From: Barrientosiimonas humi
GTDB taxonomy: Bacteria > Actinomycetota > Actinomycetes > Actinomycetales > Dermatophilaceae
Length of the DNA stretch: 64,000 nucleotides
Reading direction: 5' to 3'
Assembly (NCBI RefSeq): GCF_006716095.1
Contig: NZ_VFOK01000001.1
Coordinates: forward strand, 62,001 to 126,000
A program made the translations under genes and the position numbers. Each line of letters begins with the position of its first letter. The first letter of the stretch is position 1. The notes beneath the pieces are model-generated. The model ran no database searches, had not been told where the DNA came from, and saw only the letters and a program-made list of their open reading frames with translations. Shown here piece by piece: positions 1-64,000 of the stretch.

Positions 1-939
1 TCGGCTGCGTTCGCGCTGGCGAGCGACGTCGCATGGCTGTTCGCCGGTCGCCTGCTGCAGGGCGTGGCCGTCGGCGCCGCGTCCGGTGCGCTCACCGCCG
101 CGCTGAGCGAGCTCGAGCCCGGGGGCAACCGCCGGAGGGCGGCGCTGGTCTCCACCGTGGTGTCCGTCGGGGGCCTGGGGCTCGGCCCGGTCCTCGGTGC
201 CGCCGTCGCCGAGTATGCGCCGGCGCCGGGTGTGCTCCCGTTCCTGCTGGAGATCGTGCTGCTGGTCCCGGCGGCGGTCTTCGTCGCGCGGATGCCGGAG
301 ACGTCGCGCGGCGCGGCGCCCGCGCTGTCGAGGTGGCGCCCCCGCCGGCCGAGCGTCCCCGCCGCGGTGCGCGGGGTCTTCCTGACGAGCGGCAGCGCCA
401 GCTTCGCCGCGTTCGCCGTGGTCGGCCTCTTCCTCACGATGGTCCCGGCCTACGTCACGAGCGTGACCGGCAGCGGGAACCTGCTGCTCGGGGGTGCGGC
501 CGCCGCGCTGCTGTTCGCGGCCTCGGCCACGGTCCAGGTGCTGACGTACGGCATGCGGCCGCTGCGGCTGCAGATCTGCGGGCTGCCCGTCCTCGCCCTG
601 GGTCTGGGGCTGCTCGTGCTCGCCGGCAGCCGCGGCTCGCTCGGGGTGCTCCTGGTGGCGACCGCGCTGGCCGGGATCGGTCACGGGCTGGTGTTCCTGG
701 GCAGCCTCACCGCGGTCAACTCGCTCGCGCCACCCGCGCAGCACGCCGAGGTGGTCTCGAGCTTCTACGTCGCGCTGTACGCCGGTGTCGGCGTGCCCGT
801 GCTGGGTCTCGGGATCCTGGCGACCCGCACCGGCCTGCTCGAGGCCGTCGGCTGGTTCGCCGCGTCGGTGGCTGCGCTGTGCCTGGTCGTGCTCACCGGG
901 CTGTGCCTGGCGCACGCCCGCGACGGCTACCGTGCGTGA
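1..939 (+). CDS. MFS transporter, C-terminal part (5' end outside window)
   Basis: The reading frame is open from base 1 to a TGA at 937-939, so about 312 residues of a major facilitator superfamily secondary transporter are present. The visible part begins in a membrane helix with the motif RLLQGVAVGA. It continues with a glycine/proline helix carrying GLGLGPVLGA, which resembles the antiporter motif C of drug/proton exporters. A short basic central loop (RWRPRRP) follows, then six more hydrophobic helices. Motif C suggests an exporter, but the substrate cannot be told. The gene overlaps or abuts the next start, so the two may be cotranscribed. The true start and first helices lie upstream of the window. 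Confidence 0.85.
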   Translation, partial: SAAFALASDVAWLFAGRLLQGVAVGAASGALTAALSELEPGGNRRRAALVSTVVSVGGLGLGPVLGAAVAEYAPAPGVLPFLLEIVLLVPAAVFVARMPETSRGAAPALSRWRPRRPSVPAAVRGVFLTSGSASFAAFAVVGLFLTMVPAYVTSVTGSGNLLLGGAAAALLFAASATVQVLTYGMRPLRLQICGLPVLALGLGLLVLAGSRGSLGVLLVATALAGIGHGLVFLGSLTAVNSLAPPAQHAEVVSSFYVALYAGVGVPVLGLGILATRTGLLEAVGWFAASVAALCLVVLTGLCLAHARDGYRA

Positions 940-940
940 C

Positions 941-1837
941 GTGACCGATCAGGAGATGCGCCCGTCGCTGCGGGTCGGTGTGGTCGGAGCGGGCCGCGTG
1001 GGGTCGGTGCTGGGTGCCGCGCTGCGCGAGGCCGGTCACTCGGTGGTCGCCACCTCCGCGGTCAGCGACGCCTCGCTCGACCGCGCTGCCGAGATGCTGC
1101 CCGGCGTGCCCGTGGTCGAGGTGGACGAGGTCGTACGCCGGTCGGACCTGGTGCTCGTCACGGTTCCTGACGACCAGATCGCTTCTGTCGTCGAGGGATT
1201 CGCGGCCATGGGGCTGCTCGACCAGCCGCGCATGGTGGCGCACGCCGCGGGTTCGCTCGGCCTGGCGCCGCTGGCGCCGGTGCTGGAGCGCGGCGGTCTC
1301 GGCTTCGCGCTGCACCCGGCGATGACGTTCAGCGGCGAGCCCAAGGACGTCGAGCGGCTCGTCGGAACCATCTTCGCCGTGACCGCGACCGACGAGTCGC
1401 TGGCGGTCGCGCAGTCGATCGTGATGGACCTCGGCGGCGAACCGGTCGTGCTCCCGGAGGCCGACCGGGTGACCTATCACGCGGCCCTCGCGCACGCCTC
1501 GAACCACGCGGTCACCCTGGTCGCCCAGGCGCAGCAGGTGCTGCGCGGGCTCGGCATCGACGACCCCGGTCGGGTGCTGCGGCCGATCATGGAGGCCACG
1601 GTCGACAACGCGCTGCAGCGGGGCGACCGGGCGCTGACCGGTCCGGTCGCGCGCGGCGACGTGGGCACCGTCGCGGCCCATCTCGCCGCGCTGCGCGACG
1701 AGACCGTCGACGTGCCGGCCGCCTACCGGGCGATGGCCCGGGCGACCGCCGAGCGCGCGATCGCCCGCCGCACGGTGCCGGCCGAGCTCGTCGGTGAGCT
1801 GCTCGACCTGCTCGGCGAGGACGTACGCCCGGAGTGA
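941..1837 (+). CDS. Rossmann-like/DUF2520 domain protein
   Basis: This 298-residue protein has an N-terminal NAD(P)-binding fold with the glycine motif GVVGAGRVGS. The all-helical C-terminal part is of the 6-phosphogluconate dehydrogenase type and is typical of the DUF2520 family (ProC/ketopantoate reductase relatives). The substrate is unknown. GTG at 941 is chosen because it follows the MFS stop directly; GTG 932 and ATG 956 are in the same frame, and the AGGAG touching ATG 956 is too close to serve it. In many actinobacteria this gene lies next to panC, which suggests a link to pantothenate synthesis. Here panC is about 33 kb away. Confidence 0.8.
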   Translation: MTDQEMRPSLRVGVVGAGRVGSVLGAALREAGHSVVATSAVSDASLDRAAEMLPGVPVVEVDEVVRRSDLVLVTVPDDQIASVVEGFAAMGLLDQPRMVAHAAGSLGLAPLAPVLERGGLGFALHPAMTFSGEPKDVERLVGTIFAVTATDESLAVAQSIVMDLGGEPVVLPEADRVTYHAALAHASNHAVTLVAQAQQVLRGLGIDDPGRVLRPIMEATVDNALQRGDRALTGPVARGDVGTVAAHLAALRDETVDVPAAYRAMARATAERAIARRTVPAELVGELLDLLGEDVRPE

Positions 1838-1907
1838 GTCGCGACCGCCGACCGCCATGTCGCATTTCGGCTAGTCAGGGCCGGTCGAGCGGGTGAGACT
1901 GGTCGGC

Positions 1908-3431
1908 ATGCACACCGATCGAGAGGCCTGCGCCGCCGCCGTCCGCTCCCGCGACGCGCGGTTCGACGGCTGGTTCTTCACCGGGGTGCGCACGACCGGG
2001 ATCTACTGCCGGCCGAGCTGCCCGGCCATGACGCCGAAGGCCGGCAACATGGTCTTCTACCCCAGCGCCGCGGCCGCCCAGGCCGAGGGCTTCCGCGCGT
2101 GCAAGCGGTGCCGCCCCGACACCACGCCGGGATCGCCGGAGTGGAACGTCCGGGCCGACGTCGTGGCCCGGGCCATGCGGCTTATCGCCGACGGCGTGGT
2201 CGACCGCGACGGGGTGGCGGGGCTCGCGACGCGGCTGGGTTACAGCGTGCGGCAGGTCGAGCGGCAGGTGCGCGCCGAGCTGGGCGCGGGTCCGCTCGCG
2301 CTCGCCCGGGCCCAGCGCGCGCAGTCGGCCCGGCTGCTCATCGAGACCACCGATCTGCCGCTCGCCGACGTCGCCTTCGCCGCCGGGTTCGGCAGCATCC
2401 GCGCGTTCAACCAGACCGTGCAGGAGGTCTACGCCGTCGCGCCGCGCGACCTGCGCCGCACCCGCGCGGCCGGCCGCGCTGGGCCCGAGCAGGAAGCCGC
2501 GCCCGCGAGTCCCCAGGCCTGGCAGCTCGTCCCGCTGCGGCTGGCCGTCCGCCGCCCGTTCCTGCCCGACAACGTCTTCGGTCACCTGGCCGCCACCGCG
2601 GTGCCGGGCATCGAGGAGTGGCGCGACGGGGCGTACGTCCGCTCGCTGCGCCTCCCGCACGGCCCGGCGGTCGTGGCGCTCGCGCCCGAGCCCGACCACG
2701 TGGCCGCCCGGCTGTGGCTGTCCGACCTGCGCGACCTCGGCGTGGCCGTCAGCCGGTGCCGCTGGACGCTCGACCTCGACGCCGACCCGCAGGCGGTCGA
2801 CGAGGCGCTGGGGGCCGACCGGCGGCTGGCGCCGCTCGTGCGGCGCGCCCCCGGCCGCCGGGTGCCTCGCTCGGGCGACGCCGAGGAGGCCGCGCTGCGG
2901 ATCGTGCTCGGCCAGCAGGTGTCCACGGCCGCCGCGCGCACCCTGGCGGCGCGGCTCGTCGCCTCGCACGGCACCGCCCTGCCCGAGCCGGTCGGCGGGG
3001 TGACGCACGGGTTCCCGGCGCCGTCCGAGCTCGCCGACCTCGACCCGGCCGAGCTGGCCATGCCCGCCGCGCGACGGCGTACGTTCTCCGGCCTGGTCCG
3101 GGCGCTCGCCGACGGCGACGTCGACGTGCAGCCCACCGCCGACCCGGTGGCCGCGCGGGAGGGCCTCGCGGCCCTGCCCGGCGTCGGCCCGTGGACCGTG
3201 GAGTCGATCGCCATGCGCTGCCTGGGCGACCCCGACGCCTTCCCGGCCGCCGACCTCGGGGTGCGCCGCGGCGCCGAGTCGGTGGGGCTGCCCGGCGCGC
3301 CGGGCGCCCTGGTCGCCGCGAGCGCTGCCTGGCGGCCGTGGCGGGCCTATGCGGTGCAGCACCTGTGGGCCACCTCCGACCATCCGATCAATCGACTTCC
3401 CGAGCCCGGGACGACCAAGGAGTCCGCGTGA
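1908..3431 (+). CDS. Ada-type regulator fused to AlkA DNA-3-methyladenine glycosylase
   Basis: This 507-residue alkylation-repair protein has three parts. The N-terminal Ada metal site has four cysteines (Cys34, Cys38, Cys65, Cys68) with the same spacing as E. coli Ada, where the first accepts a methyl group from DNA phosphotriesters. An AraC-type helix-turn-helix covers roughly residues 85-185. The C-terminal AlkA N-domain and HhH-GPD glycosylase include LPGVGPWTVES and a catalytic Asp at about residue 449 (AADLGVRR). It should sense methylated DNA, activate transcription and excise 3-methyladenine. ATG 1908 is preferred; an in-frame GTG lies at 1893. The O6-methylguanine methyltransferase follows with a 4-base overlap, so the pair forms an adaptive-response operon. 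Confidence 0.92.
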   Translation: MHTDREACAAAVRSRDARFDGWFFTGVRTTGIYCRPSCPAMTPKAGNMVFYPSAAAAQAEGFRACKRCRPDTTPGSPEWNVRADVVARAMRLIADGVVDRDGVAGLATRLGYSVRQVERQVRAELGAGPLALARAQRAQSARLLIETTDLPLADVAFAAGFGSIRAFNQTVQEVYAVAPRDLRRTRAAGRAGPEQEAAPASPQAWQLVPLRLAVRRPFLPDNVFGHLAATAVPGIEEWRDGAYVRSLRLPHGPAVVALAPEPDHVAARLWLSDLRDLGVAVSRCRWTLDLDADPQAVDEALGADRRLAPLVRRAPGRRVPRSGDAEEAALRIVLGQQVSTAAARTLAARLVASHGTALPEPVGGVTHGFPAPSELADLDPAELAMPAARRRTFSGLVRALADGDVDVQPTADPVAAREGLAALPGVGPWTVESIAMRCLGDPDAFPAADLGVRRGAESVGLPGAPGALVAASAAWRPWRAYAVQHLWATSDHPINRLPEPGTTKESA

Positions 3432-3958
3432 GCGACAACAACGACAGCACCACCGCCACCGTGCGCCATCTGCGCATGCCGCAGACCCCGGTCGGACCGA
3501 TCGTGCTGGTGGCCGACGGGGATTCTCTGGCCGGCGTCTACATGCACGAGCACCGGCACGCGCCCGAGGTGACGCAATTCGGGCCGGAGATCGCCGACGA
3601 CCCGTTCCTGGTCGGTGTCGCGAGGCAGCTGAGCGAGTATTTCGCCGGTGAGCGGGAAATGTTCGACGTGCCGGTGTCACCGCGCGGCACCGACTTCCAG
3701 CGACTCGTCTGGGACGGTTTGCGCGAGATTCCCTACGGCCAGACGTGGACGTACGCCCAGCTCGCCCGCCACATCGGCCAGCCGACGGCCAGTCGCGCGG
3801 TGGGGCTGGCCAACGGGCGCAACCCGGTCTCGATCGTCGTCCCGTGCCACCGGGTGGTGGGGTCCGACGGGAGTCTGACCGGTTATGGCGGCGGGCTCGA
3901 CAACAAGCGGGCGCTGCTGGATCTGGAGCGGTCGCACACGGATTCGGCGCTCTTCTGA
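3428..3958 (+). CDS. ogt: Methylated-DNA--protein-cysteine S-methyltransferase
   Basis: This suicide enzyme of 176 residues moves the methyl group from O6-methylguanine in DNA to its own cysteine. The active-site motif VPCHRV places the acceptor at Cys140 and is followed by the family motif LTGYGGG. The MGMT winged-helix DNA-binding part is complete, and the length is normal for Ogt. It starts at a GTG inside the TGA of the Ada/AlkA gene, preceded by AAGGAG at 3418-3423, which supports translational coupling. Together with its neighbour it provides phosphotriester sensing, base excision and direct reversal in one operon. Confidence 0.95.
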   Translation: MSDNNDSTTATVRHLRMPQTPVGPIVLVADGDSLAGVYMHEHRHAPEVTQFGPEIADDPFLVGVARQLSEYFAGEREMFDVPVSPRGTDFQRLVWDGLREIPYGQTWTYAQLARHIGQPTASRAVGLANGRNPVSIVVPCHRVVGSDGSLTGYGGGLDNKRALLDLERSHTDSALF

Positions 3959-4110
3959 GAATCGTCGGAGGAGCCCCGGTCACGACCGTTCGAGGTGGCC
4001 GGAGGCGCGGAGCCGACGCTCAGGCAACCCGGTTATCCTGGCCACGGAGCGCAGCACCGTGCGGTGCCGCACGGTGCACCACCTCGCGAGACCGACCAGG
4101 AGCCAGATCG

Positions 4111-4311
4111 ATGCTGTCGCAGCTGTGGACGTTCATCGCAGCATTGCTGCCGAGCGCGGGTCTGCTCTATCTGTTCGTCATGGTGATCAAGCACATCGTC
4201 GAGGGCGACCGACGCGAACGCGTCGCGCAGCGCCAATGGGAGGCAGAGCAGGACGCCGCGGCGAATGCCGAGCCCGCTTCTGTTTCTTCGCAGGACAAGC
4301 CCGGCGAGTAG
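4111..4311 (+). CDS. Small single-pass membrane protein
   Basis: This 66-residue protein has one strongly hydrophobic segment at about residues 5-26 and then a charged tail rich in Arg, Glu, Gln and Ala. ATG 4111 has a good ribosome-binding site (CAGGAG, 8 bases upstream). A TATCCT-like -10 sequence lies upstream near 4033. I do not recognise the family. Similar short membrane-anchored proteins are common near lsr2 in actinobacteria, but no function can be given. Confidence 0.6.
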   Translation: MLSQLWTFIAALLPSAGLLYLFVMVIKHIVEGDRRERVAQRQWEAEQDAAANAEPASVSSQDKPGE

Positions 4312-4368
4312 CCTTTTCTGCCCATCTGCCCTACGGTGACCTCGGTTTACCGTATTTCGGTGCGGTCC

Positions 4369-4382
4369 GATTCGGCCGAATC
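4369..4382. promoter_or_regulatory. 14-bp perfect palindrome upstream of lsr2
   Basis: GATTCGGCCGAATC reads identically on both strands and lies about 50 bases before the lsr2 start, in the AT-richest part of the leader region. Its position fits an operator or regulator site for lsr2. No specific regulator can be named from sequence alone. Confidence 0.35.
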
Positions 4383-4433
4383 CACACCCATCTTTGCGGG
4401 TGGACGGCCGCTCGAACGAAAGGCATTCTCCCC

Positions 4434-4766
4434 ATGGCACAGAAGGTCATCGTCCAGCTGCTCGACGACATCGACCAGACTCCCGCCGACGAGACCGTGC
4501 GTTTTGCGCTCGACGGTGTGAACTACGAGATCGACCTGACCACCGCCAACGCCGCGAAGCTGCGCGACTCGCTGGCCCAGTGGACCGGGCACGCGCGCCG
4601 CACCGGCGGTCGCAAGTCCACCGGTCGTGGTGGCAGCTCCGGCGGCAGCGGCCGTCAGGACCTGAACGAGATGCGTGAGTGGGGCCGCAAGAACGGCTTC
4701 AAGGTCAGCGACCGCGGCCGCGTCTCGCGCGAGCTGCAGGAGGCCTACGACAAGGCCAACGGCTGA
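4434..4766 (+). CDS. lsr2: Lsr2 nucleoid-associated protein
   Basis: This 110-residue actinobacterial H-NS-like protein bridges DNA and silences AT-rich, often horizontally acquired, genes. The N-terminal half (MAQKVIVQLLDDID and following) is the oligomerisation domain. A Gly/Ser/Arg-rich linker covers about residues 56-75. The C-terminal DNA-binding domain carries the RGR minor-groove hook at residues 94-96. Its length matches mycobacterial Lsr2. The leader contains a palindrome at 4369-4382. It stands alone between the small membrane protein and the convergent NHEJ genes. Confidence 0.95.
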   Translation: MAQKVIVQLLDDIDQTPADETVRFALDGVNYEIDLTTANAAKLRDSLAQWTGHARRTGGRKSTGRGGSSGGSGRQDLNEMREWGRKNGFKVSDRGRVSRELQEAYDKANG

Positions 4767-4805
4767 GCCGAGCAGCAGCCGCGGCCCGGCCGGCGTTCTT
4801 GTCGG

Positions 4806-5729
4806 TCAGGCCGCGCTGATCGGGGCGAACAGGTCGCCCTGGTCGGCCAGCCGCTCCAGCACGTCGTCGAGGTCGAGCTGGCGCAACGACTCCGGGTCGT
4901 CCGCGCCGGTCTCGACCTCGTCCCACGTCCGGGGCGCGGCGGCGGTCGGGCGGTCCTTCCCCCGCAGGCTGTAGGGCGCGATCGTCGTCTTCGCCGCGAC
5001 GTTCTGCGACCAGTCGAGGAACACCTTCCCCGGGCGCAGCGACTTGGTCATCCGCCACACGACCAGCTTGGGCTCGGCCTTCTGCAGCCGCTCGGCGATG
5101 CCGCGGGCCAGCTCCCGCGCGTCGTCGCTGCTGCGTGACCCGTCGAGCGGGGCGTACAGCTGCATGCCCTTGCTGCCGGAGGTGACCGGGACGACGGTCT
5201 CGAGACCCTCGCGCGCGAGCTCCTCGCGCACGAGCAGCGCGACCCGGGCGCACTCGTGCAGCCCGGCCGGGGCGCCGGGGTCGAGGTCGACGACCAGCCG
5301 GTCGGGGTGCTGCGGCTCGGACCTGCCGTCCTCCTCCTCGCCGACCCGCCACTGGGGCACGTGCAGCTCCAGCGAGGCGAGGTTGGCGAAGTAGGTCAGG
5401 TCGGCGACGCCGCGCAGCAGCGGGTAGGTGACCTTCTCGCCGCCGCCCCGCGAGCCGTGGCCGACGATCGTGGCCCGCTCGATCCAGCGAGGCGTGCCGC
5501 CGGGGATGTTCTTCTCGAAGAACGACATGTCGCCGGTGCCGTGCGGCCAGCGCACCCGGGTCACCGGCCGGTCGGCCAGCACCGGCAGCAGCGCGGCGGC
5601 CACCCGCGCGTAGTAGTTGAGCACCTCGCCCTTGGTCGTCTCGGTCTGGGGGTAGAGCACCTTGTCGAGGTTGCTCACCCGGAGCCGCTGGCCGTCCACC
5701 TCGACGAGCAGCTGGTCCTGGTCAGGCAT
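4806..5729 (-). CDS. NHEJ DNA polymerase/primase (LigD polymerase-domain protein)
   Basis: This 307-residue archaeo-eukaryotic primase-type polymerase fills gaps and adds ribonucleotides at broken ends. The metal-binding pair is Asp148 and Asp150 (VVDLDPG). Other LigD polymerase landmarks are the opening SNLDKVLYP, WPHGTG and FFEKNIP. In mycobacterial LigD this is one domain of a single large protein; here it is free-standing and has no 3'-phosphoesterase domain. Its first 8 bases overlap the end of the ligase gene, so the two are translationally coupled and cotranscribed. Confidence 0.93.
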   Translation of the reverse strand: MPDQDQLLVEVDGQRLRVSNLDKVLYPQTETTKGEVLNYYARVAAALLPVLADRPVTRVRWPHGTGDMSFFEKNIPGGTPRWIERATIVGHGSRGGGEKVTYPLLRGVADLTYFANLASLELHVPQWRVGEEEDGRSEPQHPDRLVVDLDPGAPAGLHECARVALLVREELAREGLETVVPVTSGSKGMQLYAPLDGSRSSDDARELARGIAERLQKAEPKLVVWRMTKSLRPGKVFLDWSQNVAAKTTIAPYSLRGKDRPTAAAPRTWDEVETGADDPESLRQLDLDDVLERLADQGDLFAPISAA

Positions 5730-6687
5730 CGGTGTCCTTCGGGGTCAGGTCGGCTGGAGTCAGGTCGGACGCGGTCAGGTCGGGGCGCAGCCCCTTCCAG
5801 GTCGGCTGCCGGAGCCGGCCGACCTCGGAGATCCCGTGGAACTCCAGGTCGACCACCAGGCTCGGACGCACCCACGTCGCCCCGGCCCGCTCGGCGCGCG
5901 GCACGTCGTCGACGAACGGGTCGCCCTCGTCGGGCAGCTCGCGCAGCCGGGGGAGCAGCGCGGCACCGGTGCGTCCCGCGAGCCCGCTGCCGATGCGGCC
6001 CCGATACTGCAGGCCGCTCGTCGTCGGTGCCCCGATCAGCAACGCTCCCAGGCGATCTCGGCTGTCGGTCTCGAACTTCCACCCGCCCACGACGAACGAG
6101 TCGGTGGTGCGGTGCACGGTCTTGCGCCAGTCGTCGCTGCGCCGGCCGGGGACGTACGGCGAGGCCCAGCGCTTGGAGACCACGCCCTCCATGCCTTGCT
6201 CGGCGGTCGCGCGGGAGAGGCCCTCGCCGTCGTCGAACACGGGTGGCACCTGCACCCACGGGCTGCCCAGCCCGGCGCCCTCGAGCAGCTGACGCCGATC
6301 GCGCAGCGGGAGCCCGGTGACGTCGGTGCCGGCCGCGCGGAGCACGTCGAACGCCATCAGGGTGATCGGCGCGGTGGCCGAGAGTCGTTCTGCCACACGG
6401 GCATTGGTCACGTTGAACCGCTCGGCGAGCGCCGCGAACGACGGGATGCCACCGCGCATGACCACGACCTCGCCGTCGAGGAGCAGGTCGTCGTACGCCG
6501 TCAGCCCCGACGCGTCGGTCGTGAGCTCGGGGAAGGCGATCGTCACGTCGCGCTCGGTGCGCGACCAGACCCGCACGCGGCCGCCGCGGACGTCGACGAG
6601 CACGCGCATGCCGTCCCACTTGACCTCGTGGCACCACTGCTCGCCGACGGGAACCCCCACGGCGGGGGTGGCGAGCATCGGGCGCAT
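5722..6687 (-). CDS. ATP-dependent DNA ligase (LigC / LigD ligase-domain type)
   Basis: This 321-residue ligase seals nicks in the NHEJ pathway. The nucleotidyl-transfer motif KWDGMR gives Lys23 as the AMP acceptor. Motif III/IIIa (LLDGEVVV), motif IV (EGVVSK) and motif V (WRKTVH) follow, and then an OB-fold. The start at 6687 gives MRPMLATPA, a usual ligase opening. It is divergent from ku with only 18 bases between the start codons, so the two promoters must overlap or lie inside the coding regions. Together with the downstream polymerase it does the work of the fused LigD of mycobacteria. Confidence 0.93.
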   Translation of the reverse strand: MRPMLATPAVGVPVGEQWCHEVKWDGMRVLVDVRGGRVRVWSRTERDVTIAFPELTTDASGLTAYDDLLLDGEVVVMRGGIPSFAALAERFNVTNARVAERLSATAPITLMAFDVLRAAGTDVTGLPLRDRRQLLEGAGLGSPWVQVPPVFDDGEGLSRATAEQGMEGVVSKRWASPYVPGRRSDDWRKTVHRTTDSFVVGGWKFETDSRDRLGALLIGAPTTSGLQYRGRIGSGLAGRTGAALLPRLRELPDEGDPFVDDVPRAERAGATWVRPSLVVDLEFHGISEVGRLRQPTWKGLRPDLTASDLTPADLTPKDTDA

Positions 6688-6705
6688 GGGGTCATTCTTG
6701 GGGGC

Positions 6706-7707
6706 ATGCGAGCCATCTGGAAGGGCGCCGTCTCGTTCGGCCTGGTCAACGTGCCGGTGAAGCTCTACTCCGCCACCGAGAACCACGACGTGCAGTTCCG
6801 CCAGGTGCACCGGGAGGACGGCGGCCGGATCAGATATCGCCGGGTCTGCTCGATCGACGGCGAGGAGGTCGCCTACGACGACATCGCCAAGGGGTATGAG
6901 ACCGAGGACGGCGAGATGGTCGTGCTCACCGACGACGACCTCGCCGAGCTCCCCACGAGCAGCAGCCGTGAGATCGCGGTCGACAAGTTCGTGCCCACCG
7001 AGCAGATCGACCCGATGCTGTTCGACAAGTCCTACTACCTCGAGCCCGACAAGGCCGCGGTGAAGCCCTACGTGCTGCTGCGCGAGGCCCTCAGCCAGGC
7101 GGATCGCGTTGCGCTCGTGACGGTTTCGCTGCGCACCCGGATGACCGTCGCGGTGCTGCGCGTGCACGACGACGTCATCACGCTGCAGACGCTGCTGTGG
7201 CCCGACGAGCTGCGCCAGGCCGACTTCGGGGTGCTCTCCGAGGCCGCCGACGAGGAGGTCAAGCCGGCCGAGCAGGCGATGGCCCAGATGCTCGTCGAGT
7301 CGCTCGCGGGCGACTACGACCCCGAGGAGTACGAGGACGACTACGCCGCCGCCGTCCAGGAGCTGGTCCAGACCAAGCTCGAGGGCGGCGAGGTCAAGGC
7401 CGCCCCCGAGCCGGAGGAGGCCGGTGGCGAGGTGGTCGACCTGCTCGCCGCGCTGCAGCAGAGCGTCGCCCGCGCCAAGAAGGGCCGCGGCGAGGACGTG
7501 CCCGACGAGGTCGCCGAGGCGGGGGATGCGGGCGAGGTCGAGGAGGAGGCGCCGGCGAAGAAGGCTGCGGCGAAGAAGTCGCCCGCCAAGAAGACGGCGA
7601 CCTCGAAGGCCCCGGCCAAGAAGACGGCGGCGAAGAAGAGCACCGCCAAGAAGTCCACCGCGAAGAAGAGCCCGGCGAAGAAGTCGGCGAGCAAGAAGGC
7701 CAGCTGA
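6706..7707 (+). CDS. ku: Non-homologous end joining protein Ku
   Basis: This 333-residue homodimeric ring protein binds double-strand DNA ends and recruits the LigD activities encoded divergently next to it. The Ku core covers roughly residues 1-255, beginning MRAIWKGAVSFGLVNVPVKL. After an acidic linker, the last 50 or so residues are a Lys/Ala/Ser-rich tail of repeated PAKK/AKKS units, like the extended C-termini that give mycobacterial and streptomycete Ku extra DNA binding. No gene follows for nearly 700 bases; the repeat block begins right after the stop. Confidence 0.96.
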   Translation: MRAIWKGAVSFGLVNVPVKLYSATENHDVQFRQVHREDGGRIRYRRVCSIDGEEVAYDDIAKGYETEDGEMVVLTDDDLAELPTSSSREIAVDKFVPTEQIDPMLFDKSYYLEPDKAAVKPYVLLREALSQADRVALVTVSLRTRMTVAVLRVHDDVITLQTLLWPDELRQADFGVLSEAADEEVKPAEQAMAQMLVESLAGDYDPEEYEDDYAAAVQELVQTKLEGGEVKAAPEPEEAGGEVVDLLAALQQSVARAKKGRGEDVPDEVAEAGDAGEVEEEAPAKKAAAKKSPAKKTATSKAPAKKTAAKKSTAKKSTAKKSPAKKSASKKAS

Positions 7708-7755
7708 GCGAGGGCGTACGGCCATTCCCAGGCCGGCCGAGTAGCTCCGTCGCAA

Positions 7756-7859
7756 GGTGGTCGAGTAGCCCGGCCAACCACGGTGGTCGAGCAAGGCGGC
7801 TGACCACGGTGGTCGAGTAAGGCGGCTGACCACGGTGGTCGAGTAGGCCGGAGCGCTAG
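7756..7859 (+). repeat. 26-bp tandem repeat, four starts (GGTGGTCGAG family)
   Basis: Copies of GGTGGTCGAG start at 7756, 7782, 7808 and 7834, exactly 26 bases apart, with a variable second half (mostly AAGGCGGCTGACCAC). The fourth copy runs into the left arm of the inverted repeat. The array lies in the gene-free block 7708-8375. It belongs to the same GGTCGAG/GTATCGAGACC repeat family as the sequences near 8325 and 27173. Confidence 0.8.
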
Positions 7860-8284
7860 CGGAGGCCGTATCGAGACCCGTCGGCTTGGTCTTGAGTCAC
7901 CGAAAGGCGCCGGGAGGCGGAAGTCGGTCCGTGGTCGGCTGGTCTGGCGGCTCGCGGTGGTGACGTTTCTGACAGAGCCTGACGTTGTTGACAGTCGTGC
8001 GTGCCGTAGCAGTCCTTTGTGTCAACAACGCACTGTCGTGTCGAGATCGTGGGGTGCTGTCAGGACCGACCCCGCCCAGACTGGCCAGAAGCTCCCAGAC
8101 TGGTCAGTTGCAACCGACCAGTCTGTGAGTTCGTGACCACTCTGGCGATGTACGCCATCGGCGACTCGCGAGAACGACGTCACCCCAGGCGTACTCACGC
8201 CTCCCGGCGCCTTTCGGTCACCACCGAGCGCGGTGACCGGGTCTCGATACGGGCTCCGCTGCGCTCCGGCCTACTCGACCACCT
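7834..8284. repeat. 451-bp element with ~86-bp inverted terminal repeats, non-coding
   Basis: The left arm (7834-7919) and right arm (8198-8284) are inverted copies in two blocks. The outer block holds GGTCGAGTAGGCCGGAGCGC and GTATCGAGACCC, and the inner block is ACCGAAAGGCGCCGGGAGGCG. A non-matching spacer of about 16 bases lies between the blocks in both arms. The ~280-base centre has no convincing gene, is less GC-rich and contains a separate palindrome (8096-8125). Long terminal inverted repeats around a short non-coding core resemble a non-autonomous mobile element, but I see no clear target-site duplication. The remaining parts of 7708-8375 are tandem repeats. Confidence 0.55.
8096..8125. 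promoter_or_regulatory. 30-base palindrome inside the repeat element
   Basis: Perfect 10-base arms, CAGACTGGTC and GACCAGTCTG, flank a 10-base centre containing TTGCAA. A further half-site, CAGACTGGCC, lies 19 bases upstream (8077-8086). It could be a protein-binding site or a hairpin in a small transcript; no gene starts directly next to it. Confidence 0.4.
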
Positions 8285-8324
8285 TGGCCGGTCTCGATAC
8301 GGACTCGCCTAGCGGCTCGCCCTA

Positions 8325-8396
8325 CTCGACCAGCTTTGGCTGCTCGACCAGCTTTGGCTGCTCGACCAGCTTTGGCTACTCGACCGGCTTGGGCTG
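8325..8396. repeat. 18-bp tandem repeat reaching into the SDR gene
   Basis: Four copies of CTCGACCAGCTTTGGCTG or close variants start at 8325, 8343, 8361 and 8379. The last copy, which has diverged, encodes the final residues and the stop codon (8376-8378) of the SDR gene on the minus strand. An 18-base unit of the same kind occurs twice at about 27249-27283. Confidence 0.8.
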
Positions 8397-9236
8397 GGCG
8401 AGGGAGTCGTACCGCTTGGCGACGAGGTCCTGGTAGCGCGAGCCGAGGACCTTGGCCACCGTGTGCAGCAGGTGGGCGTCCCCGCCGACGAGCACCCGGG
8501 CCTTGCCCGCGAGCATGCCGTCGAAGATCACCTCGGCGGCCTTCTCCGGCGTGGTCCGGGCGAGCTTCTTGTCGAACAGCCGGGCGGTGCGCGCACCGTC
8601 CTCGCCCTCGGCGTAGCGCGCGTTGCGGGCGATCGCGGTCTTGATGCCTCCCGGGTGCACGACCGTGAGCGTCACGGGGGCGCCCTCGATGAGCAGCTCC
8701 TCGCGCAGCGACTCGGAGAAGCCGCGGACGGCGTACTTCGCTGCGTTGTAAGCGGATTGGCCGGGCATGCTGAGCAGTCCGAACAGGCTGGAGATGTTGA
8801 CCAGGTGACCGTCGCTGGAGGCCTTGAGGTGCGGCAGGAACTCCTTGCTGCCGTGCACGACGCCCCAGAAGTTGATGCCCATGATCCAGTCGAAGTCGTC
8901 GTAGGTCAGCTTCTGGAACTGGCCGGTGAGGGAGACGCCGGCGTTGTTGACCACCACGTCGACGACGCCGTAGTGCTCGGCCACGGCGGTGGCGTAACCG
9001 GCCATCGCGGCCCGGTCGGCCACGTCGACCTTGTCGGTGAGCACCGCTGCGGCGCCGGACAGCTCGGCCTGGCGGGCGGTCTCGGCGAGCCCCTCGCCGT
9101 CGACGTCGCTCAGCGCGAGCCGGGCGCCGTCACGGGCCGCGCGCAGGGCGAGCGCCCGGCCGATGCCGGAGCCGGCGCCGGTGATGACGACGACCTTGTC
9201 GCGCAGGGGAGGGGTGGCGCCTTCGGTGCTGCTCAT
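8376..9236 (-). CDS. SDR family oxidoreductase, coupled to the EthA-like gene
   Basis: This classical short-chain dehydrogenase of 286 residues has the cofactor motif TGAGSGIG (residues 19-26), the NNAG motif (97-100) and a catalytic Ser149/150-Tyr163-Lys167 set in the SAYNAAK context. A C-terminal extension of about 60 residues (AKRYDSLAQ end) is common in SDRs that pair with flavin monooxygenases. Its start overlaps the stop of the monooxygenase by 4 bases, so the two are made together. A plausible role is interconverting the alcohol and ketone substrate of the Baeyer-Villiger enzyme; this is inference. The stop codon lies in the 18-bp repeat. Confidence 0.88.
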   Translation of the reverse strand: MSSTEGATPPLRDKVVVITGAGSGIGRALALRAARDGARLALSDVDGEGLAETARQAELSGAAAVLTDKVDVADRAAMAGYATAVAEHYGVVDVVVNNAGVSLTGQFQKLTYDDFDWIMGINFWGVVHGSKEFLPHLKASSDGHLVNISSLFGLLSMPGQSAYNAAKYAVRGFSESLREELLIEGAPVTLTVVHPGGIKTAIARNARYAEGEDGARTARLFDKKLARTTPEKAAEVIFDGMLAGKARVLVGGDAHLLHTVAKVLGSRYQDLVAKRYDSLAQPKPVE

Positions 9237-10729
9237 GCTGGAACCTGCTCTCGCTCGGTCGAACTCGGGGACTTCGCAGGGACGAACCGGACGCCGTCGG
9301 TCAGCGGGCCGTGGCGCAGCTTGACCAGGTCGACCGGGTAGTTCTGCCGCAGCTTCCAGGGCCAGTCGGCGCCCTGCCGCGGCATCAGGTGGGCGCTGCG
9401 CCGGACGTACCCCGACTGCAGGTCGATCAGCGGGTCGGACGGCAGCTCGTCGGCGCCGGCGGGCAGCTCGGGCACGAACGCGGCGTAACCGTTGCGGCGC
9501 AGGTGCCCGAGCAGCCGGGCGACGTAGTCGGCCACCAGGTCGGCCTTCAGCGTCCACGACGCGTTGGTGTAACCGATGGTGAGCACGAAGTTGGGCACGT
9601 CGTTCAGCGCCATGCCCTTGTAGACGTAGTGCTTCGCGAGGTCGAGCTCGCGACCGTCGACCTTGAGCACCGCACCGCCGAGCAGCTGCAGGTTCAGCCC
9701 GGTGGCGGTGACGACGACGTCGGCGTCGAGGTGGTCGCCCGACTCCAGCACGATGCCCGTCTCGTCGAAGCGCGAGATGCGGTCGGTGACCACGTCGGCC
9801 CGCCCGGACCGGATGGCCTTGAACAGGTCGCCGCTCGGGACGGCGCACAGCCGCTGGTCCCACGGGTCGTACGTCGGTGAGAAGTGGGTGCGGTGGTCGA
9901 AGTCGCTGTCGGTGAAGAACCGGGCGACGCCCTTGCCCAGCAGCTCGCGCATGCGCTGCGGGCGGCGCCGGCTGAACTGGTAGATGCCGACGCCCATCGC
10001 GACGTTCTTCCAGCGCAGCACCGGATAGCTCAGCCACGACGGGGCGCCCTCGAGCGCCTTGCCGATCGGGTCGATGCGGGGCACGGCCGCGACGTACGTC
10101 GGTGAGCGCTGCAGCATCGTCACCAGCCCGGCGTCCTTGGCCAGCTCGGGCACGAGGGTGACGGCGGTGGCGCCGCTGCCGACGACCACGACCTTCTTGC
10201 CGGTGACGTCGAGCCCCTCGGGCCAGTGCTGCGGGTGCACGACCTGGCCCTGGAAGTCCTCGATGCCGGCGAGCTCGGGCGTGTAGCCCGCGTCGTAGTC
10301 GTAGTAGCCGGTGCACATGTAGAGGAAGCCGCAGGTGATGGTCTGCTCTCCGTCGGCCGTCTCGAGGCGCAGGGTCCAGCGCTGGTCCTCGTTCGACCAG
10401 TCGGCCTCGACGACCCGCTGCTCGAAGCGGATGAGCCGGTCGATGGCGTACTCCCGCGCGGTGTCGGCGATGTAGCTCTTGATCGAGCCGCCGTCGGCGA
10501 GCGAGCGGGTGTCGGTCCACGGGCGGAAGCGGTAGCCCAGCGTGTACATGTCCGAGTCGGAGCGCACACCGGGGTAGCGGAACAGGTCCCAGGTGCCGCC
10601 GAGGTCCGTGCGGCGCTCGAGGATCGCCAGGGACAGCTCGGGGTGCTTGCTGCGCAGCGTGGCCGCAGCCCCGATGCCCGAGAGGCCGGCGCCCACGACG
10701 ACGACGTCGAGGTGCTCGTTGCTGGTCAT
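9233..10729 (-). CDS. ethA: EthA-like flavin-dependent Baeyer-Villiger monooxygenase
   Basis: This 498-residue FAD/NADPH enzyme inserts oxygen into ketones and, in mycobacterial EthA, activates thioamide prodrugs such as ethionamide. It has an N-terminal FAD site (GAGLSGIG), an NADPH site (GSGATAVT) and the Baeyer-Villiger fingerprint F-x-G-x3-H-x3-W-P at Phe159, Gly161, His165 and Trp169-Pro170. Stretches such as LGGTWDLFRYPG and RSDSDMYTLG are nearly the same as I recall for M. tuberculosis EthA, and the length is close to its 489 residues. The downstream SDR overlaps it. The divergent TetR gene closely resembles EthR, so repression through 10730-10797 is likely. Confidence 0.93.
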   Translation of the reverse strand: MTSNEHLDVVVVGAGLSGIGAAATLRSKHPELSLAILERRTDLGGTWDLFRYPGVRSDSDMYTLGYRFRPWTDTRSLADGGSIKSYIADTAREYAIDRLIRFEQRVVEADWSNEDQRWTLRLETADGEQTITCGFLYMCTGYYDYDAGYTPELAGIEDFQGQVVHPQHWPEGLDVTGKKVVVVGSGATAVTLVPELAKDAGLVTMLQRSPTYVAAVPRIDPIGKALEGAPSWLSYPVLRWKNVAMGVGIYQFSRRRPQRMRELLGKGVARFFTDSDFDHRTHFSPTYDPWDQRLCAVPSGDLFKAIRSGRADVVTDRISRFDETGIVLESGDHLDADVVVTATGLNLQLLGGAVLKVDGRELDLAKHYVYKGMALNDVPNFVLTIGYTNASWTLKADLVADYVARLLGHLRRNGYAAFVPELPAGADELPSDPLIDLQSGYVRRSAHLMPRQGADWPWKLRQNYPVDLVKLRHGPLTDGVRFVPAKSPSSTEREQVPA

Positions 10730-10797
10730 GCCGTCGACGGTATCGACACCCTGTCGACTAGATCAACAGTGTGTCGAGAACTGATAGTTTCTGCCGC
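10730..10797. promoter_or_regulatory. Divergent ethA/ethR promoter with EthR-type operator
   Basis: The 68 bases between the two starts hold several related boxes: TATCGACA (10741), TGTCGAC (10752), GATCAAC (10761) and TGTCGAG (10772). Mycobacterial EthR binds a long operator of about 55 bp with repeated TGTCGA-like boxes and multimerises on it. The arrangement here matches that pattern and is the only space available for control of both genes. Confidence 0.7.
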
Positions 10798-11451
10798 ATG
10801 GCCACCTCGTCCGCCGCTGCCCGCACCCGGTCCGCCCGGGGGCGTCGCGGCGCCCGCGCGAGCGGCGACGACCGTGAGGCCGCGATCCTCGCGACGGCCG
10901 AGAAACTTTTGGAGACAGTCGCTTTCGCCGACATCTCGATCGACGACCTGGCCAGCGGCGCGGGCATCTCGCGGCCGACGTTCTACTTCTACTTCGCCTC
11001 CAAGGACGACGTGCTGCTGGCGCTGCTGGACCGGCTGGTGCAGCGCAGCGAGACCGCGATCGCCGGCCTCACGCCGTCGGCCGACGCGGTGCGCGAGGGC
11101 TGGCGCGATGCGCTCGGGGTCTACCTCGACACCTTCGCGGCGCAGCGCGGCGTGGCCCTGGCCTGCGCCGACGCGCGGTTCCGCAACGAGCGGGTGCGCC
11201 AGGTGTGGGACCGCGCCACCGCCCTGTGGGTCGACAACACCGCGGCCGGCATCGAGTCCGAGCGGGCGCGGGGCGCGGCACCCGCCGGTCGCCCGGCCCG
11301 CGAGCTCGCGATCGCCCTCAACGCGATGAACGAGCGGGTGATCTACGGCGTGCTGGCCGGCACCGAGCCGGCCCTGTCGCGCGAGCAGGCGCTCGACGTC
11401 CTGGTCGACATCTGGCTCGCCGCGATCTATCTCTCGCCGCCGCAGCTGTAA
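10798..11451 (+). CDS. ethR: EthR-like TetR-family repressor
   Basis: This 217-residue TetR regulator is close to the 216 residues of mycobacterial EthR. The DNA-binding helices cover about residues 25-70, and GAGISRPTFYFYF matches EthR as I recall it. The segment SGDDREAAILATAEKLLE before it and LNAMNER in the ligand domain also match. A basic Ala/Arg-rich N-terminal arm precedes the HTH. It is transcribed away from the EthA-like gene and should repress it and itself through the shared region. The natural ligand in this organism is unknown. Confidence 0.93.
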   Translation: MATSSAAARTRSARGRRGARASGDDREAAILATAEKLLETVAFADISIDDLASGAGISRPTFYFYFASKDDVLLALLDRLVQRSETAIAGLTPSADAVREGWRDALGVYLDTFAAQRGVALACADARFRNERVRQVWDRATALWVDNTAAGIESERARGAAPAGRPARELAIALNAMNERVIYGVLAGTEPALSREQALDVLVDIWLAAIYLSPPQL

Positions 11452-11497
11452 CTCAACCGGCGCCCGAGTCACGTGCGCCGCCAAGGGGATTCGCCGC

Positions 11498-12631
11498 TCA
11501 GGCGAGCGGGTTGGCCGCCTCGAGCAGGCCGTACGTCATCAGCTGGGTCGCGACGTCGCGCACCAGGGAATCGGCGTCGCCGGGGTCGCCGAACACCCGC
11601 ACGCACTCCTTGACCAGGGTGGCCAGCTGCTGCGGCTCCTCGGTGCCGAGCCACAGCACGGCGCCCGGCCCGCGCAGGTGCACCGGCACCGCCCCCATCA
11701 GCACGACGAGCTCGTCGTCGTCCTCCAGCGCCTCGGTGAACGGCCCGCGCACGAGCATCCCGTCGGCCGGAACCTGCGGCGCCGGACGGTGCGGGTCGTG
11801 CTGCTGGTAGGGATCGGGCGGCGGGCCGGCCGGTCGGTGGACGACGGGGGCGACCGGCAGCGGTGTGCTGTCGGCGAGGGCCTGCTCGAGCAGCGGGATC
11901 GCCTCGGTGACCTCGCGGTAGCGAAGCCTGCGCACCCCGCCGGTCGCCACCGCCAGCGAGGCCAGCGCGCTGAGCGGGTGCTCCAGGGTGGGCAGGGCGG
12001 AGGTCTGCGGGACCAGCGACAGCAGCCCCTCGACGAGCGGCACGTCCTCGAGCACGGGAGGCCCGACGTGGGTGGGGTCGCGGTCGAGCAGCACCAGCAG
12101 CCGGGCGGTCGCGTCGTCGTCGGCCACCGTGAGGCCCAGCTCGTCGGGCCCGTGCTGCTGCTTGGCGTGCGCGCTGCCGGAGTGGACGACGAACGACAAC
12201 GGCTTGGGATAGGCCAGCGCGCGGTGCCGGTCGTCGAGCGCGACCGTCTCGTCGGTGAGGTAGGACATGCCGTCGCCGCACAGGTTCAGCGCCGCGGTCG
12301 TCTTGCCGGTGCCCGACTCGGCCACCAGGATCGCGAGGCTCTGCGTGGCCGGGTCGACCACGCCGGCCGCGTGCAGCATCACCCGCCGTCCCATCTGCTG
12401 CCGGATGCCGGCGTACGTCACCTGCGAGGCCAGCGCGTACTCCACCCGGTGACGTGCCTCCTCACCCTCCCCGACGTACGCCGGTGCCAGGTCGATCGTC
12501 TCCGCCGCCTCCCCGAGGGGCTGGGTGACCAGGCAGTGCGACCACTGCGCGCGCACCGTCGCCAGCAGCTCGTCGGGACAGATGACGTCGACCTCGGCCT
12601 CGAGGGCGCGAAGTCGCAGCGTCTGGGGCAT
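11498..12631 (-). CDS. HprK-like kinase fused to PqqD-like domain
   Basis: This 377-residue protein has an HPr kinase-like domain in the first ~230 residues. A P-loop (AESGTGKT, residues 104-111) follows LHAAGV, and LTDETVAL sits where HprK has its second acidic motif. After a Pro-rich linker (about residues 255-290), the last ~85 residues look like the PqqD/RiPP-recognition winged helix (acidic start, VHLRGPGAVLWL, ending LMTYGLLEA). HprK-like kinases with an RRE-like domain could phosphorylate a peptide, as the lasso-peptide kinases do, but no precursor peptide gene is visible nearby. It converges with ethR 46 bases away. ATG 12631 has CAGGAG upstream. Function is inferred from domains only. 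Confidence 0.7.
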   Translation of the reverse strand: MPQTLRLRALEAEVDVICPDELLATVRAQWSHCLVTQPLGEAAETIDLAPAYVGEGEEARHRVEYALASQVTYAGIRQQMGRRVMLHAAGVVDPATQSLAILVAESGTGKTTAALNLCGDGMSYLTDETVALDDRHRALAYPKPLSFVVHSGSAHAKQQHGPDELGLTVADDDATARLLVLLDRDPTHVGPPVLEDVPLVEGLLSLVPQTSALPTLEHPLSALASLAVATGGVRRLRYREVTEAIPLLEQALADSTPLPVAPVVHRPAGPPPDPYQQHDPHRPAPQVPADGMLVRGPFTEALEDDDELVVLMGAVPVHLRGPGAVLWLGTEEPQQLATLVKECVRVFGDPGDADSLVRDVATQLMTYGLLEAANPLA

Positions 12632-12732
12632 GCGGCAGCTCCTGGTGCTGGGACGGGAGGAGGGGGTGCGTTCATCGTAGGGCGGAGTCCCCCTCCACCC
12701 GGGTGGTCCAGAACGCCGGATCTGCGCGGGTT

Positions 12733-12746
12733 GTTCGCCCTCGGCG
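12733..12746. promoter_or_regulatory. ClgR-like box upstream of clpC
   Basis: GTTCGC-N5-GCG, within the wider dyad TTCGCC-CTC-GGCGAA, fits the operator reported for the actinobacterial Clp regulator ClgR. It is 166 bases upstream of the clpC start, in the 280-base gap before clpC that otherwise holds no gene. ClgR activates clp genes under proteotoxic stress. Confidence 0.55.
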
Positions 12747-12911
12747 AAACTCCTGGACCGAGCCCGCCGCGACGGAACAGTCTCGGCACCCGTGGCGTTG
12801 TGCGCGTCGAGACCGCCGTCCCGCGGGTGGGGAGCCTCCTGTCGTTCTCATCCCGACGCAATAGCATCGGGGTGACCGGCCCCGCGGGACTCGGCACACG
12901 AGGAGAAGAAC

Positions 12912-15452
<2,541 letters not shown>

Positions 15453-15470
15453 CCGACGACGTACGCCGTG

Positions 15471-15502
15471 CGGCCCCGTCCCCTCTCGAGGGGGCGGGGC
15501 CG
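15471..15502 (+). terminator. GC-rich hairpin after clpC
   Basis: CGGCCCCGTCCCC and GGGGGCGGGGCCG pair with one mismatch around a short loop, 18 bases after the clpC stop. There is no U-tract, as is usual for actinobacterial terminators. Confidence 0.7.
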
Positions 15503-15548
15503 CTCGCACGTCCGACGGCCCTCGGCCCGGCGCGGATACGGTGGGCGC

Positions 15549-16715
15549 GTGCAGCCACCGAACCGCCGTGACCGAACCCTCCGCGCCGCGATCGCCGCAG
15601 CCGTGTGCGGTGGGTTGCTGCTGGCGGGGTGCACGTCCGACGCCGGATCCGCAGACGACGCAACCGGATCCGGCAGCTCCAGCAGCGCCGGCGGCGACCG
15701 GGGCGGCAGCGACGGCGCGGGCGCCACGAGCAGCTCCGCCGCGCCGGCGGCCACGACCCCACCGACGTACGCCGGTCAGGCCGGCGCCTTCGACGCCGGG
15801 GTCGCGAAGCGGCTGGGCCGGTCCACCGTGCCCGACGCCGAGGTCGCCGGACCGACCGGGACGACCGGCACCTGGAAGGGCACCCGGATCGGTGTCGTGG
15901 CCAGCGGCGACGACGCGACCCTGGTCGTGCGCGACGGCAGCGCGTGGCGGATCGTCGGCGGCTGGTGGCCCTCGAAGGACCTGCCGGGGCCATACCTCGG
16001 TGGCAGGCAGCACGTGCTGGTGCTCGGGTCGGACGCGCGCCAGGGCCAGTCGATCGAGCGCAGCCGCGCCGACACCATCCAGCTGGTCGGGCTCGACGGC
16101 CGCGGGGGCGGCGGCATCCTCGGGATCCCGCGCGACTCGTACCTGCCGCTGTCGACGGGCGGGTCGGGCAAGGTCAACGGCGCGATGCCCAGGGGCGGCC
16201 CGGCCGCGATGCGCCAGACGCTCGCCGACGCGACCGACCTGCCGATCAAGGGCTGGATGCTGACCGACTTCGTCGGCTTCCAGCGTGCGGTGCAGGCGCT
16301 CGGCGGCATCCCGATCACGCTGCCGCGGCCGGTCGGCGACCTCGAGGCCGGGGAGCAGACGCTCGACGGCAAGCAGGCGCTGTTCCTCGCGCGCGAGCGA
16401 AAGTCGTTGCCGCGCGGCGACTTCGACCGTTCGAGCAACCAGGGGCTGCTGCTCATGGCGGGCCTCACCCAGCTGCGCACCAAGGGGGTCACCGAGCTGC
16501 CGAAGATCCTCAGCACGATCGACCCGCACGTGAAGACCAGCCTCACCCCCGAGCAGGTGCTGACGTTCGTGGGCTCGGCCTACGCCGTCAACCCCAGCCG
16601 GGTCGGGCGCGAGGTGGCGTCGGGCTCGCCGGCCACCATCGGTGGCGCGTCGGTGGTGCGGCTGTCGCCGGAGGCGAAGCAGACGTTCGAGAGGTTCGCC
16701 GATGGCAACCTCTGA
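15549..16715 (+). CDS. LCP (LytR-CpsA-Psr) family lipoprotein
   Basis: This 388-residue exported protein has a lipoprotein signal (hydrophobic AAVCGGLLLAG before Cys) and a Ser/Gly/Ala-rich spacer to about residue 80. The LCP catalytic domain carries the hallmark arginines and acids in SRADTIQLV, IPRDSY, KVNGAMP, LDGKQALFLARERKS and RGDFDRSSNQ. LCP enzymes attach polyprenyl-linked glycopolymers such as teichoic acid or arabinogalactan to peptidoglycan. Most LCP proteins have a transmembrane anchor, so the lipobox is a less common solution. The GTG start at 15549 is chosen because the signal peptide begins there. It overlaps the acetyltransferase gene by 14 bases. Confidence 0.85.
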   Translation: MQPPNRRDRTLRAAIAAAVCGGLLLAGCTSDAGSADDATGSGSSSSAGGDRGGSDGAGATSSSAAPAATTPPTYAGQAGAFDAGVAKRLGRSTVPDAEVAGPTGTTGTWKGTRIGVVASGDDATLVVRDGSAWRIVGGWWPSKDLPGPYLGGRQHVLVLGSDARQGQSIERSRADTIQLVGLDGRGGGGILGIPRDSYLPLSTGGSGKVNGAMPRGGPAAMRQTLADATDLPIKGWMLTDFVGFQRAVQALGGIPITLPRPVGDLEAGEQTLDGKQALFLARERKSLPRGDFDRSSNQGLLLMAGLTQLRTKGVTELPKILSTIDPHVKTSLTPEQVLTFVGSAYAVNPSRVGREVASGSPATIGGASVVRLSPEAKQTFERFADGNL

Positions 16716-17232
16716 CGGGCCGGTCGCCGGCCCGGCCTCGCCGGCGGTCCGGCGCGCCCGGGCCGGCGACATCCGCCCCATCCGCGAGCTGGTCGCGCCC
16801 TACGTCGCCGAGCGGGCGATCGTGCCGAAGCCGGCCGTGGCCTACTACGAGTCGGTGCAGGAGTTCCGGGTCGTCGAGATCGACGGGCGGCTCGTCGGGT
16901 GCGGCGCGGTGCACGTCATGTGGGACGACGTCGCCGAGATCCGCACCGTCGCGGTCGACCCGACCGTCAAGGGCCGCGGCGTCGGCACGCTGCTGCTGCG
17001 CACCCTCGTCGACGACGCCCGCGAGCTCGGGGTGTCGCGGCTGTTCTGCCTGACCTTCGAGGTCGGATTCTTCGCCGCGCACGGCTTCCGCGAGATCGAG
17101 GGCCAGGTCGTCGCGCCGGACGTCTACGCCGAGCTGCTGCAGTCGTACGACGAGGGCGTGGCGGAGTTCCTCGACCTCGACCGGATCAAGCCCAACACCC
17201 TCGGCAACACCCGAATGCTGTTGCAGCTGTAG
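16702..17232 (+). CDS. Amino-acid N-acetyltransferase (ArgA-like GNAT)
   Basis: This 176-residue single-domain GNAT has the acetyl-CoA loop VKGRGVGTLLL and C-terminal motifs FEVGFFAAHGF and PNTLGNTRMLLQL. These are typical of the short actinobacterial N-acetylglutamate synthases (mycobacterial Rv2747 type), which catalyse the first step of arginine synthesis without the amino-acid kinase domain of E. coli ArgA. ATG 16702 lies inside the LCP gene (14-base overlap). No other arginine gene is nearby, so assignment rests on the motifs. Confidence 0.75.
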   Translation: MATSDGPVAGPASPAVRRARAGDIRPIRELVAPYVAERAIVPKPAVAYYESVQEFRVVEIDGRLVGCGAVHVMWDDVAEIRTVAVDPTVKGRGVGTLLLRTLVDDARELGVSRLFCLTFEVGFFAAHGFREIEGQVVAPDVYAELLQSYDEGVAEFLDLDRIKPNTLGNTRMLLQL

Positions 17233-17255
17233 CTCCCGCGGCAGATGAAGATTCC

Positions 17256-17283
17256 CTCATCGCCGCTTCATCATCGCCTCATC
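17256..17283 (+). promoter_or_regulatory. Three YTCATC boxes at 11-bp period (putative OmpR-type operator)
   Basis: CTCATC (17256), TTCATC (17267) and CTCATC (17278) are direct repeats exactly 11 bases apart, and an inverted copy (GATGAA) lies at 17244. OmpR/PhoB regulators bind direct repeats with one-turn spacing. The boxes are 26 bases before the first gene of the operon that encodes such a regulator (19325-19996), which suggests autoregulation. Confidence 0.55.
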
Positions 17284-17308
17284 CCGCTCCTGCACACTCG
17301 TGCCCGTG

Positions 17309-17794
17309 ATGCTGCGACGACTCGCCCTGCTCGGCGCCTGCCTGATGGTGCCGGTGCTGCTGGCGCTGGCCAGCCAGGCCCTCGCGAGCCGCCCCGGACC
17401 GCCCGAGCCGCCGCCCGTCGCGCCCGTGCGCCTGCCCGCCCCGAGCACGCCCGCGCCCAGCCCGACCCCGAGCCCGTCCTCGACCCCGCCGTCGAGCTCG
17501 TCCGGCGCGCCGGCACCGTCCACGTCCGCACCGTCCGCGACGTCCTCGCCCGCCGGGCGACCGGGCAGCACGTCTACCCCGACCGGCGCCTCGCCGCGCC
17601 CGGGGCCGAGTCCGAGCGAGACGTCCCGCCCGCCGCGCCAGACCCCCGCGCCCGCACGGCCCACGGTGCGCGACCCCGGCGGATCGGTCAGCACGCACAC
17701 GGTCGCGCCGCGCCCGCCGGCGGGCGACGACGACGACCGCGACGACGCGCCCGACGACGATGACGATGACGACGACGGCGGCGACGATGACTGA
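17309..17794 (+). CDS. Pro/Ser/Thr-rich exported protein with poly-Asp tail
   Basis: This 161-residue protein has a basic start (MLRRLALLG), one hydrophobic segment that is a signal peptide or anchor (to about residue 27), and then ~110 residues of Pro/Ser/Thr-rich low complexity. It ends in a run dominated by aspartate, which could bind Ca2+ or other cations outside the membrane. No catalytic domain is present and I do not recognise a family. GTG 17300 is an alternative start. The last 8 bases overlap the histidine kinase start, so the two are translationally coupled; a role as cation- or wall-sensing accessory to the kinase is inference. Confidence 0.6.
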   Translation: MLRRLALLGACLMVPVLLALASQALASRPGPPEPPPVAPVRLPAPSTPAPSPTPSPSSTPPSSSSGAPAPSTSAPSATSSPAGRPGSTSTPTGASPRPGPSPSETSRPPRQTPAPARPTVRDPGGSVSTHTVAPRPPAGDDDDRDDAPDDDDDDDDGGDDD

Positions 17795-19328
17795 GCCGGC
17801 GCAGGCGGCCCGGCAGGGCAGCCGGGTCACCGCCCGGTGGCGCATCGTCGCGTGGCTCATGCTGGCGCTGGTCATCGCCATGACCGCGCTGATCGTCACC
17901 GTGCGCAGCGCGATGATCGCCGAGGTCGGCCGCAACCTCAACGCCGACGTCGTGCAGGAGAACCAGGAGTTCCGCACGTTCGCCGGCGAGGGCCGAAACC
18001 CCGAGACGGCAAGGCCGTTCACCGACGTGTCGTCGATGTTCGAGGTGATGCTGCGCCGGCAGCGCGCTGCCGAGGGCGAGATGCTCGTGGGATATGTCCC
18101 GGCGCGCCAGCAGGCGTTGACCGTGGAGGGCGTACGCACGCCGAGCCTGGCCGAGGCCGGTCTCGAGCCCGGCTCGCGCGAGTTCGGCCAGCTGCTCACC
18201 GGCCCGCGCAGCGGGATCGTCGAGACCCGCGGGGGCGACGCGCGGTTCGTGCGCGACGAGGTCACGCTCGGTGGGGAGCGCGGCGTCTTCCTGGTGCTGG
18301 CCTTCGAGCGGCACCACCTGCAGGAGGTCGACAGCACGGTGCGCCTGATGGTCGGCGTGGCCGCGGGGGCGCTGCTGCTGGCGGCCGCGATCGCCTGGCT
18401 CGCCGCGGGGCAGATCCTGCGCCCGGTGCGGTCGGTGCGCCGGGCCGCCGCCGAGATCACCGAGCGCGACCTCACCCGCCGCATCCCCGTGCAGGGCAAC
18501 GACGACATCGCCGAGCTGGCCGTGACGTTCAACGGGATGCTGGACCGGCTCGAGGCGGCGTTCGCCGCCGAGCAGCGGTTCGTCGACGACGCCGCGCACG
18601 AGCTGCGCACGCCCATCACGATCATCCGCGGGCACCTGGAGACGATGAGCGACGACCCGGCCGAGCGCGCGGCCACGACCACCCTCGTGCTCAACGAGCT
18701 GAGCCGGATGAGCCGGATCGTGAGCGACCTGCTCGCGCTCGCCAAGGCCGAGCGGCCCGACTTCATCCACCTCGCCGAGCCGGTCGACTTGGCCGAGCTC
18801 ACCCTCGACATCGACGCGAAGATGCAGGCCCTCGGGCCGCGCCGGTGGACTCTCGCCGAGGTCGCCGACGGCCCCGCGGTCGTCGACGCGCAGCGGGTCA
18901 CCCAGGCCGTGCTGCAGCTCGCCCAGAACGCGGTCGAGCACACCGGCGACGGCGACCTGATCGAGCTGGCCTCGCGCTTCGTGCGCGACCCCGAGCTCGG
19001 CGACGCGGTCGCCATCACGGTGCGCGACGACGGGCCGGGGGTGGCCGCCGAGGACGCCGAGCTGATCTTCGACCGGTTCGCCCGCGGCGCGGGCCAGTCC
19101 GCCTCCGGTGCGCGCTCGCGCGCCGGCGCCGGGCTCGGCCTCGCGATCGTGCGCGCCATCGCCGAGGGGCACCGCGGCTCGGTGACCCTGGAGAGCCGCC
19201 CCGGCGCCGGGTCGACGTTCGGGCTGCTGCTGCCGGTCGGCGAGGTGCCCGCGACGCGCGACGCGGACGAGCTGGAGCTGTTCGAGGAGATCGACGACGA
19301 CCGCGAGCCCGCGGAGGCGCACCGATGA
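17787..19328 (+). CDS. Sensor histidine kinase (HisKA type)
   Basis: This 513-residue membrane kinase has two transmembrane helices (about 25-45 and 185-205) bracketing an extracytoplasmic sensor of ~140 residues that matches no fold I recognise. A HAMP linker, the H-box AAHELRTP with phospho-acceptor His271, the N-box QNAVEHT, the G1 box DDGPGV and the G2 box GAGLGLAIV complete it. All catalytic residues are present. ATG 17787 overlaps the Asp-rich gene by 8 bases, and the stop overlaps the regulator by 4. Linkage to a carboxylate permease and glycerate kinase suggests it senses an organic acid; this is inference. Confidence 0.92.
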   Translation: MTEPAQAARQGSRVTARWRIVAWLMLALVIAMTALIVTVRSAMIAEVGRNLNADVVQENQEFRTFAGEGRNPETARPFTDVSSMFEVMLRRQRAAEGEMLVGYVPARQQALTVEGVRTPSLAEAGLEPGSREFGQLLTGPRSGIVETRGGDARFVRDEVTLGGERGVFLVLAFERHHLQEVDSTVRLMVGVAAGALLLAAAIAWLAAGQILRPVRSVRRAAAEITERDLTRRIPVQGNDDIAELAVTFNGMLDRLEAAFAAEQRFVDDAAHELRTPITIIRGHLETMSDDPAERAATTTLVLNELSRMSRIVSDLLALAKAERPDFIHLAEPVDLAELTLDIDAKMQALGPRRWTLAEVADGPAVVDAQRVTQAVLQLAQNAVEHTGDGDLIELASRFVRDPELGDAVAITVRDDGPGVAAEDAELIFDRFARGAGQSASGARSRAGAGLGLAIVRAIAEGHRGSVTLESRPGAGSTFGLLLPVGEVPATRDADELELFEEIDDDREPAEAHR

Positions 19329-19996
19329 CCCACATCCTGATCGCCGAGGACGAGCAGCGCATCGTCACCTTCCTGGAGAAGGGGCTGCGCGCCGCCGGAT
19401 ACCTGACCACCGCCGTCGACAGCGGACGTACGGCCCTGCTGCTGGCCCGCTCCGGCTCGTTCGACCTGGTGCTGCTCGACCTCGGGCTGCCCGAGCTCGA
19501 CGGCGGCGAGGTGCTGCAGCGGCTGCGCGACGAGGGCAGCCGGGTGCCGGTGATCGTGCTGACCGCCCGCGACACCGTGCAGGACACCGTCGCGAGCCTC
19601 GAGGGCGGCGCCGACGACTACATGGCCAAGCCGTTCCAGTTCGCCGAGCTGCTCGCGCGGATCCGGCTGCGGCTGCAGCCGGTCGAGTCCGAGCCGGGCA
19701 ACCGCCTCGTGGTCGAGGCCGCCGGCATGAGCCTGGACCTGCGCTCGCGGCGGGTGCTGGTCGACGGGGTCGCGACCGACCTCACCGCGCGCGAGTTCGC
19801 GCTGCTCGAGGTCTTCCTGCGCCACCCCGACCAGGTGCTCTCGCGCGAGCAGCTGCTCGGCCAGGTCTGGGAGGCCCACGTCGACCCCGCCTCCAACGTC
19901 GTCGACGTGTTCGTGCGGGCGCTGCGGCGCAAGATCGGGCCGGAGCGCATCGAGACCGTGCGCGGCGCTGGCTATCGGCTGCGGGCGCAGCCGTGA
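19325..19996 (+). CDS. OmpR/PhoB-family response regulator
   Basis: This 223-residue regulator has a receiver domain with phospho-acceptor Asp52 (LLDLGLP) and acidic pair Glu8/Asp9, and the switch Lys of the AKPF motif. A winged-helix output domain follows (LTAREFALLEVF, ending RGAGYRL). It is the partner of the overlapping kinase. The 11-bp spaced YTCATC boxes at 17256-17283 upstream of the operon are its likely binding site. Its stop overlaps the GTG of the permease. Confidence 0.95.
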   Translation: MTHILIAEDEQRIVTFLEKGLRAAGYLTTAVDSGRTALLLARSGSFDLVLLDLGLPELDGGEVLQRLRDEGSRVPVIVLTARDTVQDTVASLEGGADDYMAKPFQFAELLARIRLRLQPVESEPGNRLVVEAAGMSLDLRSRRVLVDGVATDLTAREFALLEVFLRHPDQVLSREQLLGQVWEAHVDPASNVVDVFVRALRRKIGPERIETVRGAGYRLRAQP

Positions 19997-21498
19997 GCGC
20001 GCCCGTCCTGCACCGCACCCGACCCGAGCCGGCGCCCGCCGCGCCGGAACCGGGCCCCGGGCGCCCCTCGTGGCTGCGGCCGCGCCTGGTCGTCGGCGGG
20101 GTGGCGCTGGCGCTGCTCGTGCTGCGGCTGCTGACCCTGCCGGTCGGCAGCGGTCCCGGCGACCTCACCACCGACGGCCGCGCGACGCTGGTGATCTTCG
20201 CCGTGGCGGTCGTGGCGTGGGCGTTCACCCCCGTCGACGACACGTACGTCGCGCTCGGCGCGGGCACCGCGCTGGTGCTGCTCGGGGTCATGCCGACCGA
20301 GCGGTTCTTCGCCACGCTCGGCGACGACGTCGTCTGGCTGCTGGTCGCCGCGTGCGTCATCGCGGTGGCGGTGACCGCGTCCGGCCTCGCGCAGCGCGCG
20401 TCGGCCTGGCTCGTCAGCGGGGCGGGGAGCCCGCGGCAGCTGGTTCACCTGGTCACCGCCGCGCTGGTGATCACCGCGTTCGCCGTGCCGAGCACCTCGG
20501 GCCGGGCGGCCCTCGCGCTCCCGGTCTTCCTGGCACTGCGCGGCGTGCTGCGCGAGAGCCACCCCCGGCTCGTGCGGGTGCTCGCGCTGACCTTCCCGAC
20601 CGTCATCCTGCTCTCGGCCGTCGGGTCGCTCATCGGCGCCGGCGCGCACCTGGTGACCTCGATGATCGTCGAGTCGGCGGTCGGCACCGGCTTCGACTTC
20701 TCCCGCTGGCTGTTGCTCGGCCTGCCGCTGGCGCTGGTCAGCTCACACCTCGCCGCCGAGCTGGTGCTGCTGCTGTTCAGCCGCCGCGAGGACCGTCGCG
20801 TGCCGCTGCGGGTGCGCGTCGCCGACCTGGAGGAGCGGCCCGGCCAGCTCACCGGGGCGCTGTCGGTCGCCGAGGGGCGGGCGGCGCTGCTGTTGGCCGT
20901 CACCGTCGTGCTCTGGTGCACCGAGGACCTGCACGGCGTGCACCCGGCGATCATCGCGCTCGGCGCCGCGCTGGTCGCGACCTCCCCGCGGTACGGCGTC
21001 GTCCGCCTCAAGGACGCCCTGCCCCAGGTGCCGTGGTCGCTGCTGCTGTTCATGGCCGCGACCCTCGCGCTCGGCAACGCGCTGCTCGACTCCGGCGCCG
21101 CCCGATACCTCGCCGACGGGCTCTTCGGGGTGCTCGGCGTGCGCACCCCCGGCCCGTTCGTCGTCGTGGTGGTGCTGGTCTCGACCGCCGCGCACCTGCT
21201 GATCCAGTCGCGCTCGGCGCGCTCCGCGGTGATCGTGCCGATCGTCGTCGCGCTCGCGCCCGGCGTCGGCGCCGACGTGGCCGCGGTGGCCTTCGCCTCG
21301 ACCGCGGCCGCCGGCTTCTGCCACACCCTGCCCGCGTCGGCGAAGCCGGTCGCGATGTTCGCCCGCATCGAGGACGTCGAGACCTACTCCGCCGCCGACC
21401 TGCGCCGGCTGTCGCTGTGGCTCGCGCCGCTGCACGTGGCCCTGGTGCTGGTCTTCGCCTTCTTCGTCTGGCCGCACCTCGGCCTCCCGCTCACCTGA
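19993..21498 (+). CDS. SLC13/DASS-family permease
   Basis: This 501-residue integral membrane protein has about 11-12 hydrophobic helices and two related loop motifs, PSTSGRAALALP and QSRSARSAVIVP, one in each half. These fit the two inverted repeats and substrate-binding loops of the divalent anion:Na+ symporter/ion transporter superfamily, although the classical SNT triplet is not kept. Likely substrates are di- or tricarboxylates or related anions. It starts at a GTG within the regulator's stop and is followed, 34 bases on, by glycerate kinase, so uptake of glycerate or a precursor is plausible. Confidence 0.8.
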   Translation: MSAPVLHRTRPEPAPAAPEPGPGRPSWLRPRLVVGGVALALLVLRLLTLPVGSGPGDLTTDGRATLVIFAVAVVAWAFTPVDDTYVALGAGTALVLLGVMPTERFFATLGDDVVWLLVAACVIAVAVTASGLAQRASAWLVSGAGSPRQLVHLVTAALVITAFAVPSTSGRAALALPVFLALRGVLRESHPRLVRVLALTFPTVILLSAVGSLIGAGAHLVTSMIVESAVGTGFDFSRWLLLGLPLALVSSHLAAELVLLLFSRREDRRVPLRVRVADLEERPGQLTGALSVAEGRAALLLAVTVVLWCTEDLHGVHPAIIALGAALVATSPRYGVVRLKDALPQVPWSLLLFMAATLALGNALLDSGAARYLADGLFGVLGVRTPGPFVVVVVLVSTAAHLLIQSRSARSAVIVPIVVALAPGVGADVAAVAFASTAAAGFCHTLPASAKPVAMFARIEDVETYSAADLRRLSLWLAPLHVALVLVFAFFVWPHLGLPLT

Positions 21499-21532
21499 CC
21501 CACCCGCACCCCGTCACACCGGAGGAACCGTC

Positions 21533-22741
21533 ATGACCGTCCGAGTCCCGCACCGCGTCGTCATCGCCCCGAGCGGATTCAAGGAGTCCCTCGACGCCGA
21601 GCAGGTGGCCGACGCCATCGCCGCCGGAGTACGCCGGGCGCTCCCGGGCGCCGTCGTGTTCACCGCCCCCGTGGTCGACGGCGGTGAGGGGTCGGCCCGC
21701 ACGCTGGCCTCCGCCACCGGCGGGCGCGTGGTCGAGCGCCGCGTGACCGGCCCCGTCGGGGACCCCGTCGAGTCGCACTTCGCGATGCTCGGACGCACCC
21801 CCGTCGCCACGGCCCTGGTCGAGATGGCGGCAGCCGCCGGGCTGCGCCACGTCCCGGTGGACCGGCGCGACCCGACCCGCACGACGACGTACGGCGTGGG
21901 TGAGCTGATCCTGGCCGCGCTCGACGAGGGCGCGCGCCGGATCGTCGTCGGCTGCGGCGACTCCGGCACCAGCGACGGCGGGGCGGGCGCGCTGGTCGCC
22001 CTCGGCGCCCGCGTCCTCGACCGCGACGGCCGGCCGATCGACACGCCTGGCGGGGCCGCCCTGGCCGACGCCGCGTCGCTCGACCTCAGCGGGCTCGACC
22101 CGCGCCTGGCCGAGGTCGAGATGGTCGTCGGCTGCAACCTCACGAACGTGCTGTGCGGCCCGCGCGGCGTGGCCCGGGTCTTCGGCCCGCAGAAGGGTGC
22201 CACCGAGCAGCAGGTCGAGCAGCTGTCCGACGCGCTCGACACCTGGGCGGGCGTGCTCGAGGCGGCGGCGAGCGAGCGGGGCGTCGGCGGGCTGGACGTG
22301 CGGCACGGCGCGGGCACCGGCGCCTCCGGCGGGCTCGGTGCCGCGCTCGCGGTCGGCTGCGGCGCCGAGCTGCGCTCGCGGTTCGAGGTGTTCCTGCACG
22401 ACGACCTCGGCGCACCCGAGATCGACGCCGCCATCGCCCAGGCCGACCTGGTGATCACCGCCGAAGGGGCGGTGGACTACCAGACCCCGCGCGGCAAGGT
22501 GCCCGCCGAGGTCGCCCGCCGCGCCAAGCTGCACGGCAAGCCCGTGATGGCGCTCGCCGGCTCGATCGGCACGGGCGCGGCCGACGTGCACGACATCGGC
22601 ATCGACGCCGTCGTCGGCATCATCCCGATCCCGATGGAGCTGGCCCAGGCGGTGGAGCAGGCGAGCGACCTGGTCGCCCAGGCCACCGAGCGCGCCCTGC
22701 GCCTGGTGGTGCTGGGGGCGGTGATCTCCTCGGCCGCGTGA
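21533..22741 (+). CDS. glxK: Glycerate kinase (type II, GlxK/GarK family)
   Basis: This 402-residue kinase phosphorylates glycerate with ATP, giving 2- or 3-phosphoglycerate for entry into lower glycolysis. Family landmarks are PSGFKESLDAEQVADAI near the N-terminus, DGGEGS, GCGDSGTSDGGAG in the middle and TAEGAVDYQTPRGKVP near the C-terminus. The length is slightly above the usual ~380. ATG 21533 has GGAGGA 6 bases upstream. It is the last gene of the kinase/regulator/permease group and gives the best clue to what that group handles. Confidence 0.93.
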   Translation: MTVRVPHRVVIAPSGFKESLDAEQVADAIAAGVRRALPGAVVFTAPVVDGGEGSARTLASATGGRVVERRVTGPVGDPVESHFAMLGRTPVATALVEMAAAAGLRHVPVDRRDPTRTTTYGVGELILAALDEGARRIVVGCGDSGTSDGGAGALVALGARVLDRDGRPIDTPGGAALADAASLDLSGLDPRLAEVEMVVGCNLTNVLCGPRGVARVFGPQKGATEQQVEQLSDALDTWAGVLEAAASERGVGGLDVRHGAGTGASGGLGAALAVGCGAELRSRFEVFLHDDLGAPEIDAAIAQADLVITAEGAVDYQTPRGKVPAEVARRAKLHGKPVMALAGSIGTGAADVHDIGIDAVVGIIPIPMELAQAVEQASDLVAQATERALRLVVLGAVISSAA

Positions 22742-22764
22742 GGCCGGGGCGAGGCGTGCATTTT

Positions 22765-22833
22765 GGGTCGATATCGACCCGATGTGGCACGGATCCGGGG
22801 GTCGGGCGTGCACTTTCGGGTCGATATCGACCC
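22765..22833. promoter_or_regulatory. Pair of identical 16-bp palindromes
   Basis: GGGTCGATATCGACCC occurs at 22765-22780 and again at 22818-22833, 53 bases apart, each preceded by GTGCA(T/C)TTT. The region lies between the glycerate kinase stop and the DesK-like operon (start 22982). Two identical full palindromes about five helical turns apart suggest cooperative binding of a dimeric regulator, but they could also be genome-wide repeats. Further on, GTACGCCCGGGCCGGCC is repeated at 22835 and 22871; nothing else is seen in this 240-base gap. Confidence 0.5.
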
Positions 22834-22981
22834 CGTACGCCCGGGCCGGCCCCCGGACCTGACCGCCGGCGTACGCCCGGGCCGGCCGCCGGAGTCGGCG
22901 GAGTCCGGCGGCGGCGGGCGCGCAGGCACCTACGATGACGGCACCGAGCCGTGCCCGTCGCCGGGCCGAACGGAGTCCGCG

Positions 22982-24106
22982 ATGCGCACAGTCCTGCGAG
23001 CACAGGCGGCCGAGGCCCGTCTGGTGCTCGGCCTGTGCTGGGCGCTGCTGCTGCTCGGCGTCGGCAGCGCGTGGTCGCAGCTGGGCTCGGCCGAGGGCGA
23101 GCCGTTCGCGGGCCGGCTCGCGACCGCCCTGCTCGCGAGCGCCGGTGCGGTGCTGTTCGCCCGGCTGCAGCTGTCGGTCAGTCGCGGCGGAGCGGCGCTC
23201 GGGCGCCGGTGGCTGGCCCCGCTTGTCATGGCCACGAGCCTCGCGCCGCTGCTGTGGGACTCGGTCAACCCGATGCTGGTGGTCGCGTGGGCCGCTGCCC
23301 TGCTGCAGCGCGACCTGCGGCGATCGCTCGTGGCCTCGGGCCTGCTGCTGGCCGTCCTCGTCTGGGTGTTCCCGCGCTCGCGGCTGGCGGCGATGGGCAC
23401 CTTCGCCGACCTGTTCTTCGAGCTGCTGCTCTACACCGTCGTCCTGGTGACCGCGACCCGGCTGGCCGTGCTGCTCGACGAGCTGCGGCTGACCCGCGAG
23501 GTGCTCGCTCGCCGTCGGGTCGATGCCGAGCGCGAGCGGGTCGGGCGCGACCTGCACGACATCATGGGCCGCACGCTCGTCGCGGCTTCGCTGCGCAACC
23601 AGGCCGCGCTGCGCGCGCTCGGCGACCGCGACCCGGCCGGTTCCCGGGAGCTGGAGCGGCTGCACGACACCATCGGCCGCGGCCAGGCGCAGCTGCGCGA
23701 GCTCACCTCCGGGCCGGTCGTCACCCGGCTGGACGAGGAGCTGGAGACCTGCCGGATGCTGTGCGAGCGGGTCCAGATCGAGCTGGCCGTGGACGTACGT
23801 CGGGAGCCGCCGGGCGAGCAGGCCGCCCTGGTCGCGCAGGTCGTGCGCCAGAGCGTCACCGACCTGCTCGGGCACAGCCGGGCCACCAGGTGCCGCATCG
23901 TGCTCGACCGCGACGACTCCGTCACGGTGGTGGCCGTGACCAACGACGGCTCGGTCCTGCGCGAGGAGCCGCCGGCTTCGCGCCCGGCCGGCCAGCTGGC
24001 CCGCGCCGTCGTCGCGGCCGGCGGCAGCATCGGCACCGAGCACGCGTCCGGAGGGCTCGCCACTCGCATCGTCCGCCTCCCGATCCGCTCCGAGGTCCCC
24101 GCGTGA
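22982..24106 (+). CDS. DesK/NarX-type sensor kinase with degenerate ATP-binding N-box
   Basis: This 374-residue membrane protein has five to six hydrophobic helices in the first ~150 residues, then a HisKA_3 domain with an intact H-box (GRDLHDIMG, phospho-acceptor His192). The ATPase part is damaged: the N-box reads RQSVTDLLGHS, with Asp294 where the Mg-binding Asn belongs and the preceding Glu replaced by Gln. The glycine-rich lid region is short. The next gene, overlapping by 4 bases, is a paralogue with the opposite defects. The pair could work as a heterodimer in which this subunit supplies the phosphorylated His. Alternatively it is a regulator of another kinase. Confidence 0.82.
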   Translation: MRTVLRAQAAEARLVLGLCWALLLLGVGSAWSQLGSAEGEPFAGRLATALLASAGAVLFARLQLSVSRGGAALGRRWLAPLVMATSLAPLLWDSVNPMLVVAWAAALLQRDLRRSLVASGLLLAVLVWVFPRSRLAAMGTFADLFFELLLYTVVLVTATRLAVLLDELRLTREVLARRRVDAERERVGRDLHDIMGRTLVAASLRNQAALRALGDRDPAGSRELERLHDTIGRGQAQLRELTSGPVVTRLDEELETCRMLCERVQIELAVDVRREPPGEQAALVAQVVRQSVTDLLGHSRATRCRIVLDRDDSVTVVAVTNDGSVLREEPPASRPAGQLARAVVAAGGSIGTEHASGGLATRIVRLPIRSEVPA

Positions 24107-25245
24107 CGCGCCTGGGTCGCGCCCGCGCCCGGCTGGCCGACGGGGAGGGCGCCCGGCTGCTCACCTGGGTCTGGGTGCTGGCGTGGGGCGAGCACGCGAT
24201 CGGCGAGGGCCGCGACGTCGTCGTGCAGCTGACGGTCGCGGCCGCGGTGCTGCTGGTCGTCGCGTGGGAGGTGACGCAGGACCGGTGGCGCAGCGGCGGT
24301 GCGTGGGCCGGGACGCTGCTGGTGGCCGGGTCCGTGGCGCTGGGCGGCGGGGAGCACCTGCGCGAGAGCAGCTATCTGCTGGGCTGGGGAGTCGCCGTGC
24401 TCGTGCTCGCCCTGCCGGGTCGCCGCGCCGCAGCGAGCGTCACGGTGGGGGTGCTCGCCGCCGCGGCGGTGTGGGCGGGGCAGGACCCGGCGCAGCTCCC
24501 CGCGCTGCTCCTCGGCGCGGTCGCGCAGCTGCTCGTGGTCTGCCTGCTGCAGCAGCTGGTCCGCACCACCCGCCGGCTCCGCCGCTCCCAGGAGGAGCTG
24601 GCGCAGACCGAGGTCGACGGCGAGCGCGGGCGACTGGCCGGAGAGCTCAACACCCTCATCGGACGTACGCTCGCGCAGACGGCGGCGCAGGCGTCGCGGG
24701 CGCGGACCCGGGTCGGTGTGGACGACCCGGAGGTGCAGGGCCACCTCGCCGAGGTCGAGAGCCTCGTCGCCCGCGGGCGGGACCAGCTGGCCCGGCTCTC
24801 GTTCGAGCCGGTGGTGGACGACCTCGCGACCGAGGTGCGCTCGACCCAGACGCTGTGCACCCGCCTGGGGGTCGCGGTCAACCTCTCGGTGGACGACGTC
24901 GACGCCGCGGTGCAGCCGGTCTTCGCGCTGCTCCTGCGCGAGGCGGTCACCAACATGCTCAAGCACGCGGCACCGACGCGGTGCACGGTCGTCACGCGGC
25001 AGCAGGACGGGGCGGCGCTGCTCAGCATCACCAACGACGGGGTCCCGGCCGGCCCGACCCCGGCCCGCGCCGGGTCGGGCAGCGGCCAGGCGCGCTGGCG
25101 CAGCCAGCTGGACCCGCTCGGCGGCACCCTCGAGGCCGGGCCGCTGCCGGGCGGGCGCTACCGCGTGCTGGCCCGGGTCCCGCTGCCCGTGTCGGTGCCC
25201 GAGGATGGCCGAGACACCCGGCTGCGAAGGAGCGCCCATGCCTGA
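24103..25245 (+). CDS. DesK/NarX-type kinase paralogue lacking the phospho-acceptor His
   Basis: This 380-residue protein has about five to six hydrophobic helices, a coiled coil and a HisKA_3-like helix. The H-box reads AGELNTLIG: Asn183 (codon AAC at 24649-24651) replaces the acceptor His, and Thr replaces the following Asp. The ATPase half is well kept, with N-box REAVTNMLKHA (Asn284), a G1-like TNDG and a glycine-rich lid before LDPLGGTLE. It can be expected to bind ATP but not to autophosphorylate. It starts at GTG inside the stop of the first kinase gene and overlaps the regulator by 8 bases, so all three are made in concert. Confidence 0.82.
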   Translation: MTRLGRARARLADGEGARLLTWVWVLAWGEHAIGEGRDVVVQLTVAAAVLLVVAWEVTQDRWRSGGAWAGTLLVAGSVALGGGEHLRESSYLLGWGVAVLVLALPGRRAAASVTVGVLAAAAVWAGQDPAQLPALLLGAVAQLLVVCLLQQLVRTTRRLRRSQEELAQTEVDGERGRLAGELNTLIGRTLAQTAAQASRARTRVGVDDPEVQGHLAEVESLVARGRDQLARLSFEPVVDDLATEVRSTQTLCTRLGVAVNLSVDDVDAAVQPVFALLLREAVTNMLKHAAPTRCTVVTRQQDGAALLSITNDGVPAGPTPARAGSGSGQARWRSQLDPLGGTLEAGPLPGGRYRVLARVPLPVSVPEDGRDTRLRRSAHA

Positions 25246-25852
25246 ACCGTTGCGGTTGCTGATCGCCGAGGACGTCGACCTCGTGGGGGAGGCGTTCGAG
25301 GCGCTGCTGGCGGCCGAGGCGGGGATCGAGGTCGTGGCTCGGGTGACGCGCGGCGACCAGGTGCTGCGCGCGGCGCAGGCGCACCGGCCCGACGTCGCCC
25401 TGCTCGACATCGACATGCCGGGCAAGACCGGGATCGAGGCGTGCGCCGAGCTGACCGCGGCCCTGCCGGAGTGCAAGGTCATGCTGCTGACCGCCCTGCC
25501 CGGCAGCGGTCACCTGCCGCGCGCGCTCGACGCCGGCGCCTCCGGCTATCTCGTGAAGTCGATGACGGCCCGGCAGCTGATCGACGGCATCCGGTCCGTG
25601 GCGGCCGGGGGCACCGTGATCGACCCTGCGCTGGCCGCCGACGCGCTGCGCGCCGGCCCCAACCCGCTCACCGACCGCGAGCGCGAGATCCTGCGCCTCG
25701 TCGACCAGGGGGTGTCGACCAGCCACATCGCCGAGGAGCTGTTCCTGTCCACCGGCACGGTGCGCAACTACCTGTCCAACGCCATGACCAAGCTCGACGC
25801 GGTGAGCCGCATCGAGGCGGTGCGCACGGCCCGGCAGCGCGGCCTGCTGTGA
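25238..25852 (+). CDS. NarL/DesR-type response regulator
   Basis: This 204-residue regulator has a receiver domain with acceptor Asp57 (LLDIDMPG) and the acidic residues Glu11/Asp12. The LuxR-type HTH has the motifs LTDREREIL, TGTVRNYLS and an end reading AVRTARQRGLL, which closely resembles DesR-type proteins. The start has GAAGGAG upstream. It is the output partner of the two preceding kinases. In Bacillus DesK/DesR control membrane lipid desaturation; no desaturase is present here, so the target is unknown. The palindromes at 22765-22833 upstream of the operon are candidate sites. Confidence 0.92.
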   Translation: MPEPLRLLIAEDVDLVGEAFEALLAAEAGIEVVARVTRGDQVLRAAQAHRPDVALLDIDMPGKTGIEACAELTAALPECKVMLLTALPGSGHLPRALDAGASGYLVKSMTARQLIDGIRSVAAGGTVIDPALAADALRAGPNPLTDREREILRLVDQGVSTSHIAEELFLSTGTVRNYLSNAMTKLDAVSRIEAVRTARQRGLL

Positions 25853-25892
25853 CCGGGGTCTGCGCGAGAGCGGCGGCGGAGGCGGTCTCCGA

Positions 25893-26066
25893 CTAGTCGT
25901 TCTCGACGTCGCGCTCACCCACGACGGCGACGGCGAGCCAGGCGAGCGCGACCACGATCCCGCCCGCGATGGCGACCGTCTGCCGGTTGCCCTCGACGAG
26001 CGCGACCGCCCCGCCGTAGACGGCCGAGACGGCGATGGCGATGAAGATCAGCATTCTGCGGTCCAT
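25893..26066 (-). CDS. Small two-helix membrane protein
   Basis: This 57-residue protein has two hydrophobic segments (about residues 5-22 and 31-50) joined by a short polar turn, and ends in an acidic tail. Start ATG 26066 gives MDRRMLIF. I do not recognise the family. It is 40 bases from the convergent regulator gene and 108 bases from the end of the ABC ATPase. A 12-bp palindrome lies 100 bases upstream. Confidence 0.5.
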   Translation of the reverse strand: MDRRMLIFIAIAVSAVYGGAVALVEGNRQTVAIAGGIVVALAWLAVAVVGERDVEND

Positions 26067-26165
26067 GCCGCCGAGCGTGCCGCCGACGAGTCGCCCCCAC
26101 CACCGTCGTACGGCAACGCGTGACCGGCGCAGTCGGATCCGGTGACGGCCACCACGCGAGCGTGA

Positions 26166-26177
26166 TGACACGTGTCA
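26166..26177. promoter_or_regulatory. 12-bp palindrome TGACACGTGTCA
   Basis: A perfect palindrome touches the stop codon of the ABC ATPase gene and lies 100 bases upstream of the small membrane protein. It may be an operator for the latter. No regulator can be named. Confidence 0.3.
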
Positions 26178-27287
26178 CCCAGCCGAACCCCCGGTGTCTG
26201 TCGCCCGTCCGCGCCAGGGTGATCCGGAGTAGAGCCGGCGCACGACGTCCTCGATGTCGGGCTCCTCGATCGACAGGTCGCGCACGTCGGCGCGCGCCGA
26301 CACCGCGGCGAGCACCCGGGCGGCGGTCGTTTGCTCGGCGTCGAAGGCGAGGCGCTGCTGCAGCCCCTGCGCCTCGCTGGCCAGGTGCTGCGTGCCGGGG
26401 ATGCCGGTGAGGTCCTCGCCTGGCTCGGCGAGGTCGACCACCAGCACGCGCTGCGCACCCACCTTCGCCGACAGGCCGGGGAGCGTCCCGTCGTACGCCA
26501 GTCGCCCGTGGTCGACGACCAGCACCCGGTCGCAGAGCCGCTCGATGTCGCCCATGTCGTGGGTCGTGAGCAGCAGCGTGGTGCCGTGCTCGCGCCGCTC
26601 CTCGACGAGGAACTCGCGCAGTCGCTGCTTGCTGAGCACGTCCAGCCCGATGGTCGGCTCGTCGAGGATCACCAGGCGGGGCGAGTGCAGCAGCGCGGCG
26701 GCCACCTCGGCGCGCATGCGCTGCCCGAGCGACAGCTGGCGCACCGGGGTCGCGAGGAACTCGCCCATCTCGAGCCGGTCGACGAGCTCGTCGGTGCGGG
26801 CGCGCTCGCGCGCGGCGTCGAGGCCGTGGATGGCGGCGAGGATCCCGAACGACTCGCGCACCGGCAGGTCCCACCACAGCTGGGAGCGCTGCCCGAACAC
26901 CACGCCCACCTCGCGCGCGAGCCGGCGGCGGTCCTCGACCGGGCGCAGGCCGCAGGTGCGCACCTCGCCCGACGTCGGCACGAGGATGCCGGTGAGCATC
27001 TTGATCGTCGTGGACTTGCCTGCCCCGTTCGCGCCGATGTAGCCCACCGCCGACCCCGCCCCGACCGTGAAGGTCATCGCGTCGACCGCGCGAATCTGCT
27101 TGCGGCGCAAGCCGTCCCGCACGCGGAAGTCGCGGGTGAGGTCGCGCGTCTCGATGATGGGGTCTCGGTCTCGGTCTCGATACGCGGCTCGTTCCTCGCC
27201 GCCACCCTTCGATACGCGCTCGTCCCTCGCGCTACTCAGGGCATCGCTCGACCGGCTTGGTCCGCTCGACCGGCTTGGTCCGCTCAT
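26175..27287 (-). CDS. ABC-2 type exporter ATP-binding protein
   Basis: This 370-residue ATPase has Walker A GANGAGKST, a Q-loop, the signature LSLGQRMR, Walker B RLVILDEP and the switch His in TTHDMGD. A ~75-residue C-terminal extension follows, as in multidrug/daunorubicin-type ABC-2 exporters. The first ~43 residues (repeated SGPSRSS, then charged residues) are unlike the family and are encoded by copies of the intergenic GGTCGAG/GTATCGAGACC repeat. ATG 27287 overlaps the stop of the upstream permease (ATGA), which supports this start. It is the last of three genes that together make one exporter of unknown substrate. Confidence 0.9.
   Translation of the reverse strand: MSGPSRSSGPSRSSDALSSARDERVSKGGGEERAAYRDRDRDPIIETRDLTRDFRVRDGLRRKQIRAVDAMTFTVGAGSAVGYIGANGAGKSTTIKMLTGILVPTSGEVRTCGLRPVEDRRRLAREVGVVFGQRSQLWWDLPVRESFGILAAIHGLDAARERARTDELVDRLEMGEFLATPVRQLSLGQRMRAEVAAALLHSPRLVILDEPTIGLDVLSKQRLREFLVEERREHGTTLLLTTHDMGDIERLCDRVLVVDHGRLAYDGTLPGLSAKVGAQRVLVVDLAEPGEDLTGIPGTQHLASEAQGLQQRLAFDAEQTTAARVLAAVSARADVRDLSIEEPDIEDVVRRLYSGSPWRGRATDTGGSAG
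27173..27283. repeat. Intergenic-type repeat inside the 5' end of an ABC ATPase gene
   Basis: The segment holds GGTCTCGATAC at 27173, GGCTCGTTCCTCGCCGCC near 27187 (complement of a unit found at 50078 and 50165), CTTCGATACGCGCTCG near 27208, and two copies of an 18-base CTCGACCGGCTTGGTCCG unit at about 27249-27284. The same motifs make up the gene-free block at 7756-8396. Here they are translated as the N-terminal extension of the ATPase. Confidence 0.75.
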
Positions 27288-28123
27288 CCGCCGCCTCCTT
27301 GGTAGTGCCGGACCCCCACGCGCCAGAAGAGCAGCGCCATCGCCCAGGCCCACAGTGCCGCGACCGGGGTGAACCAGGCGAGCCAGGTCGGCAGCAGGCC
27401 CGGGCCGGGGAGGCCCAGCAGGCGCAGCGCCGGGAGGTAGGCCGTGAAGGCCATGGGGAAGAAGAAGCCGAACAGCACGGTGAGCGGCCGGCCCCAGACC
27501 GAGGCGGGCTGCGTCGCGGCGTAGCGACCGCCGTACACGAACGCGTTGGTCATCTCCGCGCCGTTGATCAGGAAGAACTGCGCCCCCGCCGCCCAGACGA
27601 ACATCGCGGCGAAGATCGCGATGCCCGACACCAGCGAGATCCCGAGCAGCGCGACGGCCGACACCGACCAGGCGATGTCGTTGACGGCGAGGCCGATGAC
27701 CAGGCAGACGAGACCGACGGCGGCGCGGGTGAGCCGGCGCAGGCTGATGTCGCTCGTGATCAGCTGCAGCAGCAGCGGTTGCGGCCGCAGGTAGAACACG
27801 TCGAGCGTGCCGGCACGGACGTACGTCGGCAGGTTGTCGCAGTGGCCCACGACCATGTCGGCGAGCGAGAAGCACAGGTCGGCCAGCCCGAAGACCAGCA
27901 GGATCTGGGTGAAGCTGACGCCGCCGAGCGTCCCGACGCTGTGGAACAGCACCCACACCTCGGCCAGCTCGATGAGCCCCACGAGCAACGAGCTCAGCAG
28001 GTCGATGCGGAAGTTCAGCCGGTATGCCCGCTGCGACCTCATCCGCGACGCCAGCACCGCGCGGTAGGCCCGCAGGTCGACCTTGCGCGCCGAACCCGTT
28101 GCGAGAGAGGAAGATTCAGCCAC
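27284..28123 (-). CDS. ABC-2 family permease (second subunit)
   Basis: This 279-residue membrane protein with about six helices belongs to the ABC2_membrane_6/DUF990-type permeases that come as pairs with one ATPase. Visible traits are an N-terminal cytoplasmic segment (RMRSQRAYRLNF) before the first helix and the loop DVFYLRPQPL, which is typical of this family. The GTG start overlaps the stop of the first permease by 8 bases, and its stop overlaps the ATPase start by 4 bases. The substrate is unknown; relatives are annotated as lipid, antibiotic or multidrug exporters. Confidence 0.85.
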   Translation of the reverse strand: MAESSSLATGSARKVDLRAYRAVLASRMRSQRAYRLNFRIDLLSSLLVGLIELAEVWVLFHSVGTLGGVSFTQILLVFGLADLCFSLADMVVGHCDNLPTYVRAGTLDVFYLRPQPLLLQLITSDISLRRLTRAAVGLVCLVIGLAVNDIAWSVSAVALLGISLVSGIAIFAAMFVWAAGAQFFLINGAEMTNAFVYGGRYAATQPASVWGRPLTVLFGFFFPMAFTAYLPALRLLGLPGPGLLPTWLAWFTPVAALWAWAMALLFWRVGVRHYQGGGG

Positions 28124-28922
28124 CCTGCACCTCCAGCTTGCGGCGCCCGGCGCGGGTGGTGAGGTGCCCGGCGGCCCAGGCGGCGGCGAGCCAGGCCAGC
28201 TGCGCGGCGAACAGCCCGAGCGACGCGAGGCCGGTCACGCGCCCGGAGAGGATGTCGATCGGATACATCATCATCGACGGGAACGGGGTGGCCTGGGCGA
28301 CCACCTGCAGCCACGTCGGGAAGATCGCGATCGGCACGAACAGCCCGGCGAGGAAGCCCGAGACGACCATGTAGAGCACCTGGATGCCCCGTGTCTCGAC
28401 GAGCCAGAAGCCGGTCGTCGCCACGAGGTAGACCACGGTCGCGCCGAGGGTGATGCCGACGAGCAGGCTGGCGGCGCCGAGGACGTACGCCCCCGGCGAG
28501 TCGGGCATGGCCATCCCGACCACGAGCGCCCCGATCAGCACGCTCGGGATCCCGCGCGGCACGAGCGACCAGAGCGAGCGGCCGACCTCCTGCACGATCG
28601 CGGCGGCCTGCACGTCGAGCGGGCGGATGAAGTCGATGGCGACGCTGCCGTCCTTGATGCGGGTCGCGAGGTCGCTGCGGCCGTGCAGGTTGATCGCACC
28701 GAGCAGCCCCTGCGACAGCCAGATATAGGTGCTCATCGTGGCGAGGTCGTAGCCGTTCAGCTCGCCGCCGGCCGCGCGCACGGTCGCGAACAGCATGGCG
28801 ACCTTGAGGAACCCGAAGGTGACGTTGGCGACCAGCCCGCCGAGCGCGGCGAGGCGATAGGTGGCGCCCTCCCGGACGCCCGCGACGAGCAGCCGGAGGT
28901 AGGGGCGCGGTCGCGGGGGCAC
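28116..28922 (-). CDS. ABC-2 family permease (first subunit)
   Basis: This 268-residue, six-helix permease is related to the next one; SVAIDFIRPLDVQ occupies the place of the LRPQ loop. GTG 28922 begins VPPRPRPYLRLL, just before the first helix. It heads the three-gene minus-strand exporter operon and is divergent from gluconokinase across a 57-base gap, which must hold both promoters. Confidence 0.85.
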   Translation of the reverse strand: MPPRPRPYLRLLVAGVREGATYRLAALGGLVANVTFGFLKVAMLFATVRAAGGELNGYDLATMSTYIWLSQGLLGAINLHGRSDLATRIKDGSVAIDFIRPLDVQAAAIVQEVGRSLWSLVPRGIPSVLIGALVVGMAMPDSPGAYVLGAASLLVGITLGATVVYLVATTGFWLVETRGIQVLYMVVSGFLAGLFVPIAIFPTWLQVVAQATPFPSMMMYPIDILSGRVTGLASLGLFAAQLAWLAAAWAAGHLTTRAGRRKLEVQGG

Positions 28923-28979
28923 AAGCGCAGGAACTTACCGCCGCACCCGCCGGCGGACAAGGGGTTCTAGGCTGGGCCG

Positions 28980-29504
28980 ATGGATTCCGCAGCGCCGCAG
29001 AGCATCATCGTCATGGGGGTCTCCGGCTCCGGCAAGACCACCGTGGCCCAGGGGGTCGCCAAGGCCACCGGCTTCCGCTTCGCCGAGGGCGACGACTTCC
29101 ACAGCCAGGCCAACCGCGACAAGATGGCCAGCGGCCACCCGCTCACCGACGAGGACCGGTGGCCGTGGCTGCGCACGATCGGCGAGTGGATCAGCGAGCG
29201 CACCGCCGCGGGCGAGTCGACCGTGGTCACCTGCTCGGCGCTGAAGCGCACCTACCGCGACCTGCTCCGCGAGGGGCGGCCCGAGGTGAGCTTCTGCCAC
29301 GTCGACGTCGACATCGAGGAGCTGCAGCAGCGGGTCGCGAACCGCAAGGGGCACTACATGCCGGCGTCGCTGCTGCAGAGCCAGCTCGACACCCTCGAGC
29401 CGCTCGACGACGACGAGCCGGGCGTGACGGTGCTGACCTCGGGCGACCCCGACCAGGTCCTGCAGCAGGTGCTCACCGCGCTCGACCTGCCCGCGGAAGG
29501 CTGA
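28980..29504 (+). CDS. gntK: Gluconokinase (GntK type)
   Basis: This 174-residue P-loop kinase phosphorylates gluconate to 6-phosphogluconate. Walker A is GVSGSGKTT (from residue 13), with EGDDFHSQANRDKM and PLTDEDRWPWL as the family's gluconate-site motifs and CSALKRTYRD downstream. The length is typical. The gene ends inside the 3' end of mutY (convergent, 32-base overlap). No gluconate permease is adjacent. Confidence 0.93.
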   Translation: MDSAAPQSIIVMGVSGSGKTTVAQGVAKATGFRFAEGDDFHSQANRDKMASGHPLTDEDRWPWLRTIGEWISERTAAGESTVVTCSALKRTYRDLLREGRPEVSFCHVDVDIEELQQRVANRKGHYMPASLLQSQLDTLEPLDDDEPGVTVLTSGDPDQVLQQVLTALDLPAEG

Positions 29505-30369
29505 ACTCCGCCTCGCCCACCGGCTCCACCAGCCCGTCGGCGACCAGCCCGTCGAGGCAGCGCTCGCGCTGCACCTCGTCGTCCCAGACCTCGCGCAGCC
29601 GGTCGTGCGGCACCGGGCCGTCCGACTCGCGCAGCACCTGCAGCAGGCGTCCACGCACCTGACGGTCGGTCCCGGCCCACGCCTGTCCCCGCCGCGCCGG
29701 CCCGACGTACGCCGGTCGCCCGTTCGCGACCCATGCGCAGCTGCTCTCGACGGGGCAGTCGGAGCAGCGCGGCGCCCGCGCGGTGCACACCAGCGCCCCC
29801 AGCTCCATGACCGCGACGTTCCAGACCTTTGCGTCTGAGTCCGACTGGGGGAGAAGGGATTCCGCGACCTGGCGCTCGGCGGTGGTCAGGCTGGGCGCGG
29901 CGTGCTGCACCCCGGTCACGAGCCGCGCCTCGACCCGCCGCACGTTGGTGTCGACCACCGCGACGCGGCGACCGAACGCGAAGGCCGCGACCGCCGCGGC
30001 GGTGTACTCGCCGACCCCCGGCAGCTCGCGCAGCTCGGCCACCGTGCCCGGCACCCGGCCGCCGTGCCGCTCGGCGATCGCCGTCCCCGCCGCGTGCAGC
30101 CGCAGCGCGCGCCTCGGGTATCCCAGCCGTCCCCACGCGCGCACCGCCTCGCCGGGCGCCTCCGCCGCGAGGTCGGCGGGCGTCGGCCACCGGGTGAGCC
30201 ACTCCTGCCAGACCGGCAGCACCCGCACGACCGGGGTCTGCTGCAGCATGACCTCCGAGACGAGCACGCCCCACGGCGAGGCGTCGGGGCGGCGCCAGGG
30301 CAGATCACGCTGCTCGCGGGCGTACCACTCCAGCACGCGCCGGTGCAGCGCGTCGGCCTGCTCGGTCAC
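29473..30369 (-). CDS. mutY: A/G-specific adenine glycosylase
   Basis: This 298-residue base-excision enzyme removes adenine mispaired with 8-oxoguanine. It has the HhH motif LPGVGEYTAAAV, catalytic Asp in VVDTNVRRV, the catalytic-Glu region SEVMLQQT and a [4Fe-4S] loop with spacing C-x6-C-x2-C-x5-C (CTARAPRC and following). It is shorter than E. coli MutY because the C-terminal MutT-like domain is reduced. GTG 30369 overlaps the disA stop by 4 bases, so the scanning protein DisA and this repair enzyme are coexpressed. Confidence 0.94.
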   Translation of the reverse strand: MTEQADALHRRVLEWYAREQRDLPWRRPDASPWGVLVSEVMLQQTPVVRVLPVWQEWLTRWPTPADLAAEAPGEAVRAWGRLGYPRRALRLHAAGTAIAERHGGRVPGTVAELRELPGVGEYTAAAVAAFAFGRRVAVVDTNVRRVEARLVTGVQHAAPSLTTAERQVAESLLPQSDSDAKVWNVAVMELGALVCTARAPRCSDCPVESSCAWVANGRPAYVGPARRGQAWAGTDRQVRGRLLQVLRESDGPVPHDRLREVWDDEVQRERCLDGLVADGLVEPVGEAEFSLPRAGRAR

Positions 30370-31442
30370 ACGTAGCGCTCGAGGATGCTCGTCTCGGCCA
30401 GCCGCGACAGCCCCTCGCGCACCGCGCGCGCCCGGCTCTCGCCGACGCCGTCGACCGACATGAGGTCGTCGAAGTTGGCCGCGAGCAGCTGCTGCAGCGA
30501 GTCGAAGTGGTCGACCAGCCGGTCGACGATCGCGCCGGGCAGCCGCGGCACCTTCGACAGCAGCCGGTATCCGCGCGGGCTGACCGAGGCGTCCATCGCG
30601 TCGCCCTGCGCGGGGAAGCCCATCGCCCGGGCGCCGGCCGCGGGATCGAGCAGGTCGGTGGCGGTGAGGGCGCTGATGCGCGCCATCGCCTCCTCGAGCG
30701 TGAGCGGCTCGCGCGCGGCGTGCAGGTAGTCGCGCAGCACCAGCTCGCGGTCGTTGCCGAGCCCGCCGACCAGCTCCTCCAGCTGCAGCGCCATGAGCCG
30801 GCCGTCGGTGCCGAGCTCGAGGAGGTACTGCGTGATCTCGGTGTTGATCCGGCTGACCATCTCGAGCCGCTGGATGACGTTGGCGACGTCGCGCACGGTC
30901 ACCAGGTCCTCGATCTCCAGCGCGGACAGGGTGCCGGTGACCTCGTTGAGCCGGGCCTTGTAGCGCTCCAGCGTCTGCAGCGCCTGACCCGCGCGCGACA
31001 TCACCGCGTTGGAGCCCTCGAGCACGTGCCGCAGCTGCCCGACGTAGAGCGCGACGATGCGCATCGACTGGCTCACCGAGATCACCGGGTATCCGGTCTG
31101 CTTGGCCACCCGCTCGGCCGTGCGGTGGCGGGTGCCGGACTCGCGCGTCTCGATGTGCGGGTCGGGCACCAGCTGGGTCGCTGCGCGCATGATGCGGGTC
31201 GCCTCGCGGTCGAGCACGATCGCGCCGTCCATCTTGGCCAGCTCGCGCAGCCGCGTCGCGGAGAACTCGATGTCGAGCGGGAACCCGCCGGTGCTGATCT
31301 CCTCGACCTCCCGGTCGTGCCCCAGCACGATCAGCGCGCCGGTGCGCCCGCGCAGGATGCGTTCGAGCGCGTCGCGCAGCTCGGTGCCGGGGGCGACAGC
31401 GGCGAGAGTCTCGCTGAGCACCCACTCGTCGGATCGCTCCAC
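30366..31442 (-). CDS. disA: DNA integrity scanning diadenylate cyclase DisA
   Basis: This 358-residue octameric enzyme makes c-di-AMP from two ATP and stalls on branched DNA. The N-terminal DAC domain has the catalytic DGA motif (KMDGAIVLD) and RHR motif (GTRHRTAER). A helical spine and a C-terminal HhH DNA-binding domain (VDGVGESRARAVREG) follow. GTG 31442 is the only reasonable start. It lies between a secreted amidase gene (42 bases upstream) and mutY (overlapping), all on the minus strand. Its usual partner radA is about 6 kb away here. Confidence 0.97.
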   Translation of the reverse strand: MERSDEWVLSETLAAVAPGTELRDALERILRGRTGALIVLGHDREVEEISTGGFPLDIEFSATRLRELAKMDGAIVLDREATRIMRAATQLVPDPHIETRESGTRHRTAERVAKQTGYPVISVSQSMRIVALYVGQLRHVLEGSNAVMSRAGQALQTLERYKARLNEVTGTLSALEIEDLVTVRDVANVIQRLEMVSRINTEITQYLLELGTDGRLMALQLEELVGGLGNDRELVLRDYLHAAREPLTLEEAMARISALTATDLLDPAAGARAMGFPAQGDAMDASVSPRGYRLLSKVPRLPGAIVDRLVDHFDSLQQLLAANFDDLMSVDGVGESRARAVREGLSRLAETSILERYV

Positions 31443-31484
31443 GGAGTGTCCTTGCCAGGGTCGGGGGAGGCGGTCGCGGTGAGT

Positions 31485-32159
31485 CTAACGACGGGTCGTC
31501 GCCGGGCTGGGAGTCCTGGCCAGCTCCCGGTCGACCGCGTCGCGCAGGTCGGGCAGCCGCGCGAACAGCGCGTCGCCGGGGCAGGCGGTCTGCTCGTAGT
31601 CGCGGTGCCCGTCGATGGCGTCGGCCGCGAGGTCGTACGACCGGCACAGCCAGGTGCACAGGCTCACCAGCGCGTCCCACTGGGCGCTCGTCGGCAGCGC
31701 CGCGGTGAACGTGCCCTGGGTCTCGATGCCCAGGGCCGTGCGGTTCTGGCTGGCGCTGTGCGCGCCGAACGGGAACTCGCCGTCGCGGGCGCGCACCGCG
31801 TCGAGGGTGCCGTGCCGGCCCTCCAGCAGGAAGCCGCCGCGGCTGACCGTGAAGTGCTGGCCGGTGTCGCCCCAGCCGTTGGCCAGGTGCCAGCGCTGGA
31901 TCTGCCGGGCGATGTCGTACGCACTCTGCCGGCTGGTGTCCGCCACGTTGGCCGACGCGGTGTGGTGGATCAGGACCGTGCGCGGCGGGCCGACGAGCCG
32001 CGCGCGGCGGCGCGGCTCCTGCGCACCCCACGCCTGGGTGCCGATCACCTCCGGGCCCGGCACCGGCTCGGCGCTGGAGCGGGAGCAGCCCAGCAGGCCC
32101 ACGCCGAGCAGCCCGGCGGTGCCGCCGAGGACGGCGCGGCGGGCGGGGCGAGACGGCAC
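31485..32159 (-). CDS. Secreted N-acetylmuramoyl-L-alanine amidase (Amidase_2/PGRP), lipoprotein
   Basis: This 224-residue peptidoglycan amidase has a twin-arginine-like signal (ARRAVLGG) ending in a lipobox with Cys25 (LLGC). The catalytic domain shows the T7-lysozyme zinc site: His65 in LIHHTASAN, a second His in DGHRDYEQ and Cys in TACPGD, with the structural motif NRTALGIETQG. GTG 32159 is supported by AGGAG 8 bases upstream. It is a close paralogue of the amidase at 35604-36665 but lacks that protein's peptidoglycan-binding repeats. It is divergent from the STAND gene and upstream of disA. Confidence 0.88.
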   Translation of the reverse strand: MPSRPARRAVLGGTAGLLGVGLLGCSRSSAEPVPGPEVIGTQAWGAQEPRRRARLVGPPRTVLIHHTASANVADTSRQSAYDIARQIQRWHLANGWGDTGQHFTVSRGGFLLEGRHGTLDAVRARDGEFPFGAHSASQNRTALGIETQGTFTAALPTSAQWDALVSLCTWLCRSYDLAADAIDGHRDYEQTACPGDALFARLPDLRDAVDRELARTPSPATTRR

Positions 32160-32325
32160 GGGCGAGGCTCCTGGTGCAGGGGGAGGGCCCAGCACAGCAG
32201 AACCGGCTGTGCGGCCGCTGTGCCGGCCCGGGGAAATTCGGGCGGCCGCTCGGGCGGGTTGCCCCCGCACTTGCTCCTAGGTTTGGACTCGGACAGGGAA
32301 CGGTCGACCGCATCCCGGGGGAGCG

Positions 32326-34785
32326 ATGAGCGACGACTTCGGTGCGACGCTGCGCGGGCTACGGCTCGCGTGCGGCCTCACGCAGGAGCAGCTGGCCGAG
32401 CGCTGCGGCCTGAGCGTCGAGGGCATCAGCGTGCTGGAGCGCGGCCGGCGGAAACGCCCGCGCGCCAGCACGATCGACGCCCTCGTGCGCGGGCTCGGGC
32501 TCGACGAGGACGACGCGCGGCGGATGCGCCAGGTGTGCAGCAGGCGCCGGGTCGGCGAGACCTGGACCCGCCCCGACCAGGTGCGCCCCGGGTGGGCGCT
32601 GCGCCCCGCGCAGCTGCCCGCGCCCCCGCCGCTGCACGTCGGCCGCGACGACCTGGTGCGCGCGGTGACCGACCGGCTGCGCGAGCCGGCCGGGCTGGCC
32701 CCGCAGGTGGTCGGCATCACGGGCATGGCCGGCATCGGCAAGACGTCGCTCGCGCTGCGCGTCGGTCACGCGGTGGCGCCGGACTTCCCCGACGGGCAGA
32801 TCTACCTCGACCTGCGCGGCCACCACCCGGCCGGTGCGCTGGACACCCGGGCGGCGCTGGCATACCTGCTGGTGTCGCTGGGCGTGCACAGCGACGACGT
32901 GCCGCGCGACGCCGACCAGGCGGCGGCCGCCTACCGCACGCTGACCAACGGCACCCGGCTGCTCGTCGTGCTCGACGACGCCGCCGACCACGAGGGCGCG
33001 GCCGACGTCGCCCAGCTGCTGCCGGGCACGGCCGGCAACGCCGTCGTCGTGGTCTCGCGCAGCGGGCTGTCGGCCCCGACCAGCGGCTTCCACCTCGGCC
33101 GGCTCGACGACGCCTCCGCGACCGAGCTGCTGCGCCACGTGCTGGGCCGGGAGCGCACCGACCCCGACGCCGACGCGCTGCGCCGGCTGGTCGAGGGGTG
33201 CGCCGGGCTGCCGCTCGCGCTGCGCATCGTCGGCGCTCGCCTGCAGGCGCGCCCGTCGTGGAGCGTCGCCGACCTCGCCGAGCGGCTGGGCGAGCACGGG
33301 CCGCTGGTCGAGCTGCACTGCGGCGGCCTGGGCGTCGAGCAGACCCTCGGCGACTGCATGCAGCAGCTGCGCAGCAGCGCGAGCCGCACCGACCGGCTCG
33401 CGGCCGAGGCGCTGCACACCATCGGGCTGCTGCCGACGTACGCCGTCTCGGTCGAGGCGATCGGTGCGGCGCACGGGTGGAGCCGGGCGCGCAGCGCGGC
33501 CGCGGTCGACCGGCTGGTCGAGGCCAACCTGGCCGAGGAGTCCGCGAGCGGGCAGTACGCCGTCCACGACCTGGTGCACGCCGTCGCCCGCAGCTGGGCC
33601 GAGTCCACGACCACACCCGCCCGGCGGCACGCGCTGCGCCTGCGCGTGCTGCGGCACTACGTCGCGCTCGCCTGGCGCAGCCGCGAGCTGTCCCGCACGC
33701 CGCCGAGCGGTATCGACCACGGCGCGCTCACCCGCCCGCTCGACCCGGACCTGGGGCCCAGCGCGTGCCTGGAGCTGGTGAGCGCCGACGCCGACCAGGT
33801 GCTGGCGCTGGCCCGGGTGGTGGCGGGGCACGACGACGAGAGCGGGCTCGCCGTCGCCCACCTGGCGCTGGGGCTGATGACCTTCTTCGTGGCCAAGGCC
33901 GACAACCTCGGCTGGCCCGAGACCCTCGAGCTGGCCCTGGAGCACCTGCCGGACGACGCCCCCGACGAGCGGGTCTGGCTGTGGCAGGACCTGGCCCTGG
34001 CGCGCTCGGGCCGCGGTGACCACGCGGCCGCCGCGGAGGCCGCGCAGACCTCGGCGCGGCTCGCCCGGGAGCACGCACGCCCGCTCGCCGAGGCGGGGGC
34101 CGAGATCGCCGGGTCCATCGCGCTGCGCCGGCTCGGCCGGCTGCCCGACGCTGTGCAGGCCTGCATGCGCGGGCTGGCGCTGTCGCTGCAGCAGGGTGAC
34201 GAGCGGGGCGCGGCCGCCGCCTGGCGCGACCTCGGACTGCTGCAGGCGGCGGTCGGGAAGCGGGCCGACGGCGTGCGGTCCGAGCGTCGCTCGCTCGACC
34301 TCTACCGCCGGCTCGGCGTGCCGCGCGGCATCGCCATGACGCTCATCAACCTCGGCGTCATGCTGCGCGACGACGGTGCGCTGACCGACGCCCGGTCGCT
34401 GCTGGAGGAGGCGGTCGAGGTGAGCCGGTCGGTCGGCGACCGGGCGCTGGAGACCGAGGCGCTCGACGAGCTGGGCTACTGGCACGTCGTGGCCGGGGAC
34501 CCACGCGGCGGGATCAGCGTGCTCAGCGACGGGCTGGCCCTGGTCGACGACCGCGGCGCGGGGCAGTGGGAGGTGAGCATCCGGCGGCGGCTCGCGATGG
34601 CGCTCGACGGGCTCGGCCGGCACGACGAGGCCGACGAGCACTGGCGTACGGCCCTGCGGCGGCACGAGCAGCGGGGCGAGCGGCGCCAGGCCGCCGAGCT
34701 GCGTCAGCTCTGGGCGAGCAGGGTGTCGATGAGGCGGACCGGACCCACGCGGGCGGCGACGAGCAGGCGCACGTCGCCGGCGTGA
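32326..34785 (+). CDS. XRE-HTH / NB-ARC STAND ATPase / TPR regulator
   Basis: This 819-residue protein has an XRE helix-turn-helix (residues ~8-65), a linker, an NB-ARC nucleotide-binding domain and C-terminal tetratricopeptide repeats (~500-800). The NB-ARC part has Walker A GMAGIGKT (133-140), Walker B LLVVLDDA and the sensor motif CAGLPLALRIVG. STAND proteins of this build switch by ATP-driven oligomerisation and act as AfsR-like regulators. Immune-type STANDs usually carry an effector domain, which is absent here. It is divergent from the secreted amidase. Its last 82 bases overlap panC tail to tail and encode a poorly ordered Arg/Ser/Thr-rich end. Confidence 0.88.
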   Translation: MSDDFGATLRGLRLACGLTQEQLAERCGLSVEGISVLERGRRKRPRASTIDALVRGLGLDEDDARRMRQVCSRRRVGETWTRPDQVRPGWALRPAQLPAPPPLHVGRDDLVRAVTDRLREPAGLAPQVVGITGMAGIGKTSLALRVGHAVAPDFPDGQIYLDLRGHHPAGALDTRAALAYLLVSLGVHSDDVPRDADQAAAAYRTLTNGTRLLVVLDDAADHEGAADVAQLLPGTAGNAVVVVSRSGLSAPTSGFHLGRLDDASATELLRHVLGRERTDPDADALRRLVEGCAGLPLALRIVGARLQARPSWSVADLAERLGEHGPLVELHCGGLGVEQTLGDCMQQLRSSASRTDRLAAEALHTIGLLPTYAVSVEAIGAAHGWSRARSAAAVDRLVEANLAEESASGQYAVHDLVHAVARSWAESTTTPARRHALRLRVLRHYVALAWRSRELSRTPPSGIDHGALTRPLDPDLGPSACLELVSADADQVLALARVVAGHDDESGLAVAHLALGLMTFFVAKADNLGWPETLELALEHLPDDAPDERVWLWQDLALARSGRGDHAAAAEAAQTSARLAREHARPLAEAGAEIAGSIALRRLGRLPDAVQACMRGLALSLQQGDERGAAAAWRDLGLLQAAVGKRADGVRSERRSLDLYRRLGVPRGIAMTLINLGVMLRDDGALTDARSLLEEAVEVSRSVGDRALETEALDELGYWHVVAGDPRGGISVLSDGLALVDDRGAGQWEVSIRRRLAMALDGLGRHDEADEHWRTALRRHEQRGERRQAAELRQLWASRVSMRRTGPTRAATSRRTSPA

Positions 34786-35552
34786 TCGTCCGGCGCCGGT
34801 GCGAACGTCTCCGGGTCGACGGCGGTGAGGTAGTCCAGGTCGACGTCGTCGGCGGCGTCGAGCACCGCCCGGCCGGCCCGCAGCATGGCGGGCACGCCGT
34901 CGGCCCGGGCCGCGGCGGCCGCCCGCAGCGCCCGGGAGAGGGTCAGGGCGACCTCGTGCTGCCGGTCGTCGAGGAAGACGTTGCGGCTGGAGCGGGCGAG
35001 CCCGTCGGCCTCGCGCACCGTCTCGATCTCGTGCACGGCCACCGGCAGGTCGAGGTCGCGGATCATCCGGCGCACCAGGAAGACCTGCTGGGCGTCCTTC
35101 TCGCCGAAGCACACGATCGTCGGCTGGGTGATGTTCAGCAGCTTGGTGACGACGGTGAGCACGCCGTCGAAGTGGCCCGGCCGGCTGGCCCCCTCGAGCT
35201 CGTCGCCGAGCGGCCCGGCGTGCACCGTCGTGCTGGAGCCGCCGTCGGGATACATCTGCTCCGCGTCGGGCGCGAGCAGCAGGTCGGCCCCCAGCTCCTC
35301 CAGCAGCGCCTGGTCGGCCTCCAGGGTGCGCGGGTATCGCTCGAGGTCGCTGCGCTCGCCGAACTGCAGCGGGTTGACGAAGATCGAGACCACGACCACG
35401 TCGGCCACCTCGCGCGCGTGCCGCACCAGCGCGGCGTGCCCCTCGTGCAGCGCGCCCATCGTCGGCACCAGCGCGATCTCGCGGCCGGCGCGGCGGGCGT
35501 CCTCGAGCGCCGCCCGGCACTCGGCGACGGTCGTGACGGTGTGCAGCGGCAT
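34704..35552 (-). CDS. panC: Pantothenate synthetase
   Basis: This 282-residue enzyme condenses pantoate and beta-alanine using ATP. It shows the HIGH-like PTMGALHEGH, NPLQFG, the FGEKDAQQ site and the KMSKS-like SSRNVFL. Residues and length are normal for the family. It usually sits with panB/panD or the DUF2520 gene; here it is alone between a STAND regulator and a peptidoglycan amidase. Its 3' end overlaps the convergent STAND gene by 82 bases. Confidence 0.96.
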   Translation of the reverse strand: MPLHTVTTVAECRAALEDARRAGREIALVPTMGALHEGHAALVRHAREVADVVVVSIFVNPLQFGERSDLERYPRTLEADQALLEELGADLLLAPDAEQMYPDGGSSTTVHAGPLGDELEGASRPGHFDGVLTVVTKLLNITQPTIVCFGEKDAQQVFLVRRMIRDLDLPVAVHEIETVREADGLARSSRNVFLDDRQHEVALTLSRALRAAAAARADGVPAMLRAGRAVLDAADDVDLDYLTAVDPETFAPAPDDHAGDVRLLVAARVGPVRLIDTLLAQS

Positions 35553-35603
35553 GGTTACCTCGGGGTCGGTTGGCCTCGGACGCCGAGGGTAACCGGGGCG
35601 CGC

Positions 35604-36665
35604 TCAGGCCAGCAGCCGCGACCAGGTGTCGAGGCCGACCACCCCGTCGACGGTCAGACCCTTGGCGTCCTGGAACCGCTCGACCGCGGCCTGGGTGCCC
35701 GAGCCGAAGATCCCGTCGACGGTGACCGACGCGCCGCGGGCCGTGAGCGCGGTCTGCGCGGCGCGCACGCCCTCGCCCCGGTCGCCGTTCCGGCGGGTCA
35801 GGGCCAGCGGCGCCTCCCAGGTGAGGCGACCGACGACCCCGTCGGGGTCCAGCGACCTGCTCGTCTGGAAGGCCTTCACCGCGGCGGTCGTCGGGTCGTC
35901 GAAGACCCCGCCGGTGGGTGCCTCGTGCCCGGCCTGCCGCAGCAGCCGCTGGGCGCACGTCACGCGGAAGCCGGTCGCGCCCGGTCGCAGCACCGGCCAC
36001 GGCCGCTGGGTCGTCCCGCCACCGCCGAGCAGCGCCGCGACGTCGGTGCGCAGCCGGGGCAGCTCGGCGAAGAACGCGTCGCCGGGACAGTCGGTCGAGT
36101 CGAACGTGCGGTGACCCTGGATCGCGCTGGGCGCGAGGGCGTACGTCTGGCACAGGAACGCGCACAGCCGCACCAACGACTGCCACTGGGCGGCCGGCGG
36201 CAGCGCGGAGGTGTAGGTCCCCTGGTTCTCGATGCCGAGCGCGGTCCGGTTCTGGCTCAGGCTGTGCGCGCCGAGCGGGAACTGTCGCTGCCCGCCGTCC
36301 AGCCCCTCCAGCGTGCGGTGCCGGCCCTCGAGCACGAACCCGCCGCGGCTGACCGTGAAGTGCTGGCCGGTGTCGGCCCAGCCCCGGGCGAAGTGCCACT
36401 GCTGGATCTGCCGGGCGATGTCGTACGCCGCCTGCTGGCTCACGTCCGAGACGTTCGCCGAGGCCGTGTGGTGGACGACGATCGTGCGCGGCGGCCCGAC
36501 CATCGTGATGGGCTCGCGGGCGGGCTCGGCACCCCACGTCGCGGTGCCGATGATGCTGGGCCGCTCGACCGCGGCGGCGCCGGGGGCGTTGCGGGTGGCG
36601 GCCCCGGTCAGGGCCGCGGCGCCGAGGGCGCTGCCGAGCAGGGTGCGGCGGGTGATGGCGGGCAT
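35604..36665 (-). CDS. Secreted amidase with two peptidoglycan-binding domains
   Basis: This 353-residue protein has a twin-arginine signal (ITRRTLLGSALG) and an Amidase_2/PGRP domain (~residues 38-220) with zinc ligands in VVHHTASAN, QGHRTFDST and DCPGD. Two C-terminal PG_binding_1 repeats follow (CAQRLLRQAG and AAQTALTARG starts, each ending in a D-x-VVG turn). It cleaves the bond between muramic acid and L-Ala. ATG 36665 has AAGGAG upstream. A perfect hairpin separates it from the upstream peptidase gene. It is paralogous to the lipoprotein amidase at 31485-32159. Confidence 0.92.
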   Translation of the reverse strand: MPAITRRTLLGSALGAAALTGAATRNAPGAAAVERPSIIGTATWGAEPAREPITMVGPPRTIVVHHTASANVSDVSQQAAYDIARQIQQWHFARGWADTGQHFTVSRGGFVLEGRHRTLEGLDGGQRQFPLGAHSLSQNRTALGIENQGTYTSALPPAAQWQSLVRLCAFLCQTYALAPSAIQGHRTFDSTDCPGDAFFAELPRLRTDVAALLGGGGTTQRPWPVLRPGATGFRVTCAQRLLRQAGHEAPTGGVFDDPTTAAVKAFQTSRSLDPDGVVGRLTWEAPLALTRRNGDRGEGVRAAQTALTARGASVTVDGIFGSGTQAAVERFQDAKGLTVDGVVGLDTWSRLLA

Positions 36666-36688
36666 GCGGGTCTCCTTGCTGCGGGGTG

Positions 36689-36723
36689 GTGCCGGGCGGC
36701 CCGGAGGGCGGGCCGCCCGGCAC
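36689..36723 (-). terminator. Perfect 15-bp hairpin after the M15 peptidase gene
   Basis: GTGCCGGGCGGCCCG and its exact complement flank a 5-base loop. It is placed between the stop of the M15 peptidase gene (36815) and the start of the amidase gene (36665). Its strength suggests the two hydrolase genes are separate transcripts. Confidence 0.75.
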
Positions 36724-36814
36724 GCTGCGCCGACCGGAGGCAGGGGGATCGGTCAGCGGTCTCGGAGGGGCAGGGGGTGGTCGTGCCGAGCGCGGGCGGG
36801 TGGCCCGAGCGGCC

Positions 36815-37555
36815 TCAGAAGCACTGCGACGCGGACCAGGCCTTGGTCGTGCGCCAGTCGCCGTGCACGTGGTTGCTGTGCCCGGGGTATCCCGGCCCGA
36901 AGATGCCGCCGTAGCCGGCGGAGCGGGCCTGGCGGGCCAGGGCGCACATGCTGACGCCGCTCGGCGGGGTGAAGTCGAGCGCCTTGCCGGTGAGGTGCTG
37001 GCTGCTCGACGCGCCGCCGGAGGCGGAGTTGCACGCGCTGTCGCGGAAGCCGGAGCTGACCGGGAGCGGCTTGTCGCCGAGCTGCCGGCGCAGCGCCTGG
37101 GCCTGCCACAGGGAGCGGCGCAGGTTCTCCTTCACCGACGCGCTGCCGGTGAAGCCCTTGCCGCAGTTGTTGCTGGCCTCGGCATAGGTGAAGTTGATCG
37201 GGGTGCAGTCGGACTTGGTCAGCGAGCGCAGCTTGGCGAAGGTCTGCGAGCCGGCGATGCCGTCGTCGGCGAGGCCGTACGCCTTCTGGAAGCGGGCCAC
37301 CGCCGCCTTGGTCTGGTCGCCGTAGATGCCGTCGGCGCCCATGACCTGGCCGCTCGGCACCCAGCCGGCGACCCGGATCTGCAGCTCCTTGACGCCGGAG
37401 CCGGTGGACCCCGGGCGCAGCGTGCTCGACCAGCTCTCGCAGGCCTGCGCGGCAGACGCCTGCGAGGCGCCGGTGGCGACGCCGACGCCGGTGAGGCCGG
37501 CAGCGACGAGGGAACCGGCGGCGATCAGGTGAGGGAGGGAACGTGCGGTTCGCAT
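36815..37555 (-). CDS. Secreted M15-family D-Ala-D-Ala carboxypeptidase with PG-binding domain
   Basis: This 246-residue exported protein has a Sec signal peptide ending ASQASAAQ and a PG_binding_1 repeat (residues ~48-105, DGIYGDQTKAAVARFQKAYG). The zinc peptidase domain is like Streptomyces albus G carboxypeptidase. Zinc ligands are visible as H-x6-D in SSQHLTGKALDF and the final His in NHVHGDW. ATG 37555 has GAGGAG upstream. With the two amidases it forms a group of three wall hydrolases between disA and radA. Confidence 0.88.
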   Translation of the reverse strand: MRTARSLPHLIAAGSLVAAGLTGVGVATGASQASAAQACESWSSTLRPGSTGSGVKELQIRVAGWVPSGQVMGADGIYGDQTKAAVARFQKAYGLADDGIAGSQTFAKLRSLTKSDCTPINFTYAEASNNCGKGFTGSASVKENLRRSLWQAQALRRQLGDKPLPVSSGFRDSACNSASGGASSSQHLTGKALDFTPPSGVSMCALARQARSAGYGGIFGPGYPGHSNHVHGDWRTTKAWSASQCF

Positions 37556-37716
37556 GAGGAACTCCTCGGTTCGGGGAGCTCCTACGCTCGCGTAGCCGCC
37601 CGGCCGGTCACCAGGGACAACGCGAATGTCCGGGTTGTCCGGGTGGGCGCGGTGGCCTCGGGCAACCGCTGCGGATGGTCGCGGTGGGGGCCGCAGCGCG
37701 CGCTGGGCAGCGCGCC

Positions 37717-39096
37717 TCAGCCGGTGCGGCTCGGCTGCGCCACGTCGACCGCGCTCGCGAGGTCGTCGACCTCGATGACGCGCATGCCGGCGGGCAGCGT
37801 CTCGTTGCCGAGCGAGCCGCGGGGGATGATCGCGCGGGTGAAGCCGATGCGGGCGGCCTCGGCGAGCCGGCGGGGGACGCCGCCGACCGCGCGCACGTCA
37901 CCGGCCAGCCCCACCTCGCCGACGGCGATGCAGCCCGCGGGCAGCGGACGGCCGGAGCTGGCGCTCACCACGGCCAGCGCCATCGCCAGGTCGCTGGCCG
38001 GCTCGGCGATGCGCACGCCGCCGACCGTCGAGAGGTAGCAGTCGTGGTCGCGCAGCCGGATGCCGACGCGGCTCTCGAGGACGGCCAGCACCATCGCGGC
38101 GCGCGAGGACTCCAGGCCGCTGGTGGTGCGCCGCGCCGAACCGCCGCCGCCGGGGGCGACCAGCGCCTGCACCTCGGCCACGAGCGGGCGCCGCCCCTCG
38201 AGGGTGACGGTGACGCCGGTGCCGCTGACCGGCTGGTCGCGGCGGGTGAGGAACAGCCCGCTCGGGTCGGGGAGGCCGACGATGCCGACCTCGGACAGGT
38301 CGAAGCAGCCGACCTCGTCGGTGGGGCCGAACCGGTTCTTGACCGCGCGCACCAGCCGCAGCCGGGAGTGCCGCTCGCCCTCGAACTGCACGACGACGTC
38401 GACGAGGTGCTCGAGCACCCGCGGGCCGGCGATCGAGCCGTCCTTGGTGACATGCCCGACGAGCAGCACCGCGATGCCGCGGGCCTTGGCGTGCTGGATG
38501 ATCGAGGCCGCGACCTCGCGCACCTGCGACACGTTGCCCGGCGCGCCGTCGACCTCGGCGCTGGTGATGGTCTGCACCGAGTCGATGACGACCAGGTCGG
38601 GCTCGACCTGACCGATCTGCCCGAGCACCGTCGCCAGGTCGGTCTCGGCCGCGAGGTAGAGCGTGCGGGCGATGGCCTCGATGCGCTCGGCGCGCATGCG
38701 CACCTGGGCCGCCGACTCCTCGCCGCTGACGTAGAGCACCGACCGCGACTCGCGCGCGGCCCGGGCCGCCACGTCGAGCAGCAGCGTCGACTTGCCGATG
38801 CCGGGCTCACCGGCCACGAGCACGACCGCACCCGGCACCAGCCCCCCGCCCAGCACCCGGTCGAACTCGCCCACCCCGGTCGAGCGGGCCTCGGCCCGGG
38901 TGGCGTCGACCTCGCCGATCGGCTGCGCCGGGCGCTCGACCACCGCCGCGGGGGCGGTGCGGGCCGGGGTGACCCCGGCCTCGACGACGGTGCCCCACGC
39001 CTGGCACTCGCCGCACCGGCCCACCCACTTCACGGCGGTCCAGCCGCACTCTGTGCACTTGTACGACGGTCGGGGACTGCGGGTCTTGGCGGCCAT
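37717..39096 (-). CDS. radA: DNA repair protein RadA
   Basis: This 459-residue RecA-like branch-migration helicase has an N-terminal zinc finger (Cys14, Cys17, Cys28, Cys31), Walker A GEPGIGKST, the RadA-specific KNRFG motif and a C-terminal Lon-protease-like domain (VGEVGLAGDVRAV) without catalytic Ser. ATG 39096 is used; an in-frame codon at 39126 would add about ten unlikely residues. RadA and DisA act together at recombination intermediates and are neighbours in many actinobacteria. Here they are separated by three wall hydrolases, panC and a STAND regulator. Confidence 0.96.
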   Translation of the reverse strand: MAAKTRSPRPSYKCTECGWTAVKWVGRCGECQAWGTVVEAGVTPARTAPAAVVERPAQPIGEVDATRAEARSTGVGEFDRVLGGGLVPGAVVLVAGEPGIGKSTLLLDVAARAARESRSVLYVSGEESAAQVRMRAERIEAIARTLYLAAETDLATVLGQIGQVEPDLVVIDSVQTITSAEVDGAPGNVSQVREVAASIIQHAKARGIAVLLVGHVTKDGSIAGPRVLEHLVDVVVQFEGERHSRLRLVRAVKNRFGPTDEVGCFDLSEVGIVGLPDPSGLFLTRRDQPVSGTGVTVTLEGRRPLVAEVQALVAPGGGGSARRTTSGLESSRAAMVLAVLESRVGIRLRDHDCYLSTVGGVRIAEPASDLAMALAVVSASSGRPLPAGCIAVGEVGLAGDVRAVGGVPRRLAEAARIGFTRAIIPRGSLGNETLPAGMRVIEVDDLASAVDVAQPSRTG

Positions 39097-39197
39097 GACG
39101 GAAACGCTAGGCGGGAGCACCGACAACGCCCCGACGACCCGCCCGGGCGCACCGCCCCGGCCCTCCCGCCGGCGAGCGCGCGAGCGAGACTGGGCGC

Positions 39198-39818
39198 GTG
39201 CGTACCGAGATCTCCGTGGCCGACCTCGAGCCCCGCCGGGCCTACCGCCTGCTGACCTCCACCGTGCTGCCGCGCCCCATCGCCTGGGTGTCGAGCCGGT
39301 CGGCCGACGGCGTCGACAACCTCGCGCCGCACTCGTTCTTCACCGTCGCCTCGAGCCGGCCGCCGGTCGTGCAGTTCACCTCGACCGGCGTGAAGGACAC
39401 GCTGCGCAACGTGCGCGCCACCGAGGAGTTCGTCGTCAACCTCGCGCCCGAGTGGCTGCAGCGTGAGATCAACGAGACCGGCACCGACTTCCCGCCCGGC
39501 GTCAGCGAGTTCGCCGCCGTCGGCATCGAGACCGAGCCGTCGCGCACCGTCGCCCCGCCCCGAGTCGCGGGCTCGCCCGTCGCGCTGGAGTGCCGGCTGC
39601 ACCAGCTCGTCGAGGTCGGCGACAGCACCCTCGTGCTCGGCGAGGTGCTGCACGTTGCCGTCGCCGAGCAGGCCATGTCGCCCGAGGACGACCTGCCGCT
39701 GCCCGAGCGCCTGGCCCCCATGGCCCGCCTCGGCCGCAACCAGTGGGCCACCCTCGGTGAGATCCGCGAGGTCCCGCGCGAGACGTACGCCCAGCGCCAG
39801 CAGCGCCTCGCCGACTGA
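39198..39818 (+). CDS. Flavin reductase-like domain protein
   Basis: This 206-residue FMN-binding split-barrel protein is of the DIM6/NTAB (flavin_reduct) family: PRPIAWVSSRSADGVDNLAPHSFF near the N-terminus is shown by the pieces PRPIAW and NLAPHSFF, followed by KDTLRN and EFVVNL. Relatives bind or reduce FMN, but many have unknown substrates. GTG 39198 is the first start in frame. It is divergent from radA and followed by a repeat block. Confidence 0.8.
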   Translation: MRTEISVADLEPRRAYRLLTSTVLPRPIAWVSSRSADGVDNLAPHSFFTVASSRPPVVQFTSTGVKDTLRNVRATEEFVVNLAPEWLQREINETGTDFPPGVSEFAAVGIETEPSRTVAPPRVAGSPVALECRLHQLVEVGDSTLVLGEVLHVAVAEQAMSPEDDLPLPERLAPMARLGRNQWATLGEIREVPRETYAQRQQRLAD

Positions 39819-39839
39819 CCCACGCCCCCACCGCCTGCC

Positions 39840-39994
39840 GCATTTCGTGCACCAGTGAACGATCTGAGCAGGGTCACCCCCGGGATCCCGGGCCCGGGCC
39901 TCCGCATTTCGTGCACCGGTGAACGATCTGGGGTGGGTCACCCCTGGGATCCCGGGCCTGGCCTCCGCATTTCGTGCACCGGTGAACGAAATGC
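39840..39994 (+). repeat. 63-64-bp tandem repeat, 2.4 copies
   Basis: Units starting GCATTTCGTGCACC(A/G)GTGAACGA begin at 39840, 39904 and 39967. Full units continue with a GGGTCACCCC-type stretch and the GGGATCCCGGGCC palindrome. The final 28 bases (39967-39994) form an almost perfect palindrome, GCATTTCGTGCAC to GTGAACGAAATGC. The array occupies the 452-base gap 39819-40270, which contains no gene. Confidence 0.8.
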
Positions 39995-40075
39995 GGCTGG
40001 CAGCGTCGGCCACCGGCGGAGGAGAGCCCGTACGCCCGTGCAGACCTGGCAGCGAACAGAGACGTAGGCGACCGA

Positions 40076-40174
40076 GGGCGGGCGGGGGAGGCCCGTAGGG
40101 CCGTGGACGGGCCTGGCGGGAGGCCGAGCCTGCGAGGCCGGATGGCTGGCCCGTAGGGCCTCCCCCGCCCGCCC
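40076..40174. repeat. Inverted repeat with 19-bp arms
   Basis: GGGCGGGCGGGGGAGGCCC (40076-40094) and its exact complement (40156-40174) are 61 bases apart. Each arm adjoins the mini-palindrome GGCCCGTAGGGCC. It lies between the convergent genes at 39198 and 40271 and may end transcription from both sides. Confidence 0.6.
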
Positions 40175-40270
40175 GGGCCAGATCCCTCACCATGCCTGCG
40201 CACCGTGGCCGTCAGTGATCGAGACCCCGACAGGGGCCCCCAAGCGGACCCCCGCTCGCCCCTCAGCGCG

Positions 40271-41074
40271 TCAGCGCTTCCTGCGGTTCTGCTTCTCCGC
40301 CGCGAGCGTCGCCGGGTGCACCAGCAGCGGCAGCAGCTTGCGGCCGCCCGGGCGGCGCGCCGCCTTCGCCTGCTCCAGGTGCGCCTCGCAGTGCTCGACC
40401 AGCACCTCGTACCCGGCGTCGCCCATCAGGTGGCGCAGCTCGCCCTCGTTGGACCGGAAGACCGGCTGGGCGCCGACGTGGGCCTCGGGGTTGCCCGAGC
40501 AGTACCAGTCGAGGTCGTGCCCACCCGGTCCCCAGCCGCGCCGGTCGTACTCACCGATCGACACCTCCAGGTAGGACGTGTCGTCGGGCAGCTCCACGGT
40601 GCGATAGGTGCGCCGGATCGGCAGCTGCCAGCACACGTCGGGCTTCATCGTGTGCGGCTCCTCGCCGACCAGCAGCGCGTGCTGGTGCAGGGCGCAGCCG
40701 CTGCCGGCGGGGAAGCCGGGCCGGTTGTGGAAGATGCAGGCGCCGTCGACCACGCGGGTCTTGGTCTCGCCGTCCTCCTTCTCGCGCCAGCCCTTCTTGC
40801 TGTGTCCCTCGTCGTAGTACTGCCACTCGTCGGGGCCGAGCTCGGCGACGACCCGTTTGACGTTGCGCAGGTCGTCCTTGTCGCTGAAGTGCGCGCCGAG
40901 GGTGCAGCAGCCGGTGTCGGGGGCGTCGGCGTAGATCCCGCGGCAGCCGGAGCCGAAGATGCAGGTCCAGCTGGAGGTGAGCCAGGTGAGGTCGCAGCGG
41001 AACCGCTCACCCGTCTCGGCGGGGTTCTCGAACTCCACCCAGGTGCGTGGGATGTCCAGCGGCGTCTCGGTCAC
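40271..41074 (-). CDS. Cys-rich conserved protein, YkgJ/DUF3109-like
   Basis: This 267-residue soluble protein has ten cysteines, including Cys27, Cys38, Cys44 and the pair Cys56-Cys57 in GCCTLGAHF, then GACIFHN, GSGCALH and DVCWQLPIR. The CC-x2-G pattern and spacing resemble YkgJ/DUF3109 proteins, which are thought to bind zinc or an Fe-S cluster. The C-terminus is very basic (EKQNRRKR). GTG 41074 is the start. It is divergent from the ppx/gppA gene with 38 bases between starts. No enzymatic role can be assigned. Confidence 0.65.
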
Positions 41075-41112
41075 CTGCCGGACGATACTTCCCGGTCGGT
41101 AGCCTGGCCGAC

Positions 41113-42039
41113 ATGCGCCTAGGGGTGATCGACGTCGGCTCGAACACCGTGCACCTCCTCGTGGTCGACGCGCACCGGGGCGCGCGGCCGTTCCCGGCGT
41201 TCTCGCACAAGATCGCGCTGCGGCTGTCCGAGCACACCAAGGACGACGGCCGCATCGCCGGCGAGGGCGTCAAGCGGCTCGTGTCGTTCGTGGGGGAGTG
41301 CCTCACGATCGCCGAGGACGAGGGGATCGAAGACCTGCTCGCCTTCGCCACCAGCGCGATCCGCGAGGCGCCCAACGGCGAGGCGGTGCTGCAGCAGGTG
41401 CGCGACGAGACCGGCGCCGACCTGCAGGTGCTCAGCGGCGCCGACGAGGCCCGGCTGACCTTCCTCGCCGCGCGGCGCTGGTTCGGCTGGTCCAGCGGGC
41501 GGCTGCTCTGCGTCGACATCGGCGGCGGCAGCCTCGAGCTCGCCACCGGCATCGACGAGGAGCCGGACGCCGCGATCAGCCTCCCGCTCGGGGCCGGACG
41601 CATGTCGCGCGAGCTGCCCGGTAACCCGCCCAGCCGCGACGACGTGCGCTCGCTGCGCAAGCAGGTGCGCAGCGACATCGCGCGAATCGTCAGAGACCTC
41701 AACCGTTTCGGGTCACCCGACCACGTCGTCGGCACCAGCAAGACCATCCGTTCTCTGGCTCGGGTGCTCGGGGCGGCGCCCAGCGCCGAGGGTCCGTACG
41801 TCCCCCGCCGGCTCGTGCGGTCCGAGCTGGCCGACCTCGTGCCCCGGCTCGCGACGATGACGGTCGAGGAGCGCGCGGCGCTGCCCGGGGTGTCCGCGGG
41901 GCGTGCCCACCAGCTGCTCGCCGGGGCGGTGGTCGTGGAGTCGGCGATGCACCTGCTCGACGTCGAGCAGCTCGACCTGTGCCCGTGGGCGCTGCGCGAG
42001 GGCGTGATCCTGCGGCGGCTGGACTGGCTGGAGGCCTGA
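41113..42039 (+). CDS. ppx: Ppx/GppA family exopolyphosphatase
   Basis: This 308-residue actin-fold phosphatase has the P-loop-like [11 protein letters not shown], the catalytic-Glu region FATSAIREA, the second phosphate loop DIGGGSLEL and [10 protein letters not shown]. The short form is as in mycobacterial Ppx1 (Rv0496), which hydrolyses short-chain polyphosphate and lacks the C-terminal HD domain of E. coli Ppx. The next gene begins 1 base after its stop, so they form an operon, as in mycobacteria. Confidence 0.9.
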
Positions 42040-42040
42040 G

Positions 42041-43042
42041 GTGCCCGACACCCCGCAGCCCCGCAAGAAGGGCACCCGTGCACGCCCCGCCAAGGCCGTG
42101 AGCCAGGCCGCGAAGCGGGTGCGTCAGGCGGCCGATCCCGGGCGCAAGGCCGGCGACTCGCGCAAGCCGAAGCCCGAGCCGCTGGCCCCGCCCGAGCCGG
42201 GTCGCGCCCCCGCCCGCACCGCGCCGCGGGTCGAGCCGGAGCGGCGCGCGCTGCAGGTCCCCGACGCCAAGGTCGGGCTGTCCACCGCCTCGGTCTATCC
42301 GCGCGGCGCCGCCTCGGCGTTCGAGCTCGCCGGGCGGCTGGGCTACGACGCGGTGGAGGTCATGGTCTGGACCGAGCCGGTCAGCCAGGAGGCGGGTGCG
42401 CTGCGCGGTCTCGCCGAGCTGCACGAGGTCGAGATCTGCTCGATCCACGCCCCGACCCTGCTGCTGACGCAGCGGGTCTGGGGCACCGAGCCGTGGGACA
42501 AGGTCGACCGCTCCATCGAGCTCGCCGAGGAGGTGGGGGCCTCCACGGTGGTGCTCCACCCGCCGTTCCGCTGGCAGCGCGACTACGCCCTGGAGTTCGT
42601 CGAGGGGGTGGCCGAGCGCGAGGAGCGCACCGAGGTGCGGCTGGCGGTCGAGAACATGTTCCCCTGGCGGGCCCGTGCCCGCGAGATGCAGGCCTACCTG
42701 CCGCACTGGGACCCCGTCGACGTCGACTACGACCACGTCACCCTCGACCTGTCGCACACCGCCACCGCCGGGTCCGACGCGCTCGCGATGGCCAACGCCC
42801 TCGGCGACCGCCTGACCCACGTGCACCTCGCCGACGGGAGCGGGTCGTACAAGGACGAGCACCTGGTGCCCGGCCGCGGCACCCAACCCTGCGCCGAGCT
42901 GCTGGAATCGCTTGCGGCACAAGACTTCTCGGGATCGATCGTGGTCGAGGTCGGCACCCGCCGTCTCGACGACGAGCAGCGCGAGCTCGACCTGGCCGAG
43001 GCGCTCGCGTTCGCCCGGCTGCACTTCGCCGCCCCCCGCTGA
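42041..43042 (+). CDS. Sugar phosphate isomerase/epimerase family TIM barrel
   Basis: This 333-residue protein has an Arg/Lys/Pro/Ala-rich, probably disordered N-terminal ~75 residues. The AP endonuclease family 2 (xylose isomerase-like) barrel follows, with metal-site motifs [42 protein letters not shown] and VVEVGTR. It matches the gene after ppx1 in mycobacteria (Rv0498); the substrate is unknown. The start GTG 42041 follows the ppx stop. The last 40 bases are part of a 64-bp tandem duplication. Confidence 0.82.
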
Positions 43043-43130
43043 CCGCGGGGCGACGAACGCGCCGGGGCTCGCGTTCGCCCGGCTGCACTTCGCCGCCCCC
43101 CGCTGACCGCGGGGCGACGAACGCTCCGGG
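43003..43130 (+). repeat. 64-bp tandem duplication of a gene end and its terminator hairpin
   Basis: Copy one (43003-43066) includes the last codons, the stop codon and the hairpin of the isomerase gene; copy two (43067-43130) repeats it with one clear change (GCG to GCT). Each copy has the stem CCCCGC/GCGGGG (43034-43050 and 43098-43114) with the TGA in the loop, and an outer GCGTTCG/CGAACGC pairing. The doubled hairpin should end transcription well. Confidence 0.85.
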
Positions 43131-43137
43131 GCTCGGT

Positions 43138-43917
43138 TCAGTCGGTCGGCGTGGCGCTCGGCGCCGCCGAGGGGGTCGTCGAGGTGCTGCCCGTCCCCGT
43201 CGGAGAGACCGTCGGGCTCGACGACGGCGTCGTGGTGGTCGACGAGCTCGGCGTCGCCGGGCTGGTCGCCGAGGTGCCGGTCGATGCGGTCGAGGGGTTC
43301 GCCGCCGGCGCGCGCTGCACGGTCGCCGGGCGGGTGCCGCAGACGAGGGTGGGCGAGCCGACGACGATGTCGTCACCGGTGGCCGAGGCGGAGGGTCGCG
43401 GGACCGACACCCGCACGGTGATCGTGTACGTCGTCGCCGCCCCCGTGGTGAAGGTGTAGACGATGCCGTCCGGCTTGGCGCTGTCGGTGTTGTGGCTCAC
43501 CGACTGGGTGCCGACGCCGCTGACGGTGATGGTGGCGGTCTGCGTGTTCTGCACGTTCCACGCGACCACCGGGAACGTCATCGTGTAGGTGGTGTTCGGC
43601 GACAGGACCAGCGTGATGCTGGTCGAGACGGTCGCCGTCCCGGTGCCGGGGGCGGGGTCGCGGAACGCCCCGAACTGGGTGTCGGCGTTCATGAACCCCA
43701 GCCCGCCGGTCCCTGTGCTGGTCAGCCACCCGGTAGCGGACGCGTTGGTCCAGCTCCCTCTGAAGGCGACGCTCGGCACGCTCGCGCAGGGCGAGGCCGC
43801 CTGCGCGGGCGCGGCGCCGGCAACGGCGATCGTCGGCACCGTCCAGGCGGCGGCCTTCGCGACCGTTCGTCGACGGGGGCGGACCGTGGTCGGTGTTGCT
43901 GATTCGTGCGGCACCAT
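43138..43917 (-). CDS. Secreted protein with Tat-like signal and Ser/Thr/Pro-rich tail
   Basis: This 259-residue exported protein has a signal of the actinobacterial type RPRRRTVAKAAAW ending in AAPAQAAS. The middle domain (~residues 45-195) is rich in Thr, Val and Ser and looks like a beta-sandwich. A Ser/Thr/Pro-rich C-terminal ~65 residues may cross the wall. Two cysteines (ASPCAS and TLVCGT) could form one disulphide. I do not recognise a family. ATG 43917 has GGGAGG upstream. It is divergent from the ATP-grasp cassette and faces the doubled terminator. Confidence 0.65.
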   Translation of the reverse strand: MVPHESATPTTVRPRRRTVAKAAAWTVPTIAVAGAAPAQAASPCASVPSVAFRGSWTNASATGWLTSTGTGGLGFMNADTQFGAFRDPAPGTGTATVSTSITLVLSPNTTYTMTFPVVAWNVQNTQTATITVSGVGTQSVSHNTDSAKPDGIVYTFTTGAATTYTITVRVSVPRPSASATGDDIVVGSPTLVCGTRPATVQRAPAANPSTASTGTSATSPATPSSSTTTTPSSSPTVSPTGTGSTSTTPSAAPSATPTD

Positions 43918-44047
43918 CGCGTGACCTCCCAGCTCGCTTGCGGTGCAACGGGTTCGGTGACCCGCGGACGCGAACCGCAAGGGTAGGCAGACGCCCCGGT
44001 CCGGCGCTGCCTCCGAAGGTGTGACCTCGACCGATAGGTTGGCGCGC

Positions 44048-45667
44048 GTGAACGGCCTGTTCGACGGTTACGAACCCCGGCCTGCGACGTACGACGAGAT
44101 GTTCGACGGCCCGCAGGTCCGCCCGGGGTATGCCGCCGTGCGCACCCAGGTCGAGCACCTGTCCGGCGAGGAGATGCAGCGCCGGGCGGGCTATCTCAGC
44201 AGCGGCTACCTCGACCAGGGCGTCACGTTCGACATCGGCGGCGAGGAGCGGCCGTTCCCGCTCGACATCGTGCCCCGGCTGATCGACGCCGAGTCGTGGC
44301 GGGTCGTGGAAGCCGGTGTGTCGCAACGGGTTCGGGCGCTCGAGGCGTTCCTCGCCGACGTCTACGGCGAGGGTCAGGTCTATCGCGACGGGGTGATCCC
44401 GCGCCGGGTCGTCACCAGCTCGCCGCACTTCCTGCGCGCCGTGATGGGGCTGCGCCCGCCCGCCGGCGTGCGCGTGCACGTGTCGGGCATCGACCTGGTG
44501 CGCGACGCCCACGGCAACTTCCGGGTGCTCGAGGACAACGTGCGCATCCCGTCGGGCGTGTCGTACGTCATGACCAACCGGCGCGCGATGAGCGCGGCCC
44601 TTCCCGAGGTCTTCCACGGCCAGCGGGTGCGGCCGGTCGCGCAGTACCCCGGGCGGCTCCTCGCCGCCCTGCGCGCCACCGCGCCGAGCGGCACGGCCGA
44701 CCCCACGGTGGTCGTGCTGACGCCGGGCGTCTACAACTCCGCCTACTTCGAGCACGCCCTGCTGGCCCGGCTCATGGGCGTGCGCCTCGTCGAGGGCAAC
44801 GACCTGCTCGCCCGTGACGGCAAGGTGTTCGTGCGCACGACGCACGGCCTGCACCCCGTCGACGTGATCTATCGCCGCGTCGACGACGACTTCCTCGACC
44901 CGGTGCACTTCCGGCGCGACTCGGTGCTCGGCGTCCCCGGGCTGCTCAACGCCGCCCGCGCCGGCAACGTCACGATCGCCAACGCCGTCGGCAACGGCGT
45001 CGCCGACGACAAGCTCGTCTACACCTACGTGCCCGACCTGATCCGCTACTACCTCGCCCAGGAGCCGATCCTGGCGAACATCGACACCTGGCGGATGGAG
45101 GACCCGCAGCACCGCGAGGAGGTGCTGGACCGCCTCGACGAGCTGGTGCTCAAGCCGGTCGACGGCTCGGGCGGCAAGGGCATCGTCATCGGCCCGCGGG
45201 CCAGCAAGGGCGAGATCGAGCAGCTGCGCGGCCGGCTCATGGCCGACCCGCGGGGCTGGATCGCCCAGCCGGTGGTGCAGCTGTCGACCGTGCCGACGTA
45301 CATCGACGGGCGGATGGCCCCGCGGCACGTCGACCTGCGCCCGTTCGCGGTGCACGACGGCAGCACGGTCGACGTGCTGCCCGGCGGCCTGACCCGGGTC
45401 GCCCTCCCCGAGGGCGAGCTGATCGTCAACTCCAGCCAGGGTGGCGGCTCCAAGGACACCTGGGTGATCTCCGGCCGTACGCCCGTCGAACCTCTCGCAG
45501 CCCGCGCCGCCGAGCACGGCCCGTTCCACCCGAACGTGAAACTCGTTGCGGCACAGGGCAGCCCGGACGCAACGCAGTCGCAGTCGCAGAGCCAGACCCA
45601 GTCCGGCGGCGACGGGTCGCAGAGCCAGTCGCAGTCGCAGAGCCAGAGCGGGGGAGCGTCGTGCTGA
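44048..45667 (+). CDS. Circularly permuted ATP-grasp protein (DUF404/DUF407)
   Basis: This 539-residue enzyme is predicted to ligate a carboxyl to an amine (peptide or amide synthesis). It begins FDGYEPRPATYDEMF, typical of the family. It carries EDNVRIPSGVSY and the nucleotide loop DGSGGKGIVIG, and ends its catalytic part with NSSQGGGSKDTW. The last ~30 residues are an unusual Gln/Ser repeat ending GGASC, coded by a CAGTCG-type microsatellite. GTG 44048 is preferred over GTG 44021 by fit to the family. It overlaps the alpha-E gene by 7 bases. The three-gene cassette with alpha-E and transglutaminase-like genes is widespread but biochemically unexplored. Confidence 0.9.
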   Translation: MNGLFDGYEPRPATYDEMFDGPQVRPGYAAVRTQVEHLSGEEMQRRAGYLSSGYLDQGVTFDIGGEERPFPLDIVPRLIDAESWRVVEAGVSQRVRALEAFLADVYGEGQVYRDGVIPRRVVTSSPHFLRAVMGLRPPAGVRVHVSGIDLVRDAHGNFRVLEDNVRIPSGVSYVMTNRRAMSAALPEVFHGQRVRPVAQYPGRLLAALRATAPSGTADPTVVVLTPGVYNSAYFEHALLARLMGVRLVEGNDLLARDGKVFVRTTHGLHPVDVIYRRVDDDFLDPVHFRRDSVLGVPGLLNAARAGNVTIANAVGNGVADDKLVYTYVPDLIRYYLAQEPILANIDTWRMEDPQHREEVLDRLDELVLKPVDGSGGKGIVIGPRASKGEIEQLRGRLMADPRGWIAQPVVQLSTVPTYIDGRMAPRHVDLRPFAVHDGSTVDVLPGGLTRVALPEGELIVNSSQGGGSKDTWVISGRTPVEPLAARAAEHGPFHPNVKLVAAQGSPDATQSQSQSQTQSGGDGSQSQSQSQSQSGGASC

Positions 45668-46602
45668 GCCGCATCGCCGAGGCGCTGTTCTGGATCGGGC
45701 GCTACGTCGAGCGGGCCGAGTGCACCGCCCGCGCCCTCGACGTGCACCTGCAGCTGCTCATCGAGGACCCCACGATCGACCAGGCCGAGACCTGCCGCTC
45801 GCTGCTGGCCGCGATGGGCGTGCCCACCGACGGGGAGCCCGACCGCGCGGCGGTGCTGCGGCTGCTGCTGACCGACTCCTCCTCGCCGGCCTCGGTGGCC
45901 TGGGCGATCGCCTCGGCCCGCGAGAGCGCCCGCCGCTCCCGCGAGGTCGTCTCCACCGAGATGTGGGAGGCCATCAACACGACCTACAACCGGGTCAACG
46001 GCAGCCAGCTGTCGCGCTGGCACGCCGCCGACGCCTTCCGCATGGTGCGCGAGCGCTCCAACCTCGTCGCGGCCCTGTGCGACAACACGATCAGCCACGA
46101 CGCGGGCTGGCACTTCCTCACCCTCGGCCGGTCGATCGAGCGGGTCGACATGACCGCCCGGCTGATCCTGGTCCGGCCCTACACCGCAGGCCCCGAGCCG
46201 GTCGGCGCCGAGGCCGCGTGGCAGGTGTCGCTGCGGCTGCTCGGCGCCCACCACGCCTTCACCCGCACCTACCGCGCGATCGAGTCCCCGCGCGCCGCGG
46301 CGGAGTTCCTGCTGCTGGACCGGCTCTTCCCGCGCTCGGCGGTCTTCGGGCTCACCCAGGCGGCCGCCTGCCTCGAGGCCCTCGACCCGCGCCAGCCGCG
46401 GCTGGGCTTCGGCGGCGACGCCGCCCGGATCGTCGGTCGCGCGCGGGCCACCCTCGAGGTGCGCACCGTCACCGACCTGCTCGACGACCTCGCCGAGGAG
46501 ATGCAGGGCCTGCAGCAGGTCTGCGCCGACGCGACCGAGGCGGTCAGCGCCCGCTACTTCGAGGGAGCGGTCGCGCCCGAGTGGCTGGGAGGCACCCAAT
46601 GA
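45661..46602 (+). CDS. Alpha-E domain protein (DUF403)
   Basis: This 313-residue all-helical protein starts LSRIAEALFWIGRYVERAE, the standard opening of the alpha-E family, with VNGSQLSRWHAADAF and SIERVDMTARLI further on. Alpha-E proteins almost always accompany the circularly permuted ATP-grasp and are thought to be its partner or to bind the product. The GTG start lies inside the ATP-grasp gene and the stop overlaps the transglutaminase-like gene by 4 bases. Confidence 0.92.
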   Translation: MLSRIAEALFWIGRYVERAECTARALDVHLQLLIEDPTIDQAETCRSLLAAMGVPTDGEPDRAAVLRLLLTDSSSPASVAWAIASARESARRSREVVSTEMWEAINTTYNRVNGSQLSRWHAADAFRMVRERSNLVAALCDNTISHDAGWHFLTLGRSIERVDMTARLILVRPYTAGPEPVGAEAAWQVSLRLLGAHHAFTRTYRAIESPRAAAEFLLLDRLFPRSAVFGLTQAAACLEALDPRQPRLGFGGDAARIVGRARATLEVRTVTDLLDDLAEEMQGLQQVCADATEAVSARYFEGAVAPEWLGGTQ

Positions 46603-47444
46603 GCATGACGCTGCGGCTGCACCACTACACGGGCTACACCTACAAGGGTGGGGCGAGCGCGTCGTACAACGAGGCGCGCATGCAGCCGCAGTCCAACCCC
46701 GACCAGACCGTCCAGTACACCAAGGTCGAGGTCTCGCCGCACCCGTGGTCGATGACCTGGACCGACTACTGGGGCACCCTGGTCACCTCGTTCGAGGTGC
46801 ACGAGCCCCACCCCGAGCTGAAGGTCGAGGCCACCTCGACGGTCACCGTGGACCGGCGCGCCGCCGAGAGCGAGCACCTCGGCTGGGACCAGATGTACGC
46901 CGACGACGTGCGCGACCGCTGGCTGGAGGTGCTGTCGGTCGACGAGCGGGTCGAGCCCGGCACCGAGCTGCGCACCGAGCTGCAGCGGCTGCGCTACGAC
47001 TCCGCCGCCCCCGAGGACTTCGTCGCGCTGGTCGCCCGGCACCTCAGCGACCAGATGGAGCTGGTGCGCGGCCGCACCACCGTGCACCCGCGCAGCCAGG
47101 AGGCCTGGGCCGCGCGCTCGGCGACCGCGCAGGACCTCGCGCACCTGGCCATCGGCGCGCTGCGCGCCTTCCGCATCCCGGCCCGCTACGTCGCCGGCTA
47201 CATGCTCCCCGAGCCCGACCCGCAGGTCGGCGAGACCTACCCCGGCGACCCGCACGCCTGGATCCAGTGGTGGGACGGCGCGTGGGTGCCGCTGGACCCG
47301 ACCCGCTGCAGCGTGCCCGACGACCACTACGTCGAGGTGGGCGTCGGGCGCGACCACAAGGACGTCGTGCCCCTCTCCGGCATCTTCACCGGCGCCCCCG
47401 GCTCGACGATGTTCACCCGCGTCGAGATGACCCGGCTGGCCTGA
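46599..47444 (+). CDS. Transglutaminase-like protein without the catalytic Cys
   Basis: This 281-residue protein has a bacterial transglutaminase N-domain (residues 1-85) and a transglutaminase core. The core keeps His219 (DPHAWIQWW) and Asp233 (PLDPTR) and the region FRIPARYVAGYM, but the nucleophile position is Ala177. The sequence reads SATAQDLAHLAIG where active members have a Cys before QD. The codon GCG at 47127-47129 is unambiguous. The protein should therefore be unable to act as a Cys protease or transglutaminase and may bind substrate only. It is the last gene of the ATP-grasp/alpha-E cassette, overlapping by 4 bases. Confidence 0.88.
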   Translation: MSMTLRLHHYTGYTYKGGASASYNEARMQPQSNPDQTVQYTKVEVSPHPWSMTWTDYWGTLVTSFEVHEPHPELKVEATSTVTVDRRAAESEHLGWDQMYADDVRDRWLEVLSVDERVEPGTELRTELQRLRYDSAAPEDFVALVARHLSDQMELVRGRTTVHPRSQEAWAARSATAQDLAHLAIGALRAFRIPARYVAGYMLPEPDPQVGETYPGDPHAWIQWWDGAWVPLDPTRCSVPDDHYVEVGVGRDHKDVVPLSGIFTGAPGSTMFTRVEMTRLA

Positions 47445-47551
47445 GCCTGGTTGCGGCCCCCGCTCCGGGCGTACGTCCGCGCTGGCCTAGCCTGAGCCCG
47501 CTCGCCTCCGCCGTCGGGCGAGCGCCGACAACGGAGTCGAAGGAGCCAACG

Positions 47552-48502
47552 ATGGATGCCGGTGCCCTGCTCAGGAACTCGCTGCTGGCGCTGAGCCGCA
47601 ACACCACGGTGCGCGACGTGATCGAGCGGGCGCCGGTGAGCCGCGACGTGGTGCGCCGGTTCGTGCCGGGGGAGAGCCCGCGCGACGCCGTCACGGCCTC
47701 GGCCGAGCTGGTCGGGTCGGGCCGCCTGGTCACGATCGACTTCCTCGGCGAGGACACCCTCGAGCAGAGCCAGGCCGACGCGACGCGCGAGGCCTACCTG
47801 GTGCTGCTGCGCGAGCTGGGCGCGGCCGGTCTGAGCGACGGCGGCCGCGTCGAGGTCAGCCTGAAGCTCTCCGCGCTCGGCCAGGCGCTGCCGCGCGACG
47901 GCGAGCGCATCTGCCTCGACAACGCCCGGCGCATCTGCGCCGCCGCGCAGGAGGCCGGCACCACGGTGACCCTCGACATGGAGGACCACACCACCACCGA
48001 CGCCACCCTCGCGACGCTCGGCGAGCTGCGCCAGGACTTCCCGTGGGTCGGGGCGGTGCTGCAGGCGTACCTGCGTCGCACGGAGGCCGACTGCCGCGAC
48101 CTGGCCACGAGCGGCAGCCGGGTGCGGCTGTGCAAGGGGGCCTACCGCGAGCCCGAGAGCGTGGCGTTCCAGGAGACCGTCGAGGTCGACACGTCCTACG
48201 TGCGCTGCGCCCGGATCCTGCTGGAGGGGCAGGGCTACCCGATGCTCGCCACGCACGACCCGCAGATCATCGAGGTCGTCCAGTCCGTGGTCGAGGGTGC
48301 GGGGCGCGCGCCGGACAGCTACGAATGGCAGATGCTGTACGGCATCCGCCCGCTGGAGCAGCAGCGGATCGCCGACGCGGGGCAGCAGCTGCGCGTCTAC
48401 CTGCCCTACGGGCAGGAGTGGTACGGCTATCTCATGCGCAGGATGGCCGAGCGTCCGGCGAACACGATGTTCTTCCTGCGCGCCCTGGCCACGAAGAAGT
48501 AG
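47552..48502 (+). CDS. Proline dehydrogenase
   Basis: This 316-residue FAD-dependent TIM barrel oxidises proline to pyrroline-5-carboxylate (monofunctional PutA/PruB type). Landmarks are LSALGQ, DMEDHTTTD, VLQAYLRRTEAD, RLCKGAYREP, ATHDPQII, EWQMLYGIRP and the C-terminal RVYLPYGQEWYGYLMRRM region, which contacts proline. ATG 47552 has GAAGGAG upstream. The gene for the reverse-direction enzyme ProC follows 42 bases later, so both directions of proline/P5C conversion are encoded side by side; no P5C dehydrogenase is in the window. Confidence 0.94.
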   Translation: MDAGALLRNSLLALSRNTTVRDVIERAPVSRDVVRRFVPGESPRDAVTASAELVGSGRLVTIDFLGEDTLEQSQADATREAYLVLLRELGAAGLSDGGRVEVSLKLSALGQALPRDGERICLDNARRICAAAQEAGTTVTLDMEDHTTTDATLATLGELRQDFPWVGAVLQAYLRRTEADCRDLATSGSRVRLCKGAYREPESVAFQETVEVDTSYVRCARILLEGQGYPMLATHDPQIIEVVQSVVEGAGRAPDSYEWQMLYGIRPLEQQRIADAGQQLRVYLPYGQEWYGYLMRRMAERPANTMFFLRALATKK

Positions 48503-48544
48503 TCCCCGGGCCCCGGCCCCGACGCACCGCACGAGGAGATCGAG

Positions 48545-49387
48545 ATGGACCAGACCGCCGAGCGATCCCACGAGTCCCGCCGCGAGCCGGTGGCGATCAT
48601 CGGTGCCGGGGTCATGGGCGAGACGCTGGTCTCGGGCCTGCTGCGCTCGGGCCGCACCCCCGAGCAGCTGCTGGTCAGCGACCGCAGCGCCGAGCGGCTC
48701 GCCGCCCTGAGCAAGCAGTACGCCGTCCAGGTCCTGTCCGTGGCCGACGCCGTGCCGCAGGTGACCACCGTCGTGCTGGCGGTGAAGCCGCAGGACATGG
48801 GGGCGGTGCTGGAGACGATCCGGCCGCACCTGCAGCCCGGCACCCTCGTGGTCTCGATCGCTGCCGGCATCACCACTGCCTTCCTCGAGGAGCGGCTGCC
48901 CGAGGGCACCCCGGTGGCCCGGGTCATGCCCAACACTCCCGCGCTGGTCGACGAGGGGATGGCCGCGATCAGCGGCGGCACGCACTGCGAGGCCCACCAC
49001 ATGTGGGTGGCCCAGGACCTGATGCGCTCGTGCGGCAAGGTCGTGACGGTGCCCGAGGAGCACCAGGACGCGGTGACGGCGATCAGCGGCAGCGGACCGG
49101 CGTACATCTTCTACGTCGTCGAGGCGATGATCGAGGCGGGCGTGCTGCTCGGGCTGCCGCGCGGGACCTCCACCGAGCTCGTGGTCCAGACGCTCTACGG
49201 CGCGGCCACCATGCTGAAGGAGACCGGCGAGCACCCGACCGTGCTGCGCGAGCGGGTCTCCAGCCCCGGCGGCACCACGATGTCGGCGCTGCGCGAGCTC
49301 GACGACCACAAGGTGCGGGCGGCCTTCCTCACCGCGATGGAGGCGGCCGCGCGGCGCTCCGCCGAGCTCGCCTCGGGGCAGGCCTGA
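48545..49387 (+). CDS. proC: Pyrroline-5-carboxylate reductase
   Basis: This 280-residue NAD(P)H enzyme performs the last step of proline synthesis. It has the Rossmann motif IIGAGVMGETL, AVKPQDM, RVMPNTPALVDEG, the signature TAISGSGPAYIFY and RVSSPGGTTMSAL. It is in the conserved position before the excisionase-like HTH/bS22/epimerase genes, as Rv0500 is in mycobacteria, although two extra genes are inserted here. AGGAG precedes the ATG. Confidence 0.95.
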   Translation: MDQTAERSHESRREPVAIIGAGVMGETLVSGLLRSGRTPEQLLVSDRSAERLAALSKQYAVQVLSVADAVPQVTTVVLAVKPQDMGAVLETIRPHLQPGTLVVSIAAGITTAFLEERLPEGTPVARVMPNTPALVDEGMAAISGGTHCEAHHMWVAQDLMRSCGKVVTVPEEHQDAVTAISGSGPAYIFYVVEAMIEAGVLLGLPRGTSTELVVQTLYGAATMLKETGEHPTVLRERVSSPGGTTMSALRELDDHKVRAAFLTAMEAAARRSAELASGQA

Positions 49388-49473
49388 GCCGCGCCTTCTA
49401 GCACACGCGGTCGGTGCTGACCGGGTGCTGGCCTCCCCACCCGGGGGCAGGGGGCTCGTGGGACAGTTGTCGC

Positions 49474-50049
49474 ATGACGGCGATCACGGTGCGCGTCCTC
49501 GGGGACGACGATTGGCAGATCTACCGCGACATCCGCCTGGCAGCGCTGGAGGAGTCTCCCGACGCCTTCGCAGCCTCCAGGGAGCAGGAGCAGAGCTTCG
49601 ACGAAGACTTCTGGCGGCAGCGCATGGGGCGCTCCCGTCGACTGGTCGCCGAGCGCGACAGCAAGCCGGTCGGTGTGGTGTCGGTCGGTGACGTGATCGA
49701 CACCGAGGACGTCGACGAGGACGGCGACGACACCGAGGTCGTCGCCGAGATCTTCGGCCTGTGGGTCACCCCCGACCTGCGCGGCAAGGGCGTCGCCTGG
49801 CAGCTGGTCGAGGCCGGCGTGCAGCAGGCCCGGGCCGAGCAGCGCGACCACGTCGTCTACTGGGTCGGCACCGACAACGGCCGCGCCGTGGCGTTCGCCA
49901 GCAGCTACGGCTTCCGCCCCACCGACGCCCGGCGCCCGATGCGCGCCCAGGACGCCTCCGACGACGAGGACGACGACAACCTCGAGATGGCGATGGTCTA
50001 CCCGCTGGGCGGGGACCCGGGTGCGGTGCCGACGTCGGAGCCAGTCTGA
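49474..50049 (+). CDS. GNAT family N-acetyltransferase
   Basis: This 191-residue acetyltransferase has the acetyl-CoA loop VTPDLRGKGVAWQLVEAG after the strand AEIFGLWV. Two acidic stretches (EDVDEDGDDTE and SDDEDDDN) are unusual and of unknown meaning. The acceptor is unknown. Its stop codon TGA (50047-50049) is the first copy of an 87-bp repeat whose later copies carry ATG at the same place. Confidence 0.8.
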   Translation: MTAITVRVLGDDDWQIYRDIRLAALEESPDAFAASREQEQSFDEDFWRQRMGRSRRLVAERDSKPVGVVSVGDVIDTEDVDEDGDDTEVVAEIFGLWVTPDLRGKGVAWQLVEAGVQQARAEQRDHVVYWVGTDNGRAVAFASSYGFRPTDARRPMRAQDASDDEDDDNLEMAMVYPLGGDPGAVPTSEPV

Positions 50050-50260
50050 GCGGCGAGGAGCGCGCAGCGCAGGTTGGCGGCGAGGAACGAGCCGCCGGCC
50101 GGAGCGGAGTGCGACCGAGCGCGACAGCAGGCATGAGCGGCGAGGAGCGCGCAGCGCAGGTTGGCGGCGAGGAACGAGCCGGCGGCCGGAGCGGAGTGCG
50201 ACCGAGCGCGACAGCAGGCATGAGCGGCGAGGAGCGCGCAGCGCAGGTTGGCGGCGAGGA
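50047..50260 (+). repeat. 87-bp tandem repeat bridging two genes, 2.5 copies
   Basis: Units starting (A/C)TGAGCGGCGAGGAGCGCGC begin at 50047, 50134 and 50221, exactly 87 bases (29 codons) apart. The third is truncated and then repeats GGCGAGGAGCGCGC once more. In copy one the start triplet is CTG and supplies the stop of the GNAT gene; in copies two and three it is ATG (50133 and 50220) in frame with the deacetylase. Part of the unit (GGCGGCGAGGAACGAGCCG) also occurs inverted near 27187. Confidence 0.88.
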
Positions 50261-51485
50261 GCGCGCAGCGCAGGGTGTGGGCGAGGAGTCCCGCAGCCGG
50301 TTCTACTGGGACCCGAGCCTGACCCGGTACGACTTCGGGGCGGGGCACCCGATGAACCCGCTGCGGCTCGACCTCACCACCCGGCTGGCCGACGAGTTCG
50401 GCGTGCTTGACGCGCCCGGTCTGCAGGTGGTGGCGCCGCGGCTGCCCGACGCCGACGGGGCGTTCCTGCGCACGGTCCACACCGACGACTACATCCAGGC
50501 CGTGCGCCGGGCCTCGCTCGACCCTGCCGAGGCCGACCCGGCGTACGGGCTGGGCACCGAGGACGACCCGGCCTTCCCGGGCATGCACGAGGTGTCGACG
50601 CTGATCGCGGCGGGAACCCTGCAGGCCTGCCAGGACGTGTGGCGCGGCGAGACCGACCACGCCGTCAACATCGCCGGCGGGCTGCACCACGCGATGCCCG
50701 ACCGGGCGGCCGGGTTCTGCGTCTACAACGACGCCGCCATCGGCATCCAGTGGCTGCTCGACAACGGCGCCGAGCGGGTGGCCTACGTCGACATCGACGT
50801 GCACCACGGCGACGGCGTCGAGCAGGCGTTCTGGGACGACCCGCGGGTGCTGACCGTCTCGCTGCACGAGAGCGGCCGGGTGCTGTTCCCCGGCACCGGT
50901 TTCCCCGGCGACATCGGCGGGCCCGACGCCGAGGGGTCGGCCGTCAACGTCGCGCTGCCTCCGGGCACGGGCGACGCGGCGTGGCTGCGCGCGCTGCACT
51001 CGGTCGTCCCGCCGCTGCTGGAGGCCTTCCGCCCGCAGGTGCTGGTGACCCAGCAGGGCTGCGACTCCCACTACTCCGACCCGCTCGCGCACCTGGCGAT
51101 CTCGATCGACGCCCAGCGGACGGCGTACGACACCCTCCACCGGCTCGCGCACCGCCTCACCGGCGGGCGCTGGGTCGCGCTCGGCGGCGGCGGGTACGAG
51201 ATCGTCGACGTGGTGCCGCGCGCCTGGACCCACCTCGCGGCCATCGCGGCGCACGTGCCCGTCGACCTGGAGCAGCCGGTGCCGAGCGGCTGGCGCGAGC
51301 ACGTGCGCACCCTCGTCGGTCGCCCCGGCCCCGCGTCGATGGGCGACGGGGTGAGCGAGCACGGGGTGGTCTGGTACCGCTCGTGGCACAGCGGCTACGA
51401 CCCGGACAGCTCGCTGGACCAGGCGATCATGGCGACCCGCGAGGCCGTCTTCCCTCTCCACGGCCTCGACGTGTACTTCGATTGA
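50220..51485 (+). CDS. AcuC-like acetoin utilisation/histone deacetylase family protein
   Basis: This class I-type deacetylase has about 421 residues from ATG 50220. Zinc and charge-relay residues are visible in GLHHAM, GFCVYNDAA, YVDIDVHHGDG, CDSHYSDPL and GGGGYEI. Bacterial AcuC removes acetyl groups from acetyl-CoA synthetase, which controls acetate use. The N-terminal ~19 residues come from the 87-bp repeat; ATG 50133 would add 29 more and GTG 50277 would remove the repeat-coded part, so the start is uncertain. The proximity of a GNAT acetyltransferase may be functional (acetylation/deacetylation pair); this is inference. Confidence 0.85.
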   Translation: MSGEERAAQVGGEERAAQGVGEESRSRFYWDPSLTRYDFGAGHPMNPLRLDLTTRLADEFGVLDAPGLQVVAPRLPDADGAFLRTVHTDDYIQAVRRASLDPAEADPAYGLGTEDDPAFPGMHEVSTLIAAGTLQACQDVWRGETDHAVNIAGGLHHAMPDRAAGFCVYNDAAIGIQWLLDNGAERVAYVDIDVHHGDGVEQAFWDDPRVLTVSLHESGRVLFPGTGFPGDIGGPDAEGSAVNVALPPGTGDAAWLRALHSVVPPLLEAFRPQVLVTQQGCDSHYSDPLAHLAISIDAQRTAYDTLHRLAHRLTGGRWVALGGGGYEIVDVVPRAWTHLAAIAAHVPVDLEQPVPSGWREHVRTLVGRPGPASMGDGVSEHGVVWYRSWHSGYDPDSSLDQAIMATREAVFPLHGLDVYFD

Positions 51486-51718
51486 CCGCGTTCGACATTG
51501 TGTGAACCGCGAATTTCCGCCAGGTGACCGGCGTGTCGGGTGGACGGTGGAGCAATCCGCGCACTCAGGACTTTCCACGGCGACCCGTTCGGCCCTATCG
51601 TGTGCGCCACAGAGACCGCCAGGCATCCCCTGCGCCACGCAGGGAACACGAGCCACGCGGTGACCAGCAGCCCCACCGCACAGGGGTCACGCACAGTGGG
51701 AAGGTCGGGGCGAACCCC

Positions 51719-51919
51719 ATGACAGAAGACCGCCAGGTCGGCGAGGTGTCGTTCATGACCGTCGCCGAGGTTGCCACGCTGATGCGTGTGTCGAAGATGA
51801 CCGTCTATCGGCTGGTGCACGGCGGCGAGCTGCCCGCCATCCGGGTCGGGCGCTCCTTCCGGGTCCCCGAGGACGCCGTGCACGCCTACCTGCGCAACTC
51901 CTTCATCGACTCGGCCTGA
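51719..51919 (+). CDS. Excisionase-family HTH DNA-binding protein
   Basis: This 66-residue MerR/excisionase-like winged helix has the sequence MTVAEVATLMRVSKMTVYRL in its recognition half, then GELPAIRVGRSFRVPEDAV. It is the equivalent of mycobacterial Rv0500A, not a phage excisionase: no integrase is near, and the gene keeps its conserved place before bS22 and the epimerase. Its targets are unknown. The 233-base gap before it contains a TATCGT -10-like element near 51596 and no gene. Confidence 0.88.
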   Translation: MTEDRQVGEVSFMTVAEVATLMRVSKMTVYRLVHGGELPAIRVGRSFRVPEDAVHAYLRNSFIDSA

Positions 51920-52039
51920 CCGCCCCCACCCGCCTCGATTCGGGCTGCGCGCCCTCGGGGGATACCCTGGGCGGAACGACCTCGGCTCGCGCCGCGGCTC
52001 ACTGACATTCCTGATCGCCACACCGAAGGACGACCACGC

Positions 52040-52138
52040 ATGGGTTCGGTCATCAAGAAGCGCCGCAAGCGCATGGCCAAGAAGAAGCACCGCAAGCTGC
52101 TGCGCAAGACGCGCCACCAGCGCCGCAACAAGAAGTAA
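52040..52138 (+). CDS. Ribosomal protein bS22 (AURKAIP1/COX24-like, 32 residues)
   Basis: This very basic 32-residue protein starts MGSVIKKRRKRM and continues with Lys/Arg/His-rich sequence to a TAA stop. It is the counterpart of mycobacterial Rv0500B/bS22, found on the small ribosomal subunit near the decoding centre. GAAGGA lies upstream of ATG 52040. A hairpin follows directly. It is too short for most gene finders but is certain from its composition and conserved neighbours. Confidence 0.95.
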   Translation: MGSVIKKRRKRMAKKKHRKLLRKTRHQRRNKK

Positions 52139-52153
52139 GGCGCCGCAACGTCC

Positions 52154-52180
52154 AGAGCCCTGGGTCTGACCCGGGGCTCT
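52154..52180 (+). terminator. Hairpin after bS22
   Basis: AGAGCCCTGGGT and ACCCGGGGCTCT pair with one mismatch around CTG, followed by TTGTCGT. It lies 16 bases after the bS22 stop. Confidence 0.75.
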
Positions 52181-52276
52181 TGTCGTACCGCCCGCTCGGG
52201 TGGTGAGCGACTGGCCAGCGACGCAGGACGTGCCGCACTAGCATCGGCACGAGCCGCACGGAGAGGGGAGCCGCGG

Positions 52277-53278
52277 ATGGGCAAGGTGGTGCTGGTGACG
52301 GGCGTGTCCCGTCTCGTCGGAGGGCTCACCGCGCGTGCGCTGAGCGAGCACGACGACGTCGACCGGGTCATCGGGGTCGACTCGGTGCCGCCGCCGCACA
52401 GCATCGGCTCGGCGCGGTTCGTGCGGGCCGACATCCGCAACCCGATCATCGGCAAGGTGATCCGGCAGGAGCAGGTCGACACCGTCGTGCACCTGGGCGT
52501 CATCACCACGCCGCGGCAGGCCGGCGGGCGCACCGCCCAGAAGGAGATCAACGTCATCGGCACCATGCAGCTGCTCGCTGCGTGCCAGAAGGCGGAGTCG
52601 CTGAACCGGCTGGTCGTGAAGTCCACCGGCGCGGTCTACGGCGCCTCGCCGCGCGACCCGGCGATGTTCACCGAGGACATGACGCCCCGCCGCGCCCCCA
52701 CCGCGGGCTTCCCGCGCGACTCGGTCGAGGTCGAGAACTACGTGCGCGGCTTCGCCCGCCGCCGCCCCGACGTCGACATCACCCTGCTGCGGATGGCCAA
52801 CATCGCCGGCCCCGGCATGCGCACGCCGCTGTCCGACTACTTCCGCATGCGCGCCATGCCCGTGCCGATGGGGTACGACGGGCGCATCCAGGTGCTCCAC
52901 CTCGACGACGCGGTGCGCTCGCTCGTCACGTCCGCCACCAGCGAGGCGACCGGAATCATCAACATCGCCGGCGACGGCATCGTCACCGTGCGGCAGGCCG
53001 CCCGGCTGGCCGGGCGTCCGACGGTGCCGTTCGTGCCGGTCCTGGCCGGCGCCGTCACCAGCGGCGCCCGTGCCGCCCGGCTCGGGGCGTTCGACTCCAG
53101 CCAGTGGCAGTGGCTGTGCTACGGCCGGGCCCTGGACACCACGCGCATGCGTGAGCTGCTGGGCTTCACCCCCGACCACACGACCCGCGACACCATCCGC
53201 GAGGTGTTCGGCGCCGACCCGGTCTGGCCGCCGTCGCCCGGGGTGGCCATCTCGTCGCTGATCGGAGACCGCTCGTGA
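52277..53278 (+). CDS. NAD-dependent epimerase/dehydratase-like protein (Rv0501/GalE2-like)
   Basis: This 333-residue extended SDR has the NAD motif VTGVSRLVGG, VHLGVITTP and a KSTGAVYG serine region. At the place of the catalytic YxxxK the sequence reads FPRDSVEVENYV, so the usual Tyr-Lys pair is missing. It may bind NAD(H) and a sugar nucleotide or protein without classical epimerase chemistry. It overlaps the acyltransferase gene by 4 bases, and the pair is conserved with mycobacterial Rv0501-Rv0502. Confidence 0.85.
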   Translation: MGKVVLVTGVSRLVGGLTARALSEHDDVDRVIGVDSVPPPHSIGSARFVRADIRNPIIGKVIRQEQVDTVVHLGVITTPRQAGGRTAQKEINVIGTMQLLAACQKAESLNRLVVKSTGAVYGASPRDPAMFTEDMTPRRAPTAGFPRDSVEVENYVRGFARRRPDVDITLLRMANIAGPGMRTPLSDYFRMRAMPVPMGYDGRIQVLHLDDAVRSLVTSATSEATGIINIAGDGIVTVRQAARLAGRPTVPFVPVLAGAVTSGARAARLGAFDSSQWQWLCYGRALDTTRMRELLGFTPDHTTRDTIREVFGADPVWPPSPGVAISSLIGDRS

Positions 53279-54726
53279 GCCAGCCGTCCACGCCCCGCCC
53301 GCGCAGCACCACCGCGGCGAAGAAGACCGCCGCCACCACGTCGTCCGGCACGCCGTCGAGCTCGGCGCCGGCGGGCAAGAAGCCGACGGCCAAGAAGTCG
53401 ACCGCCAAGAAGGCCTCGACCCGCAAGACCACGACGACCAAGCGGTCAACGACCGCCAAGAAGTCGACGGCCGGCAAGAAGTCGTCGAGCGCGAAGAAGG
53501 CACCGTCGACCACGAAGGCCTCGACCCGCACGGCGACGCCCGCCAAGAAGGCGCCCGTGACCAGCCCGCCCGCCGCCACCGAGGAGACGGCCGTGCCCAC
53601 CCAGCCGGCCGAGCTGGGCGCGGCCAGCCGCGCGGTGCGCCAGCGCCCGCCGCGCAGCCGGGTGCGGGCCGAGGCCGAGGCGCGCCGCACCGATGCCGAG
53701 CGCCGGCTGCGCGCCGTGCCCGACATCGCCGAGGTCGCCGACTCGCCGGAGCCGGTCGCCGCCGAGCCCGGCCCGGGCGGCGCTGGTGGCGCCTCGTCTC
53801 CCTCGCTGCTGAGCGTCACCGGCGTCGAGCAGGGGGTGTCGGCGCTGGTCGGCCTGCTGCGCGCGGCCGGTCGCACCGCCGGGCTCGAGGGTGAGGAGCT
53901 GGAGCGGCGGGTCGCCCGCACCCTGGCGTACCTGCGGCGCCGGGTCACCGGCGACTACGACCTCGACGCGTTCGGCTTCGACCAGGAGTTCACCGAGGAG
54001 GTCTGGCTGCCGCTGCTGCGGCCGATCTACCGGCACTGGTTCCGGGTCGAGGTGCGTGGCGTCGAGCACCTCCCGGCCGAGGGCGCGGCCCTGGTCGTGG
54101 CCAACCACTCCGGCACCGTCCCGGTCGACGGGCTGATGCTGCAGTTCGCGATCCACGACGAGATCGGGCGGCACACCCGCATGCTGGGCGCCGACCTGGT
54201 CTTCTCCTCGCCGTTCATCGGCGAGCTCGCCCGCAAGGCCGGCAGCACGCTGGCGGCCAACCCCGACGCCGAGCGGCTGCTGTCGACCGACCAGCTCACG
54301 ACGGTCTTCCCCGAGGGGTTCAAGGGCGTCGGCAAGGGCTTCGCCGAGCGATACCGGCTGCAGCGCTTCGGCCGCGGCGGGTTCGTCACGGCCGCGGTGC
54401 GCACCGGCGCGCCGATCATCCCGTGCTCGATCGTCGGGGCGGAGGAGATCTACCCGATGATCGCCAACGTCAAGAGCCTCGCGCGGGTGCTGGGCTTCCC
54501 CTACTTCCCGATCACCCCGCTGTTCCCGCTGCTCGGCCCGCTCGGCCTGGTGCCGCTGCCGTCCAAGTGGCTCATCGAGTTCGGCCCGCCGATCGAGACC
54601 GCCTCGCTCGGTGCGTCCGCGGCCGACGACCCGATGCTGGTCTTCGACCTCACCGACCAGGTGCGCGAGACCATCCAGCAGACGCTCTACTCGCTGCTGC
54701 TGCAGCGCCGCTCGGTGTTCTTCTGA
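53275..54726 (+). CDS. PlsC-like acyltransferase with Lys/Ala-rich N-terminus
   Basis: This 483-residue protein has a histone H1-like N-terminal ~100 residues (repeated KKST, AKKS, TTKRS) and a charged linker. A lysophospholipid acyltransferase domain follows, with motif I NHSGTVPVDG, motif III FPEGFKGVGKG and the later PCSIVGAEE. It probably acylates glycerophospholipid or a glycolipid at the membrane. The cationic N-terminus could bind anionic lipid or nucleic acid. GTG 53275 overlaps the epimerase stop, and the stop shares one base with the glutaredoxin-like gene. Confidence 0.85.
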   Translation: MSQPSTPRPRSTTAAKKTAATTSSGTPSSSAPAGKKPTAKKSTAKKASTRKTTTTKRSTTAKKSTAGKKSSSAKKAPSTTKASTRTATPAKKAPVTSPPAATEETAVPTQPAELGAASRAVRQRPPRSRVRAEAEARRTDAERRLRAVPDIAEVADSPEPVAAEPGPGGAGGASSPSLLSVTGVEQGVSALVGLLRAAGRTAGLEGEELERRVARTLAYLRRRVTGDYDLDAFGFDQEFTEEVWLPLLRPIYRHWFRVEVRGVEHLPAEGAALVVANHSGTVPVDGLMLQFAIHDEIGRHTRMLGADLVFSSPFIGELARKAGSTLAANPDAERLLSTDQLTTVFPEGFKGVGKGFAERYRLQRFGRGGFVTAAVRTGAPIIPCSIVGAEEIYPMIANVKSLARVLGFPYFPITPLFPLLGPLGLVPLPSKWLIEFGPPIETASLGASAADDPMLVFDLTDQVRETIQQTLYSLLLQRRSVFF

Positions 54727-55010
54727 TGCCGCTGTGGCGACGCCATGAGGAGCGGGGCGAGCAGCAGGCCGGCGGTCAGCACGAGGTGCTCCTGCTCAGC
54801 CGGCCCGGCTGCCACCTGTGCGACGACGCGCGCGCGGTGATCGAGCGGGTCTGCGACGACCTCGGCGTCCCCTGGCGCGAGCAGTCGATCGTCGACGACG
54901 CCGAGCTGACCCGGCGCTACGCCGAGATGATCCCGGTCACGCTCGTCGACGGCGCCCAGCACGACTACTTCCGGGTCGACGAGCGGCGGCTGCGCGCGGC
55001 GCTGCGCTGA
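54726..55010 (+). CDS. Glutaredoxin-like thioredoxin-fold protein
   Basis: This 94-residue protein has a CxxC active site at Cys29-His-Leu-Cys32 (RPGCHLCDDA) and the cis-Pro strand MIPVTLVDG. It is the counterpart of mycobacterial Rv0508, which also precedes hemA. The length and the DUF836-like spacing fit. A role in keeping thiols of haem enzymes reduced is inference. The ATG overlaps the acyltransferase stop by one base. Confidence 0.88.
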   Translation: MPLWRRHEERGEQQAGGQHEVLLLSRPGCHLCDDARAVIERVCDDLGVPWREQSIVDDAELTRRYAEMIPVTLVDGAQHDYFRVDERRLRAALR

Positions 55011-55082
55011 CCCCGGCACCCGGACGCGGGCGTACGCCTAGCACACGCGGGCTATAACACGGCAGGGGGTCTCGGCGCGACT

Positions 55083-55100
55083 TTGTGCGGCCGTTCACAA
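55083..55100. promoter_or_regulatory. Rex operator (ROP) upstream of rex-hemA
   Basis: TTGTGCGGCCGTTCACAA fits the Rex consensus TTGTG-N6-TTCACAA exactly. A -10-like TATATT follows at 55106-55111, so bound Rex would block RNA polymerase. Rex leaves the site when NADH rises. Confidence 0.88.
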
Positions 55101-55183
55101 GCGCATATATTGCGGGGGTCCCCATACCTCCGGAATCACCGTTTGGTATAGGCCGCCGCCCACCGAGAGGAGTGCAGGCGCCC

Positions 55184-55894
55184 GTGTCTGCCGAGCCCGC
55201 CGCACACCGGGTCATCCCCGGCGCCACGGTGGCGCGACTCCCGGTCTACCTGCGCGCGCTGAGCGCCCTGGCGACCGCCGGCACCGACACCGTCTCCTCC
55301 GAGGAGCTCGCCGAGGCCGCGGGCGTGCGCTCGGCCAAGCTGCGCAAGGACCTGTCCTACCTCGGGTCGTACGGCGTGCGCGGCGTCGGCTACGACGTCG
55401 CCCGGCTGCGCGACGAGATCGAGGGCGAGCTCGGCCTGCGGCACGACTTCTCCCTGGTCATCGTCGGCATGGGCAACCTCGGCCACGCGCTCGCGGCCTA
55501 CTCCGGCTTCGCGACCCGCGGGTTCGCGGTGCGCTGGCTCGTCGACGAGGCGCCCGACGTGGTCGGCACCCGCATCGCCGGCCTCACCGTCATCGACTTC
55601 GACGGCCTCGCGCGCGAGTGCAACGACAGCATGATCGGCGTCATCGCGACCCCGCCCGACGCGGCCCAGGACGTCGCCGACCGGCTCGTCGCTCTCGGGG
55701 TGCGCTCGATCCTCAACTTCGCGCCCGCGGTGCTGTCGATCCCCTCCGGGGTCGAGGTGCGCAAGGTCGATCTCGCCACCGAGCTGCAGATCCTGGCCTT
55801 CCACCAGCAGCACCCGCGGCTGGACCCCAAGGCGCTCGACCGCGACGCGCTGGACCCCAAGACCGACGACCTCGAGGAAGGGGCGGCGCCGTGA
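55184..55894 (+). CDS. rex: Redox-sensing transcriptional repressor Rex
   Basis: This 236-residue dimer has an N-terminal winged helix (AAGVRSAKLRKDLSYLGSYG) and a Rossmann domain binding NADH/NAD+ (IVGMGNLGHAL), ending with a domain-swapped helix (VDLATELQILAFHQQ). GTG 55184 is preferred, with GAGAGGAG 11 bases upstream; GTG 55172 is too close to that site. The first gene of the haem operon overlaps it by 4 bases. A matching operator lies upstream, so the gene and the hem genes after it are under its own control. Confidence 0.96.
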   Translation: MSAEPAAHRVIPGATVARLPVYLRALSALATAGTDTVSSEELAEAAGVRSAKLRKDLSYLGSYGVRGVGYDVARLRDEIEGELGLRHDFSLVIVGMGNLGHALAAYSGFATRGFAVRWLVDEAPDVVGTRIAGLTVIDFDGLARECNDSMIGVIATPPDAAQDVADRLVALGVRSILNFAPAVLSIPSGVEVRKVDLATELQILAFHQQHPRLDPKALDRDALDPKTDDLEEGAAP

Positions 55895-57288
55895 GCACCA
55901 TCGTCATCGGCCTGTCGCACCGCTCCGCGCCGATCGCCACGCTCGAGCGGGCCGCGCTCGACCCGGCCGGGCGCGCCGACCTGCTCGAGCGGCTCTCGGG
56001 CAGCGAGCAGCTGCACGAGGTGCTGCTGCTCGACACCTGCAACCGGGTCGAGGTCTACGCCGAGGCGGCGACCTTCCACGGGGCCGTCACCGAGATCGGC
56101 GAGGCGCTCGCCGCCGCCACCGGGATGCCGCTGGCCGAGCTGCGCGACAACCTCTACGTCCACTTCTCCGACCGCGCCGTGGCCCACCTGTTCTCGGTCT
56201 CGGCGGGGCTGGACTCGATGGCCGTCGGCGAGGCGCAGATCCTCGGCCAGCTGCGCGAGTCGCTGCGCGAGGGCCGCGCGGCCGGTCATGTCGGCAGCGG
56301 CCTCGACGGCCTCGTGCAGCAGGCGCTGCGGGTCGGCAAGCGGGCCCACTCCGAGACCGACATCGACGGCGTCAGCCGCTCGCTCATCGAGCGCGGCATC
56401 GGTCTGGTCGAGCCGCACCTGGGCTCGCTGACCGAGCTGCGCGTCGCCGTCGTCGGCGCCGGGGCGATGAGCAGCCTTGCGGCACATACGATCTCGCGCG
56501 CCGGTTGCGGATCGCTCACCGTGGTCAACCGCACCTTCGACGCCGCCCAGCGGCTCGCCGGCGCGGTCGGCGCCACCGCCCGCGACTGGTCCGAGCTGTC
56601 CGACGTGCTGGCCGAGTCCGACCTCGTCGTCTCGTGCACCGGGGCCGTCGGTCACGTGATCGACGAGTCCCTCCTGCCGGCGGCCACCCCCACGCCGACC
56701 GCTGAAACGCGGTTTCAGCGCTCTGACCCTGCTGCAGCGGAGTCAGAGCGCTATAACCGCGTTTCGGGCGAGCGGGGGCCGGTGCGACGGCAGGCGTTCA
56801 TCGACCTCGCCCTCCCGCGCGACGTCGCCCTCGAGGTGGGGGAGCGGCCGGGTGTCCTGCTGGTCTCCCTCGAAGACCTCGGCGACGGCTCGGGCGCCGA
56901 GCACGACCAGGTCGGCGCCGTGCGCTCGATCGTCGCCGGCGAGGTCGACGACTACCTCGTGGCGCGGCGGGCCGCCTCGGTCGCCCCGACCGTGGCCCTG
57001 CTGCGCGCCCACGCCGCCGATGTGGTGGCCCAGGAGCTCACCCGGCTGCGCGCGCGCACGCCCGGGCTCAGCGAGAGCGACGCCGCCCAGGTGCAGCTCA
57101 CCGTGCACCGCGTCGTCGACAAGCTGCTGCACACCCCGACCGTGCGCATGAAGCAGCTGGCCGGCGAGGGGCACGACTACACCGCGGCGCTGCGCGAGCT
57201 GTTCGACCTCGACCCGCGCCACACCGAGGCCGTGCGCACCCCGCCGCCCGAGCTGCGCGACACCGACCCGAGAGGGGGCGAGCGATGA
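55891..57288 (+). CDS. hemA: Glutamyl-tRNA reductase
   Basis: This 465-residue enzyme makes glutamate-1-semialdehyde from glutamyl-tRNA, the committed haem step. The catalytic Cys50 is in [12 protein letters not shown]. The NADPH domain ([12 protein letters not shown]) and the C-terminal dimer helix ([18 protein letters not shown]) are normal. Between [10 protein letters not shown] and [12 protein letters not shown] there are ~25 extra residues (about 272-292) coded by a palindromic insert with AT-ending codons unlike the rest of the gene. The frame stays open. It starts at GTG within the rex stop and overlaps hemC by 4 bases. Confidence 0.96.
56704..56765. repeat. Palindromic insert inside hemA
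   Basis: GAAACGCGGTTTCAGCGC...GAC (56704-56727) and its inverted copy (56742-56765) match at 22 of 24 positions around a 14-base loop containing CTGCAG. The insert uses codons such as TTT, TAT, TCT, TCA and GTT that are scarce in the neighbouring genes, and adds about 21 or more residues without a stop. It looks like a mobile extragenic palindrome that has entered a coding region. Confidence 0.75.
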
Positions 57289-58283
57289 CCGCCCGCACCC
57301 TGCGCCTCGGCACCCGGCGCAGCGCGCTGGCCACGACGCAGTCCGAGCACGTGGCCGAGCGGCTGCGCGTGCTCGGCCACGACGTCGAGCTGGTCGAGAT
57401 CGTCACCGAGGGCGACACCAACCGCGGTCCGCTGGCCCAGATCGGCGGCACGGGGGTGTTCGCGGCGGCGCTGCGCAACGCGCTGCTCGCCGGCGAGGTC
57501 GACCTGGCGGTGCACTCGCTCAAGGACCTGCCGGTCGCTCCGCAGCCCGGCCTCGTGGTCGCGGCCGTCCCGCCGCGCGAGGACCCGCGCGACGTGCTCG
57601 TCGCCCGCGACGGCCTGACCCTCGGCGAGATCCCCGCCGGTGGCGTGATCGGCACCGGGTCGCCGCGCCGCGCCGCCCAGCTGGAGGCCCTCGGCCTCGG
57701 GGTCGAGGTGCGCGCCATCCGGGGCAACGTCGGCACCCGCATCGGCCTGGTCGGCGACTCCTGCGACGGCGTCGTGCTGGCGCGCGCGGGCCTGGCCCGG
57801 CTGGGCCGGCTCGACGAGGCCACCGAGGTGCTCGACCCGCTGCAGATGCTGCCGGCCCCCGGCCAGGGGGCGCTCGCGGTCGAGTGCCGCACCGACGACA
57901 CCGACCTGGTCGAGCTGCTCCGTGGGCTCGACGACGCCGACACCCGAGCCGCGGTCACCGCCGAGCGCGCCCTGCTGGGCGAGCTCGAGGCCGGGTGCTC
58001 GGCGCCGGTGGGCGCGCTCGCCGAGATCGTCGAGGAGGAGGACGGCTCGCTGCTCATCTCGCTGCGCGGCTTCGTCGGCTCCACCGACGGCGCGCTCGAG
58101 CTGCGCCGGTCCGCCGTCGGCCCGATCGAGCAGCCCGAGCGGCTCGGGGCCGAGCTGGCGCAGGTCTTCCTCGACGACGGGGCGGCCGACGCGATCGCCC
58201 CACCCCGACAACCCGGTCCTGCCGTGGACGCAGGACACCCGCAACCCGCAGGACCCGACAGCACCCCGGAGGGTGAGCAGTGA
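57285..58283 (+). CDS. hemC: Hydroxymethylbilane synthase
   Basis: This 332-residue porphobilinogen deaminase joins four porphobilinogens. Cys238 (EAGCSAPVG) carries the dipyrromethane cofactor. [28 protein letters not shown] and IRGNVGTR are the substrate-binding motifs. A Pro-rich tail of ~30 residues follows domain 3. It overlaps hemA and hemD by 4 bases each. Confidence 0.97.
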
Positions 58284-59911
58284 GCAGCACGACCAAGAGC
58301 ACGAAGACCAAGGCACCCGGCCACGTCGCATTCGTCGGTGCCGGTCCGGGCGACCCGGGCCTGCTGACGGTGCGGGCCGCGCAGCTGCTGCGCGAGGCCG
58401 ACGTGATCGTCCTGGACCAGATCGCCGACGAGCGGTTCGCCACGGCGCACGCCCGCGAGGGCGTCGAGATCGTCGACGGCGGCCACGGCGAGGCCGGGCA
58501 GCGCCTGACCTCGGCGTCGCGGGCCAAGCTGGTCGTGCGCACGGCGAAGGCCGCCGGCGCCGGCGCCCAGGTGGTGCGGCTGATGGACGGCGACCCCGCG
58601 ACGTTCAACGGGCTCGCCGAGGAGGCCGCCGCCTGCCAGAAGGCCGGCGTGGCCTTCGAGATCGTCCCGGGCGTCAGCGCGGTCAGCGCGGTCCCGGCGT
58701 ACGCCGGTGTGCCGCTCACCGCGTCCACCTCCAAGGCGGTCCACGTCGTCACGGCCCGCGCGACGGGCGTCGACTGGTCGCGCTCGGTCGACGACGACAT
58801 CACCGTGGTGGTGCTCGGCGGCGGCGAGGTGCTGACCGGCGCGCTGGAGAAGCTGCTGGCGGCGGGCCGCTCGGCCGAGACCCCGGTGGCGCTGACCTCC
58901 GACGGCACGACGATCCACCAGGCCACCCACACCACGACCCTCGGCGAGGTCTCGACCACGCTGCCGCGGGCCGAGATCGGCGAGCCGACGCTGGCCGTGG
59001 TCGGTTCCACGGTGCCGCTGCGCGACGAGCTGTCCTGGTGGGAGACCAAGCCGCTGTTCGGCTGGAACGTCCTGGTGCCGCGCACCAAGGAGCAGTCCGG
59101 CTCGATGACCGACCGGCTCACCCGCTACGGCGCGACCAGCGACGTCGTCCCGACCATCAGCGTCGAGCCGCCCCGCACGCCGCAGCAGATGGAGCGGGCG
59201 GTCAAGGGCCTGGTCACCGGTCGTTACGAGTGGATCGGCTTCACCTCCGCCAACGCGGTGCGCGCGGTGCGCGAGAAGTTCGTCGAGTACGGCCTCGACG
59301 TGCGCGCGTTTGCCGGCCTGAAGATCGCCGCGGTCGGCGGGGTCACCGCCGACGCGCTGCGCGACTGGGGCCTGGAGCCGGACCTGATCCCCTCGGGCGA
59401 GCAGTCGGCCCAGGGGCTGCTGGAGGACTGGCCCGACTACGACGAGGTCCTCGACCCGATCAACCGGGTCTTCCTGCCGCGCGCCGACATCGCCACCGAC
59501 ACCCTGGTGGCCGGCCTGCAGGAGATGGGCTGGGAGGTCGACGACGTCACGGCCTACCGCACCGTGCGGGCCGCCCCGCCGGCGCCCGAGGTGCGCGAGG
59601 CGATCAAGACCGGCAAGTTCGACGCGGTCTGCTTCACCTCCTCCTCGACGGTGCGCAACCTCGTGGGCATCGCCGGCAAGCCCTACCCCAGCACCGTCGT
59701 GGCGTGCATCGGCCCGGCCACCGCCAAGACCGCCGAGGAGCACGGCCTGCGGGTCGACGTGCTCGCCAGCGAGGCCTCCGCCGAGGCGCTCGTCGACGCG
59801 CTCGCCGACTTCGGCCGGGGTCTCGCGCTCGCGGCCGAGGAGGCCGGCGAGGCGGTGCGCCGCCCGAGCGAGAAGAAGAAGGCCGGCGCCCGTCGCAAGG
59901 TCAAGGCCTGA
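58280..59911 (+). CDS. hemD: Uroporphyrinogen-III synthase fused to a SUMT-like methyltransferase domain
   Basis: This 543-residue fusion has an N-terminal ~250 residues resembling uroporphyrinogen-III C-methyltransferase ([11 protein letters not shown], then [19 protein letters not shown]). The usual GGDPFVFGRGGEE-type loop is changed to [14 protein letters not shown], so methyltransferase activity is doubtful. The C-terminal ~270 residues are HemD ([33 protein letters not shown]), closing the tetrapyrrole ring. A basic Lys-rich tail ends the protein. The build is the same as in mycobacterial Rv0511. GTG 58280 overlaps hemC, and the stop shares one base with hemB. Confidence 0.9.
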
Positions 59912-60900
59912 TGGCCCGGGCCGACCTGCCCGTACGTCCGCGCCGCCTGCGTCAGACGCCGGCGGTGCGACGGCTGGTGCGCGAGACTCGGCTGCACCCG
60001 GCCGAGCTGGTGCTCCCGATGTTCGTCAAGGAGGGCGCCACCGAGCCGCAGCCGATCTCGGCGATGCCCGGCGTCGTCCAGCACTCGCTGGACTCGCTGG
60101 TCGAGGCCGCCCGCGAGGCGGTCGCGGCCGGCGTCGGCGGGCTGATGATCTTCGGGGTGCCCGCCGAGCGTGACGAGATCGGTTCGGGCGCAACGGATCC
60201 CGACGGCATCCTCAACGTCGCGCTGCGCCGGCTGCGCGACGAGCTCGGCGACGAGACCGTGCTCATGGCCGACCTGTGCCTCGACGAGTTCACCTCGCAC
60301 GGGCACTGCGGCGTGCTCGACCAGCAGGGCCGCGTCGACAACGACGCCACCCTCGAGCGCTACGCCGAGATGGCGGTCGTGCAGGCCGAGTCCGGCGCGC
60401 AGGTGGTCGGGCTGTCCGGGATGATGGACGGCCAGGTCGCGGCCTGCCGCGCCGCGCTCGACGCCGCAGGCCACACCGACACGATCGTCCTGGCCTACGC
60501 CGTGAAGTTCTCCTCCGCGGCCTACGGCCCGTTCCGCGAGGCCGTCGAGTCGACCCTGCAGGGCGACCGCGCGACCTACCAGGAGGACTCCGGCAACGCC
60601 GTCGAGGCGCTGCGCGAGCTGCGGCTCGACCTCGCCGAGGGCGCCGACATCGTCATGGTCAAGCCGGCGCTGCCGTACCTCGACGTGCTCGCGGCCGTCG
60701 CGGCGGAGTCCGACGTGCCGGTCGCGGCGTACCAGATCTCCGGCGAGCTGGCGATGATCGAGGCCGCCGCGGCCAACGGGTGGATCGACCGCGACCGGAT
60801 GGTGCTCGAGGCGCTCACCTCGATCCGCCGCGCGGGCGCCCAGATCATCCTCACCTACTACGCCGTCGAGGTCGCCGGCTGGCTGCGCGCGGCCGACTGA
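59911..60900 (+). CDS. hemB: Delta-aminolevulinic acid dehydratase (porphobilinogen synthase)
   Basis: This 329-residue enzyme joins two ALA molecules. The Schiff-base lysines are Lys199 ([11 protein letters not shown]) and Lys251 ([10 protein letters not shown]). The metal region reads [14 protein letters not shown], with Asp replacing one of the three Cys of zinc-type enzymes, so a mixed or Mg-assisted site is likely. It is the last gene of the rex-hemA-hemC-hemD-hemB operon. Confidence 0.97.
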
Positions 60901-60998
60901 GGCCCGCCCGTGGACGACCGGCCGGTCAGCCTTTCGGGCGCGCTATCCTGAGGGTGGGGGCGACCGAAGAGCCGACCGATCGAAGGAGTGCCCGCAGC

Positions 60999-61946
60999 AT
61001 GTCCCACCTGGGTCGCTCGACCTGCCGTCGTGCCGCTGCGCTGACGGCGGCGATGCTCGCGCTCCCCGTGTCCGCAGCCGTCGCGGGCGAGGCGCCGTCC
61101 CCGCAGCGCGCGCCGCACGTCTTCGCCATGCCGGTCACCCCCGAGCGGGTCGTGGTCGCCATCGACGCCGGTAGCCGTGACGACCTGACCACCGCCGTCG
61201 TCCAGGACGACACCGGCCGGGTGGTCGGGCGCACCACGCTCACCGCGAGCGGCAAGGGCCTGGTCCCGCTGTCGGTCGCGACCAACACCCGCCAGCGGGT
61301 GCGCGTCACGATCGGCAACGCGGTCGAGCCGCCGGCGCCCGAGGTGAGCCGCGTCGTCGTGGCCACCACCGAGACGGCCTACCTGCGCACCAGCTCCTGG
61401 CGGGTGGTCAACAAGCGCACCCCGCTCGCGCCTGACGAGGCGCCCAGCAAGGTCGAGAAGGTGCAGGGCGTCCCGCTCGACGAGCGCGCCGCCGTCGCGC
61501 TGCGCCAGCTGCTCGAGCGGGCCAAGGGCGAGAAGGTCGAGCTCTACCCCTCGACCGGGCTGCGGTCGTACGGCTGGCAGCAGGGTCTGTACGACTCCTA
61601 CGTCCGGCGCGACGGCCGCGCCGCCGCGGACACCTACTCCGCGCGCCCCGGCTTCTCCGAGCACCAGACCGGCCTGACCTTCGACGCCAAGTCGCGCTCG
61701 GGCGGCTGCGACCTGCAGGAGTGCTTCGGCACGACCCCCGCGGGCGCGTTCCTGCGCGAGCAGGCCGGGTCGGCCGGGTTCGTGGTGCGCTACACCGAGC
61801 AGAACACCAAGGTCACCGGCTACCAGCCCGAGCCGTGGCACCTGCGCTACGTCGGGCAGTGGCTGAGCGGCTATCTCGAGGACTCCGGCAAGGGCTCGCT
61901 CGAGGACGCGTTCGCGATGCCGCCCGCACCGTCGTACGACCGCTGA
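60999..61946 (+). CDS. Secreted M15B D-alanyl-D-alanine carboxypeptidase (VanY-like)
   Basis: This 315-residue exported protein has a signal peptide (CRRAAALTAAMLALPVSAAVAG) and an N-terminal ~120-residue domain of unknown fold. The M15 peptidase domain has zinc ligands in SEHQTGLTFD and the final His in EPWHLRYVG. It trims the terminal D-Ala of peptidoglycan stem peptides. ATG 60999 has GAAGGAG upstream, and a TATCCT -10 lies at 60944-60949. It is inserted between hemB and hemL and is distinct from the M15 enzyme at 36815. Confidence 0.87.
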   Translation: MSHLGRSTCRRAAALTAAMLALPVSAAVAGEAPSPQRAPHVFAMPVTPERVVVAIDAGSRDDLTTAVVQDDTGRVVGRTTLTASGKGLVPLSVATNTRQRVRVTIGNAVEPPAPEVSRVVVATTETAYLRTSSWRVVNKRTPLAPDEAPSKVEKVQGVPLDERAAVALRQLLERAKGEKVELYPSTGLRSYGWQQGLYDSYVRRDGRAAADTYSARPGFSEHQTGLTFDAKSRSGGCDLQECFGTTPAGAFLREQAGSAGFVVRYTEQNTKVTGYQPEPWHLRYVGQWLSGYLEDSGKGSLEDAFAMPPAPSYDR

Positions 61947-62012
61947 GGCCGCAGCGCCGCACGATTGGACCACCAAGCCCCGCACGGTGACCCCGGAACC
62001 TATGATTCGGGG

Positions 62013-62501
62013 GTGACTGCAGGGACGCACTGGCTGAACCACGAGGAGCAGGCCTCCTGGCGTGCCTATCTGCGCGCGTCGCGTCAGCTGTGGGTGCAGC
62101 TGGACCGCGACCTGCAGCGCGAGTTCGACCTGTCGCTGGCCGAGTACGAGATCATGTCGATGGTCAGCGAGGCGCCTGGGCGACGGCTGCGGATGAGCGC
62201 GCTGGCCCAGATCGTGGTCCAGTCCCGCAGCCGGCTCACGCACACCGCCAAGCGGCTCGAGGAGCGCGGGCTCGTCGAGCGGGTGCCGGTCACCGACGAC
62301 CGGCGCGGCGTCGAGCTGGTGCTGCTCGACAGCGGCATGGCCCTGGTCAACAAGGCCTCGCACCTGCACGTGCAGGGGGTGCGCGAGCACCTCATCGACC
62401 TGCTCGACCCCCAGCAGTTCGCCGCCCTCGGGGCGGCCTCGGCGCGCATCTCCGAGCACCTCAGCGACGTGCCGGTGAGCGCGCCCAACATGGCGCTGTG
62501 A
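62013..62501 (+). CDS. MarR-family transcriptional regulator
   Basis: This 162-residue winged-helix dimer has the core [20 protein letters not shown], the recognition helix [20 protein letters not shown] and the wing [17 protein letters not shown] 62013 begins the usual length. It may control its neighbours (the carboxypeptidase before it or hemL after it), but no operator stands out. Confidence 0.9.
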
Positions 62502-62566
62502 CGCCCGGTCCGGGGCACCCGGACCACCGTGCCGCCGCCGACGCGGCGGTTGCGACAATGCTGGGT

Positions 62567-63922
62567 ATGTCCGGCTCGACACCCGCCACCACGCCCACCC
62601 CTGACCAGCCGACCGAGCGGTCCGCCGCGCTGCTGGAGCAGGCTCGGGCGGTGACCCCGGGCGGGGTGAACTCGCCGGTGCGTGCCTTCCGCGCCGTGGG
62701 CGGGACGCCGCGCTTCATCCGCAGCGCCACCGGGCCGTGGCTCACCGACGTCGACGGCAACCGTTACGTCGACCTGGTCTGCTCGTGGGGCCCGATGATC
62801 CTCGGGCACACCCACCCCGACGTGCTCGCGGCCGTCACCGACGCCGCCGGCCGCGGCTTCTCCTTCGGCACGCCCAGCGAGAACGAGGTGGCGCTCGCGG
62901 GCGAGATCGTCGCGCGCACCCCGGTCGAGCAGGTGCGCCTGGTCAGCAGTGGCACCGAGGCGACGATGAGCGCGCTGCGTCTGGCGCGCGGGGCCACCGG
63001 CCGCTCCAAGGTCGTGAAGTTCGCCGGGTGCTACCACGGCCACGTCGACGCGCTGCTGGCCAGCGCCGGCAGCGGGGTCGCGACGTTCGCGCTGCCCGAC
63101 TCGGCCGGCGTGCCGGAGTCGTCGGCGAGCGAGACCATCGTGCTGCCCTACAACGACCTGGCCGCGCTCGAGGCGGCCTTCGCCGAGCACGGCGAGCAGA
63201 TCGCGTGCGTCATCACCGAGGCCTGCCCGGGCAACATGGGCGTGGTGCCGCCGGTGCCCGGCTTCGAGGAGGGGCTGCGGCGCGTCACCCGCGAGCACGG
63301 CGCGCTGCTGATCAGCGACGAGGTCATGACCGGCTTCCGCTGCTCGCCGTCGGGCTGGTTCGGCGCCGAGGCCAGCGCGAGCATCGAGGCCGACCTGTTC
63401 ACCTTCGGCAAGGTCATGGGCGGCGGGTTCCCCGCGGCCGCGTTCGGCGGGAGCGCCGAGCTGATGTCGCGCCTCGCGCCCGACGGCCCGGTCTACCAGG
63501 CCGGCACGCTCTCGGGGAACCCCGTCGCGACCGCCGCCGGGCTGGCCACGCTGCGCGGCTGCACCCCCGAGGTCTACGCCCACCTCGACTCGGTGGCCCG
63601 CACCATCGCCGACGCCGCCTCGCGCGAGCTGACGACCGCCGGCGTGCCGCACACCGTGCAGTGGGCCGGCTCGATGTTCTCGGTCTTCTTCCGCGACCAG
63701 CCCGTGCGGACGTACGACGACGCGAAGTCCCAGGACACCGGCGCCTTCAGCCGGTTCTTCACCGCGATGCTGCAGCAGGGCGTGCACCTGCCGCCGAGCG
63801 CGTTCGAGGCGTGGTTCGTCAGCGCCGCGCACGACGAGGCGGCCGTGGAGCAGGTGCTGGCGGCCCTGCCGGCGGCGGCTCGCGCGGCCGGGAATCTCTC
63901 AGGTTCGGATGGGACACTCTGA
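62567..63922 (+). CDS. hemL: Glutamate-1-semialdehyde 2,1-aminomutase
   Basis: This 451-residue PLP enzyme makes 5-aminolevulinate from the HemA product. Lys282 in TFGKVMGGG binds [16 protein letters not shown] at the N-terminus and [16 protein letters not shown] are family signatures. ATG 62558, three codons upstream, is an alternative start. It completes the C5 pathway together with the rex-hem operon, although it is separated from it by two genes. Confidence 0.96.
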
Positions 63923-63925
63923 CCC

Positions 63926-64000
63926 ATGCCGGAGCGTGACGACCCCTCGCCGGCGATCGACCGTCCCCAGCGCACGACCGTCCACCTGGTGCGCCACGGT
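63926..64000 (+). CDS. Histidine phosphatase (phosphoglycerate mutase-like), 5' end only
   Basis: The first 25 codons are present, ending at the catalytic motif VHLVRHG, where the His is phosphorylated. The gene starts 3 bases after hemL, as the phosphoglycerate mutase-like Rv0525 follows hemL in mycobacteria. The rest lies beyond the window. Confidence 0.85.
   Translation, partial: MPERDDPSPAIDRPQRTTVHLVRHG

Follow-up and report, generated by a model that had tools for sequence, protein, structure and literature searches.

Two overlapping DesK-type histidine kinase paralogues of Barrientosiimonas humi with reciprocal catalytic losses: a probable split kinase

Histidine kinases are commonly treated as homodimers. 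How could a two-component system signal if each of its two kinases has lost a different part of the catalytic machinery? The question is raised by two adjacent genes in a 64,000-nucleotide stretch of the Barrientosiimonas humi genome (contig NZ_VFOK01000001.1, positions 62,001 to 126,000; hereafter the window). The genome comprises two contigs and 3.65 Mb and is the sole representative of its genus in the survey described below. An earlier note, made from the sequence alone, had described the two products as paralogues. The first (P1, subunit A) was said to keep the phosphoacceptor His192 and to have Asp294 where the N-box Asn is expected, the second (P2, subunit B) to carry Asn183 in place of the His and to keep the N-box residue Asn284. 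All four residue numbers are exact, and the overlap of the two genes and the single regulator gene that follows were likewise placed correctly (see table). Paralogy is borne out by 31% identity between P1 and P2 (E = 5e-20) and by their position within one subclade of the tree. The regulator gene overlaps the end of the P2 gene by 8 bases. Its product has an intact acidic pocket, Asp57, Thr and Lys, together with a GerE DNA-binding domain; domain matches and residues thus identify a NarL-type two-component regulator with a phosphorylatable receiver.

Features of the kinase pair locus, in window coordinates
Feature	Position	Strand	Observations
Subunit A (P1), membrane DesK-type kinase paralogue, putative phosphoacceptor subunit (374 aa)	22982..24106	+	HisKA_3 39 bits, no HATPase_c; A clade 100/99
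His192 codon of P1, predicted phosphoacceptor, followed by Asp193	23555..23557	+	His and Asp kept in 6/6 A subunits; motif RDLHDIMG
Asp294 codon of P1 at the N-box Asn position (RQSVTDLLGHS)	23861..23863	+	N in three of the other A subunits, F and H in one each
ATP-lid/G2 region of A without GxG motif (SVLREEPPASRPAGQLAR)	23951..24004	+	Motif lost in 6/6 A, present in 50/53 unpaired kinases
Subunit B (P2), membrane DesK-type kinase paralogue, putative ATP-binding subunit (380 aa, GTG start)	24103..25245	+	DesK-like by sequence and fold search; B clade 100/99
Stop codon of A overlapping the start codon of B, 4 bases GTGA (predicted translational coupling)	24103..24106	+	Overlap of 4 bases in all six pairs
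Asn183 codon at the phosphoacceptor site of B (GELNTLIG)	24649..24651	+	N in five and R in one of six B subunits
Asn284 codon, intact N-box of B (REAVTNMLKHA)	24952..24954	+	Asn in 6/6 B subunits
G2 motif of B, GSGQARWR	25078..25101	+	GxG kept in 5/6 B; SSG in G187
NarL/DesR-type response regulator, predicted phosphoacceptor Asp57 (204 aa)	25238..25852	+	Response_reg 76 bits, GerE 64 bits

Among solved structures, the DesK kinase of Bacillus subtilis is the best sequence match of both P1 and P2. It also ranks first in a fold search (Foldseek) with AlphaFold monomer models of the two proteins (moderate confidence, pLDDT 65); these models, built on three-sequence alignments, confirm the fold and resolve the pockets too weakly for comparison. 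The alignment to HisKA_3 and HATPase_c proposed in the earlier note gave a clear answer for P1, which matches the first profile and has no match to the second, and a weaker one for P2, which stays below both Pfam cut-offs (HATPase_c, 17.9 bits against 26.4; HisKA_3, 15.7 bits against 24). Hence the HisKA_3 DHp domain with its phosphoacceptor His is found in A and not in B, and A by itself, with Asp294 and no GxG motif, is not recognisable as a HATPase_c protein. B has both the N-box Asn and the GxG lid motif at its sub-threshold score; a near single-gene relative also scores low, at 27.0 bits. In the wider set, HisKA_3 exceeds its cut-off in all five A subunits tested and in none of the six B. 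DHp profile scores run from 55 to 69 bits in A and from 12 to 39 in B, the minimum for unpaired kinases being 45; CA profile scores are 54-97 bits in A and 83-117 in B. Since no B of the set passes either cut-off, annotation that relies on HisKA_3 or HATPase_c thresholds will miss such subunits.

A survey of homologous operons had been set beforehand as the test by which the proposal of a split kinase might be refuted. The initial scan scored only the top candidates per genome, and coverage of the order and of the class was by sampling. The A-B-regulator triplet was found in five genomes besides that of the window, one of them in another family, giving six in total. Among 188 genomes of the family, clear orthologues of P2 occur in four (G018, G187, G122 and G186), and a P1-like profile passes 490 bits in these same four and in the window's genome only, the next best score being 262 bits; A never occurred alone, lacking B, in these 188 genomes. 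Searching 396 genomes of the order with a B profile yielded the sixth triplet, in a different family (G197), and no additional B subunit appeared among 395 sampled genomes of the class, where scores fall from 535 to 142 bits after the known B; its hits led instead to the fused double kinases described below, which are of a different kind. A search of the genome contigs with P2 returned distant single kinases only. At each paired locus the genes stand in the order A, B, regulator, and the overlap at the A-B junction is exactly 4 bases in all six pairs. Such overlaps are common in operons, and this one gives modest support to coupled synthesis. Thus, A and B are encoded side by side and stay linked, with exact co-occurrence in the family and a sixth pair outside it.

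The substitutions recur as regularly as the genes do. Every B has lost the phosphoacceptor His and retained the N-box Asn; every A has retained the His and lost the glycine motif of the lid. By comparison, the 53 unpaired DesK-like kinases gathered by the same searches all have both the His and the N-box Asn, so that the pattern in P1 and P2 is more than chance. Complementary loss, as claimed earlier, therefore holds as a division of His and ATP site in six of six pairs, and not as an N-box change in the first subunit, which is limited to three of them. Asp294 was ruled out as the defining lesion of A, given that Asn occupies this position in three A subunits (the others having D, F and H); the lesion common to all is in the G2/lid motif, and the N-box losses look like later, repeated additions to it. 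Similarly, the "shortened lid" that had been noted in P1 is real to the extent of a few residues, the actual loss being that of the GxG motif (PASRPAGQLAR). The G2 motif of B is itself atypical, reading GSGQ and once SSGQ, and this counts against the split-kinase reading. Residues that would face the regulator follow the same division. In DesK, Ser196 and Leu200 contact DesR (PMC5231405); the Asp after the His and the equivalents of these two positions are D, V and L in all six A subunits and varied in B. To judge from these alignments, A alone preserves the acceptor, the acid next to it and the face that docks the regulator, and the motifs for ATP binding have stayed with B.

Sequence conservation gave a second view of this division. 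Mean pairwise identity is 0.62 for the DHp and 0.35 for the CA domain in A, and 0.36 and 0.46, respectively, in B; the values for eleven near unpaired relatives are 0.57 and 0.41. The DHp domain is better conserved in A than in B in 15 of 15 genome pairs, and the CA domain better in B than in A in 14 of 15. H-box identity reaches 0.83 in A (0.69 in the complete near relatives), and N-box identity 0.79 in B (0.65 in the near unpaired kinases). Constraint is thus partitioned, the His domain being conserved in A and the ATP domain in B. Residues and constraint together place the phosphoacceptor and ATP functions on separate proteins in the six pairs.

In a maximum-likelihood tree, all A subunits group together, and so do all B subunits (100/99 for each group); both groups lie within a clade of 23 members (100/99) that includes complete single kinases. 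This topology points to one duplication and shared descent, so the six pairs do not represent independent gains or losses; the stronger evidence comes from the way in which constraint has been divided after the duplication. The reading frames have stayed open in all six pairs despite long divergence, with branches near one change per site. Presumably a complete DesK-like kinase, of a kind often found beside class III lanthipeptide synthetase genes in relatives, was duplicated once and its copies then decayed reciprocally. The two paralogues appear to have been locked by these losses into a heterodimer, and complete single-gene relatives persist in neighbouring genera; with such relatives extant, the evolution of an obligate hetero-oligomer can be tested stepwise. 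Complementary loss does not follow automatically from duplication, since DesK-like duplications in the class have had other outcomes. Both cores are intact in a fused double kinase (G757) and in a tandem pair (G849), and in seven fused double DesK-like kinases of another actinobacterial family an N-terminal core without His and N-box Asn precedes an intact C-terminal core. These seven (L135, L138, L139, L140, L141, L143 and L150) have N or S for the His and G, D or E for the Asn. In the fused double kinase group, a NarL-type regulator gene adjoins on the opposite strand in L155 and L157. At L153:3350-5749 a single open frame contains two intact DesK-like cores in tandem.

We propose that P1 and P2 form an obligate heterodimeric split kinase of the DesK type, in which the ATP domain of B phosphorylates A, and put the probability of this reading at about 0.75. 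Both subunits are predicted membrane proteins with DHp and CA domains and would pair through a DHp four-helix bundle. ATP held by the CA domain of B would donate its phosphoryl group across the dimer to His192 of A; the DHp face of A would then dock the neighbouring regulator and pass the group to Asp57. Homodimers of either kind should be inactive as kinases. An AA dimer would have no competent ATP site and a BB dimer no acceptor, leaving AB as the only form capable of autophosphorylation. Given the recurrence of this division in six actinobacterial genomes, the kinase very probably works solely as a mixed pair. The survey, the residues and the co-occurrence all support the requirement for both subunits put forward in the earlier note, and we infer from them the remaining elements of that proposal, namely heterodimer formation, ATP binding by B and transfer in trans. 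Phosphotransfer from B to A would demand a trans geometry, and in this class of enzymes the handedness of the DHp loop decides between cis and trans (PMC6798134). The pair poses directly the question of whether DesK-type kinases can phosphorylate in trans.

The same residues leave some room for another view. All six A subunits retain the Asp of the G1 motif and three retain the N-box Asn, so that the CA domain of A may keep weak nucleotide binding. A could then be a weakly active kinase acting as an A:A dimer, with B as a pseudokinase; B would bind ATP or signals and exert an allosteric effect on A, with no phosphorylation of A by B. Modulation of a partner by a pseudokinase has been proposed for ChrS and HrrS (PMC9491836), and the seven fused kinases do couple a pseudokinase core to an intact one. 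In those proteins, however, the partner core is fully intact, which is true of neither A nor B; the lid motif is gone from every A, whose CA domain is its least conserved part; and B conserves above the level of its near relatives precisely those ATP-binding motifs that a non-catalytic modulator would have no need to conserve. We consider this explanation unlikely. More improbable still is a scheme in which A receives its phosphate from some other cellular kinase, B works with another partner and the operon is only a remnant. At least eight further HisKA_3 kinases in the B. humi genome could supply such partners, but strict co-occurrence, gene order and overlap across six genomes that belong to different genera or families, the lack of any A without B in the family, and a reciprocal constraint measured in identical genome pairs all speak against it. 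Least credible is that the pair is decaying into pseudogenes, as lost residues that are normally invariant, and the absence from the window's genome of the synthetase gene found beside the pair in relatives, might suggest: the frames are open throughout, the regulator is intact, and H-box and N-box identities higher than in intact near relatives are the mark of purifying selection.

The split kinase favoured here has partial counterparts among known systems. DesK/DesR resembles it in combining a HisKA_3 kinase with a NarL-type regulator and in domain order. It differs in that DesK is one complete homodimeric kinase/phosphatase, whereas A and B divide the His and the ATP site between two paralogues, and in that the Gln of the HDxxxQ motif is Arg in A and its near relatives. 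In Rhodobacter sphaeroides, neither CheA3 nor CheA4 autophosphorylates alone, and the mixture does (PMC3591291). There, too, the ATP-binding domain comes from one protein and the phosphoacceptor from the other, a division that we read for A and B from their sequences; but CheA3 and CheA4 are cytoplasmic members of the CheA family in which whole domains are absent, and A and B are full-length membrane kinases with point changes in opposite domains. In Synechocystis, Hik36-Hik43 is a split kinase in which two genes make one kinase for one regulator (PMC7656254). Unlike A and B, it is a split of CheA/PilL-like HPt and CA parts encoded by distant genes, and its components are neither of the DesK type nor paralogues with reciprocal losses. 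Rv0601c and Rv0600c of Mycobacterium tuberculosis are a His-bearing and an ATP-binding protein, produced by a truncation-type split of another kinase family. Their two genes adjoin one regulator gene, as in the present locus, and the proteins are described as cooperating with TcrA (PMC9274095). The AbrC1/AbrC2/AbrC3 locus of Streptomyces coelicolor also has two kinases and a NarL-type regulator, but the kinases are not complementary halves, each being able to phosphorylate AbrC3 (PMC9739842). Native heterodimers of two-component kinases are known for ChrS and HrrS (PMC9491836). Split kinases as such are already known; what would be new is one built from two full-length membrane paralogues of the DesK type through reciprocal decay. 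In a literature search, with most subscription journals outside its scope, no DesK-type pair turned up in which one partner had lost the His and the other the ATP site. For synthetic circuits, the pair also offers a naturally split kinase.

The Gln of HDxxxQ has a role in phosphatase activity (PMC5231405, PMC6798134). Its position is occupied by Arg in all six A subunits and in 11 of 11 near single kinases, and B has no HD at all. With the motif absent from A and the whole subfamily, strong phosphatase activity is not expected. Bistability has been predicted for bifunctional split kinases (PMC3591291); as it needs phosphatase activity, it should not be assumed for A and B. In most other DesK-like kinases of actinobacteria sampled, the Gln position is occupied by His.

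The surroundings of the pair in other genomes hint at its role. A class III synthetase gene, LanKC, immediately precedes A in G018, G187 and G186, and LanKC also stands beside single kinases in six genomes (G180, G162, G158, G154, G392 and G375); the link of the kinase subfamily to LanKC can be seen at loci L045, L046, L048, L049, L116 and L118. LanKC was found neither in the window's genome nor in G122. A lanthipeptide synthetase was sought in the former with PF05147 and NF038151 and rejected, the best NF038151 score (84 bits) being at the level of ordinary Ser/Thr kinases. Given this association with lanthipeptide clusters, the regulator may be one that controls the production of peptide antibiotics or immunity. 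One could tentatively imagine, at somewhat less than even odds, that heterodimeric kinases derived from such clusters act as AND gates, each membrane sensor half reading its own signal and the regulator firing only with both subunits present and engaged.

Two features close to the genes were considered as parts of the system and set aside. The palindrome GGGTCGATATCGACCC occurs upstream of P1 at 22765-22780 and 22818-22833, 53 bases apart. It was rejected as the regulator's operator on account of 32 genomic sites, many of them tandem pairs with the same 53-base spacing, which mark a dispersed repeat. These sites (counted with up to two mismatches) are intergenic, and the palindrome is rarer in relatives. 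The ABC exporter downstream (26175-28922) was discarded as a conserved partner, its permease and that of the exporter next to the G122 pair showing no similarity. Further genes of lanthipeptide type accompany the pair elsewhere. In G187 these are the class V subunit LxmK and an M16-like peptidase, the latter named by eye. In G186, a LanM-like synthetase lies a few kb from the kinase pair, as does a peptidase-containing ABC transporter (L117:1510-6640; both named by eye), and several lanthipeptide systems may share this region.

Follow-up and report, generated by a model that had tools for sequence, protein, structure and literature searches.

The tandem array between a GNAT-family acetyltransferase gene and an AcuC-like deacetylase gene of Barrientosiimonas humi is, judged by its sequence and that of its relatives, most probably a start-type copy of a dispersed MIRU-like selfish element that would tolerate translational coupling and supply the start of AcuC. 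We put the probability of this reading at about 0.8. An element tolerated at gene junctions is a likelier cause of the array than a switch built for AcuC. The element family comprises two types. In start-type copies, found in B. humi and in genomes G123–G125 of another genus, the upstream stop codon lies 16 bases before the core (NTGAGCGGCGAGG...). Stop-type copies are located at gene ends in the remaining genomes.

Structure of the array and the start of AcuC

Within the window, that is the whole stretch of DNA analysed (64,000 nucleotides), the junction contains the following features:

49474–50049, + strand: GNAT-family acetyltransferase gene (Pfam Acetyltransf_1, 3e-15); the repeat opens with the three bases of its stop TGA (50047–50049)
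50047–50133, + strand: repeat copy 1, 87 bp; CTG 50046 lies over the GNAT stop, in-frame GTG at 50109
50076–50097, + strand: covarying hairpin P3 of copy 1 (GGCGGC...GCCGCC), from covariation and RNA folding
50134–50220, + strand: repeat copy 2, 87 bp, 99% identical; ATG 50133 just before it is a candidate start, in-frame GTG at 50196
50221–50269, + strand: partial copy 3, 94% identical over 49 bp; ATG 50220 just before it is a candidate start
50268–50288, + strand: further element-derived stretch, recognized by comparison with other copies, with GTG 50277 located 10 codons ahead of the conserved Trp of AcuC
50133–51485, + strand: AcuC-like gene of the histone-deacetylase fold (Pfam Hist_deacetyl, 1.4e-81, from residue 101 of the 479-residue frame)

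The TRF call (period 87, 2.5 copies, 99% matches, 50047–50260) agrees with the sequence itself, in which 2.5 tandem copies of about 99% identity occupy 50047–50269 and element-derived sequence continues to about 50288. The 87-bp period reported in the initial annotation is real, with the third of its units being partial. The CTG of copy 1 over the GNAT stop and the in-frame ATGs at 50133 and 50220, described there as well, are seen in the sequence, and the preservation of the frame by a 29-codon unit is supported. The AcuC reading frame runs without stops from 50046 to 51485 and contains CTG 50046, GTG 50109, ATG 50133, GTG 50196, ATG 50220 and GTG 50277.

The conserved Trp of AcuC is located at 50307 and is preceded by just six residues that do not belong to the element, so that all possible AcuC start codons fall within element-derived sequence. 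This includes GTG 50277, which had been put forward as a possible start beyond the repeat. Since element-like sequence reaches about 50288 (GCGCAGGGTGTGGGCGAGGA, one base off the GCGCAGGGTGCGGGCGAGGA of other copies), this codon is element-derived, too. With no other start upstream of the conserved AcuC N-terminus, the earlier proposal that the repeat supplies the start is supported, while the notion of a local repeat has to give way to that of a dispersed family. The true start most plausibly lies somewhere in the repeat, at ATG 50133, ATG 50220 or GTG 50277, which would give proteins of 450, 421 and 402 residues, respectively. In nine relatives, GNAT adjoins AcuC without the repeat and the junction is a gap, not an overlap. 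In most of these nine, AcuC apparently starts about 9–15 residues ahead of the conserved Trp, judging from the sequence.

Further repeats are present in the window. A 64-bp tandem repeat at 43003–43139 (97%) duplicates a gene end including the stop codon, which lies within the hairpin CCCCGC-TGACC-GCGGGG, and is without the R1 core. Another 64-bp tandem repeat (91%, 39833–39989) follows soon after a stop codon at 39818. A second dispersed repeat, GGTCGAGTAG...CGTATCGAGACC, is found at 7756–7880 and 8240–8400 and also downstream of the element at L005, L009, L013 and L014; it sometimes stands directly behind a start-type element at the same junction.

Copies across the B. humi genome

A genome search with one unit, as proposed in the initial annotation, yields 18 near-full-length copies at 13 loci together with shorter ones in the 3.6-Mb B. 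humi genome, and copies at unlinked loci are up to 98% identical. Twenty regions were read with their flanks and a set of 15 sites was scored. Nearly all elements of this set share the orientation of the flanking genes, and the element begins at, or a few bases from, the upstream stop codon. The downstream gene is in frame with the element at 12 of the 15 sites. Two sites, the thiolase and response-regulator junctions, have a mini-ORF made by the element, with a stop that overlaps the following start or lies directly beside it. The remaining site (L007, G000:C1:1859494-1859578) carries a full element in frame within a PemK-like gene, to which it adds about 28 residues ahead of the region matched by Pfam. 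At least 13 of 15 sites in frame would be expected by chance with P 3e-5. As most copies are in-frame fusions, the 29-codon unit would represent an N-terminal tail. In-frame fusion and mini-ORF layouts both keep coupling, and the coupling of AcuC to its upstream gene that was suggested at the outset agrees with this genome-wide pattern.

The occupied junctions belong to conserved operon pairs. By Pfam assignment, the pairs are GNAT–Hist_deacetyl, thiolase–SDR, PaaB–PaaC (paaB-paaC), RF-1–PrmC (prfA-prmC), chorismate synthase–shikimate kinase (aroC-aroK), DUF418–gamma-glutamyltranspeptidase, GalT–GalK (galT-galK), histidine phosphatase–AhpC/TSA, ThiE–ThiD (thiE-thiD), two ABC transporters, acyl-CoA dehydrogenase–carboxyl transferase, thymidylate synthase–NUDIX/DHFR (thyA) and CNNM/CBS–Era (era). 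At the site of a LuxR-type response regulator, the preceding gene has no Pfam identification and is taken as its histidine kinase by position alone.

The array had originally been read as a variable-number repeat, in which gain or loss of units would tune re-initiation and the level of AcuC. Unit number does vary, from 1 to about 2.5 per site and between genera at aroC-aroK (2.3 versus 1), and for M. tuberculosis fpg1 the length of an upstream tandem repeat correlates with the mRNA level (PMC2734929). However, the 87-bp unit is found at over a dozen unrelated operons, which argues against an AcuC-specific device. A consensus scan detected neither a promoter nor a terminator in the array, and no promoter-like match was found in the region. 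We consider a regulatory repeat improbable.

Empty sites and element ends

For two junctions, the state without the element can be read from relatives. aroC-aroK lacks the element in 28 relatives, where the genes are mostly separated by a short spacer or joined by a TGA/GTG (NTGA) overlap, and in B. humi and G125 the element is found exactly at that junction. The era junction lacks it in 29 relatives, again mostly with short spacers or NTGA overlaps. When both ends of the element are compared at 17 start-type sites, with end sequences transcribed by hand, the bases ahead of TGA agree at 12 (CA/CA, TA/TA, AG/AG, AA/AA, GG/GG, GA/GA; permutation P 5e-5). These agreeing bases look like a short target duplication. 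The GNAT–AcuC site departs from the matched-end pattern, with CTGA upstream and CATGA downstream. It is less typical because it carries CTGA and not ATGA and because the relatives show a gap and not an overlap.

In the other genus, seven of nine start-type copies are fused in frame and one ends on the next start, ATGA. At L147 of G124, the core is five bases longer, which results in a mini-ORF ending on ATGA, the MIRU layout. Mini-ORFs ending at the next start are limited to L002, L003 and L147. Two start-type sites are common to both genera, acyl-CoA dehydrogenase–carboxylase and aroC-aroK. These shared sites suggest that some copies are old and have been kept, as would also be expected if they had a function.

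Relatives of the element and their structure

An exact-pattern scan of the genome contigs returned no match for the element, and relatives were therefore sought with a covariance model of the core. Within the bacterial family, this model matches in 32 of 186 genomes and 21 of 53 genera; matches elsewhere in the class are rare. From the matches, 80 further regions were fetched and 94 sites were scored. TGA is the upstream stop at 90 of the 94, mostly at a fixed distance of 9–10 or 16 bases before the core. At least 150 codons are open upstream at 82 of the 94, a count favoured by the choice of the stop with the longest open frame.

Hairpin P3 shows strong covariation, with 114 cells changed on both sides compared to 36.7 (sd 3.9) in shuffles; the alignment used was fitted to the model, and an 18-sequence MAFFT alignment gives the same direction. 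Helix P2 covaries strongly as well, with 3.47 of 4 pairs versus 2.70 (sd 0.06). The 3' arm of a stop-type copy shows complementarity to the final codons of the gene that carries this copy, over a mean run of 5.41, compared to 3.69 in permutations (sd 0.11, maximum 4.09), as in GGCGTC-TGA...GACGCC and GGCGCAG-TGA...CTGCGCC. The same complementarity was looked for in start-type copies and is absent (3.65 versus 3.58). When folded as RNA, two stop-type copies and the GNAT–AcuC copy each give one long rod. Different genera carry stop-type elements at corresponding gene ends, with host-specific hairpin loops (L122, L128, L140, L164, L168, L181, L195, L200 and others), and a recurrent gene end '...GGMGF*' that carries such an element looks like groEL. 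Of 22 tandem spacings in the stop-type arrays of L121–L200, 13 are 2 mod 3, which may reflect shared ancestry or a frame effect.

The covariation of P3, the pairing of P2, the complementarity of the stop-type arm to the gene end and the presence of the element at orthologous gene ends in many genera, including the groEL-like one, would all be expected of a structured RNA with a post-stop role in mRNA stability, termination or re-initiation that is kept by selection on the RNA. Yet gene-end pairing is missing from the start-type, Rfam contains no covariance-model match for the element, and just 32 of 186 genomes show matches. The pairing may equally serve a DNA hairpin or stem from template-switch repair of near-palindromes. 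Such an RNA is possible, but we regard it as unlikely to account for the array.

The stop-type arm matched to the gene end is a clue to insertion or function of such elements. Somewhat more speculatively, the wider family may be a new kind of element that targets stop codons and has its 3' arm written from, or chosen by, pairing with the host's last codons, so that a small element would gain a locus-specific, guide-like arm as it inserts. The start-type branch would have given up this arm and would keep the reading frame between coupled genes. A literature search, with most subscription journals outside its reach, found no description of the family.

The frame is kept in nearly all start-type copies of two genera, as it would be if the 29-residue tail were a functional protein module for targeting or interaction. 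This tail, however, is joined to unrelated enzymes, and the Pfam matches of the fused proteins begin beyond it. In addition, stop-type tandem spacings of 0, 1 and 2 mod 3 all occur, with no frame rule like that of the start-type. A functional module is very improbable.

Proposed model of a selfish element at coupled junctions

We propose that, in B. humi and in another genus of the family, insertion of the 87-bp element took place between the stop of a gene and the start of the following gene in the same orientation. The unit has a stop-free frame and a length that is a multiple of three; it opens at the upstream stop and usually closes in a new NTGA. This allows a single copy or several to fit a coupled junction with neither gene broken. 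The end of the upstream protein would be unchanged, ribosomes would re-initiate at an NTG within the element, and the downstream protein would gain a low-complexity tail of 29 residues per unit. A few sites would have, in place of the tail, a mini-ORF that terminates on the start codon of the following gene. At GNAT–AcuC, the element would have displaced the native start region, so that AcuC would now be started from repeat sequence. We infer past mobility from the distribution and the empty sites, and we also infer re-initiation and a near-neutral, selfish spread. These fusions suggest that the N-termini of core enzymes such as AroK, ThiD, PrmC and GalK can be rewritten by an element.

Comparison with known elements

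Like REP/RAYT and IS200/IS605-type elements, members of the family form hairpins and adjoin a short, fixed target. In contrast to these systems, the bases at the junction occur in duplicate, once at either end of the element, and a Y1 transposase as mobiliser is rejected since PF01797 is absent from the genome. HEARO/IscB elements insert at ATGA and were considered as an identity for the element, for which Rfam gave no match.

Rickettsia palindromic elements (RPE) are small palindrome-like elements that form in-frame parts of unrelated proteins (PMC10969869). The B. humi element resembles them by in-frame insertion into unrelated proteins, including the PemK-like gene. Whereas RPE of about 150 bp lie within ORFs and belong to rickettsial families, the element is 87 bp long and is located at gene junctions of an actinobacterium.

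MIRUs are repeats of 40–100 bp, both dispersed and in tandem (PMC2734929), and according to a review they insert at start codons and provide a mini-ORF with -4 coupling to the gene that follows (PMC12548453). The 87-bp element likewise is a short GC-rich repeat within this size range, dispersed and in tandem, and occupies NTGA stop/start overlaps of co-oriented genes, with CTGA at the GNAT–AcuC site itself. A two-component-system junction is occupied in both cases. Using what we took to be the RegX3 sequence as query, an assumption confirmed by matches of 98–99%, we found that senX3-regX3 carries a MIRU-like insertion in two Mycobacterium genomes and is an empty site in two others. Translation of the insertions gives mini-ORFs that end in the ATGA of the following gene (-4 overlap). 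Homology to MIRUs is rejected, as these real insertions show no significant similarity to the element family. Unlike the MIRU mini-ORFs, which stop on the next start, the 87-bp unit contains no stop and at most sites continues in frame into the downstream gene. Its family is further distinguished by a hairpin core with strong covariation and, among relatives, by an arm matched to the gene end. The element is MIRU-like in position and tolerance, yet it is no MIRU by sequence, and its in-frame fusion sets it apart. MIRUs are the basis of tuberculosis strain typing and have been described as mycobacterial. Since an unrelated element occupies this niche in a different actinobacterial family, small mobile DNA may generally find a safe harbour at coupled stop/start junctions.
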